The notes beneath the pieces are model-generated. The model saw only the letters and a list, made by a program, of their open reading frames with translations, had not been told where the DNA came from and searched no databases. Source: Skermanella mucosa (lineage in GTDB: Bacteria; Pseudomonadota; Alphaproteobacteria; Azospirillales; Azospirillaceae). From it: a stretch of DNA of 64,000 nucleotides. Of the stretch, positions 1-64,000 are shown in pieces. Each line of letters opens with the position of its first letter. Position 1 is the stretch's first letter. The stretch lies in assembly GCF_016765655.2 (NCBI RefSeq), contig NZ_CP086106.1, positions 4,672,501 through 4,736,500 of the forward strand, written 5' to 3'. A program made the position numbers and the translations under genes.

Positions 1-1
1 G

Positions 2-1006
2 GAGGCGGGTTCGGACCGCCGGTTCGTCGGGCTGGAACTGGAGCCTGACGTGGAGCGCGCCGTTTCCGTCGCGCGTCTCGACGGCGACGCCTACGAGGCG
101 GTCTCCGTCGACAAGGAGCTTCAGCGACGCAAGGCCGCCGCCGCGGCGGTGATCGACTCCAGCCTGTTCGAAGCGGGCGCCAGCGTCGGCGTGCCGATCC
201 CGGTGATGGCGGCGATGATCCGGGCCTATTCCTACGACGTCGACTTCCAGCGCGACATCCAGCCCGGCGACGAGTTCCAGGTGATGTACGAGCGCTACTA
301 CACCGACAGCGGGGCCGCCGCCCGCGACGGCGATATCCTGTACGCCGCCCTGACGCTCGGCGGCAGGCGGATGGAGCTCTACCGCTACAAGACGCGCGCC
401 GGTGTCGTCGACTACTTCAACCGGCAGGGCGAAAGCATCCGCAAGGCGCTGCTGCGCACGCCGATCGACGGCGCCCGCGTCTCCTCCAAGTTCGGCATGC
501 GCAAGCATCCGGTCCTGGGCTTCAGCAAGATGCACGCGGGCATGGACTTCGCGGCTCCGAACGGAACCCCGATCTACGCGGCCGGCGACGGCGTCGTGGA
601 GGAGATCGGCGGCAAGGGTTCCTACGGCAACTACATCCGCATCAAGCACAACCAGCAGATGGCGACCGCCTACGCGCATCTCTCGAAGTTCGGACCGGGC
701 ATGCGCCGGGGAGGACGGGTGAAGCAGGGCGACATCATCGGTTATGTCGGCAACACCGGCCGCTCCACCGGCCCCCATCTCCATTACGAAGTCCTGCGCG
801 GCGGCAGGCAGGTGAACCCCATGAGCGTCGATCTGCCGACCGGCATCGCGTTGCAGGGCACCGAGTTGGCCGCCTTCAAGCGGCATGTGGAAGAGTCGGA
901 CCGGCAGTTCGTCGCAAACCTGCAGAGCGCGGCGCAAGTCGCCCAGACGGCCGGGATGATCGGCGACGACCATCCGCAGTCCTGCCGAGGCGAGCGCAGC
1001 TGCTGA
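2..1006 (+). CDS. M23 family metallopeptidase, 5' end outside window
   Basis: Peptidoglycan endopeptidase of the LytM/M23 type, acting in the periplasm on cell-wall cross-links. The frame is open to the first base of the window, so the N-terminus (signal peptide, probable LysM or OapA-like part) is missing; the internal GTG at 50 is not a convincing start. The lysostaphin-fold domain lies in the C-terminal half. A zinc-site HxxxD appears as HAGMD after FGMRKHPVLG, followed by GTPIYAAGDG, AYAHLSKF, and the second zinc motif HLHYEV. All expected zinc ligands are present, so the enzyme is likely active rather than a degenerate activator. The short tail after the domain has no recognisable features. 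The convergent neighbour is clpB. Confidence 0.9.
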   Translation, partial: EAGSDRRFVGLELEPDVERAVSVARLDGDAYEAVSVDKELQRRKAAAAAVIDSSLFEAGASVGVPIPVMAAMIRAYSYDVDFQRDIQPGDEFQVMYERYYTDSGAAARDGDILYAALTLGGRRMELYRYKTRAGVVDYFNRQGESIRKALLRTPIDGARVSSKFGMRKHPVLGFSKMHAGMDFAAPNGTPIYAAGDGVVEEIGGKGSYGNYIRIKHNQQMATAYAHLSKFGPGMRRGGRVKQGDIIGYVGNTGRSTGPHLHYEVLRGGRQVNPMSVDLPTGIALQGTELAAFKRHVEESDRQFVANLQSAAQVAQTAGMIGDDHPQSCRGERSC

Positions 1007-1089
1007 CGGGATTGCGATGACGGAAGCCATGACCTGTTTCGGCCACGGCTTCCGTCATCGCTGGTGATCCCGCCTCTGCGATCATGAAA

Positions 1090-1121
1090 AAGCCCCCTCC
1101 CGACGACACGGGAGGGGGCTT
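1090..1121 (-). terminator. Rho-independent terminator of clpB
   Basis: A perfect 13-bp inverted repeat (1090-1102 and 1109-1121) with a 6-nt loop. Read on the minus strand it ends in a run of Ts, placed just after the clpB stop. It may also block read-through from the convergent M23 gene, but there is no T-tract on the plus side. Confidence 0.85.
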
Positions 1122-1134
1122 GCCGGAAGTCAGG

Positions 1135-3798
<2,664 letters not shown>

Positions 3799-3887
3799 GA
3801 ATACGCTCCTTGTCTACCGGTCGCCCGCGAGGCAGCACGACCGCATTCCGACCCACTGATGTGCGATCCAGGAGGATGCTGAACCCT

Positions 3888-3916
3888 ATATGGCGAGGGG
3901 TTATTCGGCGCACAAG
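3888..3916 (-). promoter_or_regulatory. Candidate heat-shock (sigma-32) promoter of clpB
   Basis: On the minus strand a CTTG box (3913-3916) is followed 19 nt later by CCATAT (3888-3893), about 90 bp before the clpB start. This resembles RpoH promoters, and clpB is a classical RpoH target. The -35 box lacks the full CTTGAA and the spacing is by-eye, so this is tentative. Confidence 0.4.
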
Positions 3917-4008
3917 CCGGCGGGAGTGGGCATTTCGCGATCCGATGCCTATGTTGCCGGAACGTCACCCAGCATTGCATCACCCCGCTTTTCCAGGAGA
4001 TCCGCCGC

Positions 4009-4488
4009 GTGAAGAAGCTGTTGGCCAAGTCCGGTCTGCTCCGCACCGCCCATCTGGCGCGCGTGGGCTGGCTGACCGTGGCGAGGCCGCTGACCATGGG
4101 TGTACGCGCGATCATCAGGGACGCGGACGGCGCGGTCCTGATGATCCGCCACAGCTATGTCGATGGCTGGCACCTCCCCGGCGGCGGCGTCGATCGGAAC
4201 GAGACCGTCCATCAGGCGATGGCCCGGGAAGTGCGGGAAGAGGTCGGCGTCGAGGTAATCGGCACCGCGCGCATGCTGGGCCTCTATGCCCGGTTCCGCC
4301 ACCGCTCCAGCGACCATGTCAGCGTCTTCGTGGTCGATGAGTGGCGGGGAGGCCCGGAAGTCGACGGGCTGGAGATCGTGGAGTGCCGCTTCTTCGGGCT
4401 GGACGCCCTGCCCCACGACACCACGCCGGCGACGCGCCGGCGGCTTGCGGAACTGACGGGAGACGCCGCCCCGTCCGATCTCTGGTGA
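4009..4488 (+). CDS. NUDIX hydrolase
   Basis: Small cytoplasmic pyrophosphohydrolase, 159 aa. The NUDIX box is intact: GGGVDRNETVHQAMAREVRE followed by EVGVEV, with the catalytic REVREE helix in the expected place. Substrate cannot be told from the sequence; the preceding residues (AIIRDADGAVLMIRHSY) are typical of nucleotide-sugar or ADP-ribose type members. GTG start chosen because AGGAGA sits 9 nt upstream. Divergent from clpB and followed by a hairpin. Confidence 0.88.
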   Translation: MKKLLAKSGLLRTAHLARVGWLTVARPLTMGVRAIIRDADGAVLMIRHSYVDGWHLPGGGVDRNETVHQAMAREVREEVGVEVIGTARMLGLYARFRHRSSDHVSVFVVDEWRGGPEVDGLEIVECRFFGLDALPHDTTPATRRRLAELTGDAAPSDLW

Positions 4489-4502
4489 CCGGCCAGAAAA
4501 AT

Positions 4503-4528
4503 GCCCCCGCCGAATTCAGGGCGGGGGC
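4503..4528. terminator. Hairpin terminator after NUDIX gene
   Basis: A 9-bp GC stem (4503-4511 with 4520-4528) and 8-nt loop lie 14 bp past the NUDIX stop. The T-run (ATTTTT) is on the minus-strand side only, so plus-strand termination would be Rho-assisted or weak. Confidence 0.5.
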
Positions 4529-4620
4529 GGCCGGACCAGTCTGCGAGGTTTCGGATCACGGAACAGGAGAGAGTGTGTGACCGGCTGGCCTCGGTTATAA
4601 CCGATTCCGACCGCGCTGCA

Positions 4621-4639
4621 AATGCAAATCGTTCTCATT
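4621..4639 (+). promoter_or_regulatory. Fur-box-like palindrome upstream of MOSC gene
   Basis: AATGCAAATCGTTCTCATT is a 19-bp imperfect palindrome (11 of 19 positions symmetrical by eye) that closely resembles the classical Fur operator. It lies about 108 bp before the MOSC gene start. A perfect 12-bp palindrome CGGTTATAACCG (4592-4603) sits just upstream and could hold a -10 element. No iron-uptake gene is adjacent, so function is uncertain. Confidence 0.4.
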
Positions 4640-4746
4640 CTCATAGAAAGCTGGAGATTCCCGCATCCGGCCTCATCCGCCTCCCATGAGGCGGACATCC
4701 CATCGTGGGATTGACGCACCCCTGCCCCGCCTGCATAACATCAGGC

Positions 4747-5508
4747 ATGAATACCGCAGTTGCGAAGATATATCGTTATCCGGTCAAGGGACTGAGCGCC
4801 CAGCGTCTCGACGAGGTCACCCTCACGCCCGGGGAAGGCCTTCCGGACGACCGCCGGTTCGCCATCAGCCACGGCGCGTCGACCTTCGACCCGACGGCTC
4901 CGGAGTGGCGTCCCAAGAAGGACTTCCTGATGCTGGCCAAGAACGAGCGGCTGGCGGCGCTGGAGACCGACTACGTCTCCGCAACGGGGATCCTGACGGT
5001 CCGACGCAACGGCAGGCAGGTGGCTCGCGGGCAGATCACCAGCACCATGGGACGGCTGTTGATCAACCAGTTCTTCGCGGCCTACATGAAGGGGGAGGCG
5101 CCGGGAACGCCGAGCCTGGTCGAGGCGCCCGGCGTGATGTTCAGCGATACGCCGGAGAAGTACGTCTCGATCCTGAACCTGGGCAGCGTCCAGGACATCG
5201 AACGGGTCGTCCAGGCCCCCGTCGATCCCATCCGGTTTCGGGCGAACCTGCTGCTCGACGGGCTGGAGCCCTGGGCCGAGGCCAAATGGGTTGGTCGTTC
5301 CGTCGCGATCGGCGACGTGGTGCTCGAAGTGACCGAGCAGACCGGCCGCTGCGCCGCGACGGAGGTCAATCCCGCCACGGCGATGCGGGACATCAACATC
5401 CCTCTCCAGCTTCAGCGGGGCTATAGCCACCGCAACTGCGGCGTCTACGCGCGGGTCACCCAGGGCGGGCGGATCGCGCCCGGCGATCCGGTCCGCCTGA
5501 TCGACTGA
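4747..5508 (+). CDS. MOSC domain-containing protein
   Basis: 253-aa cytoplasmic protein with an N-terminal MOSC_N beta-barrel region (starting AKIYRYPVKGLSAQ, about 5-120) and a C-terminal MOSC domain ending in GVYARVTQGGRIAPGDPVRL. MOSC proteins are molybdenum-cofactor-related sulfur-carrier or reductase proteins; the conserved Cys here lies in TGRCAATEVNP. The start at ATG 4747 is preferred to the in-frame ATG at 4705 because homology to the family begins a few residues later. The upstream region carries a Fur-like palindrome. Confidence 0.85.
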   Translation: MNTAVAKIYRYPVKGLSAQRLDEVTLTPGEGLPDDRRFAISHGASTFDPTAPEWRPKKDFLMLAKNERLAALETDYVSATGILTVRRNGRQVARGQITSTMGRLLINQFFAAYMKGEAPGTPSLVEAPGVMFSDTPEKYVSILNLGSVQDIERVVQAPVDPIRFRANLLLDGLEPWAEAKWVGRSVAIGDVVLEVTEQTGRCAATEVNPATAMRDINIPLQLQRGYSHRNCGVYARVTQGGRIAPGDPVRLID

Positions 5509-5563
5509 AAACGCTGGCAGCCCCGGCCCCCGGGAAAGCCGGCCGGAGGAGGACAGGCCGGTG

Positions 5564-5986
5564 TCAGGCGTTCATTTGAGCGCGTTCGTCTTCCGCATCG
5601 GCGTCTTCATCGTCGTCCTGATCATCGCCGAACTGGTCCTGGCCGTTGCCATTGGCGTCGCCGTGCCCGTTCGGTGCGCCGTTGCCATTACGGCCGTCAC
5701 GACCGCGCTGGTTTTCGCCACTCTGTTCGTTGATCAGGCCGATGATACGGAAATAATGCTCGGCGTGCTGAAAGTAACTCTCTGCCGCGATACGGTCTCC
5801 GGCAGTTTGGGCATCACGCGCTAGCGCCAGATACTTTTCATATACCTGGAAAGCATTGCCTCGGATGCGGACATCGGGACCGTTGCTGTCGAAAGTCTGA
5901 TGGCGCAAAGGAACATTGTTCTGACGACGGCCACCATTGTTGCTGCCCCGGCCGCGAGAACGCCTGGTGTTTGGTCCTTGTCTCAT
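5564..5986 (-). CDS. DUF4167 domain-containing protein
   Basis: 140-aa protein of the alphaproteobacterial DUF4167 family. The N-terminus is basic and Asn/Arg/Gly-rich (RRSRGRGSNNGGRRQNN). The conserved core TFDSNGPDVRIRGNAFQVYEKY runs on to LARDAQTAGDRIAAESYFQHAEHYFRI. The tail is low complexity and acidic (GDDQDDDEDADAEDE). The molecular role is not established. A basic RG-rich head with an acidic tail suggests an RNA- or ribosome-associated protein, which is inference. It sits between prmC and clpB, the standard place for this family. No clear ribosome-binding site is visible. Confidence 0.88.
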   Translation of the reverse strand: MRQGPNTRRSRGRGSNNGGRRQNNVPLRHQTFDSNGPDVRIRGNAFQVYEKYLALARDAQTAGDRIAAESYFQHAEHYFRIIGLINEQSGENQRGRDGRNGNGAPNGHGDANGNGQDQFGDDQDDDEDADAEDERAQMNA

Positions 5987-6204
5987 TCGGCTATTACGAG
6001 CCCCACTTTGAGATTTGCGCGCCCCGACCCAGCTTGGCGGCGATCATACGGGCTACCAAGCACCCGCGGAGCAATGCTGCGCGGTGGAATATCGGGGGTT
6101 CTTATCACGCAGGCCGCGCCGAACATGCTGCGGTCCTTCGTAGTAAATGACCCTAGCCGGGAAACGACTGCAATCCAACCCCTTTCTTGTGTGCAAGCGC
6201 GGAA

Positions 6205-7085
6205 TCACGCGCCCAAATGGCCAAAAACCACGCGCTCCACGCCTCCGAGATCCTTGCGCGCGCCGACTCGCCCGAATCCGGCAGTCCCCAGCAGTGCCGA
6301 CACGTCGGTCGATTGGCCGAATCCAACCTCGAGGATGACCCGGCCGCCGGGTTTCAGCACCCCGGGCAACTGCGCGACGATGGCGCGGTAAGCGTCGAGC
6401 CCGTCGGGGCCGCCGGCCAGCGCCGCCGCCGGGTCGAACCGGGTGACTTCCGGCGCCAGCGCGTCGATATCGCCGTCGGGAATATAGGGCGGGTTGGAGA
6501 TCACGAGGTCGAAACGTTCCTCGATTCCCAACGCCCAGTCCCCCGCGGCGAATCGCGCGCGCCGGCCCAGCCCGAGCCGCCGGGCATTGGCCGCGGCCGT
6601 CTCCACCGCCTCCTCCGAGCGGTCGATGCCGAGCCCCGCCGCCTGGGGCAGCTCGCTGAGGATGGCCAGCAGCAGGCATCCGGTACCGGTCCCCAGGTCC
6701 AGCACCGACAGGGGAGCCTGCCGGTCCGCGACGCCGGCCAGGGCCTCCTCGACCACCGTCTCGGAATCGGGCCTCGGATCGAGGGTGGCGGGAGAGAGCG
6801 TGAAATCCAGGCTCCAGAATTCGCGCCGGCCCAGGATGCGGGAGACCGGCTCGCGCGCCACCCGCCGGGCGACGAAGCCGAGGACGCGCCCGACCTGCGG
6901 CTGGTTCAGCCGCGCGGTGGCGTGGATCAGCATATGCTCTCGCGTCATGCCCAGCGCGGCGCCCGTCAACAGGCGGGCGTCCAGATCCGGCGTGTCGATG
7001 CCGGCCTCGCGGAGCAGGCCCTCCGCGTGGCGCATCACCTCGCGGAGCATCGGCGTCCCGGACAGCCCCGGCGCGGCCGGACCGG

Positions 7086-7089
<4 letters not shown>
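6205..7089 (-). CDS. prmC: Peptide chain release factor N(5)-glutamine methyltransferase PrmC
   Basis: SAM-dependent methyltransferase that modifies the Gln of the GGQ motif of release factors. 294 aa with a helical N-terminal substrate-binding domain (about 1-100), then a Rossmann fold with [16 protein letters not shown] and the catalytic NPPY signature in [14 protein letters not shown]. The start codon overlaps the prfA stop by 4 bp (ATGA), so translation is coupled to that of its substrate protein RF1. Confidence 0.95.
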
Positions 7090-8143
<1,054 letters not shown>

Positions 8144-8147
<4 letters not shown>

Positions 8148-9496
8148 CGTACCTCACCCTCACTGGACCCCGGAACGGGGCCCGCAGTCGAAAATTCCGT
8201 CATGGCCGAGCCGCTCTCCGCCCCATCTTCCGACCGGTCCAGGCGGAACAGCCGGCGCAGCAGCCGTTCGGCCTCCACCTGCTCCATGTCGTGCGACGCC
8301 GCCATGGCCCGCAGCACCTGCGACGGGTCGTGAAGCAGCCGGTTGACCAGCAGGCGGGTCGCCTCGGCCGGATCGGCGCCGGCATGATCCGCCAGCAAGC
8401 GGCTCCTTACGGCCTCGAAATGACCGCGCAGGGCCGCCACCGCAGGAACCGCCGCCCGCTCCGCCCGCCCCCGGGCGAAAGCCGCGACCGCTTGGTCGAC
8501 GATCGCCCAGGCGGCCGCGGCCGCGGCCTCCCGGGTGGCGCGGCCCTCCAGGGCTACCCGCTCCAGGTCGGCCAGGTCATAGACGAAAACGCCCTCCAGG
8601 CCGCCGACGGCCGGATCGACGTCCCCGGGGATCGCCGTGTCGATCACGAAGACCGGGCGGCGGCGGCGTTTCTTCAGCACCGCCTCCATCCGGTCGGCAG
8701 ACAGGATATAGCGCCCGAGCCCTGCCGCCGTCACCACGATATCGGCGGATACCAGCGCCGTGTCGAGATCGTCGATCGGCGCATGGTGGCAGCCCAGCCG
8801 CCGGGCCGCCGCCTCCGCCCGGCGATCGACCCGCGCCGCGACGGTCAGGCGGGGCAGGCCCGCCTCGCGGAGCGCATCCACCATCAGCTCGCCCATGTCG
8901 CCCAGCCCGATCAGCAGGGCGGCGGAACGGTCCAGGTCGCCGTGGATGTCGCGCGCGGTCTGCACCGCGGCGGCGGCGATCGACACGGGACGTTCCGCGA
9001 TGGCGGTCTCGGTGCGGACCCGCTTGGCCGCGGCGTAGGCCGCCTGGAGCACCGCCTCCAGTTCCGGCCCGGTCGCATGGGCCGCGACCGAGGCCCGGTG
9101 GGCCGCCTTGACCTGCCCCAGCACGTGCGGCTCCCCGACGACCTGACTGTCGAGCGAGCAGGCGACGGCGAACAGGTGGCGGACGGCGTCGCCGCCGGTC
9201 AGGGTGTAAAGCTCGGGCGCCAGCGCCTGGGCGGTCATGCCCGCGCGTTCTGCCAGCGCCGACGCAGCGACGGAGGCGACGCCGGCCGGATCGCAGGATG
9301 CGGTCAGCACCTCTACCCGGTCGCAGGTGGACAGCCACAGCATCTCGGTCAGGCCGGCCGCCCGGAGGCGGGCGAGCACGCCGGGAACCTCGGTCTCCTC
9401 GGTGCAGATCAGGTCGCGCACCGCCCCGGAGCTGGAGCGGTGGTTGGCGCCGACCAGCACCAGTTCGGATGACGCATGGCCCCCGGATGCGGGCAT
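8144..9496 (-). CDS. hemA: Glutamyl-tRNA reductase
   Basis: NADPH-dependent reductase that makes glutamate-1-semialdehyde from Glu-tRNA(Glu), the first step of the C5 route to tetrapyrroles. 450 aa. Visible family features: N-terminal GANHRSS, the catalytic-cysteine segment LSTCDRVEV (usual form STCNRTE), and [19 protein letters not shown]. These are followed by the NADPH Rossmann domain ([16 protein letters not shown]) and a C-terminal dimerisation helix region. Order hemA-prfA-prmC matches the enterobacterial operon. This is unusual for an alphaproteobacterium, where heme precursors normally come from 5-aminolevulinate synthase. Confidence 0.93.
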
Positions 9497-9538
9497 GGCG
9501 GGGGCGTCAGGGGAGATCTGGGCGGCGCCGGCCCGCCG

Positions 9539-10684
9539 TCACTCGGCCGCCTCCGCCGCGGCGGCTTCGGCCCGGGCGGCCTCGGCCTTCTCGGCCTCGA
9601 TCTGCGCCGCCTTCTTCTCGACCAGGCCGACCAGATGACCGACGATGTCCTCGTCCTTCAGGCGGTGGTCGGGCTGGCCGGCGATATAGACCTGGTGGGT
9701 ATTGCTGCCGCCGCCGGTGAACCCGATGTCGGTTTCGCGCGCCTCGCCCGGCCCGTTGACCACGCAGCCGATCACCGAGACGGTCATCGGCGTGGTGATG
9801 TGGGCCAGCCGCTGCTCCAGCACCTCGACGGTCTTGATCACGTTGAACTGCTGGCGGGCGCAGCTGGGGCAGGAGATCACGGTGACGCCGCGCCGCCGCA
9901 GGTTCAGCGACTTCAGCATCTCGTAGGCGACCTGCACCTCCTCGACCGGGTCGGCCGACAGGGAGACGCGGATGGTGTCGCCGATGCCGGACCACAGCAG
10001 CATGCCCAGGCCGATCGACGACTTGACCGTGCCAGCCCGCAATCCGCCGGCCTCGGTGATGCCGATATGCAAGGGATAGTCGCAGGCTTCCGCCAACCCC
10101 TGGTAGGCCGCGACCGCCAGGAACACGTCGGACGCCTTGACGCTGATCTTGAAGTCGAAGAAGTCGTGGTCTTCCAGGATGCGGGCATGGTCCATGGCGC
10201 TCTCGACCATCGCCTCCGGGCAAGGCTCGCCGTACTTCTCCAGCAGGTCCTTCTCCAGCGAACCGGCGTTGACGCCGATGCGGATCGAGCAGCCATGGTC
10301 CTTGGCCGCCTTGATCACGTCGCGCACCCGGTCGGCCGAGCCGATATTGCCGGGATTGATGCGCAGGCAGGCGGCACCGTTCTCCGCCGCCTCGATCGCG
10401 CGCTTGTAGTGGAAATGGATGTCGGCGACGACCGGGATCGTGATCTCGCGCGTGATCTGCTTCAGGGCCAGGGCCGATTCCTGGTCGGGGCACGAGACGC
10501 GGACGATGTCGGCGCCGGCCTGCTCGATCCGCTGGATCTGCTCGACCGTGGCCTTGACGTCGGTGGTCAGCGTGTTGGTCATCGTCTGCACCGAGATCGG
10601 CGCATCCCCGCCCACGGGAACCTTGCCGACATGGATCAGGCGGCTCTTGCGGCGCTCGATGTGGCGGTAGGGTCGGACGGTCAT
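9539..10684 (-). CDS. ispG: 4-hydroxy-3-methylbut-2-en-1-yl diphosphate synthase IspG
   Basis: [4Fe-4S] enzyme of the MEP isoprenoid pathway that converts MEcPP to HMBPP. 381 aa. The TIM-barrel part holds [14 protein letters not shown] and [12 protein letters not shown]. The C-terminal cluster-binding part shows the cysteines of [11 protein letters not shown] and CVVNGPGEA. The last 25 or so residues are an Ala/Glu-rich extension ([16 protein letters not shown]) not needed for catalysis. It follows rodZ, a pairing also found in E. coli, and precedes hemA by 42 bp. Confidence 0.96.
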
Positions 10685-10827
10685 GGACTGGCTTTCGACA
10701 ATGTGTATGGGCGACGCATAGGGGCGATCATCGGCGCGGACGCTCGGGTGGGCGCAGCAACGCCTGACGCTAAAGTGCGGGCGCGCATGCCCCCGGTCAA
10801 GGGCACGTCCGGGGCAAGCCCCTCCGG

Positions 10828-12129
10828 TCAGCGCGCTCCGGCGGCCAACCGTTGCGGATCGAGCTGGACGTCGCGCATCACCTGACCCTGCCCGCCCAGG
10901 GCGCTGCCCTGCCCGCCGTCAACCGAAACCATCAGGCCGCCCGCGTTGCCGGTGACCATCCGCAGGCCCGGCTGGTCGGGCACGCGATAGACGTCGCCGG
11001 GGCGGAGGACACGGGTCATCAGCAGGTCGCCGGTCCCGTCCCGCACCTGGATCCAGCTGTCCTGGGTGGCCCGGATCTGGATCCGCGACTGCCCGTTGAT
11101 GGCGCCGTAGATCCTGGCATCCCCCTGACCCGCTTCCGGAGCGGCCGGAGGCGCCGGCGGCATCGGCAGCGCGGCCACCTGGCCGGGCGCCGTCGGGGGA
11201 GCGGGGATGGCGGGCGGAGGCGCGGCGGGCGCGGCACCCTGCTGCGACGCCTGGGCGGCGCGCGGGTCGCTGTTCGGCGCCGTGATGGGCGTCGACTCGA
11301 CGATCGGGCTCTCCTCCTCCTCGGCCTCCTCGGCGGCGGTCGCCGCGGTGGAGGGGGGCGCCGACGAGGGGGCGGGAGCCGGCATCGCCGCCGCGGCAGG
11401 CGGCGGTGCCTGTGGCAGTGGGACCTCTGGCAGCGGGGCTTGCGGCGTCGCGGCGGAGGGCGACGGCTGGGCCGCCGGGACAGCGGCGGGAGGCGGAACC
11501 GCGACGGCCGCGGGCGGCGCTTCGGCCGTCCGGGCCTCGGGTGCCGCCGGACCGGGTTCCGACGGGGTGACCGGAACGACCAGCCCGGGAGGGGGCGCGG
11601 CCGGCGTCACGTTGAGCGCGCTGGCGATGCGGTCGGGCAGTTCGGGCACCAGATCGACCAGGTCGCGTCCGGTGGAATTGACATAGTACCAGCCGCCATA
11701 GGCGGCGCCGGCCAGCAGGACCGCGACCAGCAGCAGCGCTCCGCCGGGGATGCGGCCTTCCGGGACCGGCTTGGGCAGGTAAAGCTCCGGCTTGGCGGTC
11801 AGGGCGCCGGAGGATTCCTCCTTGAAGCGGCGCAGCACCATCTGCGGGTCGAGCCCGAGATGCTCCGCATAGGTCCGCAGGAAACCGGACACATAGGTGG
11901 CGCCGGGAAGGTCGCTGAACCGCCCCTCCTCGATCGCCTCCAGATAGGCGAACCGGATGCGCAGGGCCACCGCGACCTCCTGGAGGTCGTAGCCAAGCGC
12001 CAGCCGGCGGCTGCGCAGAACGTCGCCCACTCCGGGTTCGTTGGAACCCGGGACCATGCGGGGTGCGGGTCCCTGCCCGCTCCGGCCTTCCTCGACGATG
12101 TGGAGTTTCCTGAGTCTGGTGTCGCCCAT
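10828..12129 (-). CDS. rodZ: RodZ-like helix-turn-helix membrane protein (DUF4115)
   Basis: Bitopic inner-membrane protein linking the MreB cytoskeleton to cell-wall synthesis. 433 aa. Domain order: cytoplasmic HTH_25 domain ([20 protein letters not shown], to about residue 105); one transmembrane helix near 130-150 ([19 protein letters not shown]); a long periplasmic Pro/Ala-rich linker (about 175-345); and a C-terminal DUF4115 beta domain ([19 protein letters not shown]). The linker is unusually long. Lies directly upstream of ispG, as in many proteobacteria. Confidence 0.87.
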
Positions 12130-12244
12130 ACCGTCAGCCGTCTTCCCGCACTGAGTCTATGAACAGGCGGCGGGCGAAGTCACGCAAGCCGCCCCGCCAC
12201 TGTCGCCGAAGTTGTAACAAACTTTCCAAGCGAAATGCAATGAA

Positions 12245-14497
12245 TTAGATCATGACCCCATGATCTATCGCAAATGAACGCAGCTTTTCCCGCAGGCTGT
12301 GATCGCGAACCGGATACAGGGTTTCTATATACTGGCGTAATTGCGACACGTTCAGGCTGCGCAGCATGGTCTTGACCGGGCCGACCGCCGGGGGCGACAT
12401 GGACAGGCTGCGGAAGCCGACGCCGAGCAGGGCCATGGCGTCGAGCGGCCGGCCGGCCATTTCGCCGCACACGCTGATCGGAACGCCGGCGCCTTCGCAC
12501 AGGCCGACGAGATGGCGGAGCATGGTGAGCATCGGCGGCGACAGCGGGTCGTACCGGGTATTGATCCGCGGATTGCCGCGGTCGGCCGCGAACATGTACT
12601 GCATCAGGTCGTTCGACCCGACGGAGATGAAGTCCAGCCTCGGCAGCAGCGCCGGCAGATGCCAGATCAGGGCCGGCACCTCCAGCATCGCCCCGACCAG
12701 CACGCGGGCCGGCGGAACGCCGCCGCGCCTGGCCAGCCTGTCCAACTCCAGGTCCAGCACGGCGCGGGCGTCCTCGAACTCGGCGCATTCGCTGATCATC
12801 GGGAACATGACCCGCACGTCCCGCCCGCCCGAGGCGCGCAGCAGCGCCCGAAGCTGCTGGCGCAGCATGGCGGGACGGTCCAGCCCGATGCGGATCGCGC
12901 GCCAGCCCAGCGCCGGGTTCTCCTGCTCCTGGTCGGCGAAGTAGGGAAGGCTCTTGTCGCCGCCGACGTCGAGCGTGCGGAACACGATCGGCCGGTCGCC
13001 GGTCAGCTCCAGGACCCGCCCGTACAGTTCGGTCTGGGCTTCCACGCCGGGATATTCCGACCGGATCATGAAGGGGATCTCGGTCCGGTAGAGCCCGACC
13101 CCGTCGGCGCCGGTATCGTCGAGATGCTGCAGGTCGATCAGCAGCCCGCAATTCAGGTTGATCGAGACCTCGACGCCGTCCAGCGATACCGCCGGCTGGT
13201 GGATCGTCTCGGCATAGAGGCGCTTGCGCTGGGCGCGCACCGTCATGCTGTTGTGGAAGGCGTCCTGGATGTCCTCGGCCGGACGAACCAGCACCTGGGC
13301 GTTGTCGCCGTCGACGATCAGCTGGTCGAGCGGTTCGATCCGGGTCAGCACGTCGATGCATTGCCCGACCACCGGGATGTCGAGCGCCCGGGCGACGATC
13401 GCCACGTGGCTCGACGCCGACCCTTCCTCCAGCACCAGGGCCCTGAGCCGGCGCCGGTCGTAATCGAGAAGTTCGGCCGGCCCCATGGAGCGGGCGACCA
13501 GGATGACATCGTCCGGCAGGTTGGCCGAGGCCTGCGATTCCTTGCCCGCCAGGTGCTGGAGCAGCCGGTTGGTCAGGTCGTCCAGGTCGAGCAGCCGCTC
13601 CCGGAAATAGGGATCGTGCATCTGGCTCATGCGCGCGCGGGTATCGTTCTGCACGCGCTGGACCGCCGCCTCCGCGGTCAGGCCGTTCCGGATCGCCTCG
13701 CGGATGCGCGACAGCCAGCCGCGGTCCTCGGCGAACATCCGGTAGGTCTCCAGGATGTCGTGGTGCTCGCCGCCCTCGACGCTGGAGACGCGCAGCAGGT
13801 CGTCCAGCGCGGTATGCATCCCCTCCAGCGCCTTGCGGAACCGCTCGATCTCCACGTCCGGGTCCTCGGCGACCATCTGGCGGATGGTCAGCTGCGGCCG
13901 GTGCAGCACCGCCAGCCCCATGGCGAGCCCGCGGTTGAGGCTGACGCCGTCGAGCCGGGTCGGCAGCAGGGCGGCATCGGCGACCGCGGAGATCTCCTGC
14001 TGGCTGACCAGTTCGCCACCGGCGGTCAGCTCGGCCACCACCATGGCGATGGTCTGGAGGGTCTCGACCTCCTCCTCGAAATAGACGCGCTTGTCCTTGT
14101 GCTGGATCACCAGCACGCCGCGTACCCGCCCGCCGCGCAGGATCGGCACGCCCATCAGCGACAGGAACGCCTCCTCTCCCGTCTCGGGGCGGTAGGCGAA
14201 GTTGGGATGGGACGGCGCGTTGGCCAGCGCCACCGGCCGGGCATGGGCCGCGATGTCGCCGACCAGCCCCTCCCCGACCCGCAGCCGGGTCTTGTGGACG
14301 GCCGACTGGTTCAGGCCGACGGTGGCGAACAGCTCCAGGATGTCGCCGGCGCGCATGACGTAGCAGGAGCAGACGTCAGCCCCCATCTCCGCCCCGATCA
14401 GCGTGACGATCTTGTCCAGCCTGTGCTGCGCCGAGCCGGAGCCGGCCATCACGTCGCGCAGCCGCGCCAGCAGGCGCCGAGACGTTATGCCGGGCAT
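12245..14497 (-). CDS. ptsP: Phosphoenolpyruvate-protein phosphotransferase PtsP (EI-Ntr)
   Basis: Enzyme I of the nitrogen phosphotransferase system; it passes phosphate from PEP to NPr and responds to nitrogen status through its GAF domain. Order: GAF domain (about 15-160 from this start), PEP-utiliser N-terminal domain, the phosphohistidine segment GSASSHVAIVARAL, and the C-terminal PEP-binding barrel ending in SVCGEMAGRP. I place the start at ATG 14497 (750 aa), with GGGAG a few bases upstream and a normal RLLARLRDVM beginning. An in-frame ATG at 14623 directly abuts the upstream stop codon but would add 42 low-complexity residues. Confidence 0.93.
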   Translation of the reverse strand: MPGITSRRLLARLRDVMAGSGSAQHRLDKIVTLIGAEMGADVCSCYVMRAGDILELFATVGLNQSAVHKTRLRVGEGLVGDIAAHARPVALANAPSHPNFAYRPETGEEAFLSLMGVPILRGGRVRGVLVIQHKDKRVYFEEEVETLQTIAMVVAELTAGGELVSQQEISAVADAALLPTRLDGVSLNRGLAMGLAVLHRPQLTIRQMVAEDPDVEIERFRKALEGMHTALDDLLRVSSVEGGEHHDILETYRMFAEDRGWLSRIREAIRNGLTAEAAVQRVQNDTRARMSQMHDPYFRERLLDLDDLTNRLLQHLAGKESQASANLPDDVILVARSMGPAELLDYDRRRLRALVLEEGSASSHVAIVARALDIPVVGQCIDVLTRIEPLDQLIVDGDNAQVLVRPAEDIQDAFHNSMTVRAQRKRLYAETIHQPAVSLDGVEVSINLNCGLLIDLQHLDDTGADGVGLYRTEIPFMIRSEYPGVEAQTELYGRVLELTGDRPIVFRTLDVGGDKSLPYFADQEQENPALGWRAIRIGLDRPAMLRQQLRALLRASGGRDVRVMFPMISECAEFEDARAVLDLELDRLARRGGVPPARVLVGAMLEVPALIWHLPALLPRLDFISVGSNDLMQYMFAADRGNPRINTRYDPLSPPMLTMLRHLVGLCEGAGVPISVCGEMAGRPLDAMALLGVGFRSLSMSPPAVGPVKTMLRSLNVSQLRQYIETLYPVRDHSLREKLRSFAIDHGVMI

Positions 14498-14623
14498 GGT
14501 CGCTCCCTGTTCCGTCCCGTAGGTTCCGTTGCCCTGGGTTTCCCCGTCCATGGTACCGCCCATGGCATGGCCTGGTCCCGGTGCATCCCGCGCCGGGGTT
14601 CCCTGCCCCGGGGCGTCAGTCAT

Positions 14624-15730
14624 CTATTCCGCCGCCCCGGGAATGATCGCGTCGCGCCTCTCCGGTTTCCCGAAGGCACCGGCGCGCGCCTCCAGCGCGC
14701 GGACGGCCTGCTCGACCAGTTCCCCCAGGATCTCGGCGGCCGGCTGCTCGCGGGTGACCATGCCGACGCTCTGGCCTGCCATCAGGGAGCCGTTCTCCAC
14801 GTCGCCCTCGATCACGGCGCGCCGCAGGGCGCCGGCCCAGAAATGCTCGATCTCGAGCTGGGCTTCCTTCTGGCTCACCTCGCCCCGGTTGAACCGCCCG
14901 ATCACCTCCGCCTGGAAGGTCTGGAAGCGGCGGGTCCCCTCGTTGGTCAGGGCCCGGACGGGGATCACCGGGAAACGCGGGTCGATCTGTACGGATGGCA
15001 CGGCGTCGCGCGCCGCGGCGTTGATGAAGGCATGCTTGTAGCGCGGATGGGCGATCGATTCCGTGGCGCAGACGAACCGCGTGCCGAGCTGGACCCCGGC
15101 CGCTCCCATCTCCAGGTAGGACAGGATTGCCTCCCCCCGGCCGATGCCGCCCGCGACGAACACCGGCACGTCGCTGACCACGGGCAGGATCTCCTGCGCC
15201 AGCACCGAGGTGGATACCGGCCCGATATGGCCGCCCGCCTCCATCCCCTCGATCATGATCGCGTCGGCGCCGCTCTTGACCAGCTTGCGGGCGATCGAGG
15301 CGGCGGGCGCGAAGCACACCACCTTGGCGCCCCGCTCCTTGATCCGCCGGATCGAGGCCGAGGGCGGCAGCCCGCCGGCCAGCACCACATGCCCGACCCG
15401 ATGGTCGGCGCAGACGTCGATCAACTCGTCCAGGCGCGGGTGCAGGGTGATCAGGTTGACGCCGAACGGCCGGTCGGTCAGCGCCCTGGTGCCCAGGATC
15501 TCGGCCGCCAGCTGCTCCGGCGCCATGGAGCCCGACGCGATCACGCCGAAGGCGCCGCCGTTGGAGATGGCGGCCACCAGCTGCCGTTCCGAGACCCACG
15601 TCATGGCGCCGCCCATCACCGCGAGATCGGTGCCCAGGAAGGCCCGCCCCCGGCTCCACAGGCGGTCGAGCCGGGCGCGGGCGGCGCGCGTCGTGTCTTC
15701 GGCCGGCATCGGGGCGGGAGCTTGGGTCAT
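14624..15730 (-). CDS. Nitronate monooxygenase / FabK-like flavoprotein
   Basis: FMN-dependent TIM-barrel enzyme of the 2-nitropropane dioxygenase family, 368 aa. Visible features: AVMGGAMTWVSERQLVAAISNGG at the N-terminus, GADAIMIEGMEAGGHIG in the middle (EAGGH is the family signature), VFVAGGIGRG and GVQLGTRFV. The family includes nitronate monooxygenases and FabK-type enoyl-ACP reductases; the sequence alone does not separate these. Its stop codon immediately precedes the ATG of the longer ptsP frame, suggesting co-transcription with ptsP. It is inserted between lysC and ptsP, which are neighbours in many relatives. Confidence 0.85.
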   Translation of the reverse strand: MTQAPAPMPAEDTTRAARARLDRLWSRGRAFLGTDLAVMGGAMTWVSERQLVAAISNGGAFGVIASGSMAPEQLAAEILGTRALTDRPFGVNLITLHPRLDELIDVCADHRVGHVVLAGGLPPSASIRRIKERGAKVVCFAPAASIARKLVKSGADAIMIEGMEAGGHIGPVSTSVLAQEILPVVSDVPVFVAGGIGRGEAILSYLEMGAAGVQLGTRFVCATESIAHPRYKHAFINAAARDAVPSVQIDPRFPVIPVRALTNEGTRRFQTFQAEVIGRFNRGEVSQKEAQLEIEHFWAGALRRAVIEGDVENGSLMAGQSVGMVTREQPAAEILGELVEQAVRALEARAGAFGKPERRDAIIPGAAE

Positions 15731-15829
15731 GGCAGGGCCTTCATCGGGCTCACCCTCTCACGGTCGGCGGCACAGGTTGGCAGCTCGGGTCGGCGGGACC
15801 AGGTCGGGGGCCAAGGCCGGACGCGCGGG

Positions 15830-17065
15830 TCAGGTGGCGTCCAGCCCGTAGGCGGTGTGAAGGGCGCGGAGCGCCAGTTCGGTGTACTCCTCCGCGATCA
15901 GCACGCTGACCTTGATCTCCGAGGTCGAGATGACCTGGATGTTGATCCCCTTCTCCGCCAGCGACTTGAACATCCGCTGGGCGACGCCGGCGTGGCTGCG
16001 CATGCCGACGCCGATCACCGACACCTTGACGACGTTGCTGTCGGCCAGCAGGCGGCGGTACTGAAGCTCGTCCCTGGCGGCCTCCAGCACGTTGCGCGCC
16101 CGCTCCAGGTCGGCTTTCGACACCGTGAAGGTGATGTCGGTGCTGGCGCCGTCCTCCGACACGTTCTGCACGATCATGTCGACGTTGACCGACGAGTCGG
16201 CCAACGGACCGAACAGGCCGGCGGCGACGCCGGGCCGGTCGGCCACGCCGATCAGGGTGATCTTCGCTTCGTCGCGGCTGTAGGCGATGCCGCTGACCAG
16301 TTCCTGTTCCACGATTTCGTCCTCGTCCACAACCAGAGTACCGGGTAGCTCGCTGCCGGCTGCCTTTTCGAAGCTGGAAAGCACCTGCACCCGCACGCCG
16401 TGCTTCATGGCCATCTCGACCGAGCGGGTCTGGAGCACCTTGGCGCCGAGCGACGCCATCTCCAGCATTTCCTCGTAGGTGATCTTGGACAGCTTGCGGG
16501 CCTTCGACACGATGCGGGGGTCCGTCGTGTAGACGCCGTCCACGTCGGTGTAGATGTCGCAGCGATCGGCCTTCAGCGCGGCGGCCAGCGCCACCGCCGA
16601 GGTGTCGGATCCGCCGCGGCCGAGCGTCGCGATCCGGCCGTTCGGCGAGACGCCCTGGAAGCCGGCGACCACGGCGACCTCGCCCGAGGACAGCCTGCGC
16701 TCCAGCTCTTCCGTCTCGATCGAGCAGATGCGCGCCTTGGCATGCACGTCGTCGGTCCGGATCGGGATCTGCCAGCCCTGCCACGAGCGCGCGGGTATGC
16801 CCAGTTCCTGGAGAGCCAGGGCGGTCAGCCCGCTGGTCACCTGCTCGCCCGAGGCGACGACGGCGTCGTATTCCCGCGCGTCGTGCAGCGGGCTGATGCC
16901 GGCGCAGTATTCCACCAGCTTGTTGGTGACGCCCGACATGGCCGAGACGACGACGGCGACCTGATGGCCGGCGTCGACTTCCGCCTTAACCTTGCGCGCC
17001 ACATTCTTGATGCGGTCGATGTCGCCGACCGATGTGCCGCCGAATTTCAAAACGATCCGCGCCAT
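15830..17065 (-). CDS. lysC: Aspartate kinase
   Basis: Phosphorylates aspartate, the committed step to lysine, threonine, methionine and diaminopimelate. 411 aa from the ATG at 17065, giving the canonical MARIVLKFGGTSVGD; an in-frame codon at 17149 would add 28 unrelated residues. The kinase domain includes FGGTSV, VVVSAMSGVT and GRGGSDTSAVALAAAL. Two C-terminal ACT domains follow (ITLIGVADRPGVAAGLF and VIGVGMRSHAGVAQRMF), indicating allosteric control by end products. Divergent from ubiG. Confidence 0.96.
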   Translation of the reverse strand: MARIVLKFGGTSVGDIDRIKNVARKVKAEVDAGHQVAVVVSAMSGVTNKLVEYCAGISPLHDAREYDAVVASGEQVTSGLTALALQELGIPARSWQGWQIPIRTDDVHAKARICSIETEELERRLSSGEVAVVAGFQGVSPNGRIATLGRGGSDTSAVALAAALKADRCDIYTDVDGVYTTDPRIVSKARKLSKITYEEMLEMASLGAKVLQTRSVEMAMKHGVRVQVLSSFEKAAGSELPGTLVVDEDEIVEQELVSGIAYSRDEAKITLIGVADRPGVAAGLFGPLADSSVNVDMIVQNVSEDGASTDITFTVSKADLERARNVLEAARDELQYRRLLADSNVVKVSVIGVGMRSHAGVAQRMFKSLAEKGINIQVISTSEIKVSVLIAEEYTELALRALHTAYGLDAT

Positions 17066-17324
17066 TGCCTTGAAGCCCCACCACCTGACCAGTCTGCCCG
17101 CTGCCCGGCGGCCCTGCCCCAGTTCAAAACGGATCTGATGATCACGCATCCGGACCGATCAGCCCGGACCGATCAGGGACCGGCTAGATCGGGCACCGGC
17201 GAACAGGCGGTTCCATTGCCGCAGCAAGGCGGGGTATCCATACTATCTCGGGGGAAGCGAAGCAAGCTTGCCCCGACTGACTTCCAGTCGCATCCGGCAG
17301 CAACCGGCACCCAGGAACATACCC

Positions 17325-18134
17325 ATGTCTGCCACAAGCACCGCCTCAGCAACTTCCCGCGCTTCAGCAGCCGCCGCGTCGCCATCGGGCGGCACGGTCG
17401 ATGCCGGGGAGATCGCCCGTTTCAGCGCCATCGCGGCGCAGTGGTGGGACCCGCGCGGCAAGTTCAAGCCGCTGCACAAGTACAATCCCGTCCGAATCGG
17501 CTATATCCGCGACGCGGTGTGCGCCCGGTTCGGCCGCGACCCCACCGCCCCGCAGCCCCTCGCGGGACTGCGTTTCGTCGATATCGGCTGCGGCGGCGGC
17601 CTTCTGGCCGAACCGCTGGCCCGGCTGGGAGCCGAGGTCGTCGGCATCGACGCGGCCGAGCGGAACGTGAAGGTCGCGGCGCAGCACGCGGAGGAATCAG
17701 GCGTGACCGTCGATTACCGCCACACCACGGCGGAAGATCTGGCCGAGGCCGGAGAACGGTTCGACGTGGTGCTGGCGCTGGAGGTGGTCGAGCACGTGGC
17801 CGACGTGCCGCTGTTCCTGCGCTCCCTCTGCACCCTGATGAAGCCGGACGGGGATCCGGGGAGCATGCTGTTCCTTGCGACCATCAATCGCACGCCGAAG
17901 TCGTTCGCGCTGGCGATCGTGGGAGCCGAATACGTGCTCCGCTGGCTGCCCCGCGGCACCCACGACTGGCGCAAGTTCCTGAAGCCCTCGGAACTGGCGG
18001 CCGGGCTGCGTCCCCATGGCGTGACGGTGCGCGACATCACCGGCGTGGTCTACAACCCGCTGCGCGACGAGTTTTCGCTCAGCCGGCGCGACCTGGACAC
18101 CAACTACATGCTGTGGGCCGGCGCCGCGGCCTGA
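17325..18134 (+). CDS. ubiG: Ubiquinone biosynthesis O-methyltransferase UbiG
   Basis: SAM-dependent O-methyltransferase acting twice in ubiquinone synthesis. 269 aa from ATG 17325, which has AGGAA upstream; an upstream in-frame ATG at 17268 gives an implausible leader. Family marks: [23 protein letters not shown] near the N-terminus, motif [16 protein letters not shown] at about 85-100, ALEVVEHV, and [21 protein letters not shown]. The Ser/Ala-rich first 24 residues are variable. A stem-loop follows the stop. Confidence 0.96.
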
Positions 18135-18180
18135 AGCCCCGAACCCCATAATGCGACCCCGGTAAAGCAGCCCCGACAAA

Positions 18181-18210
18181 GCAAAGGCCTCGGAAAATCC
18201 GAGGCCTTGC
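18181..18210 (+). terminator. Stem-loop after ubiG
   Basis: An 11-bp stem (18184-18194 with 18198-18208) around a 3-nt loop, extendable with one bulge. No T-tract follows, so termination efficiency is uncertain. It also separates ubiG from the convergent small ORF. Confidence 0.55.
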
Positions 18211-18234
18211 TACATGCCGGTGCTTCGCCAGGAA

Positions 18235-18414
18235 CTATCCAAGGGCAACCCTCCGCTCAAGTTTACGACTCTGAAGCGACTGCATACCCTTCAGTTCCTC
18301 GAGACGTTCGAGGAGCTTGGTGTTCGCCGGGCGTTCGCCGGCAGGATTCGGGTGATTCTGAAACAGCGCCGTAATTCGCTGCCCACTTGCCACCATCTCT
18401 TCACGAGTCAGCAT
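18235..18414 (-). CDS. Hypothetical 59-aa protein
   Basis: Short ORF starting MLTREEMVASGQRITALFQN and ending RKLERRVALG, predicted mostly helical and charged with no membrane segment. Supported by a good ribosome-binding site (GAGAGG 4-5 nt before the ATG) and by lying 37 bp after the kinase gene on the same strand. I do not recognise a family. It could be a small partner of the kinase or an unrelated protein. Confidence 0.5.
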   Translation of the reverse strand: MLTREEMVASGQRITALFQNHPNPAGERPANTKLLERLEELKGMQSLQSRKLERRVALG

Positions 18415-18451
18415 CCCACCTCTCTCGAAACTGGGTACGGCGCAACGATGA

Positions 18452-19573
18452 TCAGACCCTATGCGCCGCTGCAAGAGCTTCTGACGTGTCGTTCGCGCCC
18501 ACCCCATCCCAATTGTCCGGCATCTCCAGGATAAAGCGGGTGCCGTCCCGCCGGGCGATGTCGAGCCGGGCGCCGATCTGCTCGGCCATCGCCTTGACCA
18601 CCTGCAATCCCAGGCCATCGCCTTGGGACCAGTCGAATTCCGGGGGCAGCCCGCGGCCGTCGTCGGCGACCATGAGTTCCAGACGGTTTCCCGCGGCGCG
18701 GCGGAAGCATACCCGGACTCTGCCGGGCCCATCGCCGAAGGCGTGGCGGAAGGCGTTGGTGACCAGTTCGGCGGTAACCAGGGCCAGCGGGATCGCCAGG
18801 TCGGTCGAGACTTCTACGGCATCGGCATCGACCGTCAGCTTCCACCGGCGACCGTCCACGCCCAGCGTCTCGCCGAGGAAAGCGCAGATCTCCCTCAGAT
18901 ACTCATGGAAGGCGACGCCCTCTCCGGCATTTCGGGCATAAAGCATGCTGTGGACCTGGGCGATCGCCTGGATACGCGTCACGGCGGCCTGGATGGCGTG
19001 CCGGGTAGCGGCATCGGTGGCCTTCCGCGCCTGGATCCGAAGCAAGCCCATGACCATCTGCAGGCTGTTCTTGACCCGGTGGTCCACTTCGCGGATCAGC
19101 AAGTCCTTCCGGGCAAGCAAGGCATCGCGCTCGGTAACGGCAAGGTTCAGGTTGGCGGTTCGGTCCGCCACTTGGCTTTCGAGCGTCTGGTTGGCTTCCC
19201 GAAGGGCGGCATTGGCGGTTTCAAGCTCCTCCGCGGTGACCTGAAGCTCCTCCAGGGAAACCTGCAATTCCTCATGCAGGATCGATATGTCGCCTTCCAG
19301 GCCCGTCCGCGCGCGAGGAGCGTTCCGCCCGGCCGATACCCGGGCCTCCAGGAAGCGGGCGTGGCTCCGGGCCAGCAGATGGCGTAAATGGGCGTTCTCG
19401 GCGGCCACCGCCGTCCGCTCCGCCTGCAGGCCCGAATTCTCCTGGGCAAGCGCGTCGATACGCCTTGCCATATCTTCGAGCGCGGTCTGGAGTTGCTCGT
19501 TCTCCTGATCGGCGGTCGCTTGGCGAAGGCGGAGTTCCATAATCTCTTCAGGGTGCTGCTGAAGTGTCTTCAT
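18452..19573 (-). CDS. HWE/HisKA_2-type sensor histidine kinase with coiled-coil N-terminus
   Basis: Soluble 373-aa kinase. The first 160 or so residues are an extended coiled coil containing LHEELQVSLEELQVTAEELETANAALREANQ, with no PAS or membrane domain. The phosphoacceptor region is REVDHRVKNSLQMVMGLLRIQA (HRVKN, HisKA_2-type). The ATP-binding domain has TAELVTNAFRHAF (N box), DDGRGLP and GDGLGLQVVKAM (G boxes). The coiled coil resembles the linker of CheB-CheR-PAS-kinase fusion proteins, and those missing partners are encoded next door. No response regulator is adjacent. Confidence 0.9.
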   Translation of the reverse strand: MKTLQQHPEEIMELRLRQATADQENEQLQTALEDMARRIDALAQENSGLQAERTAVAAENAHLRHLLARSHARFLEARVSAGRNAPRARTGLEGDISILHEELQVSLEELQVTAEELETANAALREANQTLESQVADRTANLNLAVTERDALLARKDLLIREVDHRVKNSLQMVMGLLRIQARKATDAATRHAIQAAVTRIQAIAQVHSMLYARNAGEGVAFHEYLREICAFLGETLGVDGRRWKLTVDADAVEVSTDLAIPLALVTAELVTNAFRHAFGDGPGRVRVCFRRAAGNRLELMVADDGRGLPPEFDWSQGDGLGLQVVKAMAEQIGARLDIARRDGTRFILEMPDNWDGVGANDTSEALAAAHRV

Positions 19574-19720
19574 GATCTACCCCAAATACGATCCGGCTTC
19601 ACAGTTAAGACTTATCCTCATTCATTGCAACAGGAATAGATTACAAGTACAGCGGCAAAGCAATTTTCGAGTAAATATGATGACTTTTCCTATAAGTTTT
19701 GCTTGTGCCCTCCCTATTCT

Positions 19721-20725
19721 TCACCAAGCGTCTTCCGCACTCGGTTGGCTGATCCAATCATGTTCAAGAAAGCGCTTCAGCACATTTGCCTTTTCCTCGG
19801 CTTCCGCCCGCGCATCATCCCAGCGTTGGGAGGAAAGGGTATGCCCATTGCTCAGTGCCATTTCAGCCATGCGCCGGCACAACCCGGCACGCTCGTTCAA
19901 GGTGCGCAAGGCGATCTCGAACGACTCCTCAAGCTTCTCGACCTGGCCGGCATCCATGTCGGCGATCGCGAAACGATGACCGATATGACAGGTATAATAG
20001 GGCGACTGCCCGACCATGGTTTCCTTCAACGAACCGCCGCAACTGGGACATGTCAATGCAACCGGCTGGTTCATTTCATATTTTCCTGTCACCTCATCAT
20101 CCTTTTCTGGTTCCCGGAGCCTTTCGGAATGTTCCTTGGCACCTTTCGAGGTTTCCGCCGGACAACCGCCCGACAACCGGACGACGAGGTCGGGGATTGC
20201 CGCGACCGGAAGGCAATGGTCGGCGCCGACATAGCGCAGCGCGTTCCGTGGCATGCCGGGATACTCGGCCTCGTCCGGGTCCTGCACCACGGTAACGCCG
20301 CCGCACCGCCTGATCGCGCTGAAGCCGGCGGTGCCATCGCTCAAGGTTCCGGACATGATGATGCCGACGACCCTTGATCCGTACGCCTCCGCCGCCGTTC
20401 GGAACAACGGATCGACCGCCGGGCGGGTTCGGTTCTCCCGTGGCCCGCGCGTCAGCCGCATGCAGCCCGGTTCGAGCAGCAGATGGTAGTCGGGCGGCGC
20501 CACATGTATATGCCCGTTGCGGATCTCCCCGCCATCGACCGCCTTGGCAACCGGCAGCGGGCCGGATGAATTCAGGATCGCCGACGCGGCGCTGCGCCGC
20601 GCACCGATATGCAATACGACGAAAACGGCCGCGGCGAGATCGTGCGGCAGTCCCCCGATGAAAGTCTGGAGCGCTCCGAGGCCGCCGGCGGAGGCTCCCA
20701 CGACGATGATGTCACGACGCTTCAT
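19721..20725 (-). CDS. CheB-type methylesterase without receiver domain
   Basis: 334 aa from ATG 20725 (MKRRDIIVVGASAGG); an upstream in-frame codon would extend it into the divergent promoter region. The catalytic triad is visible: Ser in GASAGG, His in VLHIGARR, Asp in SGTLSDGTAG. No N-terminal REC domain exists. After a linker, the C-terminus has a zinc-ribbon-like block (CPSCGG, 18 residues, CHIGHRF) followed by a helical tail. It presumably demethylates or deamidates glutamyl residues of a receptor-like partner. Divergent paralogue of the next gene, 149 bp away. Confidence 0.88.
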   Translation of the reverse strand: MKRRDIIVVGASAGGLGALQTFIGGLPHDLAAAVFVVLHIGARRSAASAILNSSGPLPVAKAVDGGEIRNGHIHVAPPDYHLLLEPGCMRLTRGPRENRTRPAVDPLFRTAAEAYGSRVVGIIMSGTLSDGTAGFSAIRRCGGVTVVQDPDEAEYPGMPRNALRYVGADHCLPVAAIPDLVVRLSGGCPAETSKGAKEHSERLREPEKDDEVTGKYEMNQPVALTCPSCGGSLKETMVGQSPYYTCHIGHRFAIADMDAGQVEKLEESFEIALRTLNERAGLCRRMAEMALSNGHTLSSQRWDDARAEAEEKANVLKRFLEHDWISQPSAEDAW

Positions 20726-20874
20726 GGTACGAGACAACAGGCGACGCCGCCATTCATGGCGACGCGGCGCGAAGAATATGGGATTATGCAAGTGGCCTGA
20801 CAGCCCCAGCCCGCAGGAAACGGCCTGTTCAGCCCGCGGCGTGCCGCGAAGCACCCGCACTAAGGTGAAATCAT

Positions 20875-21906
20875 ATGCGAAAGACCCACTGTCGGGACGT
20901 GGTCGTGATCGCCGCATCGGCCGGCGGCGTGAGCGCCCTGCAGACCCTGTGCGCCGGCCTGCCGGACGATCTCGGGGCCGCCATCTTCATCGTCCAGCAT
21001 GTCAGTCCCAGCGCCAGGAGCATGCTGCCGGCGATCCTGGGTCGCACCGCGTCCCTGCCGGTGCTTCATCCGGCGGATGGAGAGGCGATCCGCCCCGGCC
21101 ACATCTATGTCGCCCCGCCCGACCGGCATCTCCTGGTCAAGCGCGGCCACATGCTCGTCCGGAAGGGGCCGAAGGAGAACCGGACGCGACCGGCGGCCGA
21201 TCCGCTGTTCCGCTCGGCGGCGGTGGCCTATGGTTCGCGGGTCGTGGGATTGGTGCTGACCGGCACGCTGGACGACGGCACGGCTGGGCTGCTCGCCGTC
21301 AAGCGTTGCGGGGGCATCGCCGCCGTCCAGGACCCGGACGATGCAGCCTGGCCGGACATGCCGCGCCACGCCATGCAGAAGGTCGCGGTCGACCACTGCC
21401 TTCCCCTGGACCGGCTTGCGGATCTCGTCACCCGGCTGACCCTGGAACCCGCGGGACCGCAGCCGCCCATACCGGCCGACATAGAACTGGAAGCTCGCAT
21501 CGCCGAGCAGGAAATGATCTCCATGACCGAGGAAACCAGTGACAATTCCATATCGGGCCGTCCCGCCCTGATCACCTGCCCCGACTGCGGCGGGGCGATG
21601 ATGGAAGTGAGGGACGGCCCCCTGCTGCGGTTCCGCTGCCATATCGGCCACGCGTACAGTCCGGCGACGCTGGCCGAGGCGCAGGGCGAAGCCTTCGAAC
21701 AGGCCCTCGGAATGGCGCTCCGCACCCATCACGAACGGGTCAAACTCTTCGAGCGCATGGCGGAGAACGCCATGGCGCATGGCCAGCACCATGCGGCCGC
21801 GAAGTGGACGGCAGCCGCCGGGGAAGCCCAAAGCCATGCAGATCTGCTGCGGGCCGTCCTGTCCAACCAGTCGCCCGCCGCCGCGATCGCGCCCGAAGCG
21901 GACTAG
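20875..21906 (+). CDS. CheB-type methylesterase without receiver domain (paralogue)
   Basis: 343 aa. Triad residues visible: Ser in AASAGG, His in IVQHVSPS, Asp in TGTLDDGTAG. Like its divergent neighbour it starts directly with the esterase domain and ends with a CPDCGG then CHIGHAYSP metal-binding-like block and a helical tail. Sequence similarity between the two is high along the whole length (for example PKENRTRPAADPLFRSAA against PRENRTRPAVDPLFRTAA), so they arose by duplication. Its stop lies one base from the stop of the convergent CheR gene. Confidence 0.9.
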   Translation: MRKTHCRDVVVIAASAGGVSALQTLCAGLPDDLGAAIFIVQHVSPSARSMLPAILGRTASLPVLHPADGEAIRPGHIYVAPPDRHLLVKRGHMLVRKGPKENRTRPAADPLFRSAAVAYGSRVVGLVLTGTLDDGTAGLLAVKRCGGIAAVQDPDDAAWPDMPRHAMQKVAVDHCLPLDRLADLVTRLTLEPAGPQPPIPADIELEARIAEQEMISMTEETSDNSISGRPALITCPDCGGAMMEVRDGPLLRFRCHIGHAYSPATLAEAQGEAFEQALGMALRTHHERVKLFERMAENAMAHGQHHAAAKWTAAAGEAQSHADLLRAVLSNQSPAAAIAPEAD

Positions 21907-21907
21907 G

Positions 21908-24175
21908 TCACGCCATTCCGCCCTGCTCCCGGCCACCGTCGGCCAGTTCGAGCTGCTGGCGCTCCGTCGTGTCATGGACGATGGCTATCAGGACGGGCGG
22001 CTCCTCCCCGTGCAGGTACTGCATGCAGATCTCGACCGGATAGGGACCGCGGTCCCGCGCCTCGAGAACGGTTTCGAACACGATCTCCTCCCGCTCCTTC
22101 GAGACCAAGGGAGCCAGCAACTCGCGCAGTTTCCGGGCGGATACCTCGGGCATCAGCTCCGGCAGGGCCATCTGCTTGAGCTGGTCCAGCGGATAGCCCA
22201 GTTTCTGCCCGGCACCCTTGTTGACCAGTTGGAAGTGGAGGGTATCGGGTGACAGGATATAGACCTCGTTCAGCGACTCGCCGACGAGACGGCCGAGATA
22301 GGCGTTGAAGTCCTGCACGCGGCGCAGTTCGGTGATGTCGTCGATCAGCAGGACGATTCCACGGAGATCGTTGGAATCGTACATCAAAGGCAGCACACGG
22401 ACCCGGCACTCCAGCGTGCGGCCGCGCCGGTCGATCGCCTTGAACTCGATCGGTTCCGCCGACGCTTCCTGGCTCATGACCCGCTGCATCTCGGCATTCA
22501 CCTTGAACAGGGGCACCCCGATGTCCAGGCTGCTCAGGCGCTGGCCGATGACCTCCTCGTTCCGCAGGCCCCAGGTATTCTCGTTCCAGCGGTTCCACGA
22601 CTTCACCCTCAGGTCCTGGTCGAGAACGATGATCCCGTTGTCCATGCTGCGCAGGATCGCATCGGCATAGAGCCGATACTCGGAGGTCTCCTCGGATTGG
22701 CGGCGCATCTCCTCGTTGGTGGTCTCCAACTCCTCGTTGGTCGAGCGCAGCTCCTCGTTGGTGGTCTCCAGCTCCTCGTTGGTCGACTGAAGTTCCTCGT
22801 TGGTGGTCTCCAGCTCCTCGTTGGTCGACTGAAGTTCCTCGTTGGTGGTCTCCAGCTCCTCGTTTGCCGACTGAAGCTCCTCGACGGTGGTCTCCAGCGT
22901 TTCCTGGGTCACCTGCAACTCGCGCTGGAGCAAATGGGACCGCGTGGTGTCGTTGAACCCGAGCAGGGTGGCCATGAGCTGGCCGTCATCGCCATGGATC
23001 GGCAGGATGTCGATGGTCAGCCAGATCGGGTCGTCCGGCGGGCGGTGATAATTCTGATTGTCCAGGCGCAGGGGCCGGCTCGTGGTCTGCACCTCGTCGA
23101 TGCGGCTGCGCAGTTCGGTCGGACGGTACGACACGGCCAAGTCCTGGAAAGGCTTGCCGATGTCGCCGGGCCCGATCTCCAGCAGGCGCCGGGCCATGGT
23201 GTTGGCGAGCATGACATGGCCCTGCGGGCTGATCGCCACATAAGCCGTGGCGCTGCCCTCCACGATCGCCTCCAGCAGACGGTTCTGGTTGACCTTGCGG
23301 ACCGGGTTGTTCTCCGTCGCGATGCTCAGGCTGCCCCCCAGGCTGCGCTGCCACTCCTGGCCGACCTTCTTGAAGATACGGCTCTTCAGGTTGACCGATT
23401 CGAACAGCTTGGATCGGGCGAGCTGGGTTTCCGCCTTGCCGAGGAACAGGAACCCGCCGGTATTCAGCGCGTAATGCAGCCGCGGCAGGACCGCGGCCTG
23501 GGTGCTGGTATCCAGATAGATCAGCAGGTTGCGGCAGATCAGCAGGTCGATACGGGAGATCGGGGCGTCCTGCACGATGTTGTGACGCCCGAAAATCACG
23601 CATTTCCGCAGTTCGCGATGGAAAACATAGTGGTTGGCGGTCCGCTCGAAATACTTCTCCAGCAGGTGCTGCGGCACGCCCTCGATTTCGCGCGGGTCAT
23701 ACGTGGCGAGCCGCGCCACCCTCAGCGCATCCTCGTCGAGATCGTTGGCATAGATCTTCACGGACCGGCAGAAATTCTCGATGCCCAGGGCCTCGGCGAA
23801 CAGCATGGCGGCGGAATAGGGCTCCGGCCCGGAGGCGCAGCCCACGCTCCAGATCCGGATCGGACCCTTGTCCTTCTTGCGCTCGATGATCTGCGGGATC
23901 ACCTCCTCGCGCAGCACCTTCCAGGCGTCCGCGTCGCGGAAGAAGGACGTCACGTTGATCAGCACCGTGTTGAGGAGGTTCGCGACCTCCTTGGGATCGC
24001 TGTCGATCAGCGCACGGTAGGTCACGAAATCCGGACATTCGACCTCCTCCATCCGCTGCCGGATGCGACGCTGAAGGCTGGTCCGCTTGTATCCGCGGAA
24101 ATCGACCTGTCGCATCTCCTGCAGGTGACGGATCAGGTCTTCCAGTTCAGGATTCGAAAGCTTCTCGTCAACCAT
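21908..24175 (-). CDS. CheR-type methyltransferase with coiled coil and PAS domains
   Basis: 755 aa from ATG 24175 (GAGG upstream; an earlier ATG at 24226 is less likely). Order: CheR N-terminal helical domain (DFRGYKRTSLQRRIRQRM); SAM-binding CheR domain with IRIWSVGCASGPEPYSAAML and DLLICRNLLIYLD; a first PAS (about 320-430); a long coiled coil with tandem repeats of ETTNEELQSTNEEL; and two PAS domains to the C-terminus (IVLDQDLRVKSWN and a final one ending in IVHDTTERQQLEL). It lacks the fused CheB and kinase parts found in relatives; both are separate genes here. Confidence 0.92.
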   Translation of the reverse strand: MVDEKLSNPELEDLIRHLQEMRQVDFRGYKRTSLQRRIRQRMEEVECPDFVTYRALIDSDPKEVANLLNTVLINVTSFFRDADAWKVLREEVIPQIIERKKDKGPIRIWSVGCASGPEPYSAAMLFAEALGIENFCRSVKIYANDLDEDALRVARLATYDPREIEGVPQHLLEKYFERTANHYVFHRELRKCVIFGRHNIVQDAPISRIDLLICRNLLIYLDTSTQAAVLPRLHYALNTGGFLFLGKAETQLARSKLFESVNLKSRIFKKVGQEWQRSLGGSLSIATENNPVRKVNQNRLLEAIVEGSATAYVAISPQGHVMLANTMARRLLEIGPGDIGKPFQDLAVSYRPTELRSRIDEVQTTSRPLRLDNQNYHRPPDDPIWLTIDILPIHGDDGQLMATLLGFNDTTRSHLLQRELQVTQETLETTVEELQSANEELETTNEELQSTNEELETTNEELQSTNEELETTNEELRSTNEELETTNEEMRRQSEETSEYRLYADAILRSMDNGIIVLDQDLRVKSWNRWNENTWGLRNEEVIGQRLSSLDIGVPLFKVNAEMQRVMSQEASAEPIEFKAIDRRGRTLECRVRVLPLMYDSNDLRGIVLLIDDITELRRVQDFNAYLGRLVGESLNEVYILSPDTLHFQLVNKGAGQKLGYPLDQLKQMALPELMPEVSARKLRELLAPLVSKEREEIVFETVLEARDRGPYPVEICMQYLHGEEPPVLIAIVHDTTERQQLELADGGREQGGMA
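22710..22902. repeat. 42-bp coding tandem repeat in CheR-PAS gene
   Basis: About four and a half copies of a 42-bp unit encoding the 14-residue block ETTNEELQSTNEEL. Copies are nearly identical at DNA level, which points to recent expansion or gene conversion. The encoded heptads extend a coiled-coil signalling helix in whole turns. Confidence 0.85.
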
Positions 24176-24362
24176 CAGGGCCTCGGCAGTGGGGACGTAG
24201 ATACTAGCGCACGGAGGTCCCATCACCTAATCCGCAGGCGGCTGCGGGACCCGCTCGGTGCATCGCGCGCCATTGACACTCCGAAGCGCGCTCATCCACA
24301 GTCGGCTTCAGGGAGGCTGAAGAACCGGCCACCGATAACGACAATCCAGGGGGAAGACCAGG

Positions 24363-25862
24363 ATGGCGCAAAAGGCGGTGCATGTGCTTGCCATCGACCA
24401 GGGAACGACTTCGACCAGGGCGATCGTGTTCGACAGTTCGGGCCTGCCGGTCGCCACGGCGCAGCGCGAGCTTCGCCAGTTCTATCCCCACGACGGCTGG
24501 GTCGAGCACGACCTGGAGGATATCTGGCGCGACACCACGGTGGTCTGCCGCGCGGCGCTGGAGGAGGCGGGCCTGACCGCGGCCGGCATCTCGGCGATCG
24601 GGATCACCAACCAGCGCGAGACGACCGCCCTGTGGGACCGGGCGACCGGGGAGGGCCTGCACAACGCGATCGTCTGGCAGGACCGCCGCACGGCGGAGAC
24701 CTGCCGCAGGCTCCACGCCGATGGCGCCGAGGCGCTGGTGGCGGAGCGCACCGGCCTGCTGATCGATCCCTATTTCTCCGCGACCAAGCTGGGCTGGCTG
24801 CTCGACCACGTGCCCGGCGCCCGCGCGCGGGCCGAGCGGGGCGAGCTGTGCTTCGGCACCATCGACAGTTTCCTGCTGTTCCGCCTGACCGGCGGCGCCG
24901 TCCACGCGACGGACGCCAGCAACGCCTCGCGCACCCTGCTGTTCGACATCCGCACCCAGGACTGGGACGACGAGTTGCTGCGCCTGTTCGGCATTCCGCG
25001 GGCGCTGCTGCCGCGCGTGTTCGACAACAGCGCCGATTTCGGCACGGCCGAGGCCGACTTCATCGGCGGTCCCGTGCCGATCACCGGGATGGCCGGCGAC
25101 CAGCAGGCGGCCACCGTCGGGCAGGCCTGCTTCGAGCCGGGCATGATCAAGAGCACCTACGGCACCGGCTGCTTCGCGCTGCTGAACGTGGGCGACAAGC
25201 CGGTGAGATCGACCAACCGGCTTCTGACCACCACCGCCTACCGGCTGGAAGGCAGACCGACCTACGCGGTGGAGGGCTCCATCTTCGTGGCCGGCGCCGC
25301 GGTGCAGTGGCTGCGCGACGGGATCAGGGTGATCGCCGACGCCGCGGCGTCCGAACGGCACGCCAACGACCTGCCCGACACCCAGGGCGTCTACATGGTG
25401 CCGGCCTTCACCGGGCTGGGAGCGCCCTACTGGGATCCCGACGCGCGCGGCGCCCTGATCGGGCTGACGCGGGACACCGGCATCAGCCACATCGTGCGGG
25501 CGGCGCTGGAGGCGGTCTGCTACCAGACCCGCGACCTGATGGAATGCATGGCGGCCGACGGCGGCACCCAGCCCAGCGCGCTGCGCGTGGACGGCGGCAT
25601 GGTACGGAACGACTGGCTGATGCAGTTCCTGGCCGACATCCTGGAACTGCCGGTCGAGCGGCCGATCGTGACCGAGACGACGGCTCTGGGGGCGGCCTAC
25701 CTCGCGGGCCTGCGTACGGGGGTGTACGCCTCCCTCGACAGTGTCGCCGCCGCCTGGCAGCGGGAAAGGCTGTTCGAGCCCGCCATGTCGTCCGCCGACC
25801 GCACGCGCCTGTACGACGGATGGCGCCGCGCGGTGCGGCGCGTGCGCAGCGATCTGGCATAA
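24363..25862 (+). CDS. glpK: Glycerol kinase
   Basis: FGGY-family kinase that phosphorylates glycerol to sn-glycerol-3-phosphate in the cytoplasm. 499 aa, standard length. Visible: N-terminal [33 protein letters not shown], the [13 protein letters not shown] and YGTGCF segments of the second actin-like domain, and [19 protein letters not shown]. The start has a GGGG/AAG-rich ribosome-binding site upstream. First gene of a run with ugpBAEC, so glycerol and imported G3P feed one pool. Confidence 0.96.
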
Positions 25863-25987
25863 CACCAAAAAGAAGAATAGAATGTGCATCAACCGGCGGA
25901 TGGTCATCGAAGCTTAACCGAACCGTCACTCCGGAGACATGGCGGCGGCCTAAGCATTGGCCACCGTACAATAGGGAGACGAGACAA

Positions 25988-27313
25988 ATGCAGCGCATCC
26001 ACGCGACGATCGCCGTTTCGGCGTTCGCCCTTTTTGCCATGGCAGCCGCCACCACGGCCCCCGCGCAGGCCCAGACCGAGATCCAGTGGTGGCATGCCAT
26101 GTCGGGCGCCAACAACGAGACGGTCGAGAACCTCGCGAAGGAATTCAACGCCACGCAGAGCGAGTACAAGGTCGTCCCGGTCTACAAAGGGACATATCCG
26201 GAGACCCTGAACGCCGGCATCGCGGCCTTCCGCGCCCGGCAGCCGCCCCACATCATCCAGGTGTTCGATGTCGGCACCGGCGTCATGATGGGCGCGCGCA
26301 GCGCGATCAAGCCGGTCGCCGAGGTGATGAAGGAAGGCGGCGAGAGCTTCGACAAGTCCAAGTACCTGGCGGGCATCGTCTCCTACTACAGCGCGGCCGA
26401 CGGCACCATGCTGTCCTTCCCGTTCAACAGCTCTTCGCCGATCCTGTACTACAACAAGGCCAGCTTCCGGAAGGCCGGCCTCGACCCCGAGGCGCCGCCC
26501 AAGACCTGGCCGGAAGTGTTCGAGGCGGCCAAGAAGATCAAGGCTTCGGGCCAGTCCTGCGGCATGACCACGACCTGGCCGACCTGGATCCACCTGGAGA
26601 ACTTCAGCGCCTGGAACAACCTTCCCTACGCCACCGACCAGAACGGCCTGACCAGCCTGACGCCGGAGCTGAAGATCAACGGCCCGCTCAACATCCGGCA
26701 CTTCTCGACCCTGGCGGAGCTTCAGAAGGACGGCACCTTCCAGTACGGCGGCCGCACGTCGGAAGCCAAGGCCAAGTTCCTGAACGGCGAATGCGCCATG
26801 CTGCCGGAATCGTCGGGCGGCATCGGCGACATGGTCAAGGCCGGCCTGGATTTCGGCACCGGCAACCTGCCCTATTATCCGGAAGCGGCGGGAGCCCCGC
26901 AGAACACCGTCCCCGGCGGCGCGTCCCTGTGGGTCTTCGCCGGCAAGCCGGCCGCCGACTACAAGGGCGTCGCCCAGTTCTTCACCTACCTGTCGAAGAC
27001 GGAGGTCCAGTCCAGGCTGCACCAGGTCTCGGGCTACCTGCCGGCCACCATGGCCGCCTATGAGGCGACCAAGAAGGAGGGGTTCTACGAGAAGAATCCC
27101 GGCCGGGAGATCCCGATCCAGCAGATGATGGGCAAGGAGCCGACCGAGAACTCGAAGGGCATCCGCCTCGTCAACATGCCGCAGGTCCGCGACATCCAGA
27201 ACGAGGAGATCGAGGCCCTCCTGAACGGCAGGCAGGACGCCAAGACCGCGCTGGACAACGCCGTCCGCCGCTCGAACGAGGCGATCAAGGAAGCGGCCAA
27301 GGCCTACCAGTAA
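25988..27313 (+). CDS. ugpB: sn-glycerol-3-phosphate ABC transporter substrate-binding protein UgpB
   Basis: Periplasmic binding protein for G3P and glycerophosphodiesters, 441 aa. A clear signal peptide ([20 protein letters not shown], cleavage after AQA near residue 28) precedes [25 protein letters not shown], typical for UgpB. Other family segments: [18 protein letters not shown] and [24 protein letters not shown] 25988 with GGGAG upstream. Separated from ugpA by a hairpin that probably lowers downstream expression relative to the binding protein. Confidence 0.95.
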
Positions 27314-27335
27314 GCCGAAACCAGCGTCTCCGAAA

Positions 27336-27373
27336 GCGCCCTCTCCCCTCCGCGGGGGAGGGCGCGCTCTCTT
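27336..27373 (+). terminator. Intercistronic hairpin between ugpB and ugpA
   Basis: Stem of eight plus four base pairs (outer arms 27336-27343 and 27358-27365, one bulged T) followed by CTCTCTTTTC. Placed 22 bp after ugpB, it is well suited as a partial terminator or 3'-end stabiliser so that the binding protein exceeds the permeases. Confidence 0.7.
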
Positions 27374-27386
27374 TTCACGGATCTTC

Positions 27387-28271
27387 ATGTCAAGACGCGT
27401 CGTCTTTCCCAACCGGCTGCTGCCGTATCTGCTGCTGGCACCCCAGATCGCCATCACGCTGGTGTTCTTCTTCTGGCCGGCCTTCCAGGCGGTCCGCCAA
27501 TCGCTCTACCGCGACGATCCTTTCGGCTTCAGCAGCCGCTTCGTGGGGTTGGCCAATTTCGAGCTGGTTCTGTCAGATCCCAACTACATCAACTCGCTGA
27601 AGGTGACGATCGTCTTCAGCCTGTCGGTCGCCGTCGTGGCGCTGGTGACGGCGCTGCTGCTGGCGGTCATGGCCGACCGGGTGGTCAAGGGCAAGGGCAT
27701 CTACCAGACCCTGCTGATCTGGCCCTACGCCGTCGCCCCCGCCATCGCCGGCATGCTCTGGCTGTTCCTGTTCAGCCCGGCCATGGGCACGCTGGCGGTG
27801 ATGCTCCAGCGCGCCGGCGTCGACTGGAACCCGCTGCTGAACGGCAACCAGGCCATGGCGATGGTCGTGGGCGCCGCCGCCTGGAAGCAGATCAGCTATA
27901 ACTTCCTGTTCTTCCTGGCCGGGCTCCAGGCGATCCCGAAATCCCTGATCGAGGCCGCCGCGATCGACGGCGCCGGGCCCGGACGGCGGTTCTGGACCAT
28001 CGTGTTCCCGCTGCTGTCGCCCACATCCTTCTTCCTGCTGGTGGTCAACACCGTCTACGCCTTCTTCGACACCTTCGGCATCATCCACGCGGTGACCGGC
28101 GGCGGACCGGCACGGGCGACCGAGACCCTGGTCTACAAGGTCTACAACGACGGCTTCGTGAACCTGAACCTCGGGGCCTCCTCCGCCCAGTCGGTGATCC
28201 TGATGGTGATCGTCATCGCGCTGACCGTCGTCCAGTTCAAGTATGTCGAGCGCAGGGTGCATTACGCATGA
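27387..28271 (+). CDS. ugpA: Glycerol-3-phosphate ABC transporter permease UgpA
   Basis: Inner-membrane permease, 294 aa, six predicted membrane helices beginning [20 protein letters not shown]. The cytoplasmic EAA loop that contacts the ATPase is [20 protein letters not shown], with [17 protein letters not shown] near the end as in other UgpA/MalF-type subunits. Its stop overlaps the ugpE start by 4 bp. Confidence 0.94.
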
Positions 28272-29113
28272 TCGAAAGACGTCCGCTGGGCGTTCTGCTC
28301 GCCCATTTCATCCTGGTCATCGGCATCCTGATCGTCGCCTTCCCGATCTATTACACCTTCGTCGCCTCGACCCTGACCACGCCGGAGATCATGGCCCCGC
28401 CCATGCCGCTGGTTCCGGGTCCGCACTTCCTGGAGAACTACGGCGGCGCCTTCGGGGGCATCGGGACCATCGGCGGCGTCGGCGTCGGCCGGCTGCTGCT
28501 GAACACGCTGGTCGTGGCGCTCGCCATCGCGGTGGGCAAGATCATCATCTCGATCCTGTCGGCCTACGCGATCGTGTTCTTCAGCTTTCCCGGCCGGATG
28601 CTGTGCTTCTGGATGATCTTCATCACGCTGATGCTGCCGGTCGAGGTGCGGATCCTGCCCACATACCAGGTGATCGTGGACCTGGGTCTGATCGACACCT
28701 ACACCGGCCTGACGCTGCCGCTGATGGCGTCGGCCACGGCGACCTTCCTGTTCCGGCAGTTCTTCATGACCATACCGGACGAGTTGATCGAAGCCGCGCG
28801 CATCGACGGCGCCGGGCCGATGCGGTTCTTCAAGGATATCCTGCTGCCGCTCTCCTACACCAACATCGCGGCGCTGTTCGTCATCCTGTTCATCTATGGC
28901 TGGACCCAGTACCTGTGGCCGCTGCTCATCACCAACGACAACGAGATGAACACGATCATCATCGGCTTGCGGAAGATGATCTCGTTCGTCGACGCGGATA
29001 CGCAGTGGAACCTGATCATGGCGATCACGATCCTCGCCATGCTTCCGCCGATCGCCGTCGTGGTCCTCATGCAGCGCTGGTTCGTCAAGGGCCTGGTCGA
29101 TTCGGAGAAGTGA
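28268..29113 (+). CDS. ugpE: Glycerol-3-phosphate ABC transporter permease UgpE
   Basis: Second permease subunit, 281 aa, MalG-like with six membrane helices. EAA loop: [20 protein letters not shown]. The N-terminal segment [26 protein letters not shown] is the first helix. ATGA overlap with ugpA indicates coupled translation; ugpC follows 6 bp after the stop. Confidence 0.94.
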
Positions 29114-29119
29114 AGCAAA

Positions 29120-30199
<1,080 letters not shown>

Positions 30200-30223
30200 G
30201 GCATCGATTCCGAAGGGTCTGCC

Positions 30224-30256
30224 GGAGGGGCGGCGTGGCGTCGCCCCTCCTCTTTC
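30224..30256. terminator. Bidirectional terminator between ugpC and phaZ
   Basis: A 9-bp GC stem (30224-30232 with 30242-30250), followed on the plus strand by TCTTTCCT. It lies between the convergent ugpC and phaZ stops and can serve both. Confidence 0.75.
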
Positions 30257-31522
30257 CTACTCCGCCGCGACCTGATCCGGCGCCGGAGGCGCGAAGCGGC
30301 CCGAAGTGTCGTGGGTCAGCATGAAGTCGCGGACCCTCGGCATGATCTGCTCCCGCCACCGGCGGCCGTTGAAGATGCCGTAATGGCCGACGCCCTTCTG
30401 CAGGTGGTCGCCACGCTTCTCGGCCGACAGGCCCGAGACGATCTGGTGCGCCGCCCGGGTCTGGCCGGGGGCCGAGATGTCGTCCAGCTCGCCTTCGACG
30501 GTCATCATCGCGGTGTGCCGGATCGCCGAGGGATCGACGCGCTGGCCCTGCCACTTCATGGTGCCCTTGGGCAGCGAGTGCTTCTGGAACACGTTCTCGA
30601 CCGTCTGGAGGTAGAACTCCGCCGGCAGGTCCATCACCGACAGGTATTCGTCATAGAACTTGCGGTGCTGCTCGGCACTGTCGCCGTCGCCCTGGATCAG
30701 GTGCTGGTACAGCTTGACATGCTCGCCCACATGGCGGTCCAGGTTCATGGACATGAAGCCGGTAAGCTGGATGAAGCCGGGATAGACCTGGCGCAGGCCG
30801 CCGGGATAGTAGGCCGGGACGGTCTGGATCACGTTGCGCTCGAACCAGCTCAGCGGCTTGTTCTCGGCCAGCTCGGTCACGACCGTCGGCGCCGCCGTGG
30901 TATCGATCGGGCCACCCATCAGGACCATGCTGGCGGGCTGATTCGGATCGTCGTTCTGGGCCATCAGGGAGACCGCGCACAGCACCGGCACGGTCGGCTG
31001 GCAGACCGCCATCACGTGGGTATGCGGACCCAGGTGGCCCATGAACTCGATCAGGTAGCTGATATAGTCGTCCAGGTCGAACTTGCCGCGCGACAGCGGG
31101 ATCTTGCGCGCGTCGAGCCAGTCCGTGATGTAGACGTCGTGCTCGGGCAGCAGCGCCTGGACCGTGCCGCGCAGCAGCGTGGCATGGTGGCCGGACATCG
31201 GCGCCACGACCAGCACGGGGGGATGCACCTTGTCGGTGTCCCGCTCGAAATGGATCAGGTCGCAGAACGGCTTGCGGAGCACGGGGACTTCCCGGACCGC
31301 CACCTCGACGCCGTCGACCTTGGTGGTCGGTAGACCGAACTCCGGCTTGCCGAACCGGCGCGTCGTCCGCTCGATCAACTCGGCACCGGCGGCGATGGTG
31401 CGCCCCATCCGGGTGTAGGAAGCCGGCATGAACGGATTCTGGAACGCGGTCTGGGTGGCCTCCGCCATGAGGCGTACGGGATACCAGGCCGCGTGCTGGA
31501 GATCATAGAGCTGGTAGAGCAA
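30257..31522 (-). CDS. phaZ: Intracellular polyhydroxyalkanoate depolymerase PhaZ
   Basis: Cytoplasmic alpha/beta hydrolase that mobilises PHB granules; C-terminal PHB_depo_C type. Family marks: LLYQLYDLQHAAWYPVR at the N-terminus, PPVLVVAPMSGHHATLLRGTV, VYITDWLDARKIP, AVCQPTVPVLCAVSLMA, and GGPIDTTAAPTVV. The nucleophile is expected at the Cys of VCQPT. I favour the TTG at 31522 (421 aa), which has GAGGGGA just upstream and gives the normal family N-terminus; a GTG at 31540 adds six residues. No other pha gene is in the window. Confidence 0.92.
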   Translation of the reverse strand: MLYQLYDLQHAAWYPVRLMAEATQTAFQNPFMPASYTRMGRTIAAGAELIERTTRRFGKPEFGLPTTKVDGVEVAVREVPVLRKPFCDLIHFERDTDKVHPPVLVVAPMSGHHATLLRGTVQALLPEHDVYITDWLDARKIPLSRGKFDLDDYISYLIEFMGHLGPHTHVMAVCQPTVPVLCAVSLMAQNDDPNQPASMVLMGGPIDTTAAPTVVTELAENKPLSWFERNVIQTVPAYYPGGLRQVYPGFIQLTGFMSMNLDRHVGEHVKLYQHLIQGDGDSAEQHRKFYDEYLSVMDLPAEFYLQTVENVFQKHSLPKGTMKWQGQRVDPSAIRHTAMMTVEGELDDISAPGQTRAAHQIVSGLSAEKRGDHLQKGVGHYGIFNGRRWREQIMPRVRDFMLTHDTSGRFAPPAPDQVAAE

Positions 31523-31881
31523 GATTCCCCTCACATACACCGTTTGAGTGACGCCGCGGCGTTCGTTTTATGTTGCGCTGCGATCCTGCGACTTGTTGCC
31601 GCTTACCCTTGCGAACAGCTTGATGTAGCAATTGTTTCATAGTCGTAAATAGTAGACTATCGAACCATTGATAGCCGCAGCGCACATAAATGTGACGCAG
31701 GGCAGGAAAGTTGCGCGTCACCGGAGTATGGCGCAACAAAAAAGTTCGGCATTTGAGCGGTCTTAATGCCGCATGGTCATGCCGCTATCAATAACCGTAG
31801 CACCAATGGGTATGTCGCGGGTGCGAAGCGGTTCACACCCTTTTGCCGTATGCTTTGGATCGGATTGGGTGCCGAAAGGCG
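31523..31881. other. Non-coding region upstream of phaZ
   Basis: About 360 bp, clearly more AT-rich than the surroundings. It contains inverted repeats (ATAGTC at 31640 with GACTAT at 31656; TTGCGC at 31711 with GCGCAA at 31731) and a repeated ATGCCGC. Likely the phaZ promoter and operator region. No convincing gene seen. Confidence 0.5.
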
Positions 31882-32661
31882 TCAGGCGACCGTGCGCCAG
31901 GCCATGAAGCCGAGCACGCCGGCGTTCGCCGCCATGATCAGCGGGGCCACCCGGGCGACCACGCCGCGGAAACTCCGCCCGGCCGCGTGCCCGGCCACCC
32001 CGACCGCCAGCAGGCTCGGCACCGTGCCGGCGGCGAAGGCCGCCATGCCGAAGGCGCCGGCCGCGGGGCTGCCGCTGGCCGCCGCGGCCGCGACGGCACC
32101 ATAGAGCAGCCCGCAGGGGATGAAGCCCAGCGCCAGCCCGAGGCCGTAGCCGCGCCAGCCGGTCGGCCGGCCGAACAGCGGTTTGGCAAACCCGCTGACA
32201 TGATCGGCCCACCAGCGCCGCACCCCGCCGCCGGAGCCCCGGCCGGCTGCCGGCATCCGGCCGAGCAGACCGTCCAGCGCCTGACCCAGGAAGAACAACG
32301 CCGCGAAGACCAGCAGCGCCCCGGTGACCCAGCGCAGGCCCGGCACGGCGCCGATGCCGCCGGCCAGCAGCGCCGCCGCCGCGCCGATCCCCGCGTATGT
32401 CGTTGCGCGTCCGAAATGGTATGGCAGGACCGCGGCGCCGGTCAGCCGGTGGAACTCGGTCATGCGGCTGGCGGGGACCCCTTCGAGCCGAGCCGCCACC
32501 TGGGCCAGAACGAACGGACCGCACATCCCGGCGCAGTGGGACCAGCCGCCGACCAGGCCGGCCATGAACAGGCTGGCGAACAGCCCGCCGTCGCGGCCGA
32601 AATCGACCCCGCATTGCTGCAGGCCCGCGTCGATCATGGTCAATACGGTGTGCTGGTCCAT
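31882..32661 (-). CDS. Sulfite exporter TauE/SafE-like (DsbD_2) membrane protein
   Basis: 259-aa inner-membrane protein with about six hydrophobic helices. The N-terminal HCAGMCGPFVLAQ motif is typical of the DsbD_2/UreH-like family, and a second half repeats the fold with GLALGFIPCGLLYGAVAAAAASG. Members are linked to cytochrome oxidase copper delivery or urease nickel; neither context is present here. Upstream of it on the same strand lie the rhomboid and small genes, so it may end a loose operon. Confidence 0.85.
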   Translation of the reverse strand: MDQHTVLTMIDAGLQQCGVDFGRDGGLFASLFMAGLVGGWSHCAGMCGPFVLAQVAARLEGVPASRMTEFHRLTGAAVLPYHFGRATTYAGIGAAAALLAGGIGAVPGLRWVTGALLVFAALFFLGQALDGLLGRMPAAGRGSGGGVRRWWADHVSGFAKPLFGRPTGWRGYGLGLALGFIPCGLLYGAVAAAAASGSPAAGAFGMAAFAAGTVPSLLAVGVAGHAAGRSFRGVVARVAPLIMAANAGVLGFMAWRTVA

Positions 32662-32735
32662 CGCCCTGGTTCGTTCCGCCGCGGGATATCCGGCCCCACA
32701 TCAGCGTATCGGCGCGCCGGGAACAATGACGTACG

Positions 32736-33386
32736 TCAAGGCCGGGCACCGGACCGCCCGCGAAAACGCCGGAAAGGCAGGATCAGGATCATTCCGGAGA
32801 CGAAACCGCCCAGATGCGACCACCAGGCGACCAGGGCCTCCAGATTCCCGGCCAGGGCTTCCGCGCCCTGGATGCCGAGCCAGCCGCCGAGCGCCACATA
32901 GACCGGCACGGGCAGGCGGATCCGCCTGCCGGGCAGGACCAGGATCAGCCACCCCCGGGGATGGAGCATGAAGGCGGCGGCCAGCAGGCCCGAGATCGCG
33001 CCGCTCGCCCCGACCACCGGATCGATCGAGGCAGGGTCATGCAGGATTTCCGCGCCCGCCCCGCCCAGCCCGCACAGCAGGTAGAACAGGCCGTAGCGGA
33101 CATGGCCCAGGACCAGCTCGATGCGGTCGCCGAACAGCCACAGGAACAGCATGTTCCCGGTCAGATGCCCGACGTCGGCGTGCAGGAACATGGACGACAG
33201 CAGGCTGAAGGCCCAGCCCAGCGACGGCACGTCCGGCGGCAGCAGGCGGGCGCCGGTGACGACGGCCGGAATCATCGAGAAACCGAGCACGAAGTCCCAA
33301 GCCGCGGGCGCGGCCAGGAATTCCTGGACCATGAACGAGAGGATGCACAGGACGACGATCGAGACCGTCGCGTAGGGCGGCCTCAC
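32736..33386 (-). CDS. Rhomboid family intramembrane serine protease
   Basis: 216 aa, six or so membrane helices. The rhomboid core is complete: HLTGNMLFLWLFGDRIE (His and Asn of the oxyanion region), catalytic Ser in VVGASGAISGLLAAAF, and catalytic His in WWSHLGGFVSGM. GTG start (VRPPYATVSIVV) overlaps the upstream small gene's stop by 4 bp (GTGA); a longer reading frame extends upstream but runs through that gene in another frame. Substrate unknown. Confidence 0.87.
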   Translation of the reverse strand: MRPPYATVSIVVLCILSFMVQEFLAAPAAWDFVLGFSMIPAVVTGARLLPPDVPSLGWAFSLLSSMFLHADVGHLTGNMLFLWLFGDRIELVLGHVRYGLFYLLCGLGGAGAEILHDPASIDPVVGASGAISGLLAAAFMLHPRGWLILVLPGRRIRLPVPVYVALGGWLGIQGAEALAGNLEALVAWWSHLGGFVSGMILILPFRRFRGRSGARP

Positions 33387-33637
33387 GCGGGGCCGCTCCC
33401 CTCGTCCAGGTCCAGCACCTCCCGCCCCAGGCCGGTCAACCGCCATCCCGCCCCGTCGCCCTCGATCAGCTTCGCCCTGCCGGTCTCCCGCACGGTCGCG
33501 CGGACCCGGTGGAGCGGCACCCCGGCCGCCGTCGCGATCTCCTCCGGCGCCGCGAACGCCGCGCCCCGGCGGGCCATGGCCTCCAGCACACGGCGCGCGA
33601 CCTCCGTCAGGGTGCCGTCGGGGTTGATGCAGGCCAT
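33383..33637 (-). CDS. Small winged-helix-like hypothetical protein
   Basis: 84 aa. Residues 10-70 (EVARRVLEAMARRGAAFAAP, VPLHRVRATVRETGRAKLIE, GWRLTGLGREVL) look like a winged helix-turn-helix fold used for DNA or protein binding, which is inference from pattern. Coupled by a 4-bp overlap to the rhomboid gene and 15 bp from the peroxiredoxin gene, so the three probably share a transcript. Confidence 0.65.
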   Translation of the reverse strand: MACINPDGTLTEVARRVLEAMARRGAAFAAPEEIATAAGVPLHRVRATVRETGRAKLIEGDGAGWRLTGLGREVLDLDEGSGPA

Positions 33638-33652
33638 GCGCCCGGCGCCCGC

Positions 33653-34336
33653 TCAGCCCTTCGGGCCGGGACCGGGCACGGTGGTCTTGCAGAACCACCA
33701 GTCCGTGCATTCGTAGCCCAGGCCCTTGCGCGCCTCGGCATCCTCGACGGTGCGCGGCGGCGGGACGATCACGGACTCGCCGGGCCGCCAGTTGGCCGGG
33801 GTGGCGACCCTGTGCCGGTCCGTGGTCTGAAGCGCATCGATCAGGCGCAGGATCTCGTCCGTGTTGCGGCCGGTGGTCAGCGGATAATAGATCATGGCGC
33901 GCAGCACGCCCTTGTCGTCGATGACGAACAGGCACCGGCTGGTCTCGGTGGAGCTTTCCTCCGGGTTGATCATCCCATAGAGAGACGCGACCTCCCGGTT
34001 GCCGTCGGCGATCACCGGGAACGGGATCTCGACGCCGAACTTGTCGCGGATCGCCTGGACCCAGGCGAGATGGCTGTAGATGCTGTCGATGGACAGGCCC
34101 AGCAGCTCGGTGTTGCGTTCCTTCAGCGCCGGGGCCATGCGGGCGAACTCGATGAACTCGGTGGTGCAGACCGGCGTGAAATCGGCCGGATGGGAGAACA
34201 GGACGACCCAGGTCCCCCGGTAGTCCTCCAGCGCCAGCCGTCCATGGGTGGTCTCTGCCTCGAAGGCGGGCGCCAGGGCGTTCAGGCGCGGCAGGGCGGT
34301 CTGGATGTGATAGTCGCCGGTGGTGTTGTGTTCCAC
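33653..34336 (-). CDS. Peroxiredoxin, Prx6/AhpC-TSA type
   Basis: Thiol peroxidase reducing peroxides in the cytoplasm, 227 aa. Peroxidatic Cys in SHPADFTPVCTTEF with the surrounding PxxxT/SxxC pattern, and FPVIADGNREVASLYGM. Long C-terminal domain as in Prx6. It ends with CTDWWFCKT, two extra cysteines like those of archaeal Prx6 enzymes that use a C-terminal resolving Cys. Very strong ribosome-binding site (GGAGGA). Confidence 0.92.
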   Translation of the reverse strand: MEHNTTGDYHIQTALPRLNALAPAFEAETTHGRLALEDYRGTWVVLFSHPADFTPVCTTEFIEFARMAPALKERNTELLGLSIDSIYSHLAWVQAIRDKFGVEIPFPVIADGNREVASLYGMINPEESSTETSRCLFVIDDKGVLRAMIYYPLTTGRNTDEILRLIDALQTTDRHRVATPANWRPGESVIVPPPRTVEDAEARKGLGYECTDWWFCKTTVPGPGPKG

Positions 34337-34438
34337 TGTGTTCCTCCGCGGGCTCGGGCTGGGCAGGTGCCGTATCGGTACCCGCTTTTACCCGAGCGCG
34401 CGGCCGAAAGGTATGCGGTTATCGGGGGTGGCGCCCGA

Positions 34439-35071
34439 TCACGCGGCCGTGCCGGTCGAGGCCGGCGCCGGATCGGCCTTGGCGACCTCGTGGACCTCGA
34501 CCGGGCGGCTGGCGTGCTTGCCAAGGATGCCGGTCACCTTGGCCTCGTCCGCGGCACCCGGGCCTCCCGGTCCGTCCAGCTTGACCCACATCAGGATACC
34601 GCCCTTGTCCAGGTGTTCCTGAAGCCAGTCGTTGCGCTTGTCGCCGATCCATTGCGACATCACCGATCCCAGCGCGCCGCCGCCGACGCCGGCCGCCGCG
34701 GCCCCCAGTCCCGCCACCAGGGCGGTGCCGCCGGTCGCGACGATGGCCCCGGCTGCGGCCAGCGCGCCGATATAGGCCGGAGCGGCCATGGCGGCGCCGA
34801 CCCCGTTGCCGACCTCCTCGGGGGCGACATAGGACTGGCGAGGCGCGTTCGGGTCGTCCTTCGCCTCATCGACGGTCCGGTAGGTACGGCCGAGCCTTTC
34901 GATCACCGCCGCGTCGCCGGACATCAGGCTGATGGCCGCGCCGTCGACCCCGGAAAGGGTCAGCTCGTCGACCGCCGCCTGCAGCGACTCGGTGCTGCCG
35001 AAGACGGCGATCGCCTCGCGTACCGAGGGCAGGTCGGTGCCGCCGGATGCGGCTGCTTTGGCGTATGTCAT
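34439..35071 (-). CDS. Hypothetical protein with YflT-like N-terminus and Gly/Ala-rich membrane segment
   Basis: 210 aa. The N-terminal part (AVFGSTESLQAAVDELTLSG, then ISLM) looks like the general-stress-protein 17M/YflT fold. The middle (about 88-140) is a Gly/Ala-rich hydrophobic stretch (YIGALAAAGAIVATGGTALV) that could cross or associate with the membrane. A globular region with DWLQEHLDKGGILMWVKL follows. GGAGGA site before the ATG. Function unknown; a stress-related role is a guess from the fold. Confidence 0.65.
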   Translation of the reverse strand: MTYAKAAASGGTDLPSVREAIAVFGSTESLQAAVDELTLSGVDGAAISLMSGDAAVIERLGRTYRTVDEAKDDPNAPRQSYVAPEEVGNGVGAAMAAPAYIGALAAAGAIVATGGTALVAGLGAAAAGVGGGALGSVMSQWIGDKRNDWLQEHLDKGGILMWVKLDGPGGPGAADEAKVTGILGKHASRPVEVHEVAKADPAPASTGTAA

Positions 35072-35154
35072 TCAAGTTCCTCCGTTTCGGTCCCATAGGA
35101 CACCTGCGGAGGCAATTGGTTCCCCGAGGCCGGCTTGCAACCCGGCGCCCCGCA

Positions 35155-35316
35155 TCACCCGGCCGGAATGGGGACGGCCGGCATGTCCAAACCCGTACGC
35201 GGGAGCACGGGCGACGGCTTGGGGACCGGCCAGAAGACGTACAGCGCCGCCGCGATGATCGCGACCTTGACGACCAGCGCCAGCGCCACCTTGAGGATGA
35301 AGGGGTTGTTCGACAT
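35155..35316 (-). CDS. Small single-span membrane protein, hypothetical
   Basis: 53 aa from ATG 35316 with AGGA upstream. One membrane helix (FILKVALALVVKVAIIAAAL) and a Pro-rich tail (WPVPKPSPVLP). Sits 54 bp after mgtC on the same strand. No family recognised. Confidence 0.5.
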   Translation of the reverse strand: MSNNPFILKVALALVVKVAIIAAALYVFWPVPKPSPVLPRTGLDMPAVPIPAG

Positions 35317-35370
35317 GCCGCGATCCTGACGGCGTGGCCGGCTTTCCGCGTTGATCTCCGTCAATCGCCT

Positions 35371-35847
35371 TCAATCGGGCCGGTTCCGGTGGAACACCCA
35401 TTTCTCGACGAAATGCAGCCCGGTCAGGATCACCGCGGCGAAGACCGTGACCATCAAGGCCAGGGCGTGGAGCCCCGCCCCCGCGCCGACGCCGACGGCG
35501 CTGCACAGCCAGATGTTGACCGCGGTGGTGAGGCCGTGGACGTCCCGCCGGGCCTGGATGATGACGCCGGCGCTGATGAAGCCGATCGCCTGGGCCAGCC
35601 CCTGGACGATGCGCAGCGGGTCCATGTCGGTATGGCCCGACGCCTTCAGCATCTCGAAGATCTCCAGGGTGACCAGCGTCGTGCCGGCCGAGCTGAGCGC
35701 CACCAGCATATGGGTCCGCAGCCCGGCCGACTTGCCGCGGATCTCGCGGTCGATGCCCAGCAGCATGCCGCAGAAGGATGCCACCAACAGCCGGAACGCC
35801 ATTTCCGACAGCGGCGTGATGGTCCGGAACTCCTCCGCGAAGTCCAT
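35371..35847 (-). CDS. MgtC/SapB family membrane protein
   Basis: 158-aa inner-membrane protein with four to five helices. The family core is plain: LLVASFCGMLLGIDREIRGKSAGLRTHMLVAL, IGFISAGVIIQ, HGLTTAVNIWLCSAVGVGAG. It corresponds to the MgtC N-terminal domain only, without the ACT-like C-terminal domain. MgtC proteins act in low-magnesium survival, partly by inhibiting F-ATPase; no mgtB transporter is adjacent. Confidence 0.9.
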   Translation of the reverse strand: MDFAEEFRTITPLSEMAFRLLVASFCGMLLGIDREIRGKSAGLRTHMLVALSSAGTTLVTLEIFEMLKASGHTDMDPLRIVQGLAQAIGFISAGVIIQARRDVHGLTTAVNIWLCSAVGVGAGAGLHALALMVTVFAAVILTGLHFVEKWVFHRNRPD

Positions 35848-35882
35848 CGCTCAACCCTCGCGTTTGCCGTGGATTTGACTCA

Positions 35883-37562
35883 ATGGCGCGGTCATCTACA
35901 CTCCTTGGTGACGGTTTGGTGAAAGCGCTGATGGCCCCTGTTTCCAGAGTATCTGTCTCGAGAACATTTATCTCAACCTTCGGGTTCCTGATCGCCTGGG
36001 CCTATCTCAGCCTTCTGCTGAACATGCCCAACTGGACCGGCGATCTGTTCGGTCCCAACCATATGAGCCCATCCCTGGAGGTCGCCGCGATCTTCGGCCT
36101 GCTGGCGCTGGCATCGGCCGCCGGGGGACGGGCCGGCCGGAGCTTCTGCGTGGGGCTCGCGCTGGCGGCCCTGGTCCTGGCGGCGCTGCGCCTCGCCGAC
36201 ATCTCCAGCCACATGCTGATCGGCCGGCCGGTCGACCTGTCGCTCGACCTGATGCTGCTGCCGGCCATCCTGGAGGTGCTGGCCGGCTCCGCCAGCGTCC
36301 CGGAACTGGCGGTCGCCGCCGTGGCGGTGCCGGCCGTCCTGGCCGGGCTGTACTTCCTGAACCTGCTGGCGATCCGGACCGCCGCGAGCTTCCTGGAACG
36401 GCGGCCGAACCGCCGGCTGTTCGCCGGGACCCTGGCGGCGCTGGCGGTTCCGACGCTGTTCGGCATGGCGCCCTATGCCCCGCTCGACCAGGGGGCCACC
36501 GCGCTGCTGCGGTGGCAGGTCGCACAGGCCGTCCAGGCGTCGGCGTTGCGGGCAGAGCATCTCGATCGCTTCAGGAGCGACCCGTTCGCCGGCCTGTCCG
36601 AAGATGCCGTGCTGGCGCATCTGGGGCGGCGGGACGTCTATGTCATGTTCTTCGAATCCTATGGCGAGACGGTACTGGCCGATCCGCGCTACCGTTCCGT
36701 GATCGAACCGACCCTGGCGGACTTCGACCGCGCCCTTGCCGGGCAAGGTTTCGGCGTTCGGTCGGGACTGATCGAGTCGCCGATCCGGGGCGGGCAGTCC
36801 TGGCTCGCCCACGGCACCTTCCTAAGCGGCGCCCGGCTCGGCGACCAGGGACTCTATAACCTGATGCTGGAGAGCGGCCGGCAGTCGCTGGCCCATTATT
36901 TCAGGCGTGCCGGCTACGAGACCATGGCCGTCATGCCGGCCCTGTCGCGGGCCTGGCCGGAAGGCGCGTTCTGGGGCTTCGACCGGATCTGGAGCACCGA
37001 CGACATGGGCTATGCCGGGCCGCCCTTCGGCTGGGCGGCGATCCCCGACCAGTACACGCTCGACTTCATCCACCGGCAGAAGCTGCGGCAGCGCGACCGG
37101 CCCCTGTTCATCGAATATGCCCTGATCAGCAGCCACGGCCCGTGGGAGCCCCTTCCCCCGCTGCTGGAGGATTGGGACGCCATCGGCGACGGCTCGGCCT
37201 TCGACGGCATGGCACCGCCGCTCCCGGCCGAACAGCCCGCCTGGAGCGGCATGACCCGCAACTATGCCGACTCGGTCGATTACACCCTGAAGGTGCTGCG
37301 CGACTACATAACCAGATACATCTCGGACGATGCGCTGATCATCGTCCTGGGCGACCACCAGCCGGCCCCGCTGATCACCGGCGACGGCGCGTCGCGTTCG
37401 GTTCCGGTCCATGTCATCAGCCGGGACCCGGAACTGCTGGCCCCTTTCGAGGAATGGGGCTTCAACCCAGGCATGATTCCGGCATCGGAACGGCAGCCCT
37501 TGCCGATGGAGCGGTTCCGGGACCGCTTCCTGGCTGCGTTCAGCGCGCGGGAGACCGGCTGA
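35883..37562 (+). CDS. Membrane-anchored sulfatase-like / LTA-synthase-like enzyme
   Basis: 559 aa. The N-terminal third has about four to five membrane helices (FGFLIAWAYLSLLL and others, to residue 190). The C-terminal two-thirds is an alkaline-phosphatase-fold domain with DVYVMFFESYGETVLADPRY, GGQSWLAHGTFLSGAR, LISSHGPWEPLPP and the metal motif IIVLGDHQPAPLI. This is the layout of phosphoglycerol or phosphoethanolamine transferases of the envelope. The nucleophile is not certain (the usual Thr position may be Ser in GGQSW). The ATG at 35883 has no clear ribosome-binding site; ATG 35931 is an alternative. Confidence 0.82.
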   Translation: MARSSTLLGDGLVKALMAPVSRVSVSRTFISTFGFLIAWAYLSLLLNMPNWTGDLFGPNHMSPSLEVAAIFGLLALASAAGGRAGRSFCVGLALAALVLAALRLADISSHMLIGRPVDLSLDLMLLPAILEVLAGSASVPELAVAAVAVPAVLAGLYFLNLLAIRTAASFLERRPNRRLFAGTLAALAVPTLFGMAPYAPLDQGATALLRWQVAQAVQASALRAEHLDRFRSDPFAGLSEDAVLAHLGRRDVYVMFFESYGETVLADPRYRSVIEPTLADFDRALAGQGFGVRSGLIESPIRGGQSWLAHGTFLSGARLGDQGLYNLMLESGRQSLAHYFRRAGYETMAVMPALSRAWPEGAFWGFDRIWSTDDMGYAGPPFGWAAIPDQYTLDFIHRQKLRQRDRPLFIEYALISSHGPWEPLPPLLEDWDAIGDGSAFDGMAPPLPAEQPAWSGMTRNYADSVDYTLKVLRDYITRYISDDALIIVLGDHQPAPLITGDGASRSVPVHVISRDPELLAPFEEWGFNPGMIPASERQPLPMERFRDRFLAAFSARETG

Positions 37563-37617
37563 CCGGTCGAACCACCCGCTTGCCCGCGGGAGCGGCACTG
37601 GGGTACACCATGACCCC

Positions 37618-38799
37618 ATGTCGAACCCTCCCGTCTACGCCCCCTTCGAGCCGGCCGATCTGGACCGGATGACGATGCTGTTCCGGCACGCCTTCGCCTC
37701 CACGGCGGACGGCGTCCGGTTCTACATGTCGATCATCGGCGACCAGAATTTCCGGGTGATGCGGCGGCCTGGCGGCGCCGTGGGCACCCTGGCCCTGCTC
37801 GACATGGCCCAGTATTTCGGCGGACGCGCCGTCCCCTGCCGGGGCATCGCCGCGGTCGCGGTGGAGCCGGGCGAGCGCGGGCGCGGCACCGGCGGCCGGA
37901 TGATGGCGGCCATGCTGGAGGAGGCCCGCGCCGACGGCATGCCGATCTCGACCCTCTATCCCGCGACCCTGCCGCTCTATTCCAAGGCCGGCTACGGCAT
38001 GGCCGGCGACCGCTTCACCTATCGCATCCCGTTCGGCATCCTGCGCGGCCTCCGCCCCGACCCGGCACCGCAACTGGTCTCCCCGACGGACCGCGCCGTC
38101 CTGGCCGGGCTCCAGCGGGAACGGGCGCACCGGACGAACGGGCTGCTGGAACGGTGCGAACTGATGTGGCAGCGGGTGCGCGGAACCGCCGAGAAGCCGC
38201 TGGACACCTTCCTGATCCCGGGCGACGACGGCCCCGAGGGGTACCTGACGCTGGGTTCCCGGGCACCCGACCGGACGCTCCATGTGGAGGACTGGGTCGC
38301 CCTCACTCCCCGCGCCGGGCGGGCGATCCTTGGCTTCCTCGCGGGTTGGCATTCCCAGGCCAACATCGTCACCTGGGGCGGCGGTCCGGAGGATCTGCTG
38401 CTCCACCTGCTCCCCGACGTCGGCGGCGCCGTCGCCTCGTGGGAACAATGGATGGTGCGGGTCACCGACGTGGCCGGCGCCTTGGCCGCCCGCGGCTGGC
38501 CCATCGGGGTCAGGGCCGAACTGACCCTCGACGTGGCCGATCCCCTGCTGCCCGGCAATGCCGGCCGCTACCGGCTGGAGATCGCCGACGGGGAAGCCTC
38601 GGTCGAGCGGACCGGCGAACCCGGCACCGGGGCTGCTGATATCGAACTCGGCGTCGACGCCCTGGCGACGCTCTATACCGGCCATCTCAGCCCCGGCACC
38701 CTGGCCGGCCTCGGCCGCCTCCGGGCCAGCCCCGAGGCCCTCGCCACCGCCACGACCCTGTTCGCGGGTCCGCGGCCCTGGCTGGCGGATATGTTCTGA
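37618..38799 (+). CDS. Eis-like GNAT N-acetyltransferase
   Basis: 393-aa acetyltransferase with the three-part Eis layout: an N-terminal GNAT domain with the acetyl-CoA loop VAVEPGERGRGTGGRMMAAML; a second degenerate GNAT domain; and a C-terminal SCP2-like domain (ELTLDVADPLLPGNAGRYRLEI). The Tyr of LYSKAGYGMAGDRF matches the catalytic acid region. The chain ends in Phe (LADMF), as in mycobacterial Eis where the terminal carboxylate is catalytic. Substrates could be amines, aminoglycosides or protein lysines. Confidence 0.87.
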   Translation: MSNPPVYAPFEPADLDRMTMLFRHAFASTADGVRFYMSIIGDQNFRVMRRPGGAVGTLALLDMAQYFGGRAVPCRGIAAVAVEPGERGRGTGGRMMAAMLEEARADGMPISTLYPATLPLYSKAGYGMAGDRFTYRIPFGILRGLRPDPAPQLVSPTDRAVLAGLQRERAHRTNGLLERCELMWQRVRGTAEKPLDTFLIPGDDGPEGYLTLGSRAPDRTLHVEDWVALTPRAGRAILGFLAGWHSQANIVTWGGGPEDLLLHLLPDVGGAVASWEQWMVRVTDVAGALAARGWPIGVRAELTLDVADPLLPGNAGRYRLEIADGEASVERTGEPGTGAADIELGVDALATLYTGHLSPGTLAGLGRLRASPEALATATTLFAGPRPWLADMF

Positions 38800-38880
38800 A
38801 GGGTTGACCTTTCCTCACGGCCTGCCGTTCCACGCATCGACCCGCCTGTTCCGGCCGGGTCAAGCTGATCGGATACAGCC

Positions 38881-39960
38881 CTAACGCCGCTGGGAAGCCT
38901 TTTCCACCGGGTCGGGCGCCACCGCGAAATAGCTGAACCGTCCCTCCGGTTCCGGCCGGCGGGCGAGAATGTCCAGAGCCCGGGCCATCTGGCGGCGGCC
39001 CGCCGCCCAGCGGTCGCGGATCGATCCCGGCGAGAAGTCGAACAGCTTGCCGGCAAGCTCCAGTTCCGGTGCATCGTAGATCACGTGGACCAGGGTCACC
39101 TTCGAGCCGCGGGGCTCGTACCGCTCCCGCAGCGCGTACTCGCGCCGGAGCCCCGCGATGTTCCGCCTCCCCTGGCCGGAGAACACCAAGTCCTCCGTGC
39201 GCTGGAACGCGGCGTTCAGGCGCTTCGGGCGGTGGCCGCGCATGCTGTGAAGGTCGGATGCGAAACAAACCATGTCCTGTTCCGGCGGGACCTCCAACAC
39301 ACGGTCGACCGGCAGGTTGTTTCCCAGACCGGCATCGCACAGAAGCCGTCCGTCGACTTCGATGGGCTGGAACGCGGGCATCAGCGCCACGGCAGCCAGC
39401 AGATGCCGGGCATGGATGCGGTCCCGGGAAGTGTCGAACAGCACCTCCTCCCCCGTTTCCACGTCGATGCAAACGAAAGAGAACCGCGTCTCGGCCCGGT
39501 TCAGCAGGTCGAAGTCGATCAGGCGCTCCAGGGTCCTGCGCAGCGGGGTCTGGTCATAGAAGGCAACGTCGTTGGGCAGCCAGGGCAGTGCGGACAAGGC
39601 TCCTGGAAATCGGTGCCGATAGATGCCGGGCCGTCCGAACGCCAGCGCGTTGGCGATATGGGCGGCGCTGTAGAACTCGCGCAGCCAAGCGTCATCCTTC
39701 GGAATCGGCCAGAAACTGGCCTGCGCCGCCTCCTCCCAATACTGGCGAAGCCGCTCCAGGCGGTGCTCGGGACGGTTTCCCGCCAGAATCGCCGCCGTGA
39801 TGGCGCCGACTGAGGTTCCGGCCACCCAGTCGGGCCGGATGCCGCGCGCCTCCATCTCCTCATGGACGCCGCCGTGATAGGCGCCCAGCGCGTTGCCGCC
39901 GCTCAGCACGAGCGCCGTCCCGGCCGGTTTGCCGATTCCCGATGTGATCGATGATGTCAT
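38881..39960 (-). CDS. Patatin-like phospholipase (first of two in the window)
   Basis: 359 aa from ATG 39960 (AAGG 7 nt upstream); an earlier in-frame ATG at 40011 would overlap the SIR2-like gene. Oxyanion loop SGGNALGAYHGGV, nucleophile elbow GTSVG (Ser50), dyad Asp in LLCDAGLGNNLPVD. C-terminal region is charged (RYEPRGSKVTLVHVIYDAPE). Hydrolyses membrane lipids or acyl esters in the cytoplasm. Directly downstream of the SIR2-like gene by 28 bp, so the two are likely co-expressed. Confidence 0.9.
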   Translation of the reverse strand: MTSSITSGIGKPAGTALVLSGGNALGAYHGGVHEEMEARGIRPDWVAGTSVGAITAAILAGNRPEHRLERLRQYWEEAAQASFWPIPKDDAWLREFYSAAHIANALAFGRPGIYRHRFPGALSALPWLPNDVAFYDQTPLRRTLERLIDFDLLNRAETRFSFVCIDVETGEEVLFDTSRDRIHARHLLAAVALMPAFQPIEVDGRLLCDAGLGNNLPVDRVLEVPPEQDMVCFASDLHSMRGHRPKRLNAAFQRTEDLVFSGQGRRNIAGLRREYALRERYEPRGSKVTLVHVIYDAPELELAGKLFDFSPGSIRDRWAAGRRQMARALDILARRPEPEGRFSYFAVAPDPVEKASQRR

Positions 39961-39988
39961 GAGGTGCCTTTTGCTCCGCCGCGAAAAC

Positions 39989-40861
39989 CTAGACGGCCCG
40001 GGCCTCTTCAAGGCCGTCCTTCAGCTTGGTCAGGAACGACACCAGCGCCTGATCCGCCGTTTCCGCCTCCTCTGTCAGGACGCGGATGCCCCACTGGTTC
40101 AGGACCGCCTCCTCGACCGGGTTCCGGTCGATCATGAAGACGAAGGATTGCGGGCGGTCCTTCTCGTAGCCGGACTGCTTCCATGTCTGCCAGAGGCGGT
40201 GCAGCAGCAAGCGGATGTTCATGTCATGCATGCTGTACATGCTGTACCCGATGAACAGGATCGTCTTGCCGAACGAATCGGACCGGAACTTGATGTCCAG
40301 AGGCGAATCGAAAGATAGCCGCCTGAAATAGTCGCTCTCGGTTATGACCAGCGACTGGTCGTCGTCGAAGTCGCCATGGAACTTGATGATCTGAGTGACG
40401 CCCTGGACGGTCTTCGCCATGTCACGGGCATTTATGACTTTGATGAAATCCCGGTCGTAAAGCGTATAGGCGACTTCCAGGTTGCGGTCGTAATTGGTCG
40501 TATAGATGATCGGGAAATCGAGCTGCACGATCAATTCATGGACCTTCGATTCCCGGATCCTTTGCTCCGACACGCACCAGTTGCGATCCATCCAGCTCCT
40601 CAGCGGCCCGATGCTGCCCTGGCGCAGACGATAATACTCGGCCAGGACCGGATAATCGACGCCCAGGCCGTAGCGCAGTCCCTCGTCGAACCCGAACTCC
40701 CTGCCCATGCGGGTGATCAGCTCCCGCCACGGCGGCAGGCCCGCGTTGATCGATACGCCCGCCCCCGCGAACAAGATCGCACGGCGGTCTACCAAGGCAT
40801 GTACCAGCTCCTGGACGGGGGACATCGATACGGCAGCGGCTCCGGCGATGGTTTGCGACAT
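39989..40861 (-). CDS. SIR2-like (SIR2_2) domain protein
   Basis: 290-aa stand-alone SIR2-fold protein. NAD-binding motifs: FAGAGVSINAGLPPW (33-37 GAGVS), YTTNYDRNLE (121-125), and the catalytic-type His in IKFHGDFDDD (161), followed by FIGYSMYSMHDMN. This subfamily occurs in phage-defence NADases as well as in poorly known housekeeping proteins. No zinc-binding cysteines of true sirtuins are seen. AAGGTG ribosome-binding site. Next gene on the same strand is a patatin. Confidence 0.85.
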   Translation of the reverse strand: MSQTIAGAAAVSMSPVQELVHALVDRRAILFAGAGVSINAGLPPWRELITRMGREFGFDEGLRYGLGVDYPVLAEYYRLRQGSIGPLRSWMDRNWCVSEQRIRESKVHELIVQLDFPIIYTTNYDRNLEVAYTLYDRDFIKVINARDMAKTVQGVTQIIKFHGDFDDDQSLVITESDYFRRLSFDSPLDIKFRSDSFGKTILFIGYSMYSMHDMNIRLLLHRLWQTWKQSGYEKDRPQSFVFMIDRNPVEEAVLNQWGIRVLTEEAETADQALVSFLTKLKDGLEEARAV

Positions 40862-40945
40862 GGGTTCACCTTTCAGCCGGAGAACAGGCTTATCCCGAGT
40901 TGCGTTCCTCGCGACAGGACGCCGGGCGGGCAGTGCCCGGATGCG

Positions 40946-43165
40946 CTACATGATCGCCCCATAGGCTGCCGGCATCGCATGCTCGGGGCCGAACCCGGCG
41001 GTACCGGACCGGGAAGACCGTTCAGGACAGCCGTCGCCCGCACCTTCCTGCATCGCGGCCAGGATCTTCCGGTTCAGCTCGGCGCCGGAATAGGGCTTGG
41101 CGATCATGGCGTAGCCCCGGTTGGTGCCGTCCTCGTCGGCGACCGCATGGCCGGCGAACCCGGAGGTGAGCAGGATCGCCAAGCCGGGACGCAGGCGTTG
41201 CGCCAGGCGGGCCAGCTCGGCCCCGTTCATGCCGGGAGGCATGACGATGTCGCTGAACAGCAGGTCGAGGGGCTCCTTCCCCCGCAGGATCACCAGCGCC
41301 TCGTTGGCGTTGGCGGCGCCCCTCACCCGGTGCCCCTGATCCTCCAGGGTGGAGATGGCGGCGACGCGGATCAGGGCATCGTCTTCGACCACCAGTATGT
41401 CCAGCGGCTCGACGGCGCCGGACCGAACGGGCTGCCTGGATGCTCGGCGCATGACCCGATCCCGCGGAAAGCGGACGGTCGCGGTGGTTCCCCTGCCCAC
41501 CACGCTGCTGAGCTGGATGACGCCGCCGTGCAGCTCGACCAGACGGCGGGTCAGCGGCAGGCCCAGCCCGGTCCCCTCGACATCACGGGCTCCCGCGTCG
41601 TCGGCGCGCCAGAAGGACTCGAACATGCGGATCAGGTTGTCCTCGGCGACGCCGATGCCGGTGTCCATGACCGACAGGACCAATCCTCCGAAAGCGTCCA
41701 GGTCGGCCACGACGTCGACCTGCCCGCCGCTCGGCGTGTATTTGACAGCGTTCGAGATCAGGTTGAGCAGGATCTGGCGCAGCCGCTTCTCGTCCGCCCG
41801 GACAAAGCGCGCCTCGGCCGCTACCTTGGACGACAGGGACAGGCCGGCCCGCTTGGCCCGCGGCTCCAGCATCCGGGTGCAGAAATCGACGGCCTTGACC
41901 AGGTCGACGTCATCCTCCTGAAGGGTCAGCTTGCCGGCCTCGGCCTTCGCGTGGTCGAGGATCTCGTTGATCAGCTCAAGCAGGTGCTGGCCACTGTCGC
42001 AGATATCGTTCGCCCATTCCCGGTAGCTGGGATCGCCGAGCGGCCCCGAAACCTCGTTCCGGGTCATGTCGGCGAAACCGATGATGGCGTTGAGCGGGCT
42101 TCGCAGCTCGTGGCTCAAACCGGCAAGGAACTCGCTCTTGGCCTGGCTGGCGGCTTCGGCGGCGTCCTTGGCCCGCTGCAGCTCCGCGGCCGTGCGCTTG
42201 CGCTCCGAAATGTCCCGCATGATCCCGGTGAAGTGACGTTGCCCGTCGCCGCTCTCCCATTCGGCGATCGAGAGGTCGAGCGGAAAGACACCGCCGTCCC
42301 GGCGCCGGCCCTGCACTTCGCGCCCGACGCCGATGATCCGTCGCTCTCCCGTCTTCCAGTAGCGGGCGAGATGGGCGTCATGGGCCGAGCGGTCCGGCTC
42401 GGGGATCAGGATGCCGACGTTCTGCCCGATCACGTCGGCCGCGGCATAGCCGAACATGCGCTCTGCGGCCGGGTTGAACGCGACGAGTCTGCCCTCGTGA
42501 TCGATGATGGTGATCGCATCTACGGCGGTGTCGAAGATGGCCCGGTGCCGGGCCTCGCTCGTCCGCAGCGCGTGGATGCTGTCGATCCGCTCCCGCTCGC
42601 GGGAGAGCATGGTGCCGAACAGCAGGATCCCGACGATCGTCATGATCGCCAGCGGCAACCCGGCGGCCGAGACCGTGTGGACCGCATCGCCCCAGGACGG
42701 CAGCAGGAAGGCGCTCAGGACCTGGGATGACGCCATGGTCCCGAGGATCAGGAAGTGCCCCGTCCTGAGCCGGCCGAGGGACTTTCGGAACATCAGGACG
42801 AAGGCGATGCCGGCCAGGGAGCACAGCATGATGCCGGCGGTCCCGGCGACCGCCCCGACTCCCCCGTTCCAGACATAACGGTAAGCCCCGGCGATCGTCC
42901 CGGCCAGGACCGCGGCGGGGATACCGCCGAAGGGAGCAGCCAGGCTGAGCATGATGCTCCGCGCATCGATGAAGACTCCGGGAATGATCTGGATCGGCGC
43001 CAACATCGAAAGCACGGCGCCGCCGCCGAACAGCAGACCGCAGGTCAGGGTCCGCAATCGCGGCCGCTTGTCGACCCGCCTCAAGGCGTTCGTATAGGCG
43101 GTCAGTATCAGACCGAGCAGGCCGGCGCTCTCGGCGAGTGAAAATAGGACACCCAAAAAGGACAT
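40946..43165 (-). CDS. Hybrid sensor histidine kinase (5TM-PAS-HisKA-HATPase-REC)
   Basis: 739 aa. The N-terminal about 195 residues form a multi-helix membrane sensor of the 5TMR-LYT (LytS) type, with [23 protein letters not shown] and [15 protein letters not shown]. Then comes a PAS domain ([20 protein letters not shown]), HisKA with the phospho-His in [14 protein letters not shown], HATPase with [12 protein letters not shown] and [18 protein letters not shown], and a C-terminal receiver with the acceptor Asp in [14 protein letters not shown]. Encoded 84 bp upstream of the SIR2-like gene. Output regulator unknown. Confidence 0.93.
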
Positions 43166-43316
43166 TGAACTACTCGCGGAAAAATCTCCGGCGAGTTTGC
43201 AACCCAGGTCTTGAAGATTCGATAACGCCGGGCAAGCCGGGCCGGTGATCCTGTTCCAGGCAAGTAAATAAAATCACCTCGATGCGAACATATATTGTTA
43301 TGAATTTCCAACTATT

Positions 43317-44432
43317 TTACCTGGAATCGATAGATCCTTCAGTCGCATGCCGCCCCAGCGCGGCCTCGATCTGCTTCGCCGTTTCGCGGGCAGTCCGCAT
43401 GACGCCGATCAGCGTCGCCGAGGCGGTCCCGGTCCACTCGCCATAGCCGACCAGCCAAAGACGCGATTCGGCAGTGGACCGTGTGCCGTCGACCCGGACC
43501 CTGCCGTCCGCCTCGACGACGCCGAGCCCCTTCAGCGGATCCAATGCCGGTGCGAAACCCGTGCACCAGATCACCGCATCCACCCGTGTCTCGGTGCCGT
43601 CGCGCCATGCCACGCCGGTTTCGGTGAACCGCACGAAGGGCCGCACCGACGTCAGGACGCCGCGGCTCCGCGCCTCGCGCACCGGCGGCACCATGACGAT
43701 ATCGCCCAGGCCGCCCCGGGGGGCCTCCACCGTCCTTCCCTCCTGCCCGGCCCGCCAGCGTTCGGTGGCGCGATCGAACAGGACCCGCCCGTCCACATCG
43801 TCGGGCAGGAACGACGGCGGCTCGATCGTCACCCAGAGGGTCCGCGCCACCTTCGAGACTTCCGCCAGGATCTGCGCGCCCGAATTGCCGCCGCCCACGA
43901 TCAGGACTGTCAGGCCGGCGAAATCGTCCGGGCGGCGGTACTGCGCCGAATGCACCTGCCGGCCCTTGAACTCACGCCGTCCGGGATAGTCCGGAACGAA
44001 CGGCCGGCGCCAGGTTCCGGTGGCGCCCACCACCGCGCGCGTCCGCCAATCGCCGCGGTCGGTACGGACCAGAAGCCCCTCGCCGACCCGGACCACGGTC
44101 TCGACCGTCACGGGGCGGACGATGGGAAAGCCGTAGCGGGCCTCGTAGCGCGTCAGGTAATCGATCACGTGGTCGCGGCGCGGATATTCCTCCCCCGCCG
44201 GGGGCATCGGCCATCCGGGCAGCGAACTCCACTGCGCGGGAGAGAACAGGCGCAGCGACTCCCAGCCATGCCGCCAGGCGCCGCCCGCACCGTCCTCCCC
44301 GTCGAGGATGACGAAGGACAATCCCGTCCGGCGCAGGAAATATCCGACGGCCAGCCCGGACTGTCCGCCGCCGATCACCACGACGTCGCATTCCCGGCCC
44401 TGCGGTTCGGCCCCGATCGGCTCGCCGTCCAT
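43317..44432 (-). CDS. Flavin-containing monooxygenase (CzcO/ArsO-like)
   Basis: 371 aa FAD/NADPH enzyme. FAD-binding [17 protein letters not shown] near the N-terminus, [18 protein letters not shown], second dinucleotide fold [17 protein letters not shown] for NADPH, and [14 protein letters not shown] near the end. This arrangement is typical of small FMO-like proteins near metal or arsenic loci, but no such genes are adjacent here, so the substrate is open. Confidence 0.88.
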
Positions 44433-44796
44433 CCCTCGCCCTCCTCCACGGAACTTCCGGCCCCGTGGCGGGGCCTCGCGGGCAGTTCACTCCCGGCGGT
44501 TTCCGTACCTTAGGGCAGCGCGTGCGGATCGATCAACCCTCCGGCGCCTGAGAGTTCGCAAGACCGCTCCACAGGGATGGATACTCAAACTTCGCAGTAA
44601 TACGATGCATAAACAAACCTTCCCAATACAACAATAACAAGGATTTCTCTTTCGGTGCTGCACCAATACGCCGGCAATGCATGGGAATCATGTGAACCGG
44701 GTCACTGTGAAGCAGGTCTCATCTTCATAATCTCGGCCATCACATCGGATCGCCGGGGTCCTTCCCGACCCGGCCATCTCTCGATAGGAGCCGACC
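44433..44796. other. Divergent intergenic region, no gene seen
   Basis: 364 bp between the divergent monooxygenase and ferritin-like genes. AT-rich centre (44590-44650). An imperfect palindrome GTGAACCGGGTCAC (44692-44705) could be an operator for the plus-strand genes. No ORF with a ribosome-binding site. Confidence 0.5.
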
Positions 44797-46158
44797 ATGC
44801 TCGATCACGGCAAGAACGCGCGCCCGAAGGCGGGCGCGGTCCGATCCATCGACGGCCTGTCCAACACCACCAGACGCACGTTCCTGCGAACGGTCGCGGT
44901 CCAGGCGGTTGCCCTGCCGGCGGCTTCCGTCCTGGTCGCCCGCAGCGGCCCTCTCGCCGCGGCCACCTTGAGTCCCGGCACCGCCCTGTCCGTGCCCCGT
45001 CCCGGAGACGCCGATATCCGGCCGATCGTCCGGGAGTTCGCCGATCCGTGGCTGGAACTCGTCCGGCTCCTGCGCGAAGCCGCCGAAGTCGAGCATGCCC
45101 TGATGGTCCAGTACCTGTACGCCGCCTTCTCGCTCAAGCCGGCCTATGCCGCCATCGCCGGATACGGCGCTCCCGGCGCCGACGACCTGCTCGGCGTCGC
45201 CGTCCAGGAAATGCAGCACCTGGGCGCGGTCAACCGGTTCCTGGTCGCGATCGGCTCCTGCCCCCACCTGGAGCGGCAGGATTTCCCCTACGAGCCGGCG
45301 ATATATCCCTTCGCCTTCCATCTGGAGCCGCTCAGCCGGCACAGCCTGGCGAAGTATGTCTATACCGAGGCGCCCCCCGACGCCCTCGACAGGACCAAGG
45401 CCGGCCCGGAGGATGCCCGGTTCATCGACGAGGTGTTCGCGGCGCTCGGCGGCGAGAGGCGTCCCAACCATGTCGGCAGCCTGTACGAGCAGATCCTGGC
45501 CTTGATGGCAGAACTGAAGCAGTCCGGCTCCGCCCCGAAGCACGTCGACATCGACGGCTGGACCGCCGCCTTCGAAGCGATCAAGGACGAGGGGGAAATC
45601 GACCATTATCTTTTCTTCCGCAAGCTCTTCACCGGCCGGCACGAGGGGTTGGCCTCGGTCGCGGGCGGGACCGCGAATGTCTGGGATTTGCCCGGGAACG
45701 ATCCGCGCTACCCAGCCTTCGACGTCGCGGTCGATCCGACCGCGTTCATCGGGCATCCCGGTCAGATCATGGACGAGACGGCGCTGCGCATCGCCTGGCT
45801 GGGAAACCTGGAATATTGGACGGTCCTGTGCCTGCTGGACAACCATTATCGCGACGGCGGCGACTGGGCGGTCGAGCGGGCCCGGGCGCACATGGTCGGG
45901 GCCATGCTGCCGATCGCCCGGAACCTGGGTTCCAGGGGAGCCGCCCTGCCCTTCGATTCGCTGAGCATGGGCTATGCGCCCGGCACCGACGGGGCCATGT
46001 CGCGGCTCGCGATCCTTCGGCTGGTCCGGGAGGCGCAGGCCGTCGCGCGCTCCCTCGGGCCGGAGCTGCCGGGCGATTTCCCGTGGGACGTCCACGCGGA
46101 CACCATCGCCGCGATCGGGGGCGACGTCGTCCTCGCCGGCTTCGGCACGCGGCGTTGA
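44797..46158 (+). CDS. Tat-exported ferritin-like protein (VioB/iminophenyl-pyruvate dimer synthase-like)
   Basis: 453 aa. A twin-arginine signal (TTRRTFLRTVAVQAVALPAA, about 25-45) indicates folded export to the periplasm. The mature N-terminal half is a four-helix ferritin-like domain with metal-ligand candidates in LLREAAEVEHALMVQYLYA, VAVQEMQHLGAVNRFL and IKDEGEIDHYLFFRKL. This domain type is known from VioB-like iminophenyl-pyruvate dimer synthases. The reaction here is unknown. AGGAG ribosome-binding site 5 nt from the ATG. Followed at 53 bp by a patatin gene. Confidence 0.83.
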   Translation: MLDHGKNARPKAGAVRSIDGLSNTTRRTFLRTVAVQAVALPAASVLVARSGPLAAATLSPGTALSVPRPGDADIRPIVREFADPWLELVRLLREAAEVEHALMVQYLYAAFSLKPAYAAIAGYGAPGADDLLGVAVQEMQHLGAVNRFLVAIGSCPHLERQDFPYEPAIYPFAFHLEPLSRHSLAKYVYTEAPPDALDRTKAGPEDARFIDEVFAALGGERRPNHVGSLYEQILALMAELKQSGSAPKHVDIDGWTAAFEAIKDEGEIDHYLFFRKLFTGRHEGLASVAGGTANVWDLPGNDPRYPAFDVAVDPTAFIGHPGQIMDETALRIAWLGNLEYWTVLCLLDNHYRDGGDWAVERARAHMVGAMLPIARNLGSRGAALPFDSLSMGYAPGTDGAMSRLAILRLVREAQAVARSLGPELPGDFPWDVHADTIAAIGGDVVLAGFGTRR

Positions 46159-46211
46159 CTTGCCTTTTGGCGGCGCAGCATAGGATTATCCCGGCGCAAG
46201 GGGAGATCCGC

Positions 46212-47333
46212 ATGAAACCCGAAGGACACGGCACCAAGACGATCAACCTGGCACTTCAGGGCGGAGGCAGCCACGGCGCCTTCACCTGGGGCGTGCTCGA
46301 CCGCCTGCTGGACGAAAAGCGCCTGATCATCGACGGGGTCAGCGGGACCAGCGCCGGCGCCATGAACGCGGCGGCCCTGGCCCAGGGCTGGACGCGGGGC
46401 GGACGGGAGGGGGCCAGGGCGACCCTCGACCGGTTCTGGCGCAGGACGTCCGAGCTGTCGCACTTCAACCCGATCCGGCGCAGCCTCGTGGACCGCCTGC
46501 TCGGCCGGTGGAACCTGGACCACTCGCCGTCCACCAAGGTGCTGACATGGTTCCAGCACCTGCTGTCCCCGTACCAGAGCAATCCGCTGGGCCTCAATCC
46601 GCTGCGCACCGTGCTGAGCGAACTGATCGACGAGCGGGACGTCCAGAACTGCTCGAGCATCAGGCTGTTCATCGCGGCGACCAACGTGGAGACCGGCCGG
46701 GCGCGCGTCTTCTGGCGGCACGAGGTCACGCTGGACGTGCTGCTCGCCTCGGCCTGCCTGCCCTTCACCTTCCAGGCGATCGAGATCGACGGCGTGCCCT
46801 ATTGGGACGGCGGCTACATGGGCAACCCGGTGATCTGGCCGCTCATATATCACTGCGACAGCCGCGACGTCGCGGTCGTCCAGATCAATCCGCTGGTGCG
46901 CAAGGGCACCCCCCGCACGAGCATCGAGATCATGAACCGGGTCAACGAGATCAGCTTCAACGCGTCGCTCATGGCGGAGATGCGGGCCATCGCCTTTGTC
47001 CAGCGGCTGATCGAGGAAGACGTGGAAGGTGGATCGAGCAGCCGGCTGAAGCGGATGAACATCCACATGATCGGCGACGAGGAACGCATGCGCGCGCTGG
47101 GCGCCACCAGCAAGATGAACGCCGAACTGGATTTCCTGCTCCACCTCAAGTCGCTCGGCCAGAACGCGGCCGATGCCTGGCTGACCGAGAACTGGGGCCA
47201 TATCGGCCAACGGTCGAGCATCGACCTGCGCCGCATCTTCATGGCGCCGACGCCCCCCGGGAGTCCGTCGCCGTCCGCCGGGCCCGGCGGCCCCGATCCG
47301 GCGCTGCCCCAGCAGGTTTCCGGACAGGCATAG
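46212..47333 (+). CDS. Patatin-like phospholipase (second)
   Basis: 373 aa from ATG 46212 (AAGGGGAG upstream). Gly-rich loop LALQGGGSHGAFTWGVLD, nucleophile elbow GVSGTSAGAMNAA (Ser47), catalytic Asp199 in YWDGGYMGNPVIWPL. A fairly compact member, with a Pro/Ser-rich tail after residue 350. It differs strongly from the first patatin, so this is not a recent duplication. Lies between the ferritin-like and TspO genes on one strand. Confidence 0.92.
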   Translation: MKPEGHGTKTINLALQGGGSHGAFTWGVLDRLLDEKRLIIDGVSGTSAGAMNAAALAQGWTRGGREGARATLDRFWRRTSELSHFNPIRRSLVDRLLGRWNLDHSPSTKVLTWFQHLLSPYQSNPLGLNPLRTVLSELIDERDVQNCSSIRLFIAATNVETGRARVFWRHEVTLDVLLASACLPFTFQAIEIDGVPYWDGGYMGNPVIWPLIYHCDSRDVAVVQINPLVRKGTPRTSIEIMNRVNEISFNASLMAEMRAIAFVQRLIEEDVEGGSSSRLKRMNIHMIGDEERMRALGATSKMNAELDFLLHLKSLGQNAADAWLTENWGHIGQRSSIDLRRIFMAPTPPGSPSPSAGPGGPDPALPQQVSGQA

Positions 47334-47401
47334 CGCCGGCCGGAACCAAACCCGCAGGGGTCCTGTTGCCCTCGCCAGACCACGACCTTCGGAGTCCCGG
47401 C

Positions 47402-47977
47402 ATGAGCACGCGACCCACATTGTCACCCGGAATGGCGGCTCTCGCCGTTGGCGGCGCGCTGGCGCTGAGCGGGCTGTTCAGCCGGCGTTACAGTCCCGAC
47501 CCGACCCATCCGGAAATCCGGGACTGGTACGACAGCCTGGAGAAGCCCGCGTACAAGCCGCCCGACCCGGTGTTCGGGGCGGCATGGCCCGTGCTGAGCA
47601 CCCTGCTGGGCGTCGGCGCGTACAGGCTCATGCGGTCGGCGCCCAGCCCCGAGCGCGACGCCGCGCTGGCACTATGGGCGTTCGACATCGCCGTCATGAG
47701 CGGATGGACCAAGGTCTTTTTCGGCGAACGCAGCCTCACCGCCGCCGCCGTCGACAGCGCCGTGCTGGTCGCCGGAGCCGCCGCCTACGTGGAGCGGGCA
47801 TCGCGGGTGGACGGGGTCGCCGCCGCCCTGGGCGTGCCCTTCGCGGCCTGGAGCGTTTTCGGCGGCGTCATGACCGAGGATCTGCGCGAGCGGAACCGGG
47901 ATCTGGACGGCCGCGGCACGGGCCGGCGTCCGCCAGGGCGGCGGACGCCGGCCCGGTCGGCGCAGGCTCAGCGATGA
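47402..47977 (+). CDS. TspO/MBR family protein
   Basis: 191-aa inner-membrane protein with five helices. Family core: WYDSLEKPAYKPPDPVFGAAWPVLSTLLGVGAY and ALWAFDIAVMSGWTKVFFGERS. TspO proteins bind porphyrins and regulate tetrapyrrole traffic and stress responses. Tail after residue 165 is Arg/Pro-rich and unlike the usual short end. GGAG ribosome-binding site. The 3' end overlaps a convergent 32-codon ORF. Confidence 0.87.
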   Translation: MSTRPTLSPGMAALAVGGALALSGLFSRRYSPDPTHPEIRDWYDSLEKPAYKPPDPVFGAAWPVLSTLLGVGAYRLMRSAPSPERDAALALWAFDIAVMSGWTKVFFGERSLTAAAVDSAVLVAGAAAYVERASRVDGVAAALGVPFAAWSVFGGVMTEDLRERNRDLDGRGTGRRPPGRRTPARSAQAQR

Positions 47978-48066
47978 GCCGTTTCAGCCTTCTCCGATCT
48001 CATCATATCCAGAAACGCGACCACGGTCGGAACACCAATAAGGACGAGCGCGAACAGCAATCCCAT
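47968..48066 (-). CDS. Predicted 32-aa single-span membrane protein
   Basis: A tiny ORF with ribosome-binding site GAAGAGG about 7 nt before the ATG. It has one hydrophobic helix (GLLFALVLIGVPTVVAFLD) followed by a short charged end (RSEKAETAHR). Overlaps the last 10 bases of the convergent tspO gene. Clean start, stop and topology favour a real gene; family not recognised. Confidence 0.5.
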   Translation of the reverse strand: MGLLFALVLIGVPTVVAFLDMMRSEKAETAHR

Positions 48067-48217
48067 GATGACACCTCTTCAATCAGCCGGACACGACCGG
48101 TAATCCGCATAGCATAACCGCACCGATGCCGTCCGGTCTCGCCCGAGGTGAGGTGATACCCCGTTTGCCGCTGCCCCCGATCGAATTCGAGCCCGCGCAG
48201 GCCGGCATGGGGCGCCA

Positions 48218-51200
48218 TTACGTCCAGGACAGGACCGCCCGGGCGTTCTTCAGGTCGCGGGTATCCATCCCTTCCCGGAACCATGAATAGACCGGCTCCA
48301 GCAGTTCCCGCGCGTCCCGATGCCGACCCCTTCGCAGCCAAAGGCGGGCGAGGCTGGTGGCGGCCCGGAGTTCGCGCATCCGGGCGTTCTGCCCGCGCGC
48401 GATGTCCAGTCCCCGGCGCAGGGCCGCTTCCGCCGCCGCGACCTGATCGACCGCGATCAGCAGCTCGCCCCGGCGCCATTGCAGCTCCGCCTGCGACCCG
48501 AGTTCCCAGCGCTCCGCCCGCTCGATCGCCTCGTCGATCAGCGCCAACCCTTCGGACGCCCGCCCCGCCTTGCTCAAGGCTTCGGCGGACAGGGCGAGAT
48601 GGAACGGAATGCCGAGTTCGCCGCGGGTCGCCCGGTACGCGGCCATGCCCTCCCGCATGATCGGCATGCCTTCGGCGATCCGGCCCAGATGGACCAGCGC
48701 CCACCCCCGGAGGATCCTTCCCGCGGCCAGCGCCGAGGCGAAGCCGCAGTCGGACGCCAGTTCGATCAGCTCCCCGGTCAGGTCGGCCACCTGTTCCGGG
48801 GCTCCCGCATAGGCGGAGAAGTCGCTGGCCTGTTCGAGCGCGAAAGCCAGGGTGGCCGGGTGCGACAGGAGCCTGGCCCGCGTGAGGGCCTCCCGCTGCC
48901 GTTCGGCGGCCTTGTCGGGATACCCTTGGCTGAACAGGTTCCAGGACAGGAAGCCGAGGCATTTGATGCGGTGGTTGAAGGGCTGCACCAGGGGCAGATC
49001 CCGGCTCTGCGGCAGGTCGTGGAGTGCCGCCGCCTGCTCCAGATGTTCACCCGCGGCCTCGAGCTGGCCGAGATAGAAGGAGATGACGCCGACGGCGCTG
49101 TGGCCTGTCAGCCGGGCCGGCGTTTCCCGCTGCTGCTCGGCCTCGGCCAGCAGTTCCTTGGCGATGGCGAGCGCATGCCTCAGCTCGGCGCGGCCGAGAT
49201 GAAACTCGGTCTGTCCGTAGAGCGCCGTGAGGAGCTGGGTCCTTTCGCCGATCTGTTCGCACAGCCGGCGCGCCCGGGCATAGGCGCCGCCCACTTCCGG
49301 GGCCGCCGGACCCTTCGTGGCGGCAAGCGCCGCCCCCAGCGTGACCCGAAGCGGGATCTCGAGCCGATCCCGTCCGATCCCCTCGGACAGCCTGGCGAGA
49401 AGGCGCAGCCCTTCGTTCACCTGCTCGGCGGCTTCCAGGCTGCCCGACTGGGCCAGCGCCCTTTGTCCGGCGATCAGCCGGTACTGGGCGGCTTCCCGGA
49501 ACTGCCCGGCCTCCTCGTAATGACGGGCGACCAGTTCGGGCCTGTTCCGGACGGTATCCGGGAAGCGCTCGACGAGGGTCCGGACGATGCGGCCGTGAAG
49601 CTGTTGCCGCTTGCCGCGCAGCAGCGCCTGGTAGGCGGTCTCCTGGATCAGGGCGTGCTTGAAGCTGTATGTCGCCCTGGGCGGAGTCCCGTGTGACAGC
49701 AGGAGCCCTCCTCCGACGAGCTGGTCCAGCGCGTCGCCCAGGGCGCGGTCGTCCAGGTCGGACACCGCCGCCAGCAGGTCGTGGGAGAACTCCCGCCCGA
49801 TCACGGCACCGATCTGCGCCACCTCCTTGCCCGGCGTCAGCCGGTCGAGGCGGGCCATCAGCAGGTCCTGCAAGGTGGCGGGAATCGTCGTCGCCGGCAG
49901 GCCGGACGGCCCGCCCCAGCCGCTTTCGGAGACGCTGGATTCCAGCACCGCCTTCGTCAGTTCCTCGATGAAGAGGGGAACGCCGTCGGCCCGGCCGATG
50001 ATCCGGCCGATCGCCCCGTCGGGGAGCGCGCCCTGCTGCGCGACGCTGCTCACCAGCTTCGCCGACTGCTCCGGCGTGAACCGCTTCAGCACGACGCTGG
50101 TGAGGTGGGACCGGGCGTCCGCAATCCAGGGCGGGCTGAAGTCCAGCCGGAACGTGACGATCACCATCAGCCGCAGCGTCCGGGCGCGACCCATGATCAG
50201 CTTCAGCAGTTCCAGGGTGCTCGGGTCGGCGGCGTGCGCGTCCTCGACCTGCAGCAGCATGGGCCGGCGGGAAGCCAGTCCGCCGACATGGGCCGCCAGG
50301 GCATCGAGCATCAGCTCCCTGCGCTGGCCGGAATCATGGATGACCGGCCGGCCGCGGTCGTCGAACGGGATCGACAGCAGGGATGCGATCGGCTGGAGCA
50401 CCTCGTCCGCGAGGCAGCCCGACCGGGCGAGCATGGCCCTCAGCTTGTCGAGCCTGCGCTCCGGCGGGTCGTCCGCCGCGAACCCCGCCTCCCGCTCCAA
50501 GGCCTCGATCACCGGATAGAAGGCGGTGTGCCGGAACTGCGGGCTGCAGGAGAAGTCGAGCCGGCCATCGGGCGGGATGGCGAGATCGCGAGAGAGCTCG
50601 TGGAGCATGCGCGACTTGCCGATGCCGGGCTCCCCGCCGAGCAGCACCACCTGGCCGTCGCCCCCCGCCGACCGGCGCCAGCGGTCCGCCAGCAGCCCAA
50701 GCTCCTCCTCGCGGCCGATCATCGGAGTCGATTCCGTGTCGTGCAGGGCGGCGAAGCGGCTTGGCACGTTCCTTTCGCCGTCCACCCGCCAGACGCGGAC
50801 GGGTTTGGCGAAGCCCCTCAGCTCCTGGTCGCCCAGGTCGGTGCAGTCGAACAGCCCGCCGATCAGCCGGCGCGTCGTCTCCGCGATCACCACCGAATTC
50901 GGCTCGGCCAGCGCTTGCAGACGGGCCGCCAGGTTGAGCGGGCCGCCGATGACCATCCGCTCCTCCAGAACGGACCGGTCGGCCAGATCGTCCACGACCA
51001 CCAGGCCCGTCGCGATCCCGACGCGGACGCGCAGGCCGGGCCGTGACGGCAGGGCAAGTCCGCCGACGGCCCGGACCAGGGCCAGGCCGCTCCGGACCGC
51101 CCGCTCCGCGTCGTCCTCCTGAACCGCCGGATAGCCGAAATAGATCAGGATGCCGTCACCCAAATGCCGGGCGATCCAGCCGTCGAACCGCTCGACGACG

Positions 51201-51433
51201 TCGGTGCCGACGTCACGATACGCCCGGATGACGTTGACCATATCCTCCGGATCCAGCTCCTCCGACAGCGCGGTCGATCCGACGATGTCGCAGAACAGGG
51301 CCGTCATCTGCCGGCGCTGCCCTTGCGGCCGCAACGCCTCCCCGTCCCGGCTCCGGGCTCTCAGGGCCGTCCCGCAATGCCGACAATAGAAATCCCCGCA
51401 TTGGTCTTTATGGCCGCAGGCAGGGCATTTCAT
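48218..51433 (-). CDS. Zinc-ribbon/class III cyclase/AAA/TPR signalling protein
   Basis: 1,071 aa from ATG 51433. Order: zinc ribbon (CPACGHKDQCGDFYCRHCG); class III nucleotidyl cyclase domain (about 40-215) with metal Asp residues in LFCDIVGSTALSE and HLGDGILIYFG; AAA/STAND ATPase (about 240-600) with P-loop LGGEPGIGKSRMLHE and QVEDAHAADPSTLELLK; and a long C-terminal TPR superhelix. Typical of large regulators that couple a cyclase to a STAND switch. Divergent from the GMC/cupin/GH13 genes and so a candidate regulator of them. Confidence 0.9.
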   Translation of the reverse strand: MKCPACGHKDQCGDFYCRHCGTALRARSRDGEALRPQGQRRQMTALFCDIVGSTALSEELDPEDMVNVIRAYRDVGTDVVERFDGWIARHLGDGILIYFGYPAVQEDDAERAVRSGLALVRAVGGLALPSRPGLRVRVGIATGLVVVDDLADRSVLEERMVIGGPLNLAARLQALAEPNSVVIAETTRRLIGGLFDCTDLGDQELRGFAKPVRVWRVDGERNVPSRFAALHDTESTPMIGREEELGLLADRWRRSAGGDGQVVLLGGEPGIGKSRMLHELSRDLAIPPDGRLDFSCSPQFRHTAFYPVIEALEREAGFAADDPPERRLDKLRAMLARSGCLADEVLQPIASLLSIPFDDRGRPVIHDSGQRRELMLDALAAHVGGLASRRPMLLQVEDAHAADPSTLELLKLIMGRARTLRLMVIVTFRLDFSPPWIADARSHLTSVVLKRFTPEQSAKLVSSVAQQGALPDGAIGRIIGRADGVPLFIEELTKAVLESSVSESGWGGPSGLPATTIPATLQDLLMARLDRLTPGKEVAQIGAVIGREFSHDLLAAVSDLDDRALGDALDQLVGGGLLLSHGTPPRATYSFKHALIQETAYQALLRGKRQQLHGRIVRTLVERFPDTVRNRPELVARHYEEAGQFREAAQYRLIAGQRALAQSGSLEAAEQVNEGLRLLARLSEGIGRDRLEIPLRVTLGAALAATKGPAAPEVGGAYARARRLCEQIGERTQLLTALYGQTEFHLGRAELRHALAIAKELLAEAEQQRETPARLTGHSAVGVISFYLGQLEAAGEHLEQAAALHDLPQSRDLPLVQPFNHRIKCLGFLSWNLFSQGYPDKAAERQREALTRARLLSHPATLAFALEQASDFSAYAGAPEQVADLTGELIELASDCGFASALAAGRILRGWALVHLGRIAEGMPIMREGMAAYRATRGELGIPFHLALSAEALSKAGRASEGLALIDEAIERAERWELGSQAELQWRRGELLIAVDQVAAAEAALRRGLDIARGQNARMRELRAATSLARLWLRRGRHRDARELLEPVYSWFREGMDTRDLKNARAVLSWT

Positions 51434-51814
51434 CACGAAATCTCTCTTGCTGCACCGAATACTCAAGGGAAGCGACGCGCCGTGGTCGCCCGCAGGGTAC
51501 CGCACGGCCTGACCGGCATCCTATTCCGCTTTCGACGTGTCACCAATGAGCATGTGGCCGGCGAGGACGGTCAGGCGGGATACTCGTCCATTTGCAAATA
51601 GGCTTCTCAACTTTGGTATGTACGACCAAATCCACCGCTGCCGGAAACGCCTGAAATGGTAATAATATTAAGCATGATTTCTCGCGCCCCGAGAAACACA
51701 AACAAATAACACTTCACTTCTGGTAGAAAGCGGCGACGCTCGGCCTTTGGATTTACCGCATCCCGCATCGCGTTTTTACTTGATGCCGTATCGTCTTTCC
51801 ATCCCGGAGGGATC
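51434..51814. other. Divergent intergenic region upstream of GMC locus
   Basis: 381 bp, AT-rich from 51600 to 51780 (for example GGTAATAATATTAAGC). Contains the palindrome noted separately. Presumed promoters for both the cyclase/AAA gene and the plus-strand locus. No convincing ORF. Confidence 0.5.
51612..51630. promoter_or_regulatory. Candidate operator palindrome
   Basis: TTTGGT-7 nt-ACCAAA, a perfect 6-bp inverted repeat in the AT-rich divergent region, about 185 bp before the first gene of the GMC locus. Spacing suits a dimeric regulator; no further evidence. Confidence 0.35.
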
Positions 51815-52837
51815 ATGACGCTTGCCACCATCGTCGAACCGACCGACGACGATCATGTCCTTGATCTGTGCGCTAAGCACTTGGCGCGGCTCAACGACAA
51901 CCTCCGGCACTCCTACAACGGCCATTTGGCCGGCGATCCGCGCGGACGCTTCAGCGAGGGCTGGCGCTTTCCGGCCATAGAGTCCGACCGGGAGCCGGGG
52001 TTCAACCAGGTCACCCTGGTCTGGCGCCGGGAAATGGAGGAGGCCCGTCCGGACTCCGTCGGACTGATCGGAACCTTCAGGGCCCTTTACGAACGCATTC
52101 CCCTGCGTGAGATCCCGGACTCCCTGTACTGGTACGTGACGCTCAGGGTTCCCAAGCGAACCTGCCACAGATACCTGTTCCAGGTCGGCGGCGCCTACCA
52201 CCAGGATCGCGTCAACCCGCAGACCGAGAAGGACGGCGACGGGCGGACCTGGTCGCGTTTCTTCACCGAGGAAACGACCAGGCCGCTCGTCCTGCAGACC
52301 CATGAGCGCCGGATCCTGAGCCGGTTCGTGCAGCATATCCTGCCGTTCCGCACCCCGGCCGCCGAAGAGTTCCTGCGCTCCCCGGGCAACCCGCTGCCCA
52401 GGGATGTCTACGAACTGGACCAGGCCGTGGGCGTCGTCAACTTCATCGACAAGGTGCTGGCCCGGGAGGAACGGCACAACCGGATCGATTATGCGATCTG
52501 CCTGCGGGAGATCGAGAAGGTCCTGCGCATGCGGGAGCCCTATTCCGAGCCGGAGAAAGTGAGCAAGGAAGCCTTCACCAGGCTCTACGGGGAAATGTGG
52601 GGCCAGGTGCCGGGCTGGGACCGATCGCTCTACGACAATCCCTCGCATTTCCTGCGCATGGTCCGCCGGCACACGTTCCTCGGCGCCTTTTCCCATCCGA
52701 AATACGGCGGCAACGCGATGGCGGTGGGCTGGCGTTTCCTGGAGGAACGCTTCCGCGATCCGGCGGGCGGCACCGCCTTCGACTGGCGCAAGGCGATCGA
52801 AAAGCCGCTCGGGACCAACAACGAGTATGTGGGCTAG
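51815..52837 (+). CDS. E-set domain fused to gluconate 2-dehydrogenase subunit 3 domain
   Basis: 340 aa. The N-terminal half (about 45-130; FNQVTLVWRREME, DSLYWYVTLRVPKRTCHRYLF) resembles the Ig-like E-set domain of enterochelin esterases and glycogen-binding modules. The C-terminal half (about 180-340; DNPSHFLRMVRRHTFLGAFS, then HPKYGGNAMAVGWRF) matches gluconate 2-dehydrogenase subunit 3. That subunit normally has a Tat signal and helps export the GMC subunit; no signal peptide is visible here. Strong GGAGG site before the ATG. The GMC gene follows 12 bp after the stop. Confidence 0.75.
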   Translation: MTLATIVEPTDDDHVLDLCAKHLARLNDNLRHSYNGHLAGDPRGRFSEGWRFPAIESDREPGFNQVTLVWRREMEEARPDSVGLIGTFRALYERIPLREIPDSLYWYVTLRVPKRTCHRYLFQVGGAYHQDRVNPQTEKDGDGRTWSRFFTEETTRPLVLQTHERRILSRFVQHILPFRTPAAEEFLRSPGNPLPRDVYELDQAVGVVNFIDKVLAREERHNRIDYAICLREIEKVLRMREPYSEPEKVSKEAFTRLYGEMWGQVPGWDRSLYDNPSHFLRMVRRHTFLGAFSHPKYGGNAMAVGWRFLEERFRDPAGGTAFDWRKAIEKPLGTNNEYVG

Positions 52838-52849
52838 GAGGGCCGGGTC

Positions 52850-54718
52850 GTGGCTGAGGAATACGATATCGTCATCATCGGCAGCGGCGCCGGCGGGGCG
52901 CCGATCGCGTCGGAACTCGCCGCATTGCAGAATCGGTCATTGCGCATCCTGGTCCTGGAGAAAGGCCCGAAGCTGAGGACCCAGGAGGACAACCCGGCCG
53001 GCGGCTTCAGCGACTTCAAGCGGGACGAGATGCTGAACGCGGGGCCGGAAAAGCGGATCAACCAGGACGGCGTCGGCAACACCAACCGGCCCTTCTACTC
53101 CAGCCACATCGAACCCGACCTGAACGACGAGCCGCACCTGTGGTCGGGTCATGACGAACAGAATCCCCGCGTCACGGTAGAGGGCTACACCGCCCAGGTC
53201 GTCGGCGGCGGAACCCAGCTGTACGGTGCCGTTTCCCTTCGTTTCCCGGAGCGGGACTTCATGCTGGCGTCGGCCGACCGCCCCGCCGGGCTGCCGAACG
53301 ATCCCTACGCCGATCCCGACGTCGATATCCGGGACTGGCCCATCGGCTACGACGACCTGCTGCCCTACTATGAAAAGGCGGAGACGCTGGTCGGCATCAA
53401 CGGCACCGTCGACGACGTACAGACCGGGGCGCCCGCCCAGGAGAAGAAGTTCCCGAAGAACTGCTACCAGGCGCCGCTGTCCCCGAACCCGATCAGCCAG
53501 TTCGCCCTGAACGGGATGAAGAGCATAGGCGCCCAGGTCTATCGCACGCCGCTGGCCGTCATCACCGAAGCCCATGCCCCCAGCGGGCGGCCGGCGCCGG
53601 GATGGGTCAAGACGGGCTACGTCAACCGCTACGGCGACCCGCTGGGCTACAAGTCCAACACCTGGGTTTCGCTGCTTCGACCCGCGATGCGGACCCATCC
53701 CGGCCGGATCGACCTGCGGGCCAACTGCACCGTCACCCACCTGGAGGCCAGCGGCAAGCGCATCTCCAAGGTGCATTACCGCGACGCCAGCGGTTTCCCG
53801 AAAAGCGTCGGGGGAAAGATCGTGGTGGTCGCCTGCTCGGCGATCGAATCCGTTCGGCTGCTGATGCTGTCGGCGGAGGAGGACCCCACCGGCCTGGGCA
53901 AGCTCCTGCGCCACGAGGAGGACGGCACCCCCCTCGGCCGGTATTTCCTGACCCACTGCTTCGGCGGCGCGGAAGTCAGCATCCCCGACGGCCGGCGCTT
54001 CGACAAGACGCAGTCGCTGGACAGCGACTACGCGACGGACTGGACCAGCCGGTTCGACTTCCTGCGGGACAACAATCTGTGGGCCGGCGCCGCCATCTAC
54101 AACAACACGTCCGACCAGTCCCTGCCCGTCACCCTGGCGCGGACGGACGGTGCCAACGACCTCGATACCTGGTGGCAGGGCTTCGACAACGACCCCGCCA
54201 AGACCGGCGAGGGCATGCTCGGCTGGATGGATGCCGATTTCGGCACGCGGCTGAGCGTCAGCTTCATGGCCAACCAGGTTCCCTGGCGCAAGAACCGCAT
54301 CCGGCTGAGCGACGTGCGCGACAAGTGGAACCGCAAGAGCGCCTGGATCGTCAAGGACTGGCATCCCCATGACGGCCACGTGATGAACACCCTGGCCCGC
54401 GTGTGCGAGGACATCCTGCTGGCGGGAATTCCCGGAACCATGCGGGAAGGCACGGGCATCCCGTGGAACAGGGGCGTCATCGGCGAAGGCAGCGTCTACG
54501 GCCAGGGCGTCCGCATCGCGAACCACATCCTGGGCGGGGCGCGCTTCGGCACCGACCGCGCGACGTCGGTTCTGGATCCCGACTGCCGCGTCTGGGACAT
54601 CGACAATCTCTACGTCACCGACGGCTGCTTCATGCCGACATCGGGCGGCGCCAACCCGACGCTGACGATCCAGGCGAATTCGTTCCGCGTCGCGGACATT
54701 CTCAAGCAGGTGGTTTAA
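52850..54718 (+). CDS. GMC family oxidoreductase
   Basis: FAD-dependent sugar or alcohol oxidoreductase, 622 aa. FAD site EYDIVIIGSGAGGAPIASELA; GMC signatures TAQVVGGGTQLYGAVSLRF and NHILGGARFGTD (catalytic His region); C-terminal FMPTSGGANPTLTIQANSFR. No signal peptide. GTG start with AGGAGG that overlaps the upstream stop, so the pair is coupled. Pairing with a subunit-3-like protein suggests a gluconate-dehydrogenase-like complex, but no cytochrome c subunit gene is present. Confidence 0.92.
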   Translation: MAEEYDIVIIGSGAGGAPIASELAALQNRSLRILVLEKGPKLRTQEDNPAGGFSDFKRDEMLNAGPEKRINQDGVGNTNRPFYSSHIEPDLNDEPHLWSGHDEQNPRVTVEGYTAQVVGGGTQLYGAVSLRFPERDFMLASADRPAGLPNDPYADPDVDIRDWPIGYDDLLPYYEKAETLVGINGTVDDVQTGAPAQEKKFPKNCYQAPLSPNPISQFALNGMKSIGAQVYRTPLAVITEAHAPSGRPAPGWVKTGYVNRYGDPLGYKSNTWVSLLRPAMRTHPGRIDLRANCTVTHLEASGKRISKVHYRDASGFPKSVGGKIVVVACSAIESVRLLMLSAEEDPTGLGKLLRHEEDGTPLGRYFLTHCFGGAEVSIPDGRRFDKTQSLDSDYATDWTSRFDFLRDNNLWAGAAIYNNTSDQSLPVTLARTDGANDLDTWWQGFDNDPAKTGEGMLGWMDADFGTRLSVSFMANQVPWRKNRIRLSDVRDKWNRKSAWIVKDWHPHDGHVMNTLARVCEDILLAGIPGTMREGTGIPWNRGVIGEGSVYGQGVRIANHILGGARFGTDRATSVLDPDCRVWDIDNLYVTDGCFMPTSGGANPTLTIQANSFRVADILKQVV

Positions 54719-54741
54719 CCAGGGCGGAACGAGGAACAGCC

Positions 54742-55920
54742 ATGGATTTCCGGTTCCAGGACATCTTCAACACTGTGGACGCGAGCGTCTTCCAGGTCGT
54801 GTTCTTTCCCGACCGCATCTATCACGACCAGTACCTAAACGCGACCCGGTCCGAACGCTACCGTTACAATGTGCAGGAGGTCCGCACCAAGGCGGAGATC
54901 ACCGTCCTGAAGGGCGAGGTCTACAAGGATTCGGTGCGCTACACCAACTTCCTGCGGGTCGAGTACCGCTCGGCCCGGCTGGTCGAGGCGATGCGGGTGA
55001 AGGGGCGGCTGGGCGGTTCGGCGGTCCGGGCGCGCATCCGCCTGTGGCTCGATCCCGAGCAGCGCGACCTGAGCCAGGCCCAGTTCCTGAACCAGGACGA
55101 TCCGATCATCCGGCTCTACTATTGCCCCTGGGTGGACGCCTATCAGGTCGAACTGTGGAACACGCTGGAACCCGGCGAGGGCGACCATCACGACATCGAG
55201 GTGCTGACCCAGATGGGCCGCAACGGCGCCATCACCAAGATCCCCAAGCTGTCGGCGAAGATGGCGGACATGAAGCTGATCCGAGAGGTCGACCTGGAGT
55301 TCCTGGAGGACGACGTCACCGAGACCTCCGGCTACTTCCTGCCGGACGCCGAGGTGGCGAAGGACAATTTCTATTTCCGCAACCTTCAGGTCCCGAACAC
55401 GAACGACCCCAGCAGCGACAGGAACACGATCCAGAAAGGGACCTACACCCTGGACTTCCGCCGGGGCTTCTTCATCCCGGACATAAAGAAGGTGGCGCCG
55501 GTCCGCTACCGCAACGCCATGATGTCCGCCGGCAACCCGGACGCAAGGGACGCCAACATCCTGGAGATGCGGTGGCTGCTCCAGGACGAGTTCTCCTCCT
55601 CCATGGTCTTCTTCCACGAGGTGGCGGTGCCGCCCGGCGTGGTGGAAGGCACGCACCAGCATATCGGCAGCGAGGAGCTCTACTTCGTCTACGAGGGCGA
55701 AGGCATCGCCTACATGGGCGCCGCCGACCATCCCCAGCTTCCGAATGTCCACCCGGTCGAGGACCGCCATGTGTTCGGGCTCGATCCCAAGCCGGTGCGG
55801 CCGCTCGACGTCAGGGCCGGCTCGGTGATCTTCACCAAGAGCGGCGGCATCCACGGCATCAAGAACACCCACCCGACCGATACCTTGCGGTTCGTCGCAT
55901 TCCTCTACCAGAGCGCCTGA
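54742..55920 (+). CDS. Cupin-domain protein A of the GMC locus
   Basis: 392 aa, GAGGAA site before the ATG. The N-terminal about 230 residues form a domain I do not recognise (RYTNFLRVEYRSARLVEAMR, IRLYYCPWVDAYQVELW). The C-terminal third is a cupin with metal ligands in GTHQHIGSEELYFVYEGEG and GGIHGIKNTHPTD. By eye it aligns along its length with the next gene product. Likely a metal-dependent isomerase, epimerase or dioxygenase, or a sugar-binding sensor; not determined. No signal peptide. Confidence 0.75.
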   Translation: MDFRFQDIFNTVDASVFQVVFFPDRIYHDQYLNATRSERYRYNVQEVRTKAEITVLKGEVYKDSVRYTNFLRVEYRSARLVEAMRVKGRLGGSAVRARIRLWLDPEQRDLSQAQFLNQDDPIIRLYYCPWVDAYQVELWNTLEPGEGDHHDIEVLTQMGRNGAITKIPKLSAKMADMKLIREVDLEFLEDDVTETSGYFLPDAEVAKDNFYFRNLQVPNTNDPSSDRNTIQKGTYTLDFRRGFFIPDIKKVAPVRYRNAMMSAGNPDARDANILEMRWLLQDEFSSSMVFFHEVAVPPGVVEGTHQHIGSEELYFVYEGEGIAYMGAADHPQLPNVHPVEDRHVFGLDPKPVRPLDVRAGSVIFTKSGGIHGIKNTHPTDTLRFVAFLYQSA

Positions 55921-55959
55921 ACAAGAGCCCCCGAACAAGAGCCCCCGAACAAGAGCACA
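55918..55959. repeat. Three tandem 14-bp repeats between cupin genes
   Basis: Unit CGAACAAGAGCCCC in three copies (55918-55931, 55932-55945, 55946-55959); the first begins with T and overlaps the stop codon of cupin A, and the last differs near its end. Typical slippage product; it sets the spacing between the two genes. Confidence 0.85.
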
Positions 55960-55972
55960 GCCCCGGCACAGG

Positions 55973-57352
55973 ATGACTTCCATGCAGATTATCGAAGCCG
56001 AGATCGTGAACAACATCGCGGTGCCTCCGGAACGGGGTCCCGACTACCAGGACCGGAACCCGATCCTGAGGATGATGGACACTTGGGCGAAGGCGGAGCT
56101 TGCGGCCGACCGCGAGCATTACGATGCCGGCAGCCTCGACTTCCTGTTCCCGTTCAAGGACCTGGCGCTCTACGGCCCGAGGCCGCCGAACTCGACCCTG
56201 CTCGACCCGCGGAGGCAAGACGAGAAGCAGGACTTCCAGAAACAGAACGTCGCCGATTTCAATCTGGAGGATTGCTGGCTCGCCCGCGGCTATGCCAGCG
56301 CCGATCCGTGGGAGGGAAGCTTCCTCAAGCTCTCCTACTCCGCCAGCCCCTTCACGCGGCTGGCCGTGAAGGCGGCCGAGGCGGGCTCGCCGCTCAAATC
56401 CAACATCCGCGCCTGGATCAAGGTCGGCGGCAATGCCACGCCGGTTCCCGTCATGCTGCCCTACAACCCGCGTACCGACCGATACGAGGTCGAGATCTGG
56501 GCCTATACCGGCCGCGACCTGCGAGACCGCCTGGGCGACAAAGGCCGCGCCGCGTTCGATCTCGGGGCGATCATCGCCGACGCCACCATCGTCCGCGGCG
56601 AGCGCTCGGCCTTCCACGGGCCGGCCGTCAGCGGGGAGCGCGACCAGGCGAACCGGGCGATCGCCCAGACCAACGATCCCTCCCCGGTCGACATGATCCA
56701 GCGCGCGACCGACCACACCCTGCATCCGGTGCTTCCGGTGACGGTCGAGGTCGCCTGGGCGAACGACTCCCTTCAGGTCTGGGACAACAACGGCGGCAAC
56801 AATTACACCTACAAGTTCAACATGCTGTTCCGCGGGTGGCGGAACTACCTCCAGGTCGGGCAGAGCCGGCATCCCCACGGCGGCGTCGGCTTCCTGGAAT
56901 ACCGCAATCTGCTGTCCAACTATTTCTCCCTGGAGGACCGGCGCAGATCGGTTCTCGGCAACCGCTGGGAGCCGGAACTGGGCCGCGAGCTGAACTCCTG
57001 GAACTTCGGCGCCGACGCCTGGGACGGCCGGCAGGCGGCGGGACCCAAGCCCGCCGGCCCGAAGCTGGAGCGCTTCATGGCCGTCGACTACATGGACCTG
57101 CACCTGCTCAACAGCCGGTGCGGCATCGGCATCCACCGTCACCGCGACAATCAGGAAGTGTTCCTTCTGATGGAAGGCAGCGCGCTGATGCTGGTGGGCG
57201 ACTGGTGCAAGTTCCCCGACCGGGAACGGGCGTTCGAGCTGCGCCAGATGGAGGCGGGCGACCTCACCATCTGCAAGACCGGCCAGTTGCACGCCCTGTA
57301 CAACCATACGGACGAGCAGATCAAGCTGTTCATGTTCGGGGGGTACGACTGA
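55973..57352 (+). CDS. Cupin-domain protein B of the GMC locus
   Basis: 459 aa. N-terminal about 340 residues unrecognised, with EGSFLKLSYSASPFTRLAVK and VMLPYNPRTDRYEVEIWAY that parallel segments of protein A. C-terminal cupin: HLLNSRCGIGIHRHRDNQEV, VFLLMEGSALMLVGDW and MEAGDLTICKTGQLHALYNH, with His/His/Glu and His ligands in place. Start ATG 55973 has AGG only 3 nt upstream; ATG 55982 is an alternative. Ends 4 bp before the GH13 gene. Function unknown. Confidence 0.75.
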   Translation: MTSMQIIEAEIVNNIAVPPERGPDYQDRNPILRMMDTWAKAELAADREHYDAGSLDFLFPFKDLALYGPRPPNSTLLDPRRQDEKQDFQKQNVADFNLEDCWLARGYASADPWEGSFLKLSYSASPFTRLAVKAAEAGSPLKSNIRAWIKVGGNATPVPVMLPYNPRTDRYEVEIWAYTGRDLRDRLGDKGRAAFDLGAIIADATIVRGERSAFHGPAVSGERDQANRAIAQTNDPSPVDMIQRATDHTLHPVLPVTVEVAWANDSLQVWDNNGGNNYTYKFNMLFRGWRNYLQVGQSRHPHGGVGFLEYRNLLSNYFSLEDRRRSVLGNRWEPELGRELNSWNFGADAWDGRQAAGPKPAGPKLERFMAVDYMDLHLLNSRCGIGIHRHRDNQEVFLLMEGSALMLVGDWCKFPDRERAFELRQMEAGDLTICKTGQLHALYNHTDEQIKLFMFGGYD

Positions 57353-57356
57353 TCCG

Positions 57357-59291
57357 ATGCCCGCATCCCAGCAGCACATCACGCCGGCGACGCCCATGGG
57401 GGCGAACCTGGTCCAGGACGGCGCCACGTTCCGCGTCTGGGCGCCGCGCGCGAGGCAGGTCCATATCTGCGGCGACTTCAACGGCTGGGCCCGGGACGAG
57501 TCATCGCTCCTGGTGAGGCACGGCGACGGCCGCTGGACCGGGTTCGTGCCGAACGCGCGGGAGGGCGACAAGTACAAATTCTACGTCACCGGCGACGGCA
57601 CCGAAGGTTTCAAGCGCGATCCCTACGCCCGCGAGTTGACGGTCGCCTGGCCCAACCCCGACTGCATCCTCCGCTCGGCCGGCAGCTTCCCCTGGCAGGA
57701 CTGGAGCTGGCGCACGCCGGATTTCCGCGACCTGATCATCTACCAGCTCCATATCGGGACCTGGTACGGACCGGACCGCCCGAACCGCGTCGCGAAGTTC
57801 CTCGACGTCCTGGACCGGGTGGAATATCTCGCGGACCTGGGCATCAACGCGATCGAGCCGCTGCCGATCGTCGAATACAGCACCTCCCGCAGCATGGGCT
57901 ACAACGGCTCCGACCTGTTCTCGCCGGAAATGGACTACCAAGTCCCGGACGGCGAACTCGACCGCTATCTTGCCCTGGCGAACCGGCTCCTTGCCCAGAA
58001 GGGCAAGGCGCCGCTGACCCGCGCCGTGCTCGCCGTCGGGATCAACCAGTTCAAGGCGCTGGTGGATATCTGCCACCACTACGGCATCGCGGTCCTGCTC
58101 GACGTGGTCTACAACCATGCGTCCGGCGATGTCAGGTCCCAGCCGGAATCGATCTATTTCTTCGACCGCGCCGCCGGCACGGACCCCAATGACAGCCTCT
58201 ATTTCACGGAGCAGGACCATACCGGCCCGGTCTTCGCCTTCTGGAAAGGCGACGTGCGCCAGTTCCTGATCGACAATGCCCGGTTCTTCCTCGACGAATA
58301 CCATGTGGACGGTTTCCGCTACGACCAGGTGACCGTGATCGACCGGCAGAATGCCGGCTCCGGCTGGCTGTTCTGCCAGCACCTGAACGAAACGCTCACC
58401 CATCAGGACCCTTCCGCCATCAACATCGCGGAATATTGGGGGCCGGACCCCGCGGTCGTCCGCCCGCAGGACCAGGGCGGCGCCGGCTTCCATGCCAACT
58501 GGCACGACGGGCTGCGCACCGCGATCCGCGGCGTCATCCAGCAGGCGGCCGGCGGCCGGGATGCCTTCGTGGACTGGCAGCCGGTCGTGGACCAGCTCCG
58601 CGCGCCCGGTTTCCGGGACGCCTGGCGCGCCGTCCAGTACGTCGAGAGCCACGACGAGGTCTACCGCGACCGCAACGCCCGCATCCCCTCCCTCGCCGTC
58701 GGCGGCGGCCGGCAGACCCGCACCTGGTACGCGACCAGCCGGTCGCGGGTGGCGACCGGCCTCGTCCTGACCGCCCCCGGCATCCCCATGCTCTTCATGG
58801 GCCAGGAGTTCTACGAGGACAAGCGCTGGGCCGACGACCCGCCGAACCACCGCGACGCGCTCCTCTTCTGGGACGGCCTGGGCAACGACAGGACCATGAT
58901 CGACTTCCACCGGTTCACCCGCGAACTGGCATGGCTGCGCCGGAAACACCCCGCCCTGCGGGGCGAAGGGGTCCGCACCGTCTCCATGGAGAACGGCCCC
59001 CGCGTGCTGGTCTTCCAGCGATGGGTGGAGGGCGTCGGCCGCGACGTGATGGTGGTGGCGAGCCTGAACGAGTCGACCCAGTACGGCTACAGGATCCCGA
59101 TGCCGGCCCCCGCCCGGTGGTTCGAGGTCTTCAACAGCGACCTCTACGAGGCCTGGGTGAACCCGAACGCCGCCGGCAACGGCGGTTCCGTCCTGGCCGA
59201 CGGCCCCGGCCTGAACGGCCTGCCCTGCTCGGCCGCCATCACGGTCCCGGCCAACGCCATCCTCGTGTTCGCCCGCGACCTGGGAGATTGA
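57357..59291 (+). CDS. GH13 alpha-glucan enzyme with CBM48 (branching-enzyme/trehalohydrolase-like)
   Basis: 644 aa. N-terminal CBM48 (GATFRVWAPRARQVHICGDF to about residue 100), then the GH13 barrel. Catalytic residues visible: nucleophile Asp in VDGFRYDQVTV, acid/base Glu in INIAEYWG, third Asp in VESHDEV; region I is VVYNHASGD. A C-terminal beta domain ends in VPANAILVFARDLGD. Layout fits branching enzymes and malto-oligosyltrehalose trehalohydrolases, but no treY/treZ or glg genes are adjacent. No signal peptide, so intracellular glucan or maltooligosaccharide is the likely substrate. Confidence 0.87.
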   Translation: MPASQQHITPATPMGANLVQDGATFRVWAPRARQVHICGDFNGWARDESSLLVRHGDGRWTGFVPNAREGDKYKFYVTGDGTEGFKRDPYARELTVAWPNPDCILRSAGSFPWQDWSWRTPDFRDLIIYQLHIGTWYGPDRPNRVAKFLDVLDRVEYLADLGINAIEPLPIVEYSTSRSMGYNGSDLFSPEMDYQVPDGELDRYLALANRLLAQKGKAPLTRAVLAVGINQFKALVDICHHYGIAVLLDVVYNHASGDVRSQPESIYFFDRAAGTDPNDSLYFTEQDHTGPVFAFWKGDVRQFLIDNARFFLDEYHVDGFRYDQVTVIDRQNAGSGWLFCQHLNETLTHQDPSAINIAEYWGPDPAVVRPQDQGGAGFHANWHDGLRTAIRGVIQQAAGGRDAFVDWQPVVDQLRAPGFRDAWRAVQYVESHDEVYRDRNARIPSLAVGGGRQTRTWYATSRSRVATGLVLTAPGIPMLFMGQEFYEDKRWADDPPNHRDALLFWDGLGNDRTMIDFHRFTRELAWLRRKHPALRGEGVRTVSMENGPRVLVFQRWVEGVGRDVMVVASLNESTQYGYRIPMPAPARWFEVFNSDLYEAWVNPNAAGNGGSVLADGPGLNGLPCSAAITVPANAILVFARDLGD

Positions 59292-59319
59292 GCGGAGAAA
59301 GCTCCCGTTTCGACAGGAC

Positions 59320-59416
59320 GGACTTGGAAGTACAAAGCACGGGTAGCAACACCCCTTTTCTTCATGACCGGGCTTGACCCGGTCATCCACGCGCGAACTA
59401 CATTGCGCCGTCTTGC
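59320..59416. repeat. Intergenic repeat A, intact copy
   Basis: About 97 bp that recurs upstream of the Rpn gene in direct orientation. It includes the perfect hairpin TGACCGGG-CTTGA-CCCGGTCA at 59365-59385. Shared segments include ACACCCCTT, TCATGAC, GGGCTTGACCC and CCACGCGCGAACTACAT. This copy represents the uninterrupted form of the other one. Confidence 0.8.
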
Positions 59417-59530
59417 ACCTGGATGTGTTCCTGTTCCGGCCTTGACATCTGGTTCCAGGCGTTGGGCCAAGGTCCAACGCATCGCAGGACATGAGGTGGG
59501 GAAATCGTCCGTTCCGGCCGGAGAACCGGG

Positions 59531-60520
59531 TCACTCGCCGGGGCGGAGGAGGCCGGGGAAGACGTCGCTCGGCGCTTGGGCGTCCATCAGTCGATCCATG
59601 TAAGCGTCGTGTTGTTCCGGCGTTGCGGTATCGATCAACCGTTCCACATCTGCCGGCAGGGCGCCGAAGCGGCGGGTGAACTGGCGCTTGAGCAGGGCGG
59701 CCCTGCCCTTGGCCTCGCCCCTGGCTTCGCCCTTGGCTTCGCCCTTGGCGATGAGTTCCTGTTCCCACTTCTTGATGCGTTCCGCCAGCATGCCCTGAAC
59801 CTCCTCGATATCCATCGGCACCGTTGCGGCCTGCGGGCCGCCGACCAGCCCCGCGACCGCGTGCGCCACTACATCGCCGAACGCCAGCCGCAGCGTCGCG
59901 TGGCCCGGATGCTCGGCGAACCAAGCCACCGCCTGCCGAACCAGGCCGGGCAGGTCCTCGGGCCGGTCGCAGATCTCGATCCGGAACAGCAGCGCCACCA
60001 GGCTGTCGTGCCGGGCCAGATCCTCGGCGCGCAGCCGTCCCTCGTCGATCAGATGATAGCGGACCTGCGGCTGCCAAGGCCAGAGCGGCGAGTCCTCCGG
60101 CAGGGCCACGAGGTCAGTCGTGTCGGTGGGGCAGTTCCAGCGGGCCTCGCCGGCATAGAGCACGATCGGCAGCAGCGGAGGCAGCCGGCCGCCCGGGGCC
60201 AGGGCGCGCCCGTCGATGATCTGCTGCCAGAGCAGGCCGGAATAGACCTGCACCCGCACCGGCATGAACCGCTCCGGGGTCGATTGGAACTCCAGCATCA
60301 GGTAGATGTGGACCATCTCGCCGGCCAGCGTCGGCACGCGCCAGATCACGTCGCCCTCGCGCCGGTCGCCCCAGGCGGCGTGGAACTTGGCGTTGACCCG
60401 TTCCAGCCGGGAGAAGTCCAGCAGGGCGGCGATCCCGGCGGGCAGGAAGCCGCGCACGAGCTGCTCGATCATCACCGGGTCGGAGAACAGGCGGTGGTAC
60501 AGGGAGTCGGAGGCTTGCAT
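59531..60520 (-). CDS. Rpn family recombination-promoting nuclease / putative transposase
   Basis: 329 aa from ATG 60520 (MQASDSLYHRLFSDPVMIEQ). The N-terminal YHRLFSDPVMIEQLVRGFLP and the PD-(D/E)XK-type segment MVHIYLMLEFQSTPERFMPV are typical of Rpn (YhgA-like) nucleases. A hydrophilic run of GEAKGEARGEAKGRA near residue 260 is encoded by near-identical 12-bp repeats (59706-59750). The last 60 residues (LLKRQFTRRFGALP) match DUF4351. Members cut DNA and promote recombination, and are common in repeat-rich regions such as this one. Confidence 0.87.
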   Translation of the reverse strand: MQASDSLYHRLFSDPVMIEQLVRGFLPAGIAALLDFSRLERVNAKFHAAWGDRREGDVIWRVPTLAGEMVHIYLMLEFQSTPERFMPVRVQVYSGLLWQQIIDGRALAPGGRLPPLLPIVLYAGEARWNCPTDTTDLVALPEDSPLWPWQPQVRYHLIDEGRLRAEDLARHDSLVALLFRIEICDRPEDLPGLVRQAVAWFAEHPGHATLRLAFGDVVAHAVAGLVGGPQAATVPMDIEEVQGMLAERIKKWEQELIAKGEAKGEARGEAKGRAALLKRQFTRRFGALPADVERLIDTATPEQHDAYMDRLMDAQAPSDVFPGLLRPGE

Positions 60521-60694
60521 GGTCGCGGGCGCCGGTCGGGTGATGGTCGCGCGAACAGCAGCATACTCCCGCAACCATCGGCAAGCCCCGGCAGGTCGCT
60601 GCGACCTTCTGACCCGATCAATTCGTCCCACGGCGCGGTGTGGGAGCACCGGCCCCGAAACAACCGGCATCGGAGCGGCACAGCAATCGATCCA

Positions 60695-60754
60695 AACCTG
60701 AAAGTATAAGGCACGGTCAAAAACACCCCTTCTCATCATGACTGGGCTTGACCC
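60695..60754. repeat. Intergenic repeat A, second copy, left part
   Basis: Matches the left and middle of the copy at 59320-59416. It is cut at GGGCTTGACCC (60744-60754), which is repeated on the far side of the MITE at 60984-60994; the right part of repeat A continues to 61030. Confidence 0.8.
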
Positions 60755-60983
60755 ACGGCTGTCCGGCCCGTTGTTTGCGTACTCCGCAAAAGGATTGGTC
60801 TCGGGAAGAATTGCTCCGTTTTCGTCATGGCCGGACTTGATCCGGCCATCGTCCGCGGGAAGCATCGATGCCTCCGTGCCTTGCGATCCGCGGGTCAAGC
60901 CCGCGGATGACGAACCGAAGGAGAGAATGATCGCCTAGAATGTCCTCAATGGTTGATTAGCAAATGCCGTGCCGGACAGCCGT
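60755..60983 (-). mobile_element. MITE-like element, copy 1 (229 bp)
   Basis: Non-coding element with perfect 13-bp terminal inverted repeats ACGGCTGTCCGGC (60755-60767) and GCCGGACAGCCGT (60971-60983), flanked by an exact 11-bp direct duplication GGGCTTGACCC. Its reverse complement aligns end to end with copy 2. It carries an internal palindrome around CCGCGGGTCAAGCCCGCGG. No transposase inside, so a partner enzyme elsewhere is needed. The long target duplication would fit an IS4-like transposase (inference). Confidence 0.85.
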
Positions 60984-61030
60984 GGGCTTGACCCGGTCAT
61001 CCACGCGCGAACTACATCGCGTCGCCTTGC
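60984..61030. repeat. Intergenic repeat A, second copy, right part
   Basis: 47 bp matching 59370-59416 with about four mismatches. Begins with the 11-bp target duplication left by the MITE. Confidence 0.8.
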
Positions 61031-61045
61031 GCATGAAAGTACCGA

Positions 61046-61660
61046 TCAAATAGCGGCACCGGACATGATCCGATGCCTGAGCATTTCTCCCCGCCAAAAA
61101 TGCCCCGGCCCCCTCCGGCCCCTCAGCGGCGCTGCACCCTCACCGGCGGGGCAAGGGCCAGCAGGATCATGCAACAGCGTTCCGGCATCCCCGCCCCAGG
61201 TTCCGGCGACAGCGGAACCGTCAAAGCCGGCACGGGAAAGTCCATGCGCCCCGGGCGGGGAATGCGCGACCGCGCCGGGCATTGCCCCCGGGCGGTGCGG
61301 CACACCAGCATGCCCAACGCGCGCCCGGGAGGCGTCCGGCCAACCGGAGCCGTGGAACCCCGGCGGAAGGTCGAGCAGCGCCGCCGCCCCGGGCGTGATG
61401 GCCCGGCACAGCGGCGGGCGCAGGCCGGGGCGGTGGAGGATCAGGGCCAGCCCGGCGCGCAATGGCGTCCGGAGATGATCGGTCAGTTCGGACCAGCGCG
61501 CCGGGCGGGACTCCTCTCGGTTCCAGGTCCGGCGCCATAGGTCCAGGATCTCGTCCAGGTCGGGGTTCCCCGCCGTCCAGGGATGGCCGGGGCGATGCCA
61601 CGCCACCGGGAGCATGCCGTCCGCCCGCGTTCCGCCCGCCTCCCCCACGGAGGCGGTCAT
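61046..61660 (-). CDS. Hypothetical protein of a two-gene unit
   Basis: 204 aa. The first about 100 residues look like a real fold (DLDEILDLWRRTWNREESRP, then LTDHLRTPLRAGLALILHRP). The second half is rich in Gly, Pro, Ala and Arg and may reflect a frameshift or weak selection. ATG overlaps the upstream small gene's stop by 4 bp. No family recognised; the pair may belong to a phage-derived remnant, given the terminase-like gene 1.7 kb away. Confidence 0.5.
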   Translation of the reverse strand: MTASVGEAGGTRADGMLPVAWHRPGHPWTAGNPDLDEILDLWRRTWNREESRPARWSELTDHLRTPLRAGLALILHRPGLRPPLCRAITPGAAALLDLPPGFHGSGWPDASRARVGHAGVPHRPGAMPGAVAHSPPGAHGLSRAGFDGSAVAGTWGGDAGTLLHDPAGPCPAGEGAAPLRGRRGPGHFWRGEMLRHRIMSGAAI

Positions 61661-61893
61661 TGCACCCGGCGGGCCGGGTTCCCGCCGGCCAGCAGCATCG
61701 CCTTGAAGACGGCGCGGACCTGCTCGGCCCCGGCGCCGGAGGCGGCCATGCCGGCGGCGACCATCGTGTCGGTCGGCTCGATCTCGGTCAGGGTGATGCG
61801 GTGTTCGCGCAGCGTATCGATGATGTCGAGGGCGAAGTTCATCCGCTCCGAGGGGGCGGTCGCCTCCCTCGTCGGGTTGTCGTCTTCAGGCAT
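61657..61893 (-). CDS. Hypothetical 78-aa acidic protein
   Basis: Acidic, helical protein with RMNFALDIIDTLREHRITLT and TDTMVAAGMAASGAGAEQVR. No membrane segment. Coupled by ATGA overlap to the following gene, which supports both being translated. Family not recognised. Confidence 0.55.
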   Translation of the reverse strand: MPEDDNPTREATAPSERMNFALDIIDTLREHRITLTEIEPTDTMVAAGMAASGAGAEQVRAVFKAMLLAGGNPARRVQ

Positions 61894-62590
61894 GGCGGTG
61901 CGTCCTTCACGGCGTCGCGTGGAACCCGGGCGCGGCGGTACAGCCAGCCCCGGGGACTATGGAAAATCGGGCGAGGTCCGGGCGGAAGCGCCGCTCAGCC
62001 GCCCGGGCCGTGGAAGGTGCCGGAAACGGCAACGGGTGTTCCCGCCGCCGCGAGCGCCGAAGCGCCCGCGGCGGCGGAGAACAAAGATTGGCGCAGCCGT
62101 GCGCCGGTTGTGGTAACTCTTGTCCCAGCCATCGATTCTTCCCTTAACGCTTGGATCGGTGGTCAGGTCGGGCAGTGGAGCTCCAACTCCAGGCCCGGCC
62201 GCCCTGCGGGTGCAAAGGCGCGGCGAGTCTGCGCTTAATATGCATAGCTTGTCAATCACGGCGAAAAATCTTCACGTATTCAGGGCAACGCAACCCCGGC
62301 ACGGTCTGGGGTCGCGTCTGTTCGCCGAAAATCGCCGCTCCCCGACCAACCCGCCTCGTCCCCGGCCCGGCGGCGGACGGTTCTGGTTGCCGGGCAGCGC
62401 CGCCAGCAACCCCCGACCGCCGCCTTGCACGAGGTTTGCGGAGTCGGCGGGAGAAAGCGTCCAAAGGCCCCCCTCGAAAAGGACCGCGGAGGATCGCCGG
62501 CATTGATGGAGCCCTCTCGGCAGCGGAACATCGCCAAGAAGCCCCGGCCAGCCGCCGCGGCTGGCGATCACCCTACTTCGGGAGCTTCCT
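61894..62590. other. Gene-free stretch
   Basis: About 700 bp with only short overlapping open frames in all phases and no ribosome-binding site ahead of any of them. Pro/Arg-rich conceptual products suggest non-coding GC-rich DNA. Nothing else recognised here. Confidence 0.5.
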
Positions 62591-62608
62591 GGAGACCGCT
62601 CAATTTTT

Positions 62609-62637
62609 TTGACAAATCCTCAGTTGCGGTGCTAACT
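62609..62637 (+). promoter_or_regulatory. Candidate promoter in the CRISPR leader region
   Basis: TTGACA (62609-62614), 17-nt spacer, CTAACT (62632-62637) with a TG just upstream, inside an AT-rich stretch (62600-62830) unlike its surroundings. Reads toward the first CRISPR repeat about 200 bp on, as expected for a leader. Confidence 0.4.
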
Positions 62638-62837
62638 GCCGATACGCTTTCGAGCGGTTCGGTACGGCCAAAAACCCCGGACCCGCTCGCAGCAGAGCAA
62701 ACAGTTGATTTACAACGGAATCTTTGAAACTGTGAATGGTTAATTCGGCTTGGAGAACCCGCGATGCGAGCCTCCGCGAGACCCGCTCGAATCCGATCCG
62801 AATTTCCGTTGAAAATCAACGACCTCCAAGGTAGGGG

Positions 62838-62942
62838 GTCTTCCCGGGCAGAAATGCCCGGGCCTCATTGAAACGACAAGCACCCCATTGCCAAGCGGCA
62901 CGAAATGCCGTTGTCTTCCCGGGCAGAAATGCCCGGGCCTCT
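62838..62942 (+). CRISPR. CRISPR mini-array: one intact repeat, one 38-nt spacer, second repeat broken by a MITE
   Basis: Repeat 1 (62838-62874, 37 nt) has an 8-bp stem CCCGGGCA/TGCCCGGG with a GAAA loop, and ends in ATTGAAAC, the usual 3' end of many type I/III repeats. The spacer is 62875-62912. Repeat 2 begins at 62913 and matches exactly for 29 nt to 62941, where MITE copy 2 is inserted. After the MITE the remnant ends CTACAAC at 63189, giving a degenerate last repeat of 37 nt if the insertion is removed. An AT-rich leader-like region lies upstream. No cas gene is in the window. Confidence 0.7.
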
Positions 62943-63171
62943 ACGGCTGTCCAGCACGGTACTTGCTCATCAACTACTGAGAACATTCCTGGCGACTGTT
63001 TTCTCCTTCGGTTCGTCATCCGCGGGCTTGACCCGCGGATCTCAAGACACGGAGGCTTCGACGCTTCCCGCGAAAGATGGCCGGATCTAGTCCGACCATG
63101 ACGAAAGCGGAGTGCTTCCGCCCTCGATCAACCCTTTCGCAGAATGGCCAAACAACGTTCCGGACAGCCGT
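62943..63171 (+). mobile_element. MITE-like element, copy 2 (229 bp)
   Basis: Same length as copy 1 and opposite in orientation; roughly four of five positions identical by eye. Ends ACGGCTGTCC and GGACAGCCGT. Flanks CCCGGGCCTCT (62932-62942) and GCCGGGCCTCC (63172-63182) form a 9-of-11 target duplication. Inserted into the second CRISPR repeat. Contains the same palindrome (CCGCGGGCTTGACCCGCGG) as copy 1 and no ORF of note. Confidence 0.82.
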
Positions 63172-63343
63172 GCCGGGCCTCCCTACAACCTGGCGCCCCG
63201 CCAAAAATCTTGCATTCGCGCCTAACCCCGGATAATGTTCCCCAAATGTTCCCATCCGGCCAAGGCGCTCCAGCCATGCTCGACCACAGCTCCCCGGCAC
63301 CCACGCACCCTCCCCGCCCGCGATCCACCCCACGACCGCGCCC

Positions 63344-63991
63344 GTGATCCTCCTGTCACCGCGCCACGAGGCGTTCTGCAAGGCCATGGCCTGCGGCGTC
63401 GGCACGGCGGAGGCGGCGCGGCGGGCGGGCTATTCGCCTTACGGGGCGAAGCAGCGCGGCGCGGTCCTGACCGCCCGGCCGGACATCCGCGTCCGCATCG
63501 ACCAGCTCCGGACCGACCGGCAATCCTGCCACCAGGACGCCCTGGACCGCGCCGCCGCCCTGGTCGAGACGATCGCGGCCGAGGCGCTGGAGCGCAAGAG
63601 CCTCGGGCTGGCGCTGCGCGCGATCGAGCTGGGCCTCAAGCTTCGCGGCGTGGTCCAGGACAGGCGCATCCCGCACCACTATCTCGGCGACAGGCCGCAC
63701 CCCGACGCCGACCTGGAGATCATGTATTGCGACCCGGAGGAGGAAGACGACCACGCCATCGTCGGCGGGGCGCCCAGACCGGGTCCGGACCAGACCCCCG
63801 GCACGCCGCCGGAGTCCCCGCCGGTCGAAGCCGTCGAGGCGCCGGCCCCGGTGCCCGCCGCAAAGCCCGCCGCGGCGCCGGATAGTGACCTTTCGGCCGT
63901 TTCGATAGTGACCCGCCCCGCCAAGCCCGCCTCCGCGCCGTCCAAGCCCTCCGCGCCGGTGCCGCCCGCCCGGGTGCCGGCCGCCGCCTGA
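63344..63991 (+). CDS. Terminase-small-subunit-like protein
   Basis: 215 aa. The N-terminal 55 residues (LSPRHEAFCKAMACGVGTAE, AARRAGYSPYGAKQRGAVLT, ARPDIRVRID) match the helix-turn-helix DNA-binding domain of phage terminase small subunits. The middle is helical (ALVETIAAEALERKSLGLAL), and the last 80 residues are Pro/Ala-rich and disordered. GTG start without a clear ribosome-binding site, so the exact N-terminus is uncertain. No large terminase or structural phage gene is in view, so it may be the edge of a prophage or a domesticated gene. Confidence 0.65.
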   Translation: MILLSPRHEAFCKAMACGVGTAEAARRAGYSPYGAKQRGAVLTARPDIRVRIDQLRTDRQSCHQDALDRAAALVETIAAEALERKSLGLALRAIELGLKLRGVVQDRRIPHHYLGDRPHPDADLEIMYCDPEEEDDHAIVGGAPRPGPDQTPGTPPESPPVEAVEAPAPVPAAKPAAAPDSDLSAVSIVTRPAKPASAPSKPSAPVPPARVPAAA

Positions 63992-64000
63992 CGGTGACCA

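Follow-up and report, generated by a model that had tools for sequence, protein, structure and literature searches.

The window analysed here, a stretch of 64,000 nucleotides from the chromosome of Skermanella mucosa, carries close to its right end a CRISPR mini-array whose last repeat is interrupted by a transposable element. On the forward strand, a 233-bp leader (62605-62837) is followed by one full repeat of 37 nt (62838-62874), a 38-nt spacer (62875-62912) and the first 29 nt of a second and last repeat (62913-62941), the whole hairpin included. Next comes a MITE-like element of 231 bp with terminal inverted repeats of ~19 bp (62942-63172, +), followed by a 9-bp target-site copy (63173-63181) and a weak candidate for the displaced 3' end of the last repeat (CCTACAAC, 63182-63189, +), after which the trailer begins.

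Repeat 1 has an 8-bp stem closed by a GAAA loop, is predicted to form a hairpin by fold computation, and ends in ATTGAAAC. It belongs to the Rfam family CRISPR-DR16 (RF01330; 51.5 bits, E 6e-11, gathering score 35), which settles the comparison with known CRISPR repeat families proposed in a preliminary description of this DNA. Repeat 2 is identical to repeat 1 at 29/29 nt, a 29-mer that found no match at up to three mismatches in 100 shuffles of the window; in its broken state it scores 25.8 bits against RF01330, under the gathering score. The coordinates thus agree with the 37-nt palindromic repeat, 38-nt spacer and second repeat identical over 29 nt that had been described. With two repeats and a spacing of 75, compared with 72-78 within each of the main arrays of this genome, the locus has the layout of a CRISPR array, if a minimal one with a single spacer. 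Taking out the element together with one 9-bp copy restores a last repeat of 37 nt, as had been proposed. The restored tail, CCTACAAC, agrees with ATTGAAAC at 4/8 positions, a match equalled or bettered by 5.7% of the window's 8-mers, and so points only weakly to the degenerate 3' end that was part of the same proposal. The spacer itself had no phage or plasmid match covering 80% of its length, and the best of three seed matches to viral contigs agrees at only 23/38 positions, so that the suggested search gave no convincing target. The best plasmid matches (Rhizobium, 25 bases at 92%, E 0.4) were discounted.

The leader lies next to the first repeat, as in type I-G arrays, and shares homology with the two leaders found at the main CRISPR locus. 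Local alignments with these scored 106 and 104, compared with maxima of 32 and 30 among 500 shuffles, and BLAST of the leader plus repeat 1 gave 71-72% identity over positions 5-270. A TTGACA (62609) is common to all three leaders, and AAAAACCCCGGACCCGCTCGC is conserved as well. The sequence had been described as an AT-rich leader with a promoter-like sequence; its G+C content is indeed low (52% vs 67% for the window) and the TTGACA is conserved, but a strict promoter scan of 62560-63300 returned no site.

The interrupting element is short, has inverted ends, occurs in many copies and is flanked by a target-site duplication, as is characteristic of MITEs. The genome holds 37 matches to it, eight of them near full length at ≥83% identity, the window element included. 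Its two ends each agree with the family consensus, of the form CACGGCTGTCCGGCACGGT, at 17/19 positions, and it starts with T where most copies have C. The duplication is a perfect 9 bp, CCGGGCCTC, at 62933-62941, the last 9 nt of repeat 2, and at 63173-63181. When ends and length were compared across 15 copies, a perfect 9-bp duplication was seen in five (again counting the window element) and an 8/9 duplication in one; the remaining nine match at 1 to 7 of 9 positions, and some of these are truncated or mis-bounded. The membership in a multicopy family and the perfect duplication uphold the view that a transposable element with inverted repeats struck the distal repeat. The dimensions first given, 229 bp and an 11-bp near-perfect duplication, are to be replaced by 231 bp and 9 bp, because the terminal element base at both ends had been excluded from the element. 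An IS4/IS231-like identity, for which the target is presumably GGGN5CCC, was dropped since the duplication is 9 bp. The element folds with a z-score of -4.36. Inspection by eye of the 74 end matches in the genome (20 in a backward-read control) did not reveal an autonomous parent, and a plasmid search for one returned two partial matches and no parent.

A second copy of the family (60754-60983, -), 83% identical, lies upstream, and the two bracket ~2.4 kb holding the leader and the array. As this copy has a perfect 9-bp duplication of its own (GGCTTGACC), the two elements inserted separately rather than forming the termini of a single transposon. The open frame of a YhgA-like Transposase_31 gene (59531-60898, -; 70 bits) runs into the second copy. 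Several copies (L007, L009, L113 and L011, the second window copy) lie inside an extragenic palindrome of the CCGGGCTTGACCCGG type, and the window element carries a similar palindrome internally (63014-63044). A preference of the element for hairpins, suggested by eye, was rejected, as 1/10 sites lay below the 5% background in a fold test (P 0.40).

The main CRISPR locus on the same chromosome (C1:1746428-1748400) contains 22 repeats within three mismatches of a 26-nt repeat core; genome-wide, the core has 23 matches at this threshold, all in the two array loci (22 + 1). The main locus comprises one set of 9 and one of 13 repeats; both have a leader of their own and finish with a truncated repeat. 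Its leaders are 98% alike over 230 bp and one of them is internal (L014:16140-17475), so that the locus represents two tandem arrays, probably formed by duplication. One 72-bp repeat-spacer unit is also exactly duplicated there. For one main-locus spacer, 34/38 positions agree with the Caulobacter phage Seuss capsid gene (E 1e-3). Across the repeat copies, the stem arms vary as CCCGGG/CCCGGG, CCCGGG/CCTGGG and CCCAGG/CCTGGG, and such in-step variation is what selection on an RNA hairpin would produce. No Cas protein was found in the neighbouring frames scanned (18 over two scans, three of them in both). A gene of ~200 aa lies directly upstream of a leader both at the main locus (L014:15320-15910, -) and at a leader remnant in S. 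rosea (L130:4541-5143, -), and the two are 72% identical. These proteins (P0001, P0002) have no match above cut-off among Pfam or PHROG families, and P0002, the one searched against plasmids, had no match there; visual inspection alone pointed to a remnant of the gene ahead of the mini-array leader, and none was recovered by tblastn. In the portion of the genome report consulted, 2 CRISPR arrays are given for S. mucosa (PMC11767975). These are probably the two main ones, in which case the mini-array would have gone unannotated.

Relatives within the genus retain still less. At the same site in S. rosea (G002), the flanks are 92-93% identical, ~2.1 kb with the leader is absent or has ~90 bp in its place, and a single repeat is left, 34/37 identical and followed by a different sequence; neither MITE nor second repeat is present. 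A second S. rosea site has a leader remnant and then one decayed repeat, as judged by eye; it adjoins genes homologous to the main-locus neighbours, and its outer flanks do not match. G001, also Skermanella, has one isolated repeat, and G003 and G004 gave no match. A sister array without the insertion had been named as a check: the S. rosea site does lack the MITE, but with its single repeat it is not the empty site sought, and a two-repeat array without the MITE was not found in any relative. The sister-species remnants form a consistent picture of decay, although the losses in the sister species may have been separate from the loss of cas genes in S. mucosa.

Downstream of the mini-array, the window contains a terminase-small-subunit-like gene (63344-63991, +), which matches PHROG 51 (E 7.7e-10); the best PHROG is of unknown function, and the Pfam Terminase_2 match is under cut-off. 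The family is scattered in Skermanella: four sister genomes have between 5 and 23 DNA matches each, fragments counted. Ahead of the window gene, at 63237-63251, stands a GTTC-N7-GTTC motif, which we take to be a LexA-type (SOS-type) box. Such a box lies ≤200 bp upstream of 10/14 terminase-like copies, compared with 0.9% of random pieces, the copies being related and not independent. A terminase-like gene stands within ~1.4 kb of each of the five I-G CRISPR places found across the five Skermanella genomes, which number two in S. mucosa, two in S. rosea and one in G001 (window 62605-63991; L014:14445-18400; L129:3943-4612; L130:3688-5560; L051:8879-9508). Conversely, a CRISPR repeat occurs at only 1/10 fetched terminase-like loci (L052-L061), that one being the S. 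rosea ortholog of the mini-array site. The proximity perhaps reflects shared insertion hot spots.

Cas genes were sought in the S. mucosa genome (7,840,710 bases, of which the chromosome makes up 6,407,183) through four markers, namely Cas1, I-G Cas7, I-G Cas3 and the type III RAMP gene. Neither Cas1 nor a type III RAMP gene was found by searches that were positive in 9/14 and 4/14 control genomes, respectively. I-G Cas7 is likewise absent from this genome, one of 12 searched for it, and there is no full-length I-G Cas3, the best match reaching 31.6 bits over ~170 positions of the helicase region, compared with 559-841 in G006, G020 and G009. By these markers, the genome does not hold the complete type I-G set of Cas4/1, Cas2, Cas3, Cas8g, Cas7 and Cas5-6. 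The array had been called an orphan without cas genes nearby, and this now extends genome-wide for the markers searched. As the part of the genome report consulted describes the S. mucosa 8-14-6T genome as complete, in circular replicons (PMC11767975), an assembly gap is an unlikely cause of the absence. All four sister Skermanella genomes have a Cas1 match (weak in S. rosea, 24.8 bits) and therefore hold other systems. The intactness of the main locus could mean that cas genes were lost recently, or that it is used by something outside the search.

The type to which the arrays belong is apparent from other genera. Scanning the species genome collection by pattern yielded 18 stretches with this repeat class, and of the nine for which chosen neighbouring genes were scanned, five, in other genera of Alphaproteobacteria, adjoin Cas genes. 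Using I-G-specific models, Cas1g with Cas4 was identified at L089, Cas7g and a Cas3g-Cas8g fusion at L094, and Cas1g, Cas5-6 and Cas7g at L099; Pfam showed Cas4-Cas1 fusions at L085 and L090, the latter with Cas2 in addition. The chosen neighbours at L086, L088, L095 and L101 were not Cas genes. I-G Cas7 was found in three of the 12 genomes searched (G006, G009 and G020); it is absent from the five Skermanella genomes and was found in 0/14 control genomes. The repeat class is present in G006 and G020, and a G020 array whose repeats are related (C3:211075-211921) lies ~2.5 kb from a Cas7 gene (C3:208119-208628). The G006 array is ~1 Mb from that genome's own I-G Cas7, and one G020 array is on a different contig from the G020 Cas7 genes. 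A PADLOC scan of chosen frames beside the G006 and G020 arrays, some of them on the wrong strand, gave no Cas gene, I-G Cas7 being elsewhere in both genomes. G009 has I-G Cas7 without a match to the mini-array repeat, so cas type and repeat do not correspond one to one.

Taken together, the mini-array is very probably the shrunken remains of a type I-G array in a genome where no I-G cas genes were found, with a MITE inserted into its last repeat. The homologous leader, the 22-repeat locus in the same genome and the occurrence of the repeat class beside I-G cas genes in other genera bear out the original reading of a genuine CRISPR mini-array. The array would once have been longer and would have been reduced to leader, one full repeat, one spacer and last repeat; a non-autonomous element would then have entered the last repeat directly after the hairpin, making the 9-bp target duplication. 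Cas genes would once have been present and then lost, and the array presumably does nothing today.

The position of the insertion bears on what the array could still encode. Cas6-type enzymes of type I systems cleave the repeat RNA where the hairpin ends on its 3' side, leaving an 8-nt handle. The MITE entered after repeat position 29/37, just after the hairpin; the handle ATTGAAAC, the spacer and the repeat-2 hairpin are all present, and the unit folds with a z-score of -4.23. Since everything up to the expected cut is spared, one crRNA could in principle still be made, and the insertion may have cost nothing, which is moot without Cas proteins. On this analysis, the array could encode one crRNA that would be usable if I-G proteins arrived; no component found in the genome would make use of it.

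Several other readings compete with that of a decayed I-G array. The single spacer may have been kept for a non-immune use, as a guide or regulatory RNA like those of CreA/CreR mini-arrays, possibly with the MITE hairpin shielding it from read-through. All parts of a minimal crRNA unit are present, the unit folds well and TTGACA is retained in the leader, yet such guides act with Cas proteins, whose searched markers are absent, the sister species has neither leader nor spacer at the site, and the strict promoter scan was empty; we regard this use as very unlikely. A CreR-like control of cas genes was dropped because no cas genes were found. Service in trans by a cas locus in the same cell, as raised in the preliminary description, could draw on the array-Cas7 separations in G006 and G020, which indicate that distance alone is no bar, but no candidate exists among the markers searched in this reportedly complete genome, making it very unlikely. 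It is likewise very doubtful, though it could be speculated, that the array is a ready-made single crRNA gene, its transcript capped by the MITE, for use by an incoming I-G system (e.g., on a plasmid), and that the terminase/SOS link marks an island spreading arrays in the genus.

Two further readings deny that an array has decayed here. A chance site may have captured one spacer by off-target integration (neo-CRISPR), which would fit the single spacer and the lack of adjoining cas genes, but it is highly improbable, being largely refuted by the leader homology; moreover, the repeat is found at this site in the sister species too, and there is no Cas1 to integrate a spacer. That the repeat is a REP-type palindrome merely resembling CRISPR is suggested by the strong palindrome and the REP-like palindromes nearby. 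Such a family should appear as scattered single copies with no array or cas locus, whereas the core matches are confined to the two array loci, the repeat falls in a CRISPR family of Rfam and the class is associated with cas genes elsewhere, leaving this reading extremely improbable. The decayed I-G array offers a clear picture of how CRISPR memory decays without cas genes, one species holding 22 + 2 repeats and its sister species single repeats. The mini-array is genuine, and beyond that picture its biology is ordinary genome decay.

Papers found on mobile elements (MITEs or IS) within CRISPR loci, on orphan or I-G arrays and on CRISPR in Skermanella did not refer to this mini-array in the title or the opening of the abstract. 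Insertion of IS elements and MITEs into cas genes has been surveyed (PMC10359306), and the part of that survey consulted mentions CRISPR loci as a further site of IS insertion. The mini-array resembles these cases in having a mobile element in a CRISPR locus, and a 9-bp duplication is given there for IS10; however, the survey concerns insertions into cas genes, whereas the mini-array is without cas genes that could serve it and therefore calls for no selective explanation. With the main locus of its own genome, the mini-array shares a homologous leader, the repeat stem and the lack of cas genes in the neighbouring frames scanned. The main locus differs in its 22 repeats in two tandem arrays, in a repeat 5' end of CTCTCCC instead of GTCTTCCC and in usually having CCTGGG where the mini-array has CCCGGG, and the leaders are only 71-72% identical. 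Compared with type I-G arrays in general, the mini-array is unusual in its one spacer, its interrupted last repeat and the lack of cas genes found in the genome. With the type I-G (formerly I-U, Dpsyc) arrays of Alphaproteobacteria represented by RF01330 it has in common the repeat, its hairpin, the spacer length and the 3' ATTGAAAC, which reads ATTGAAGC in G006 and G020.
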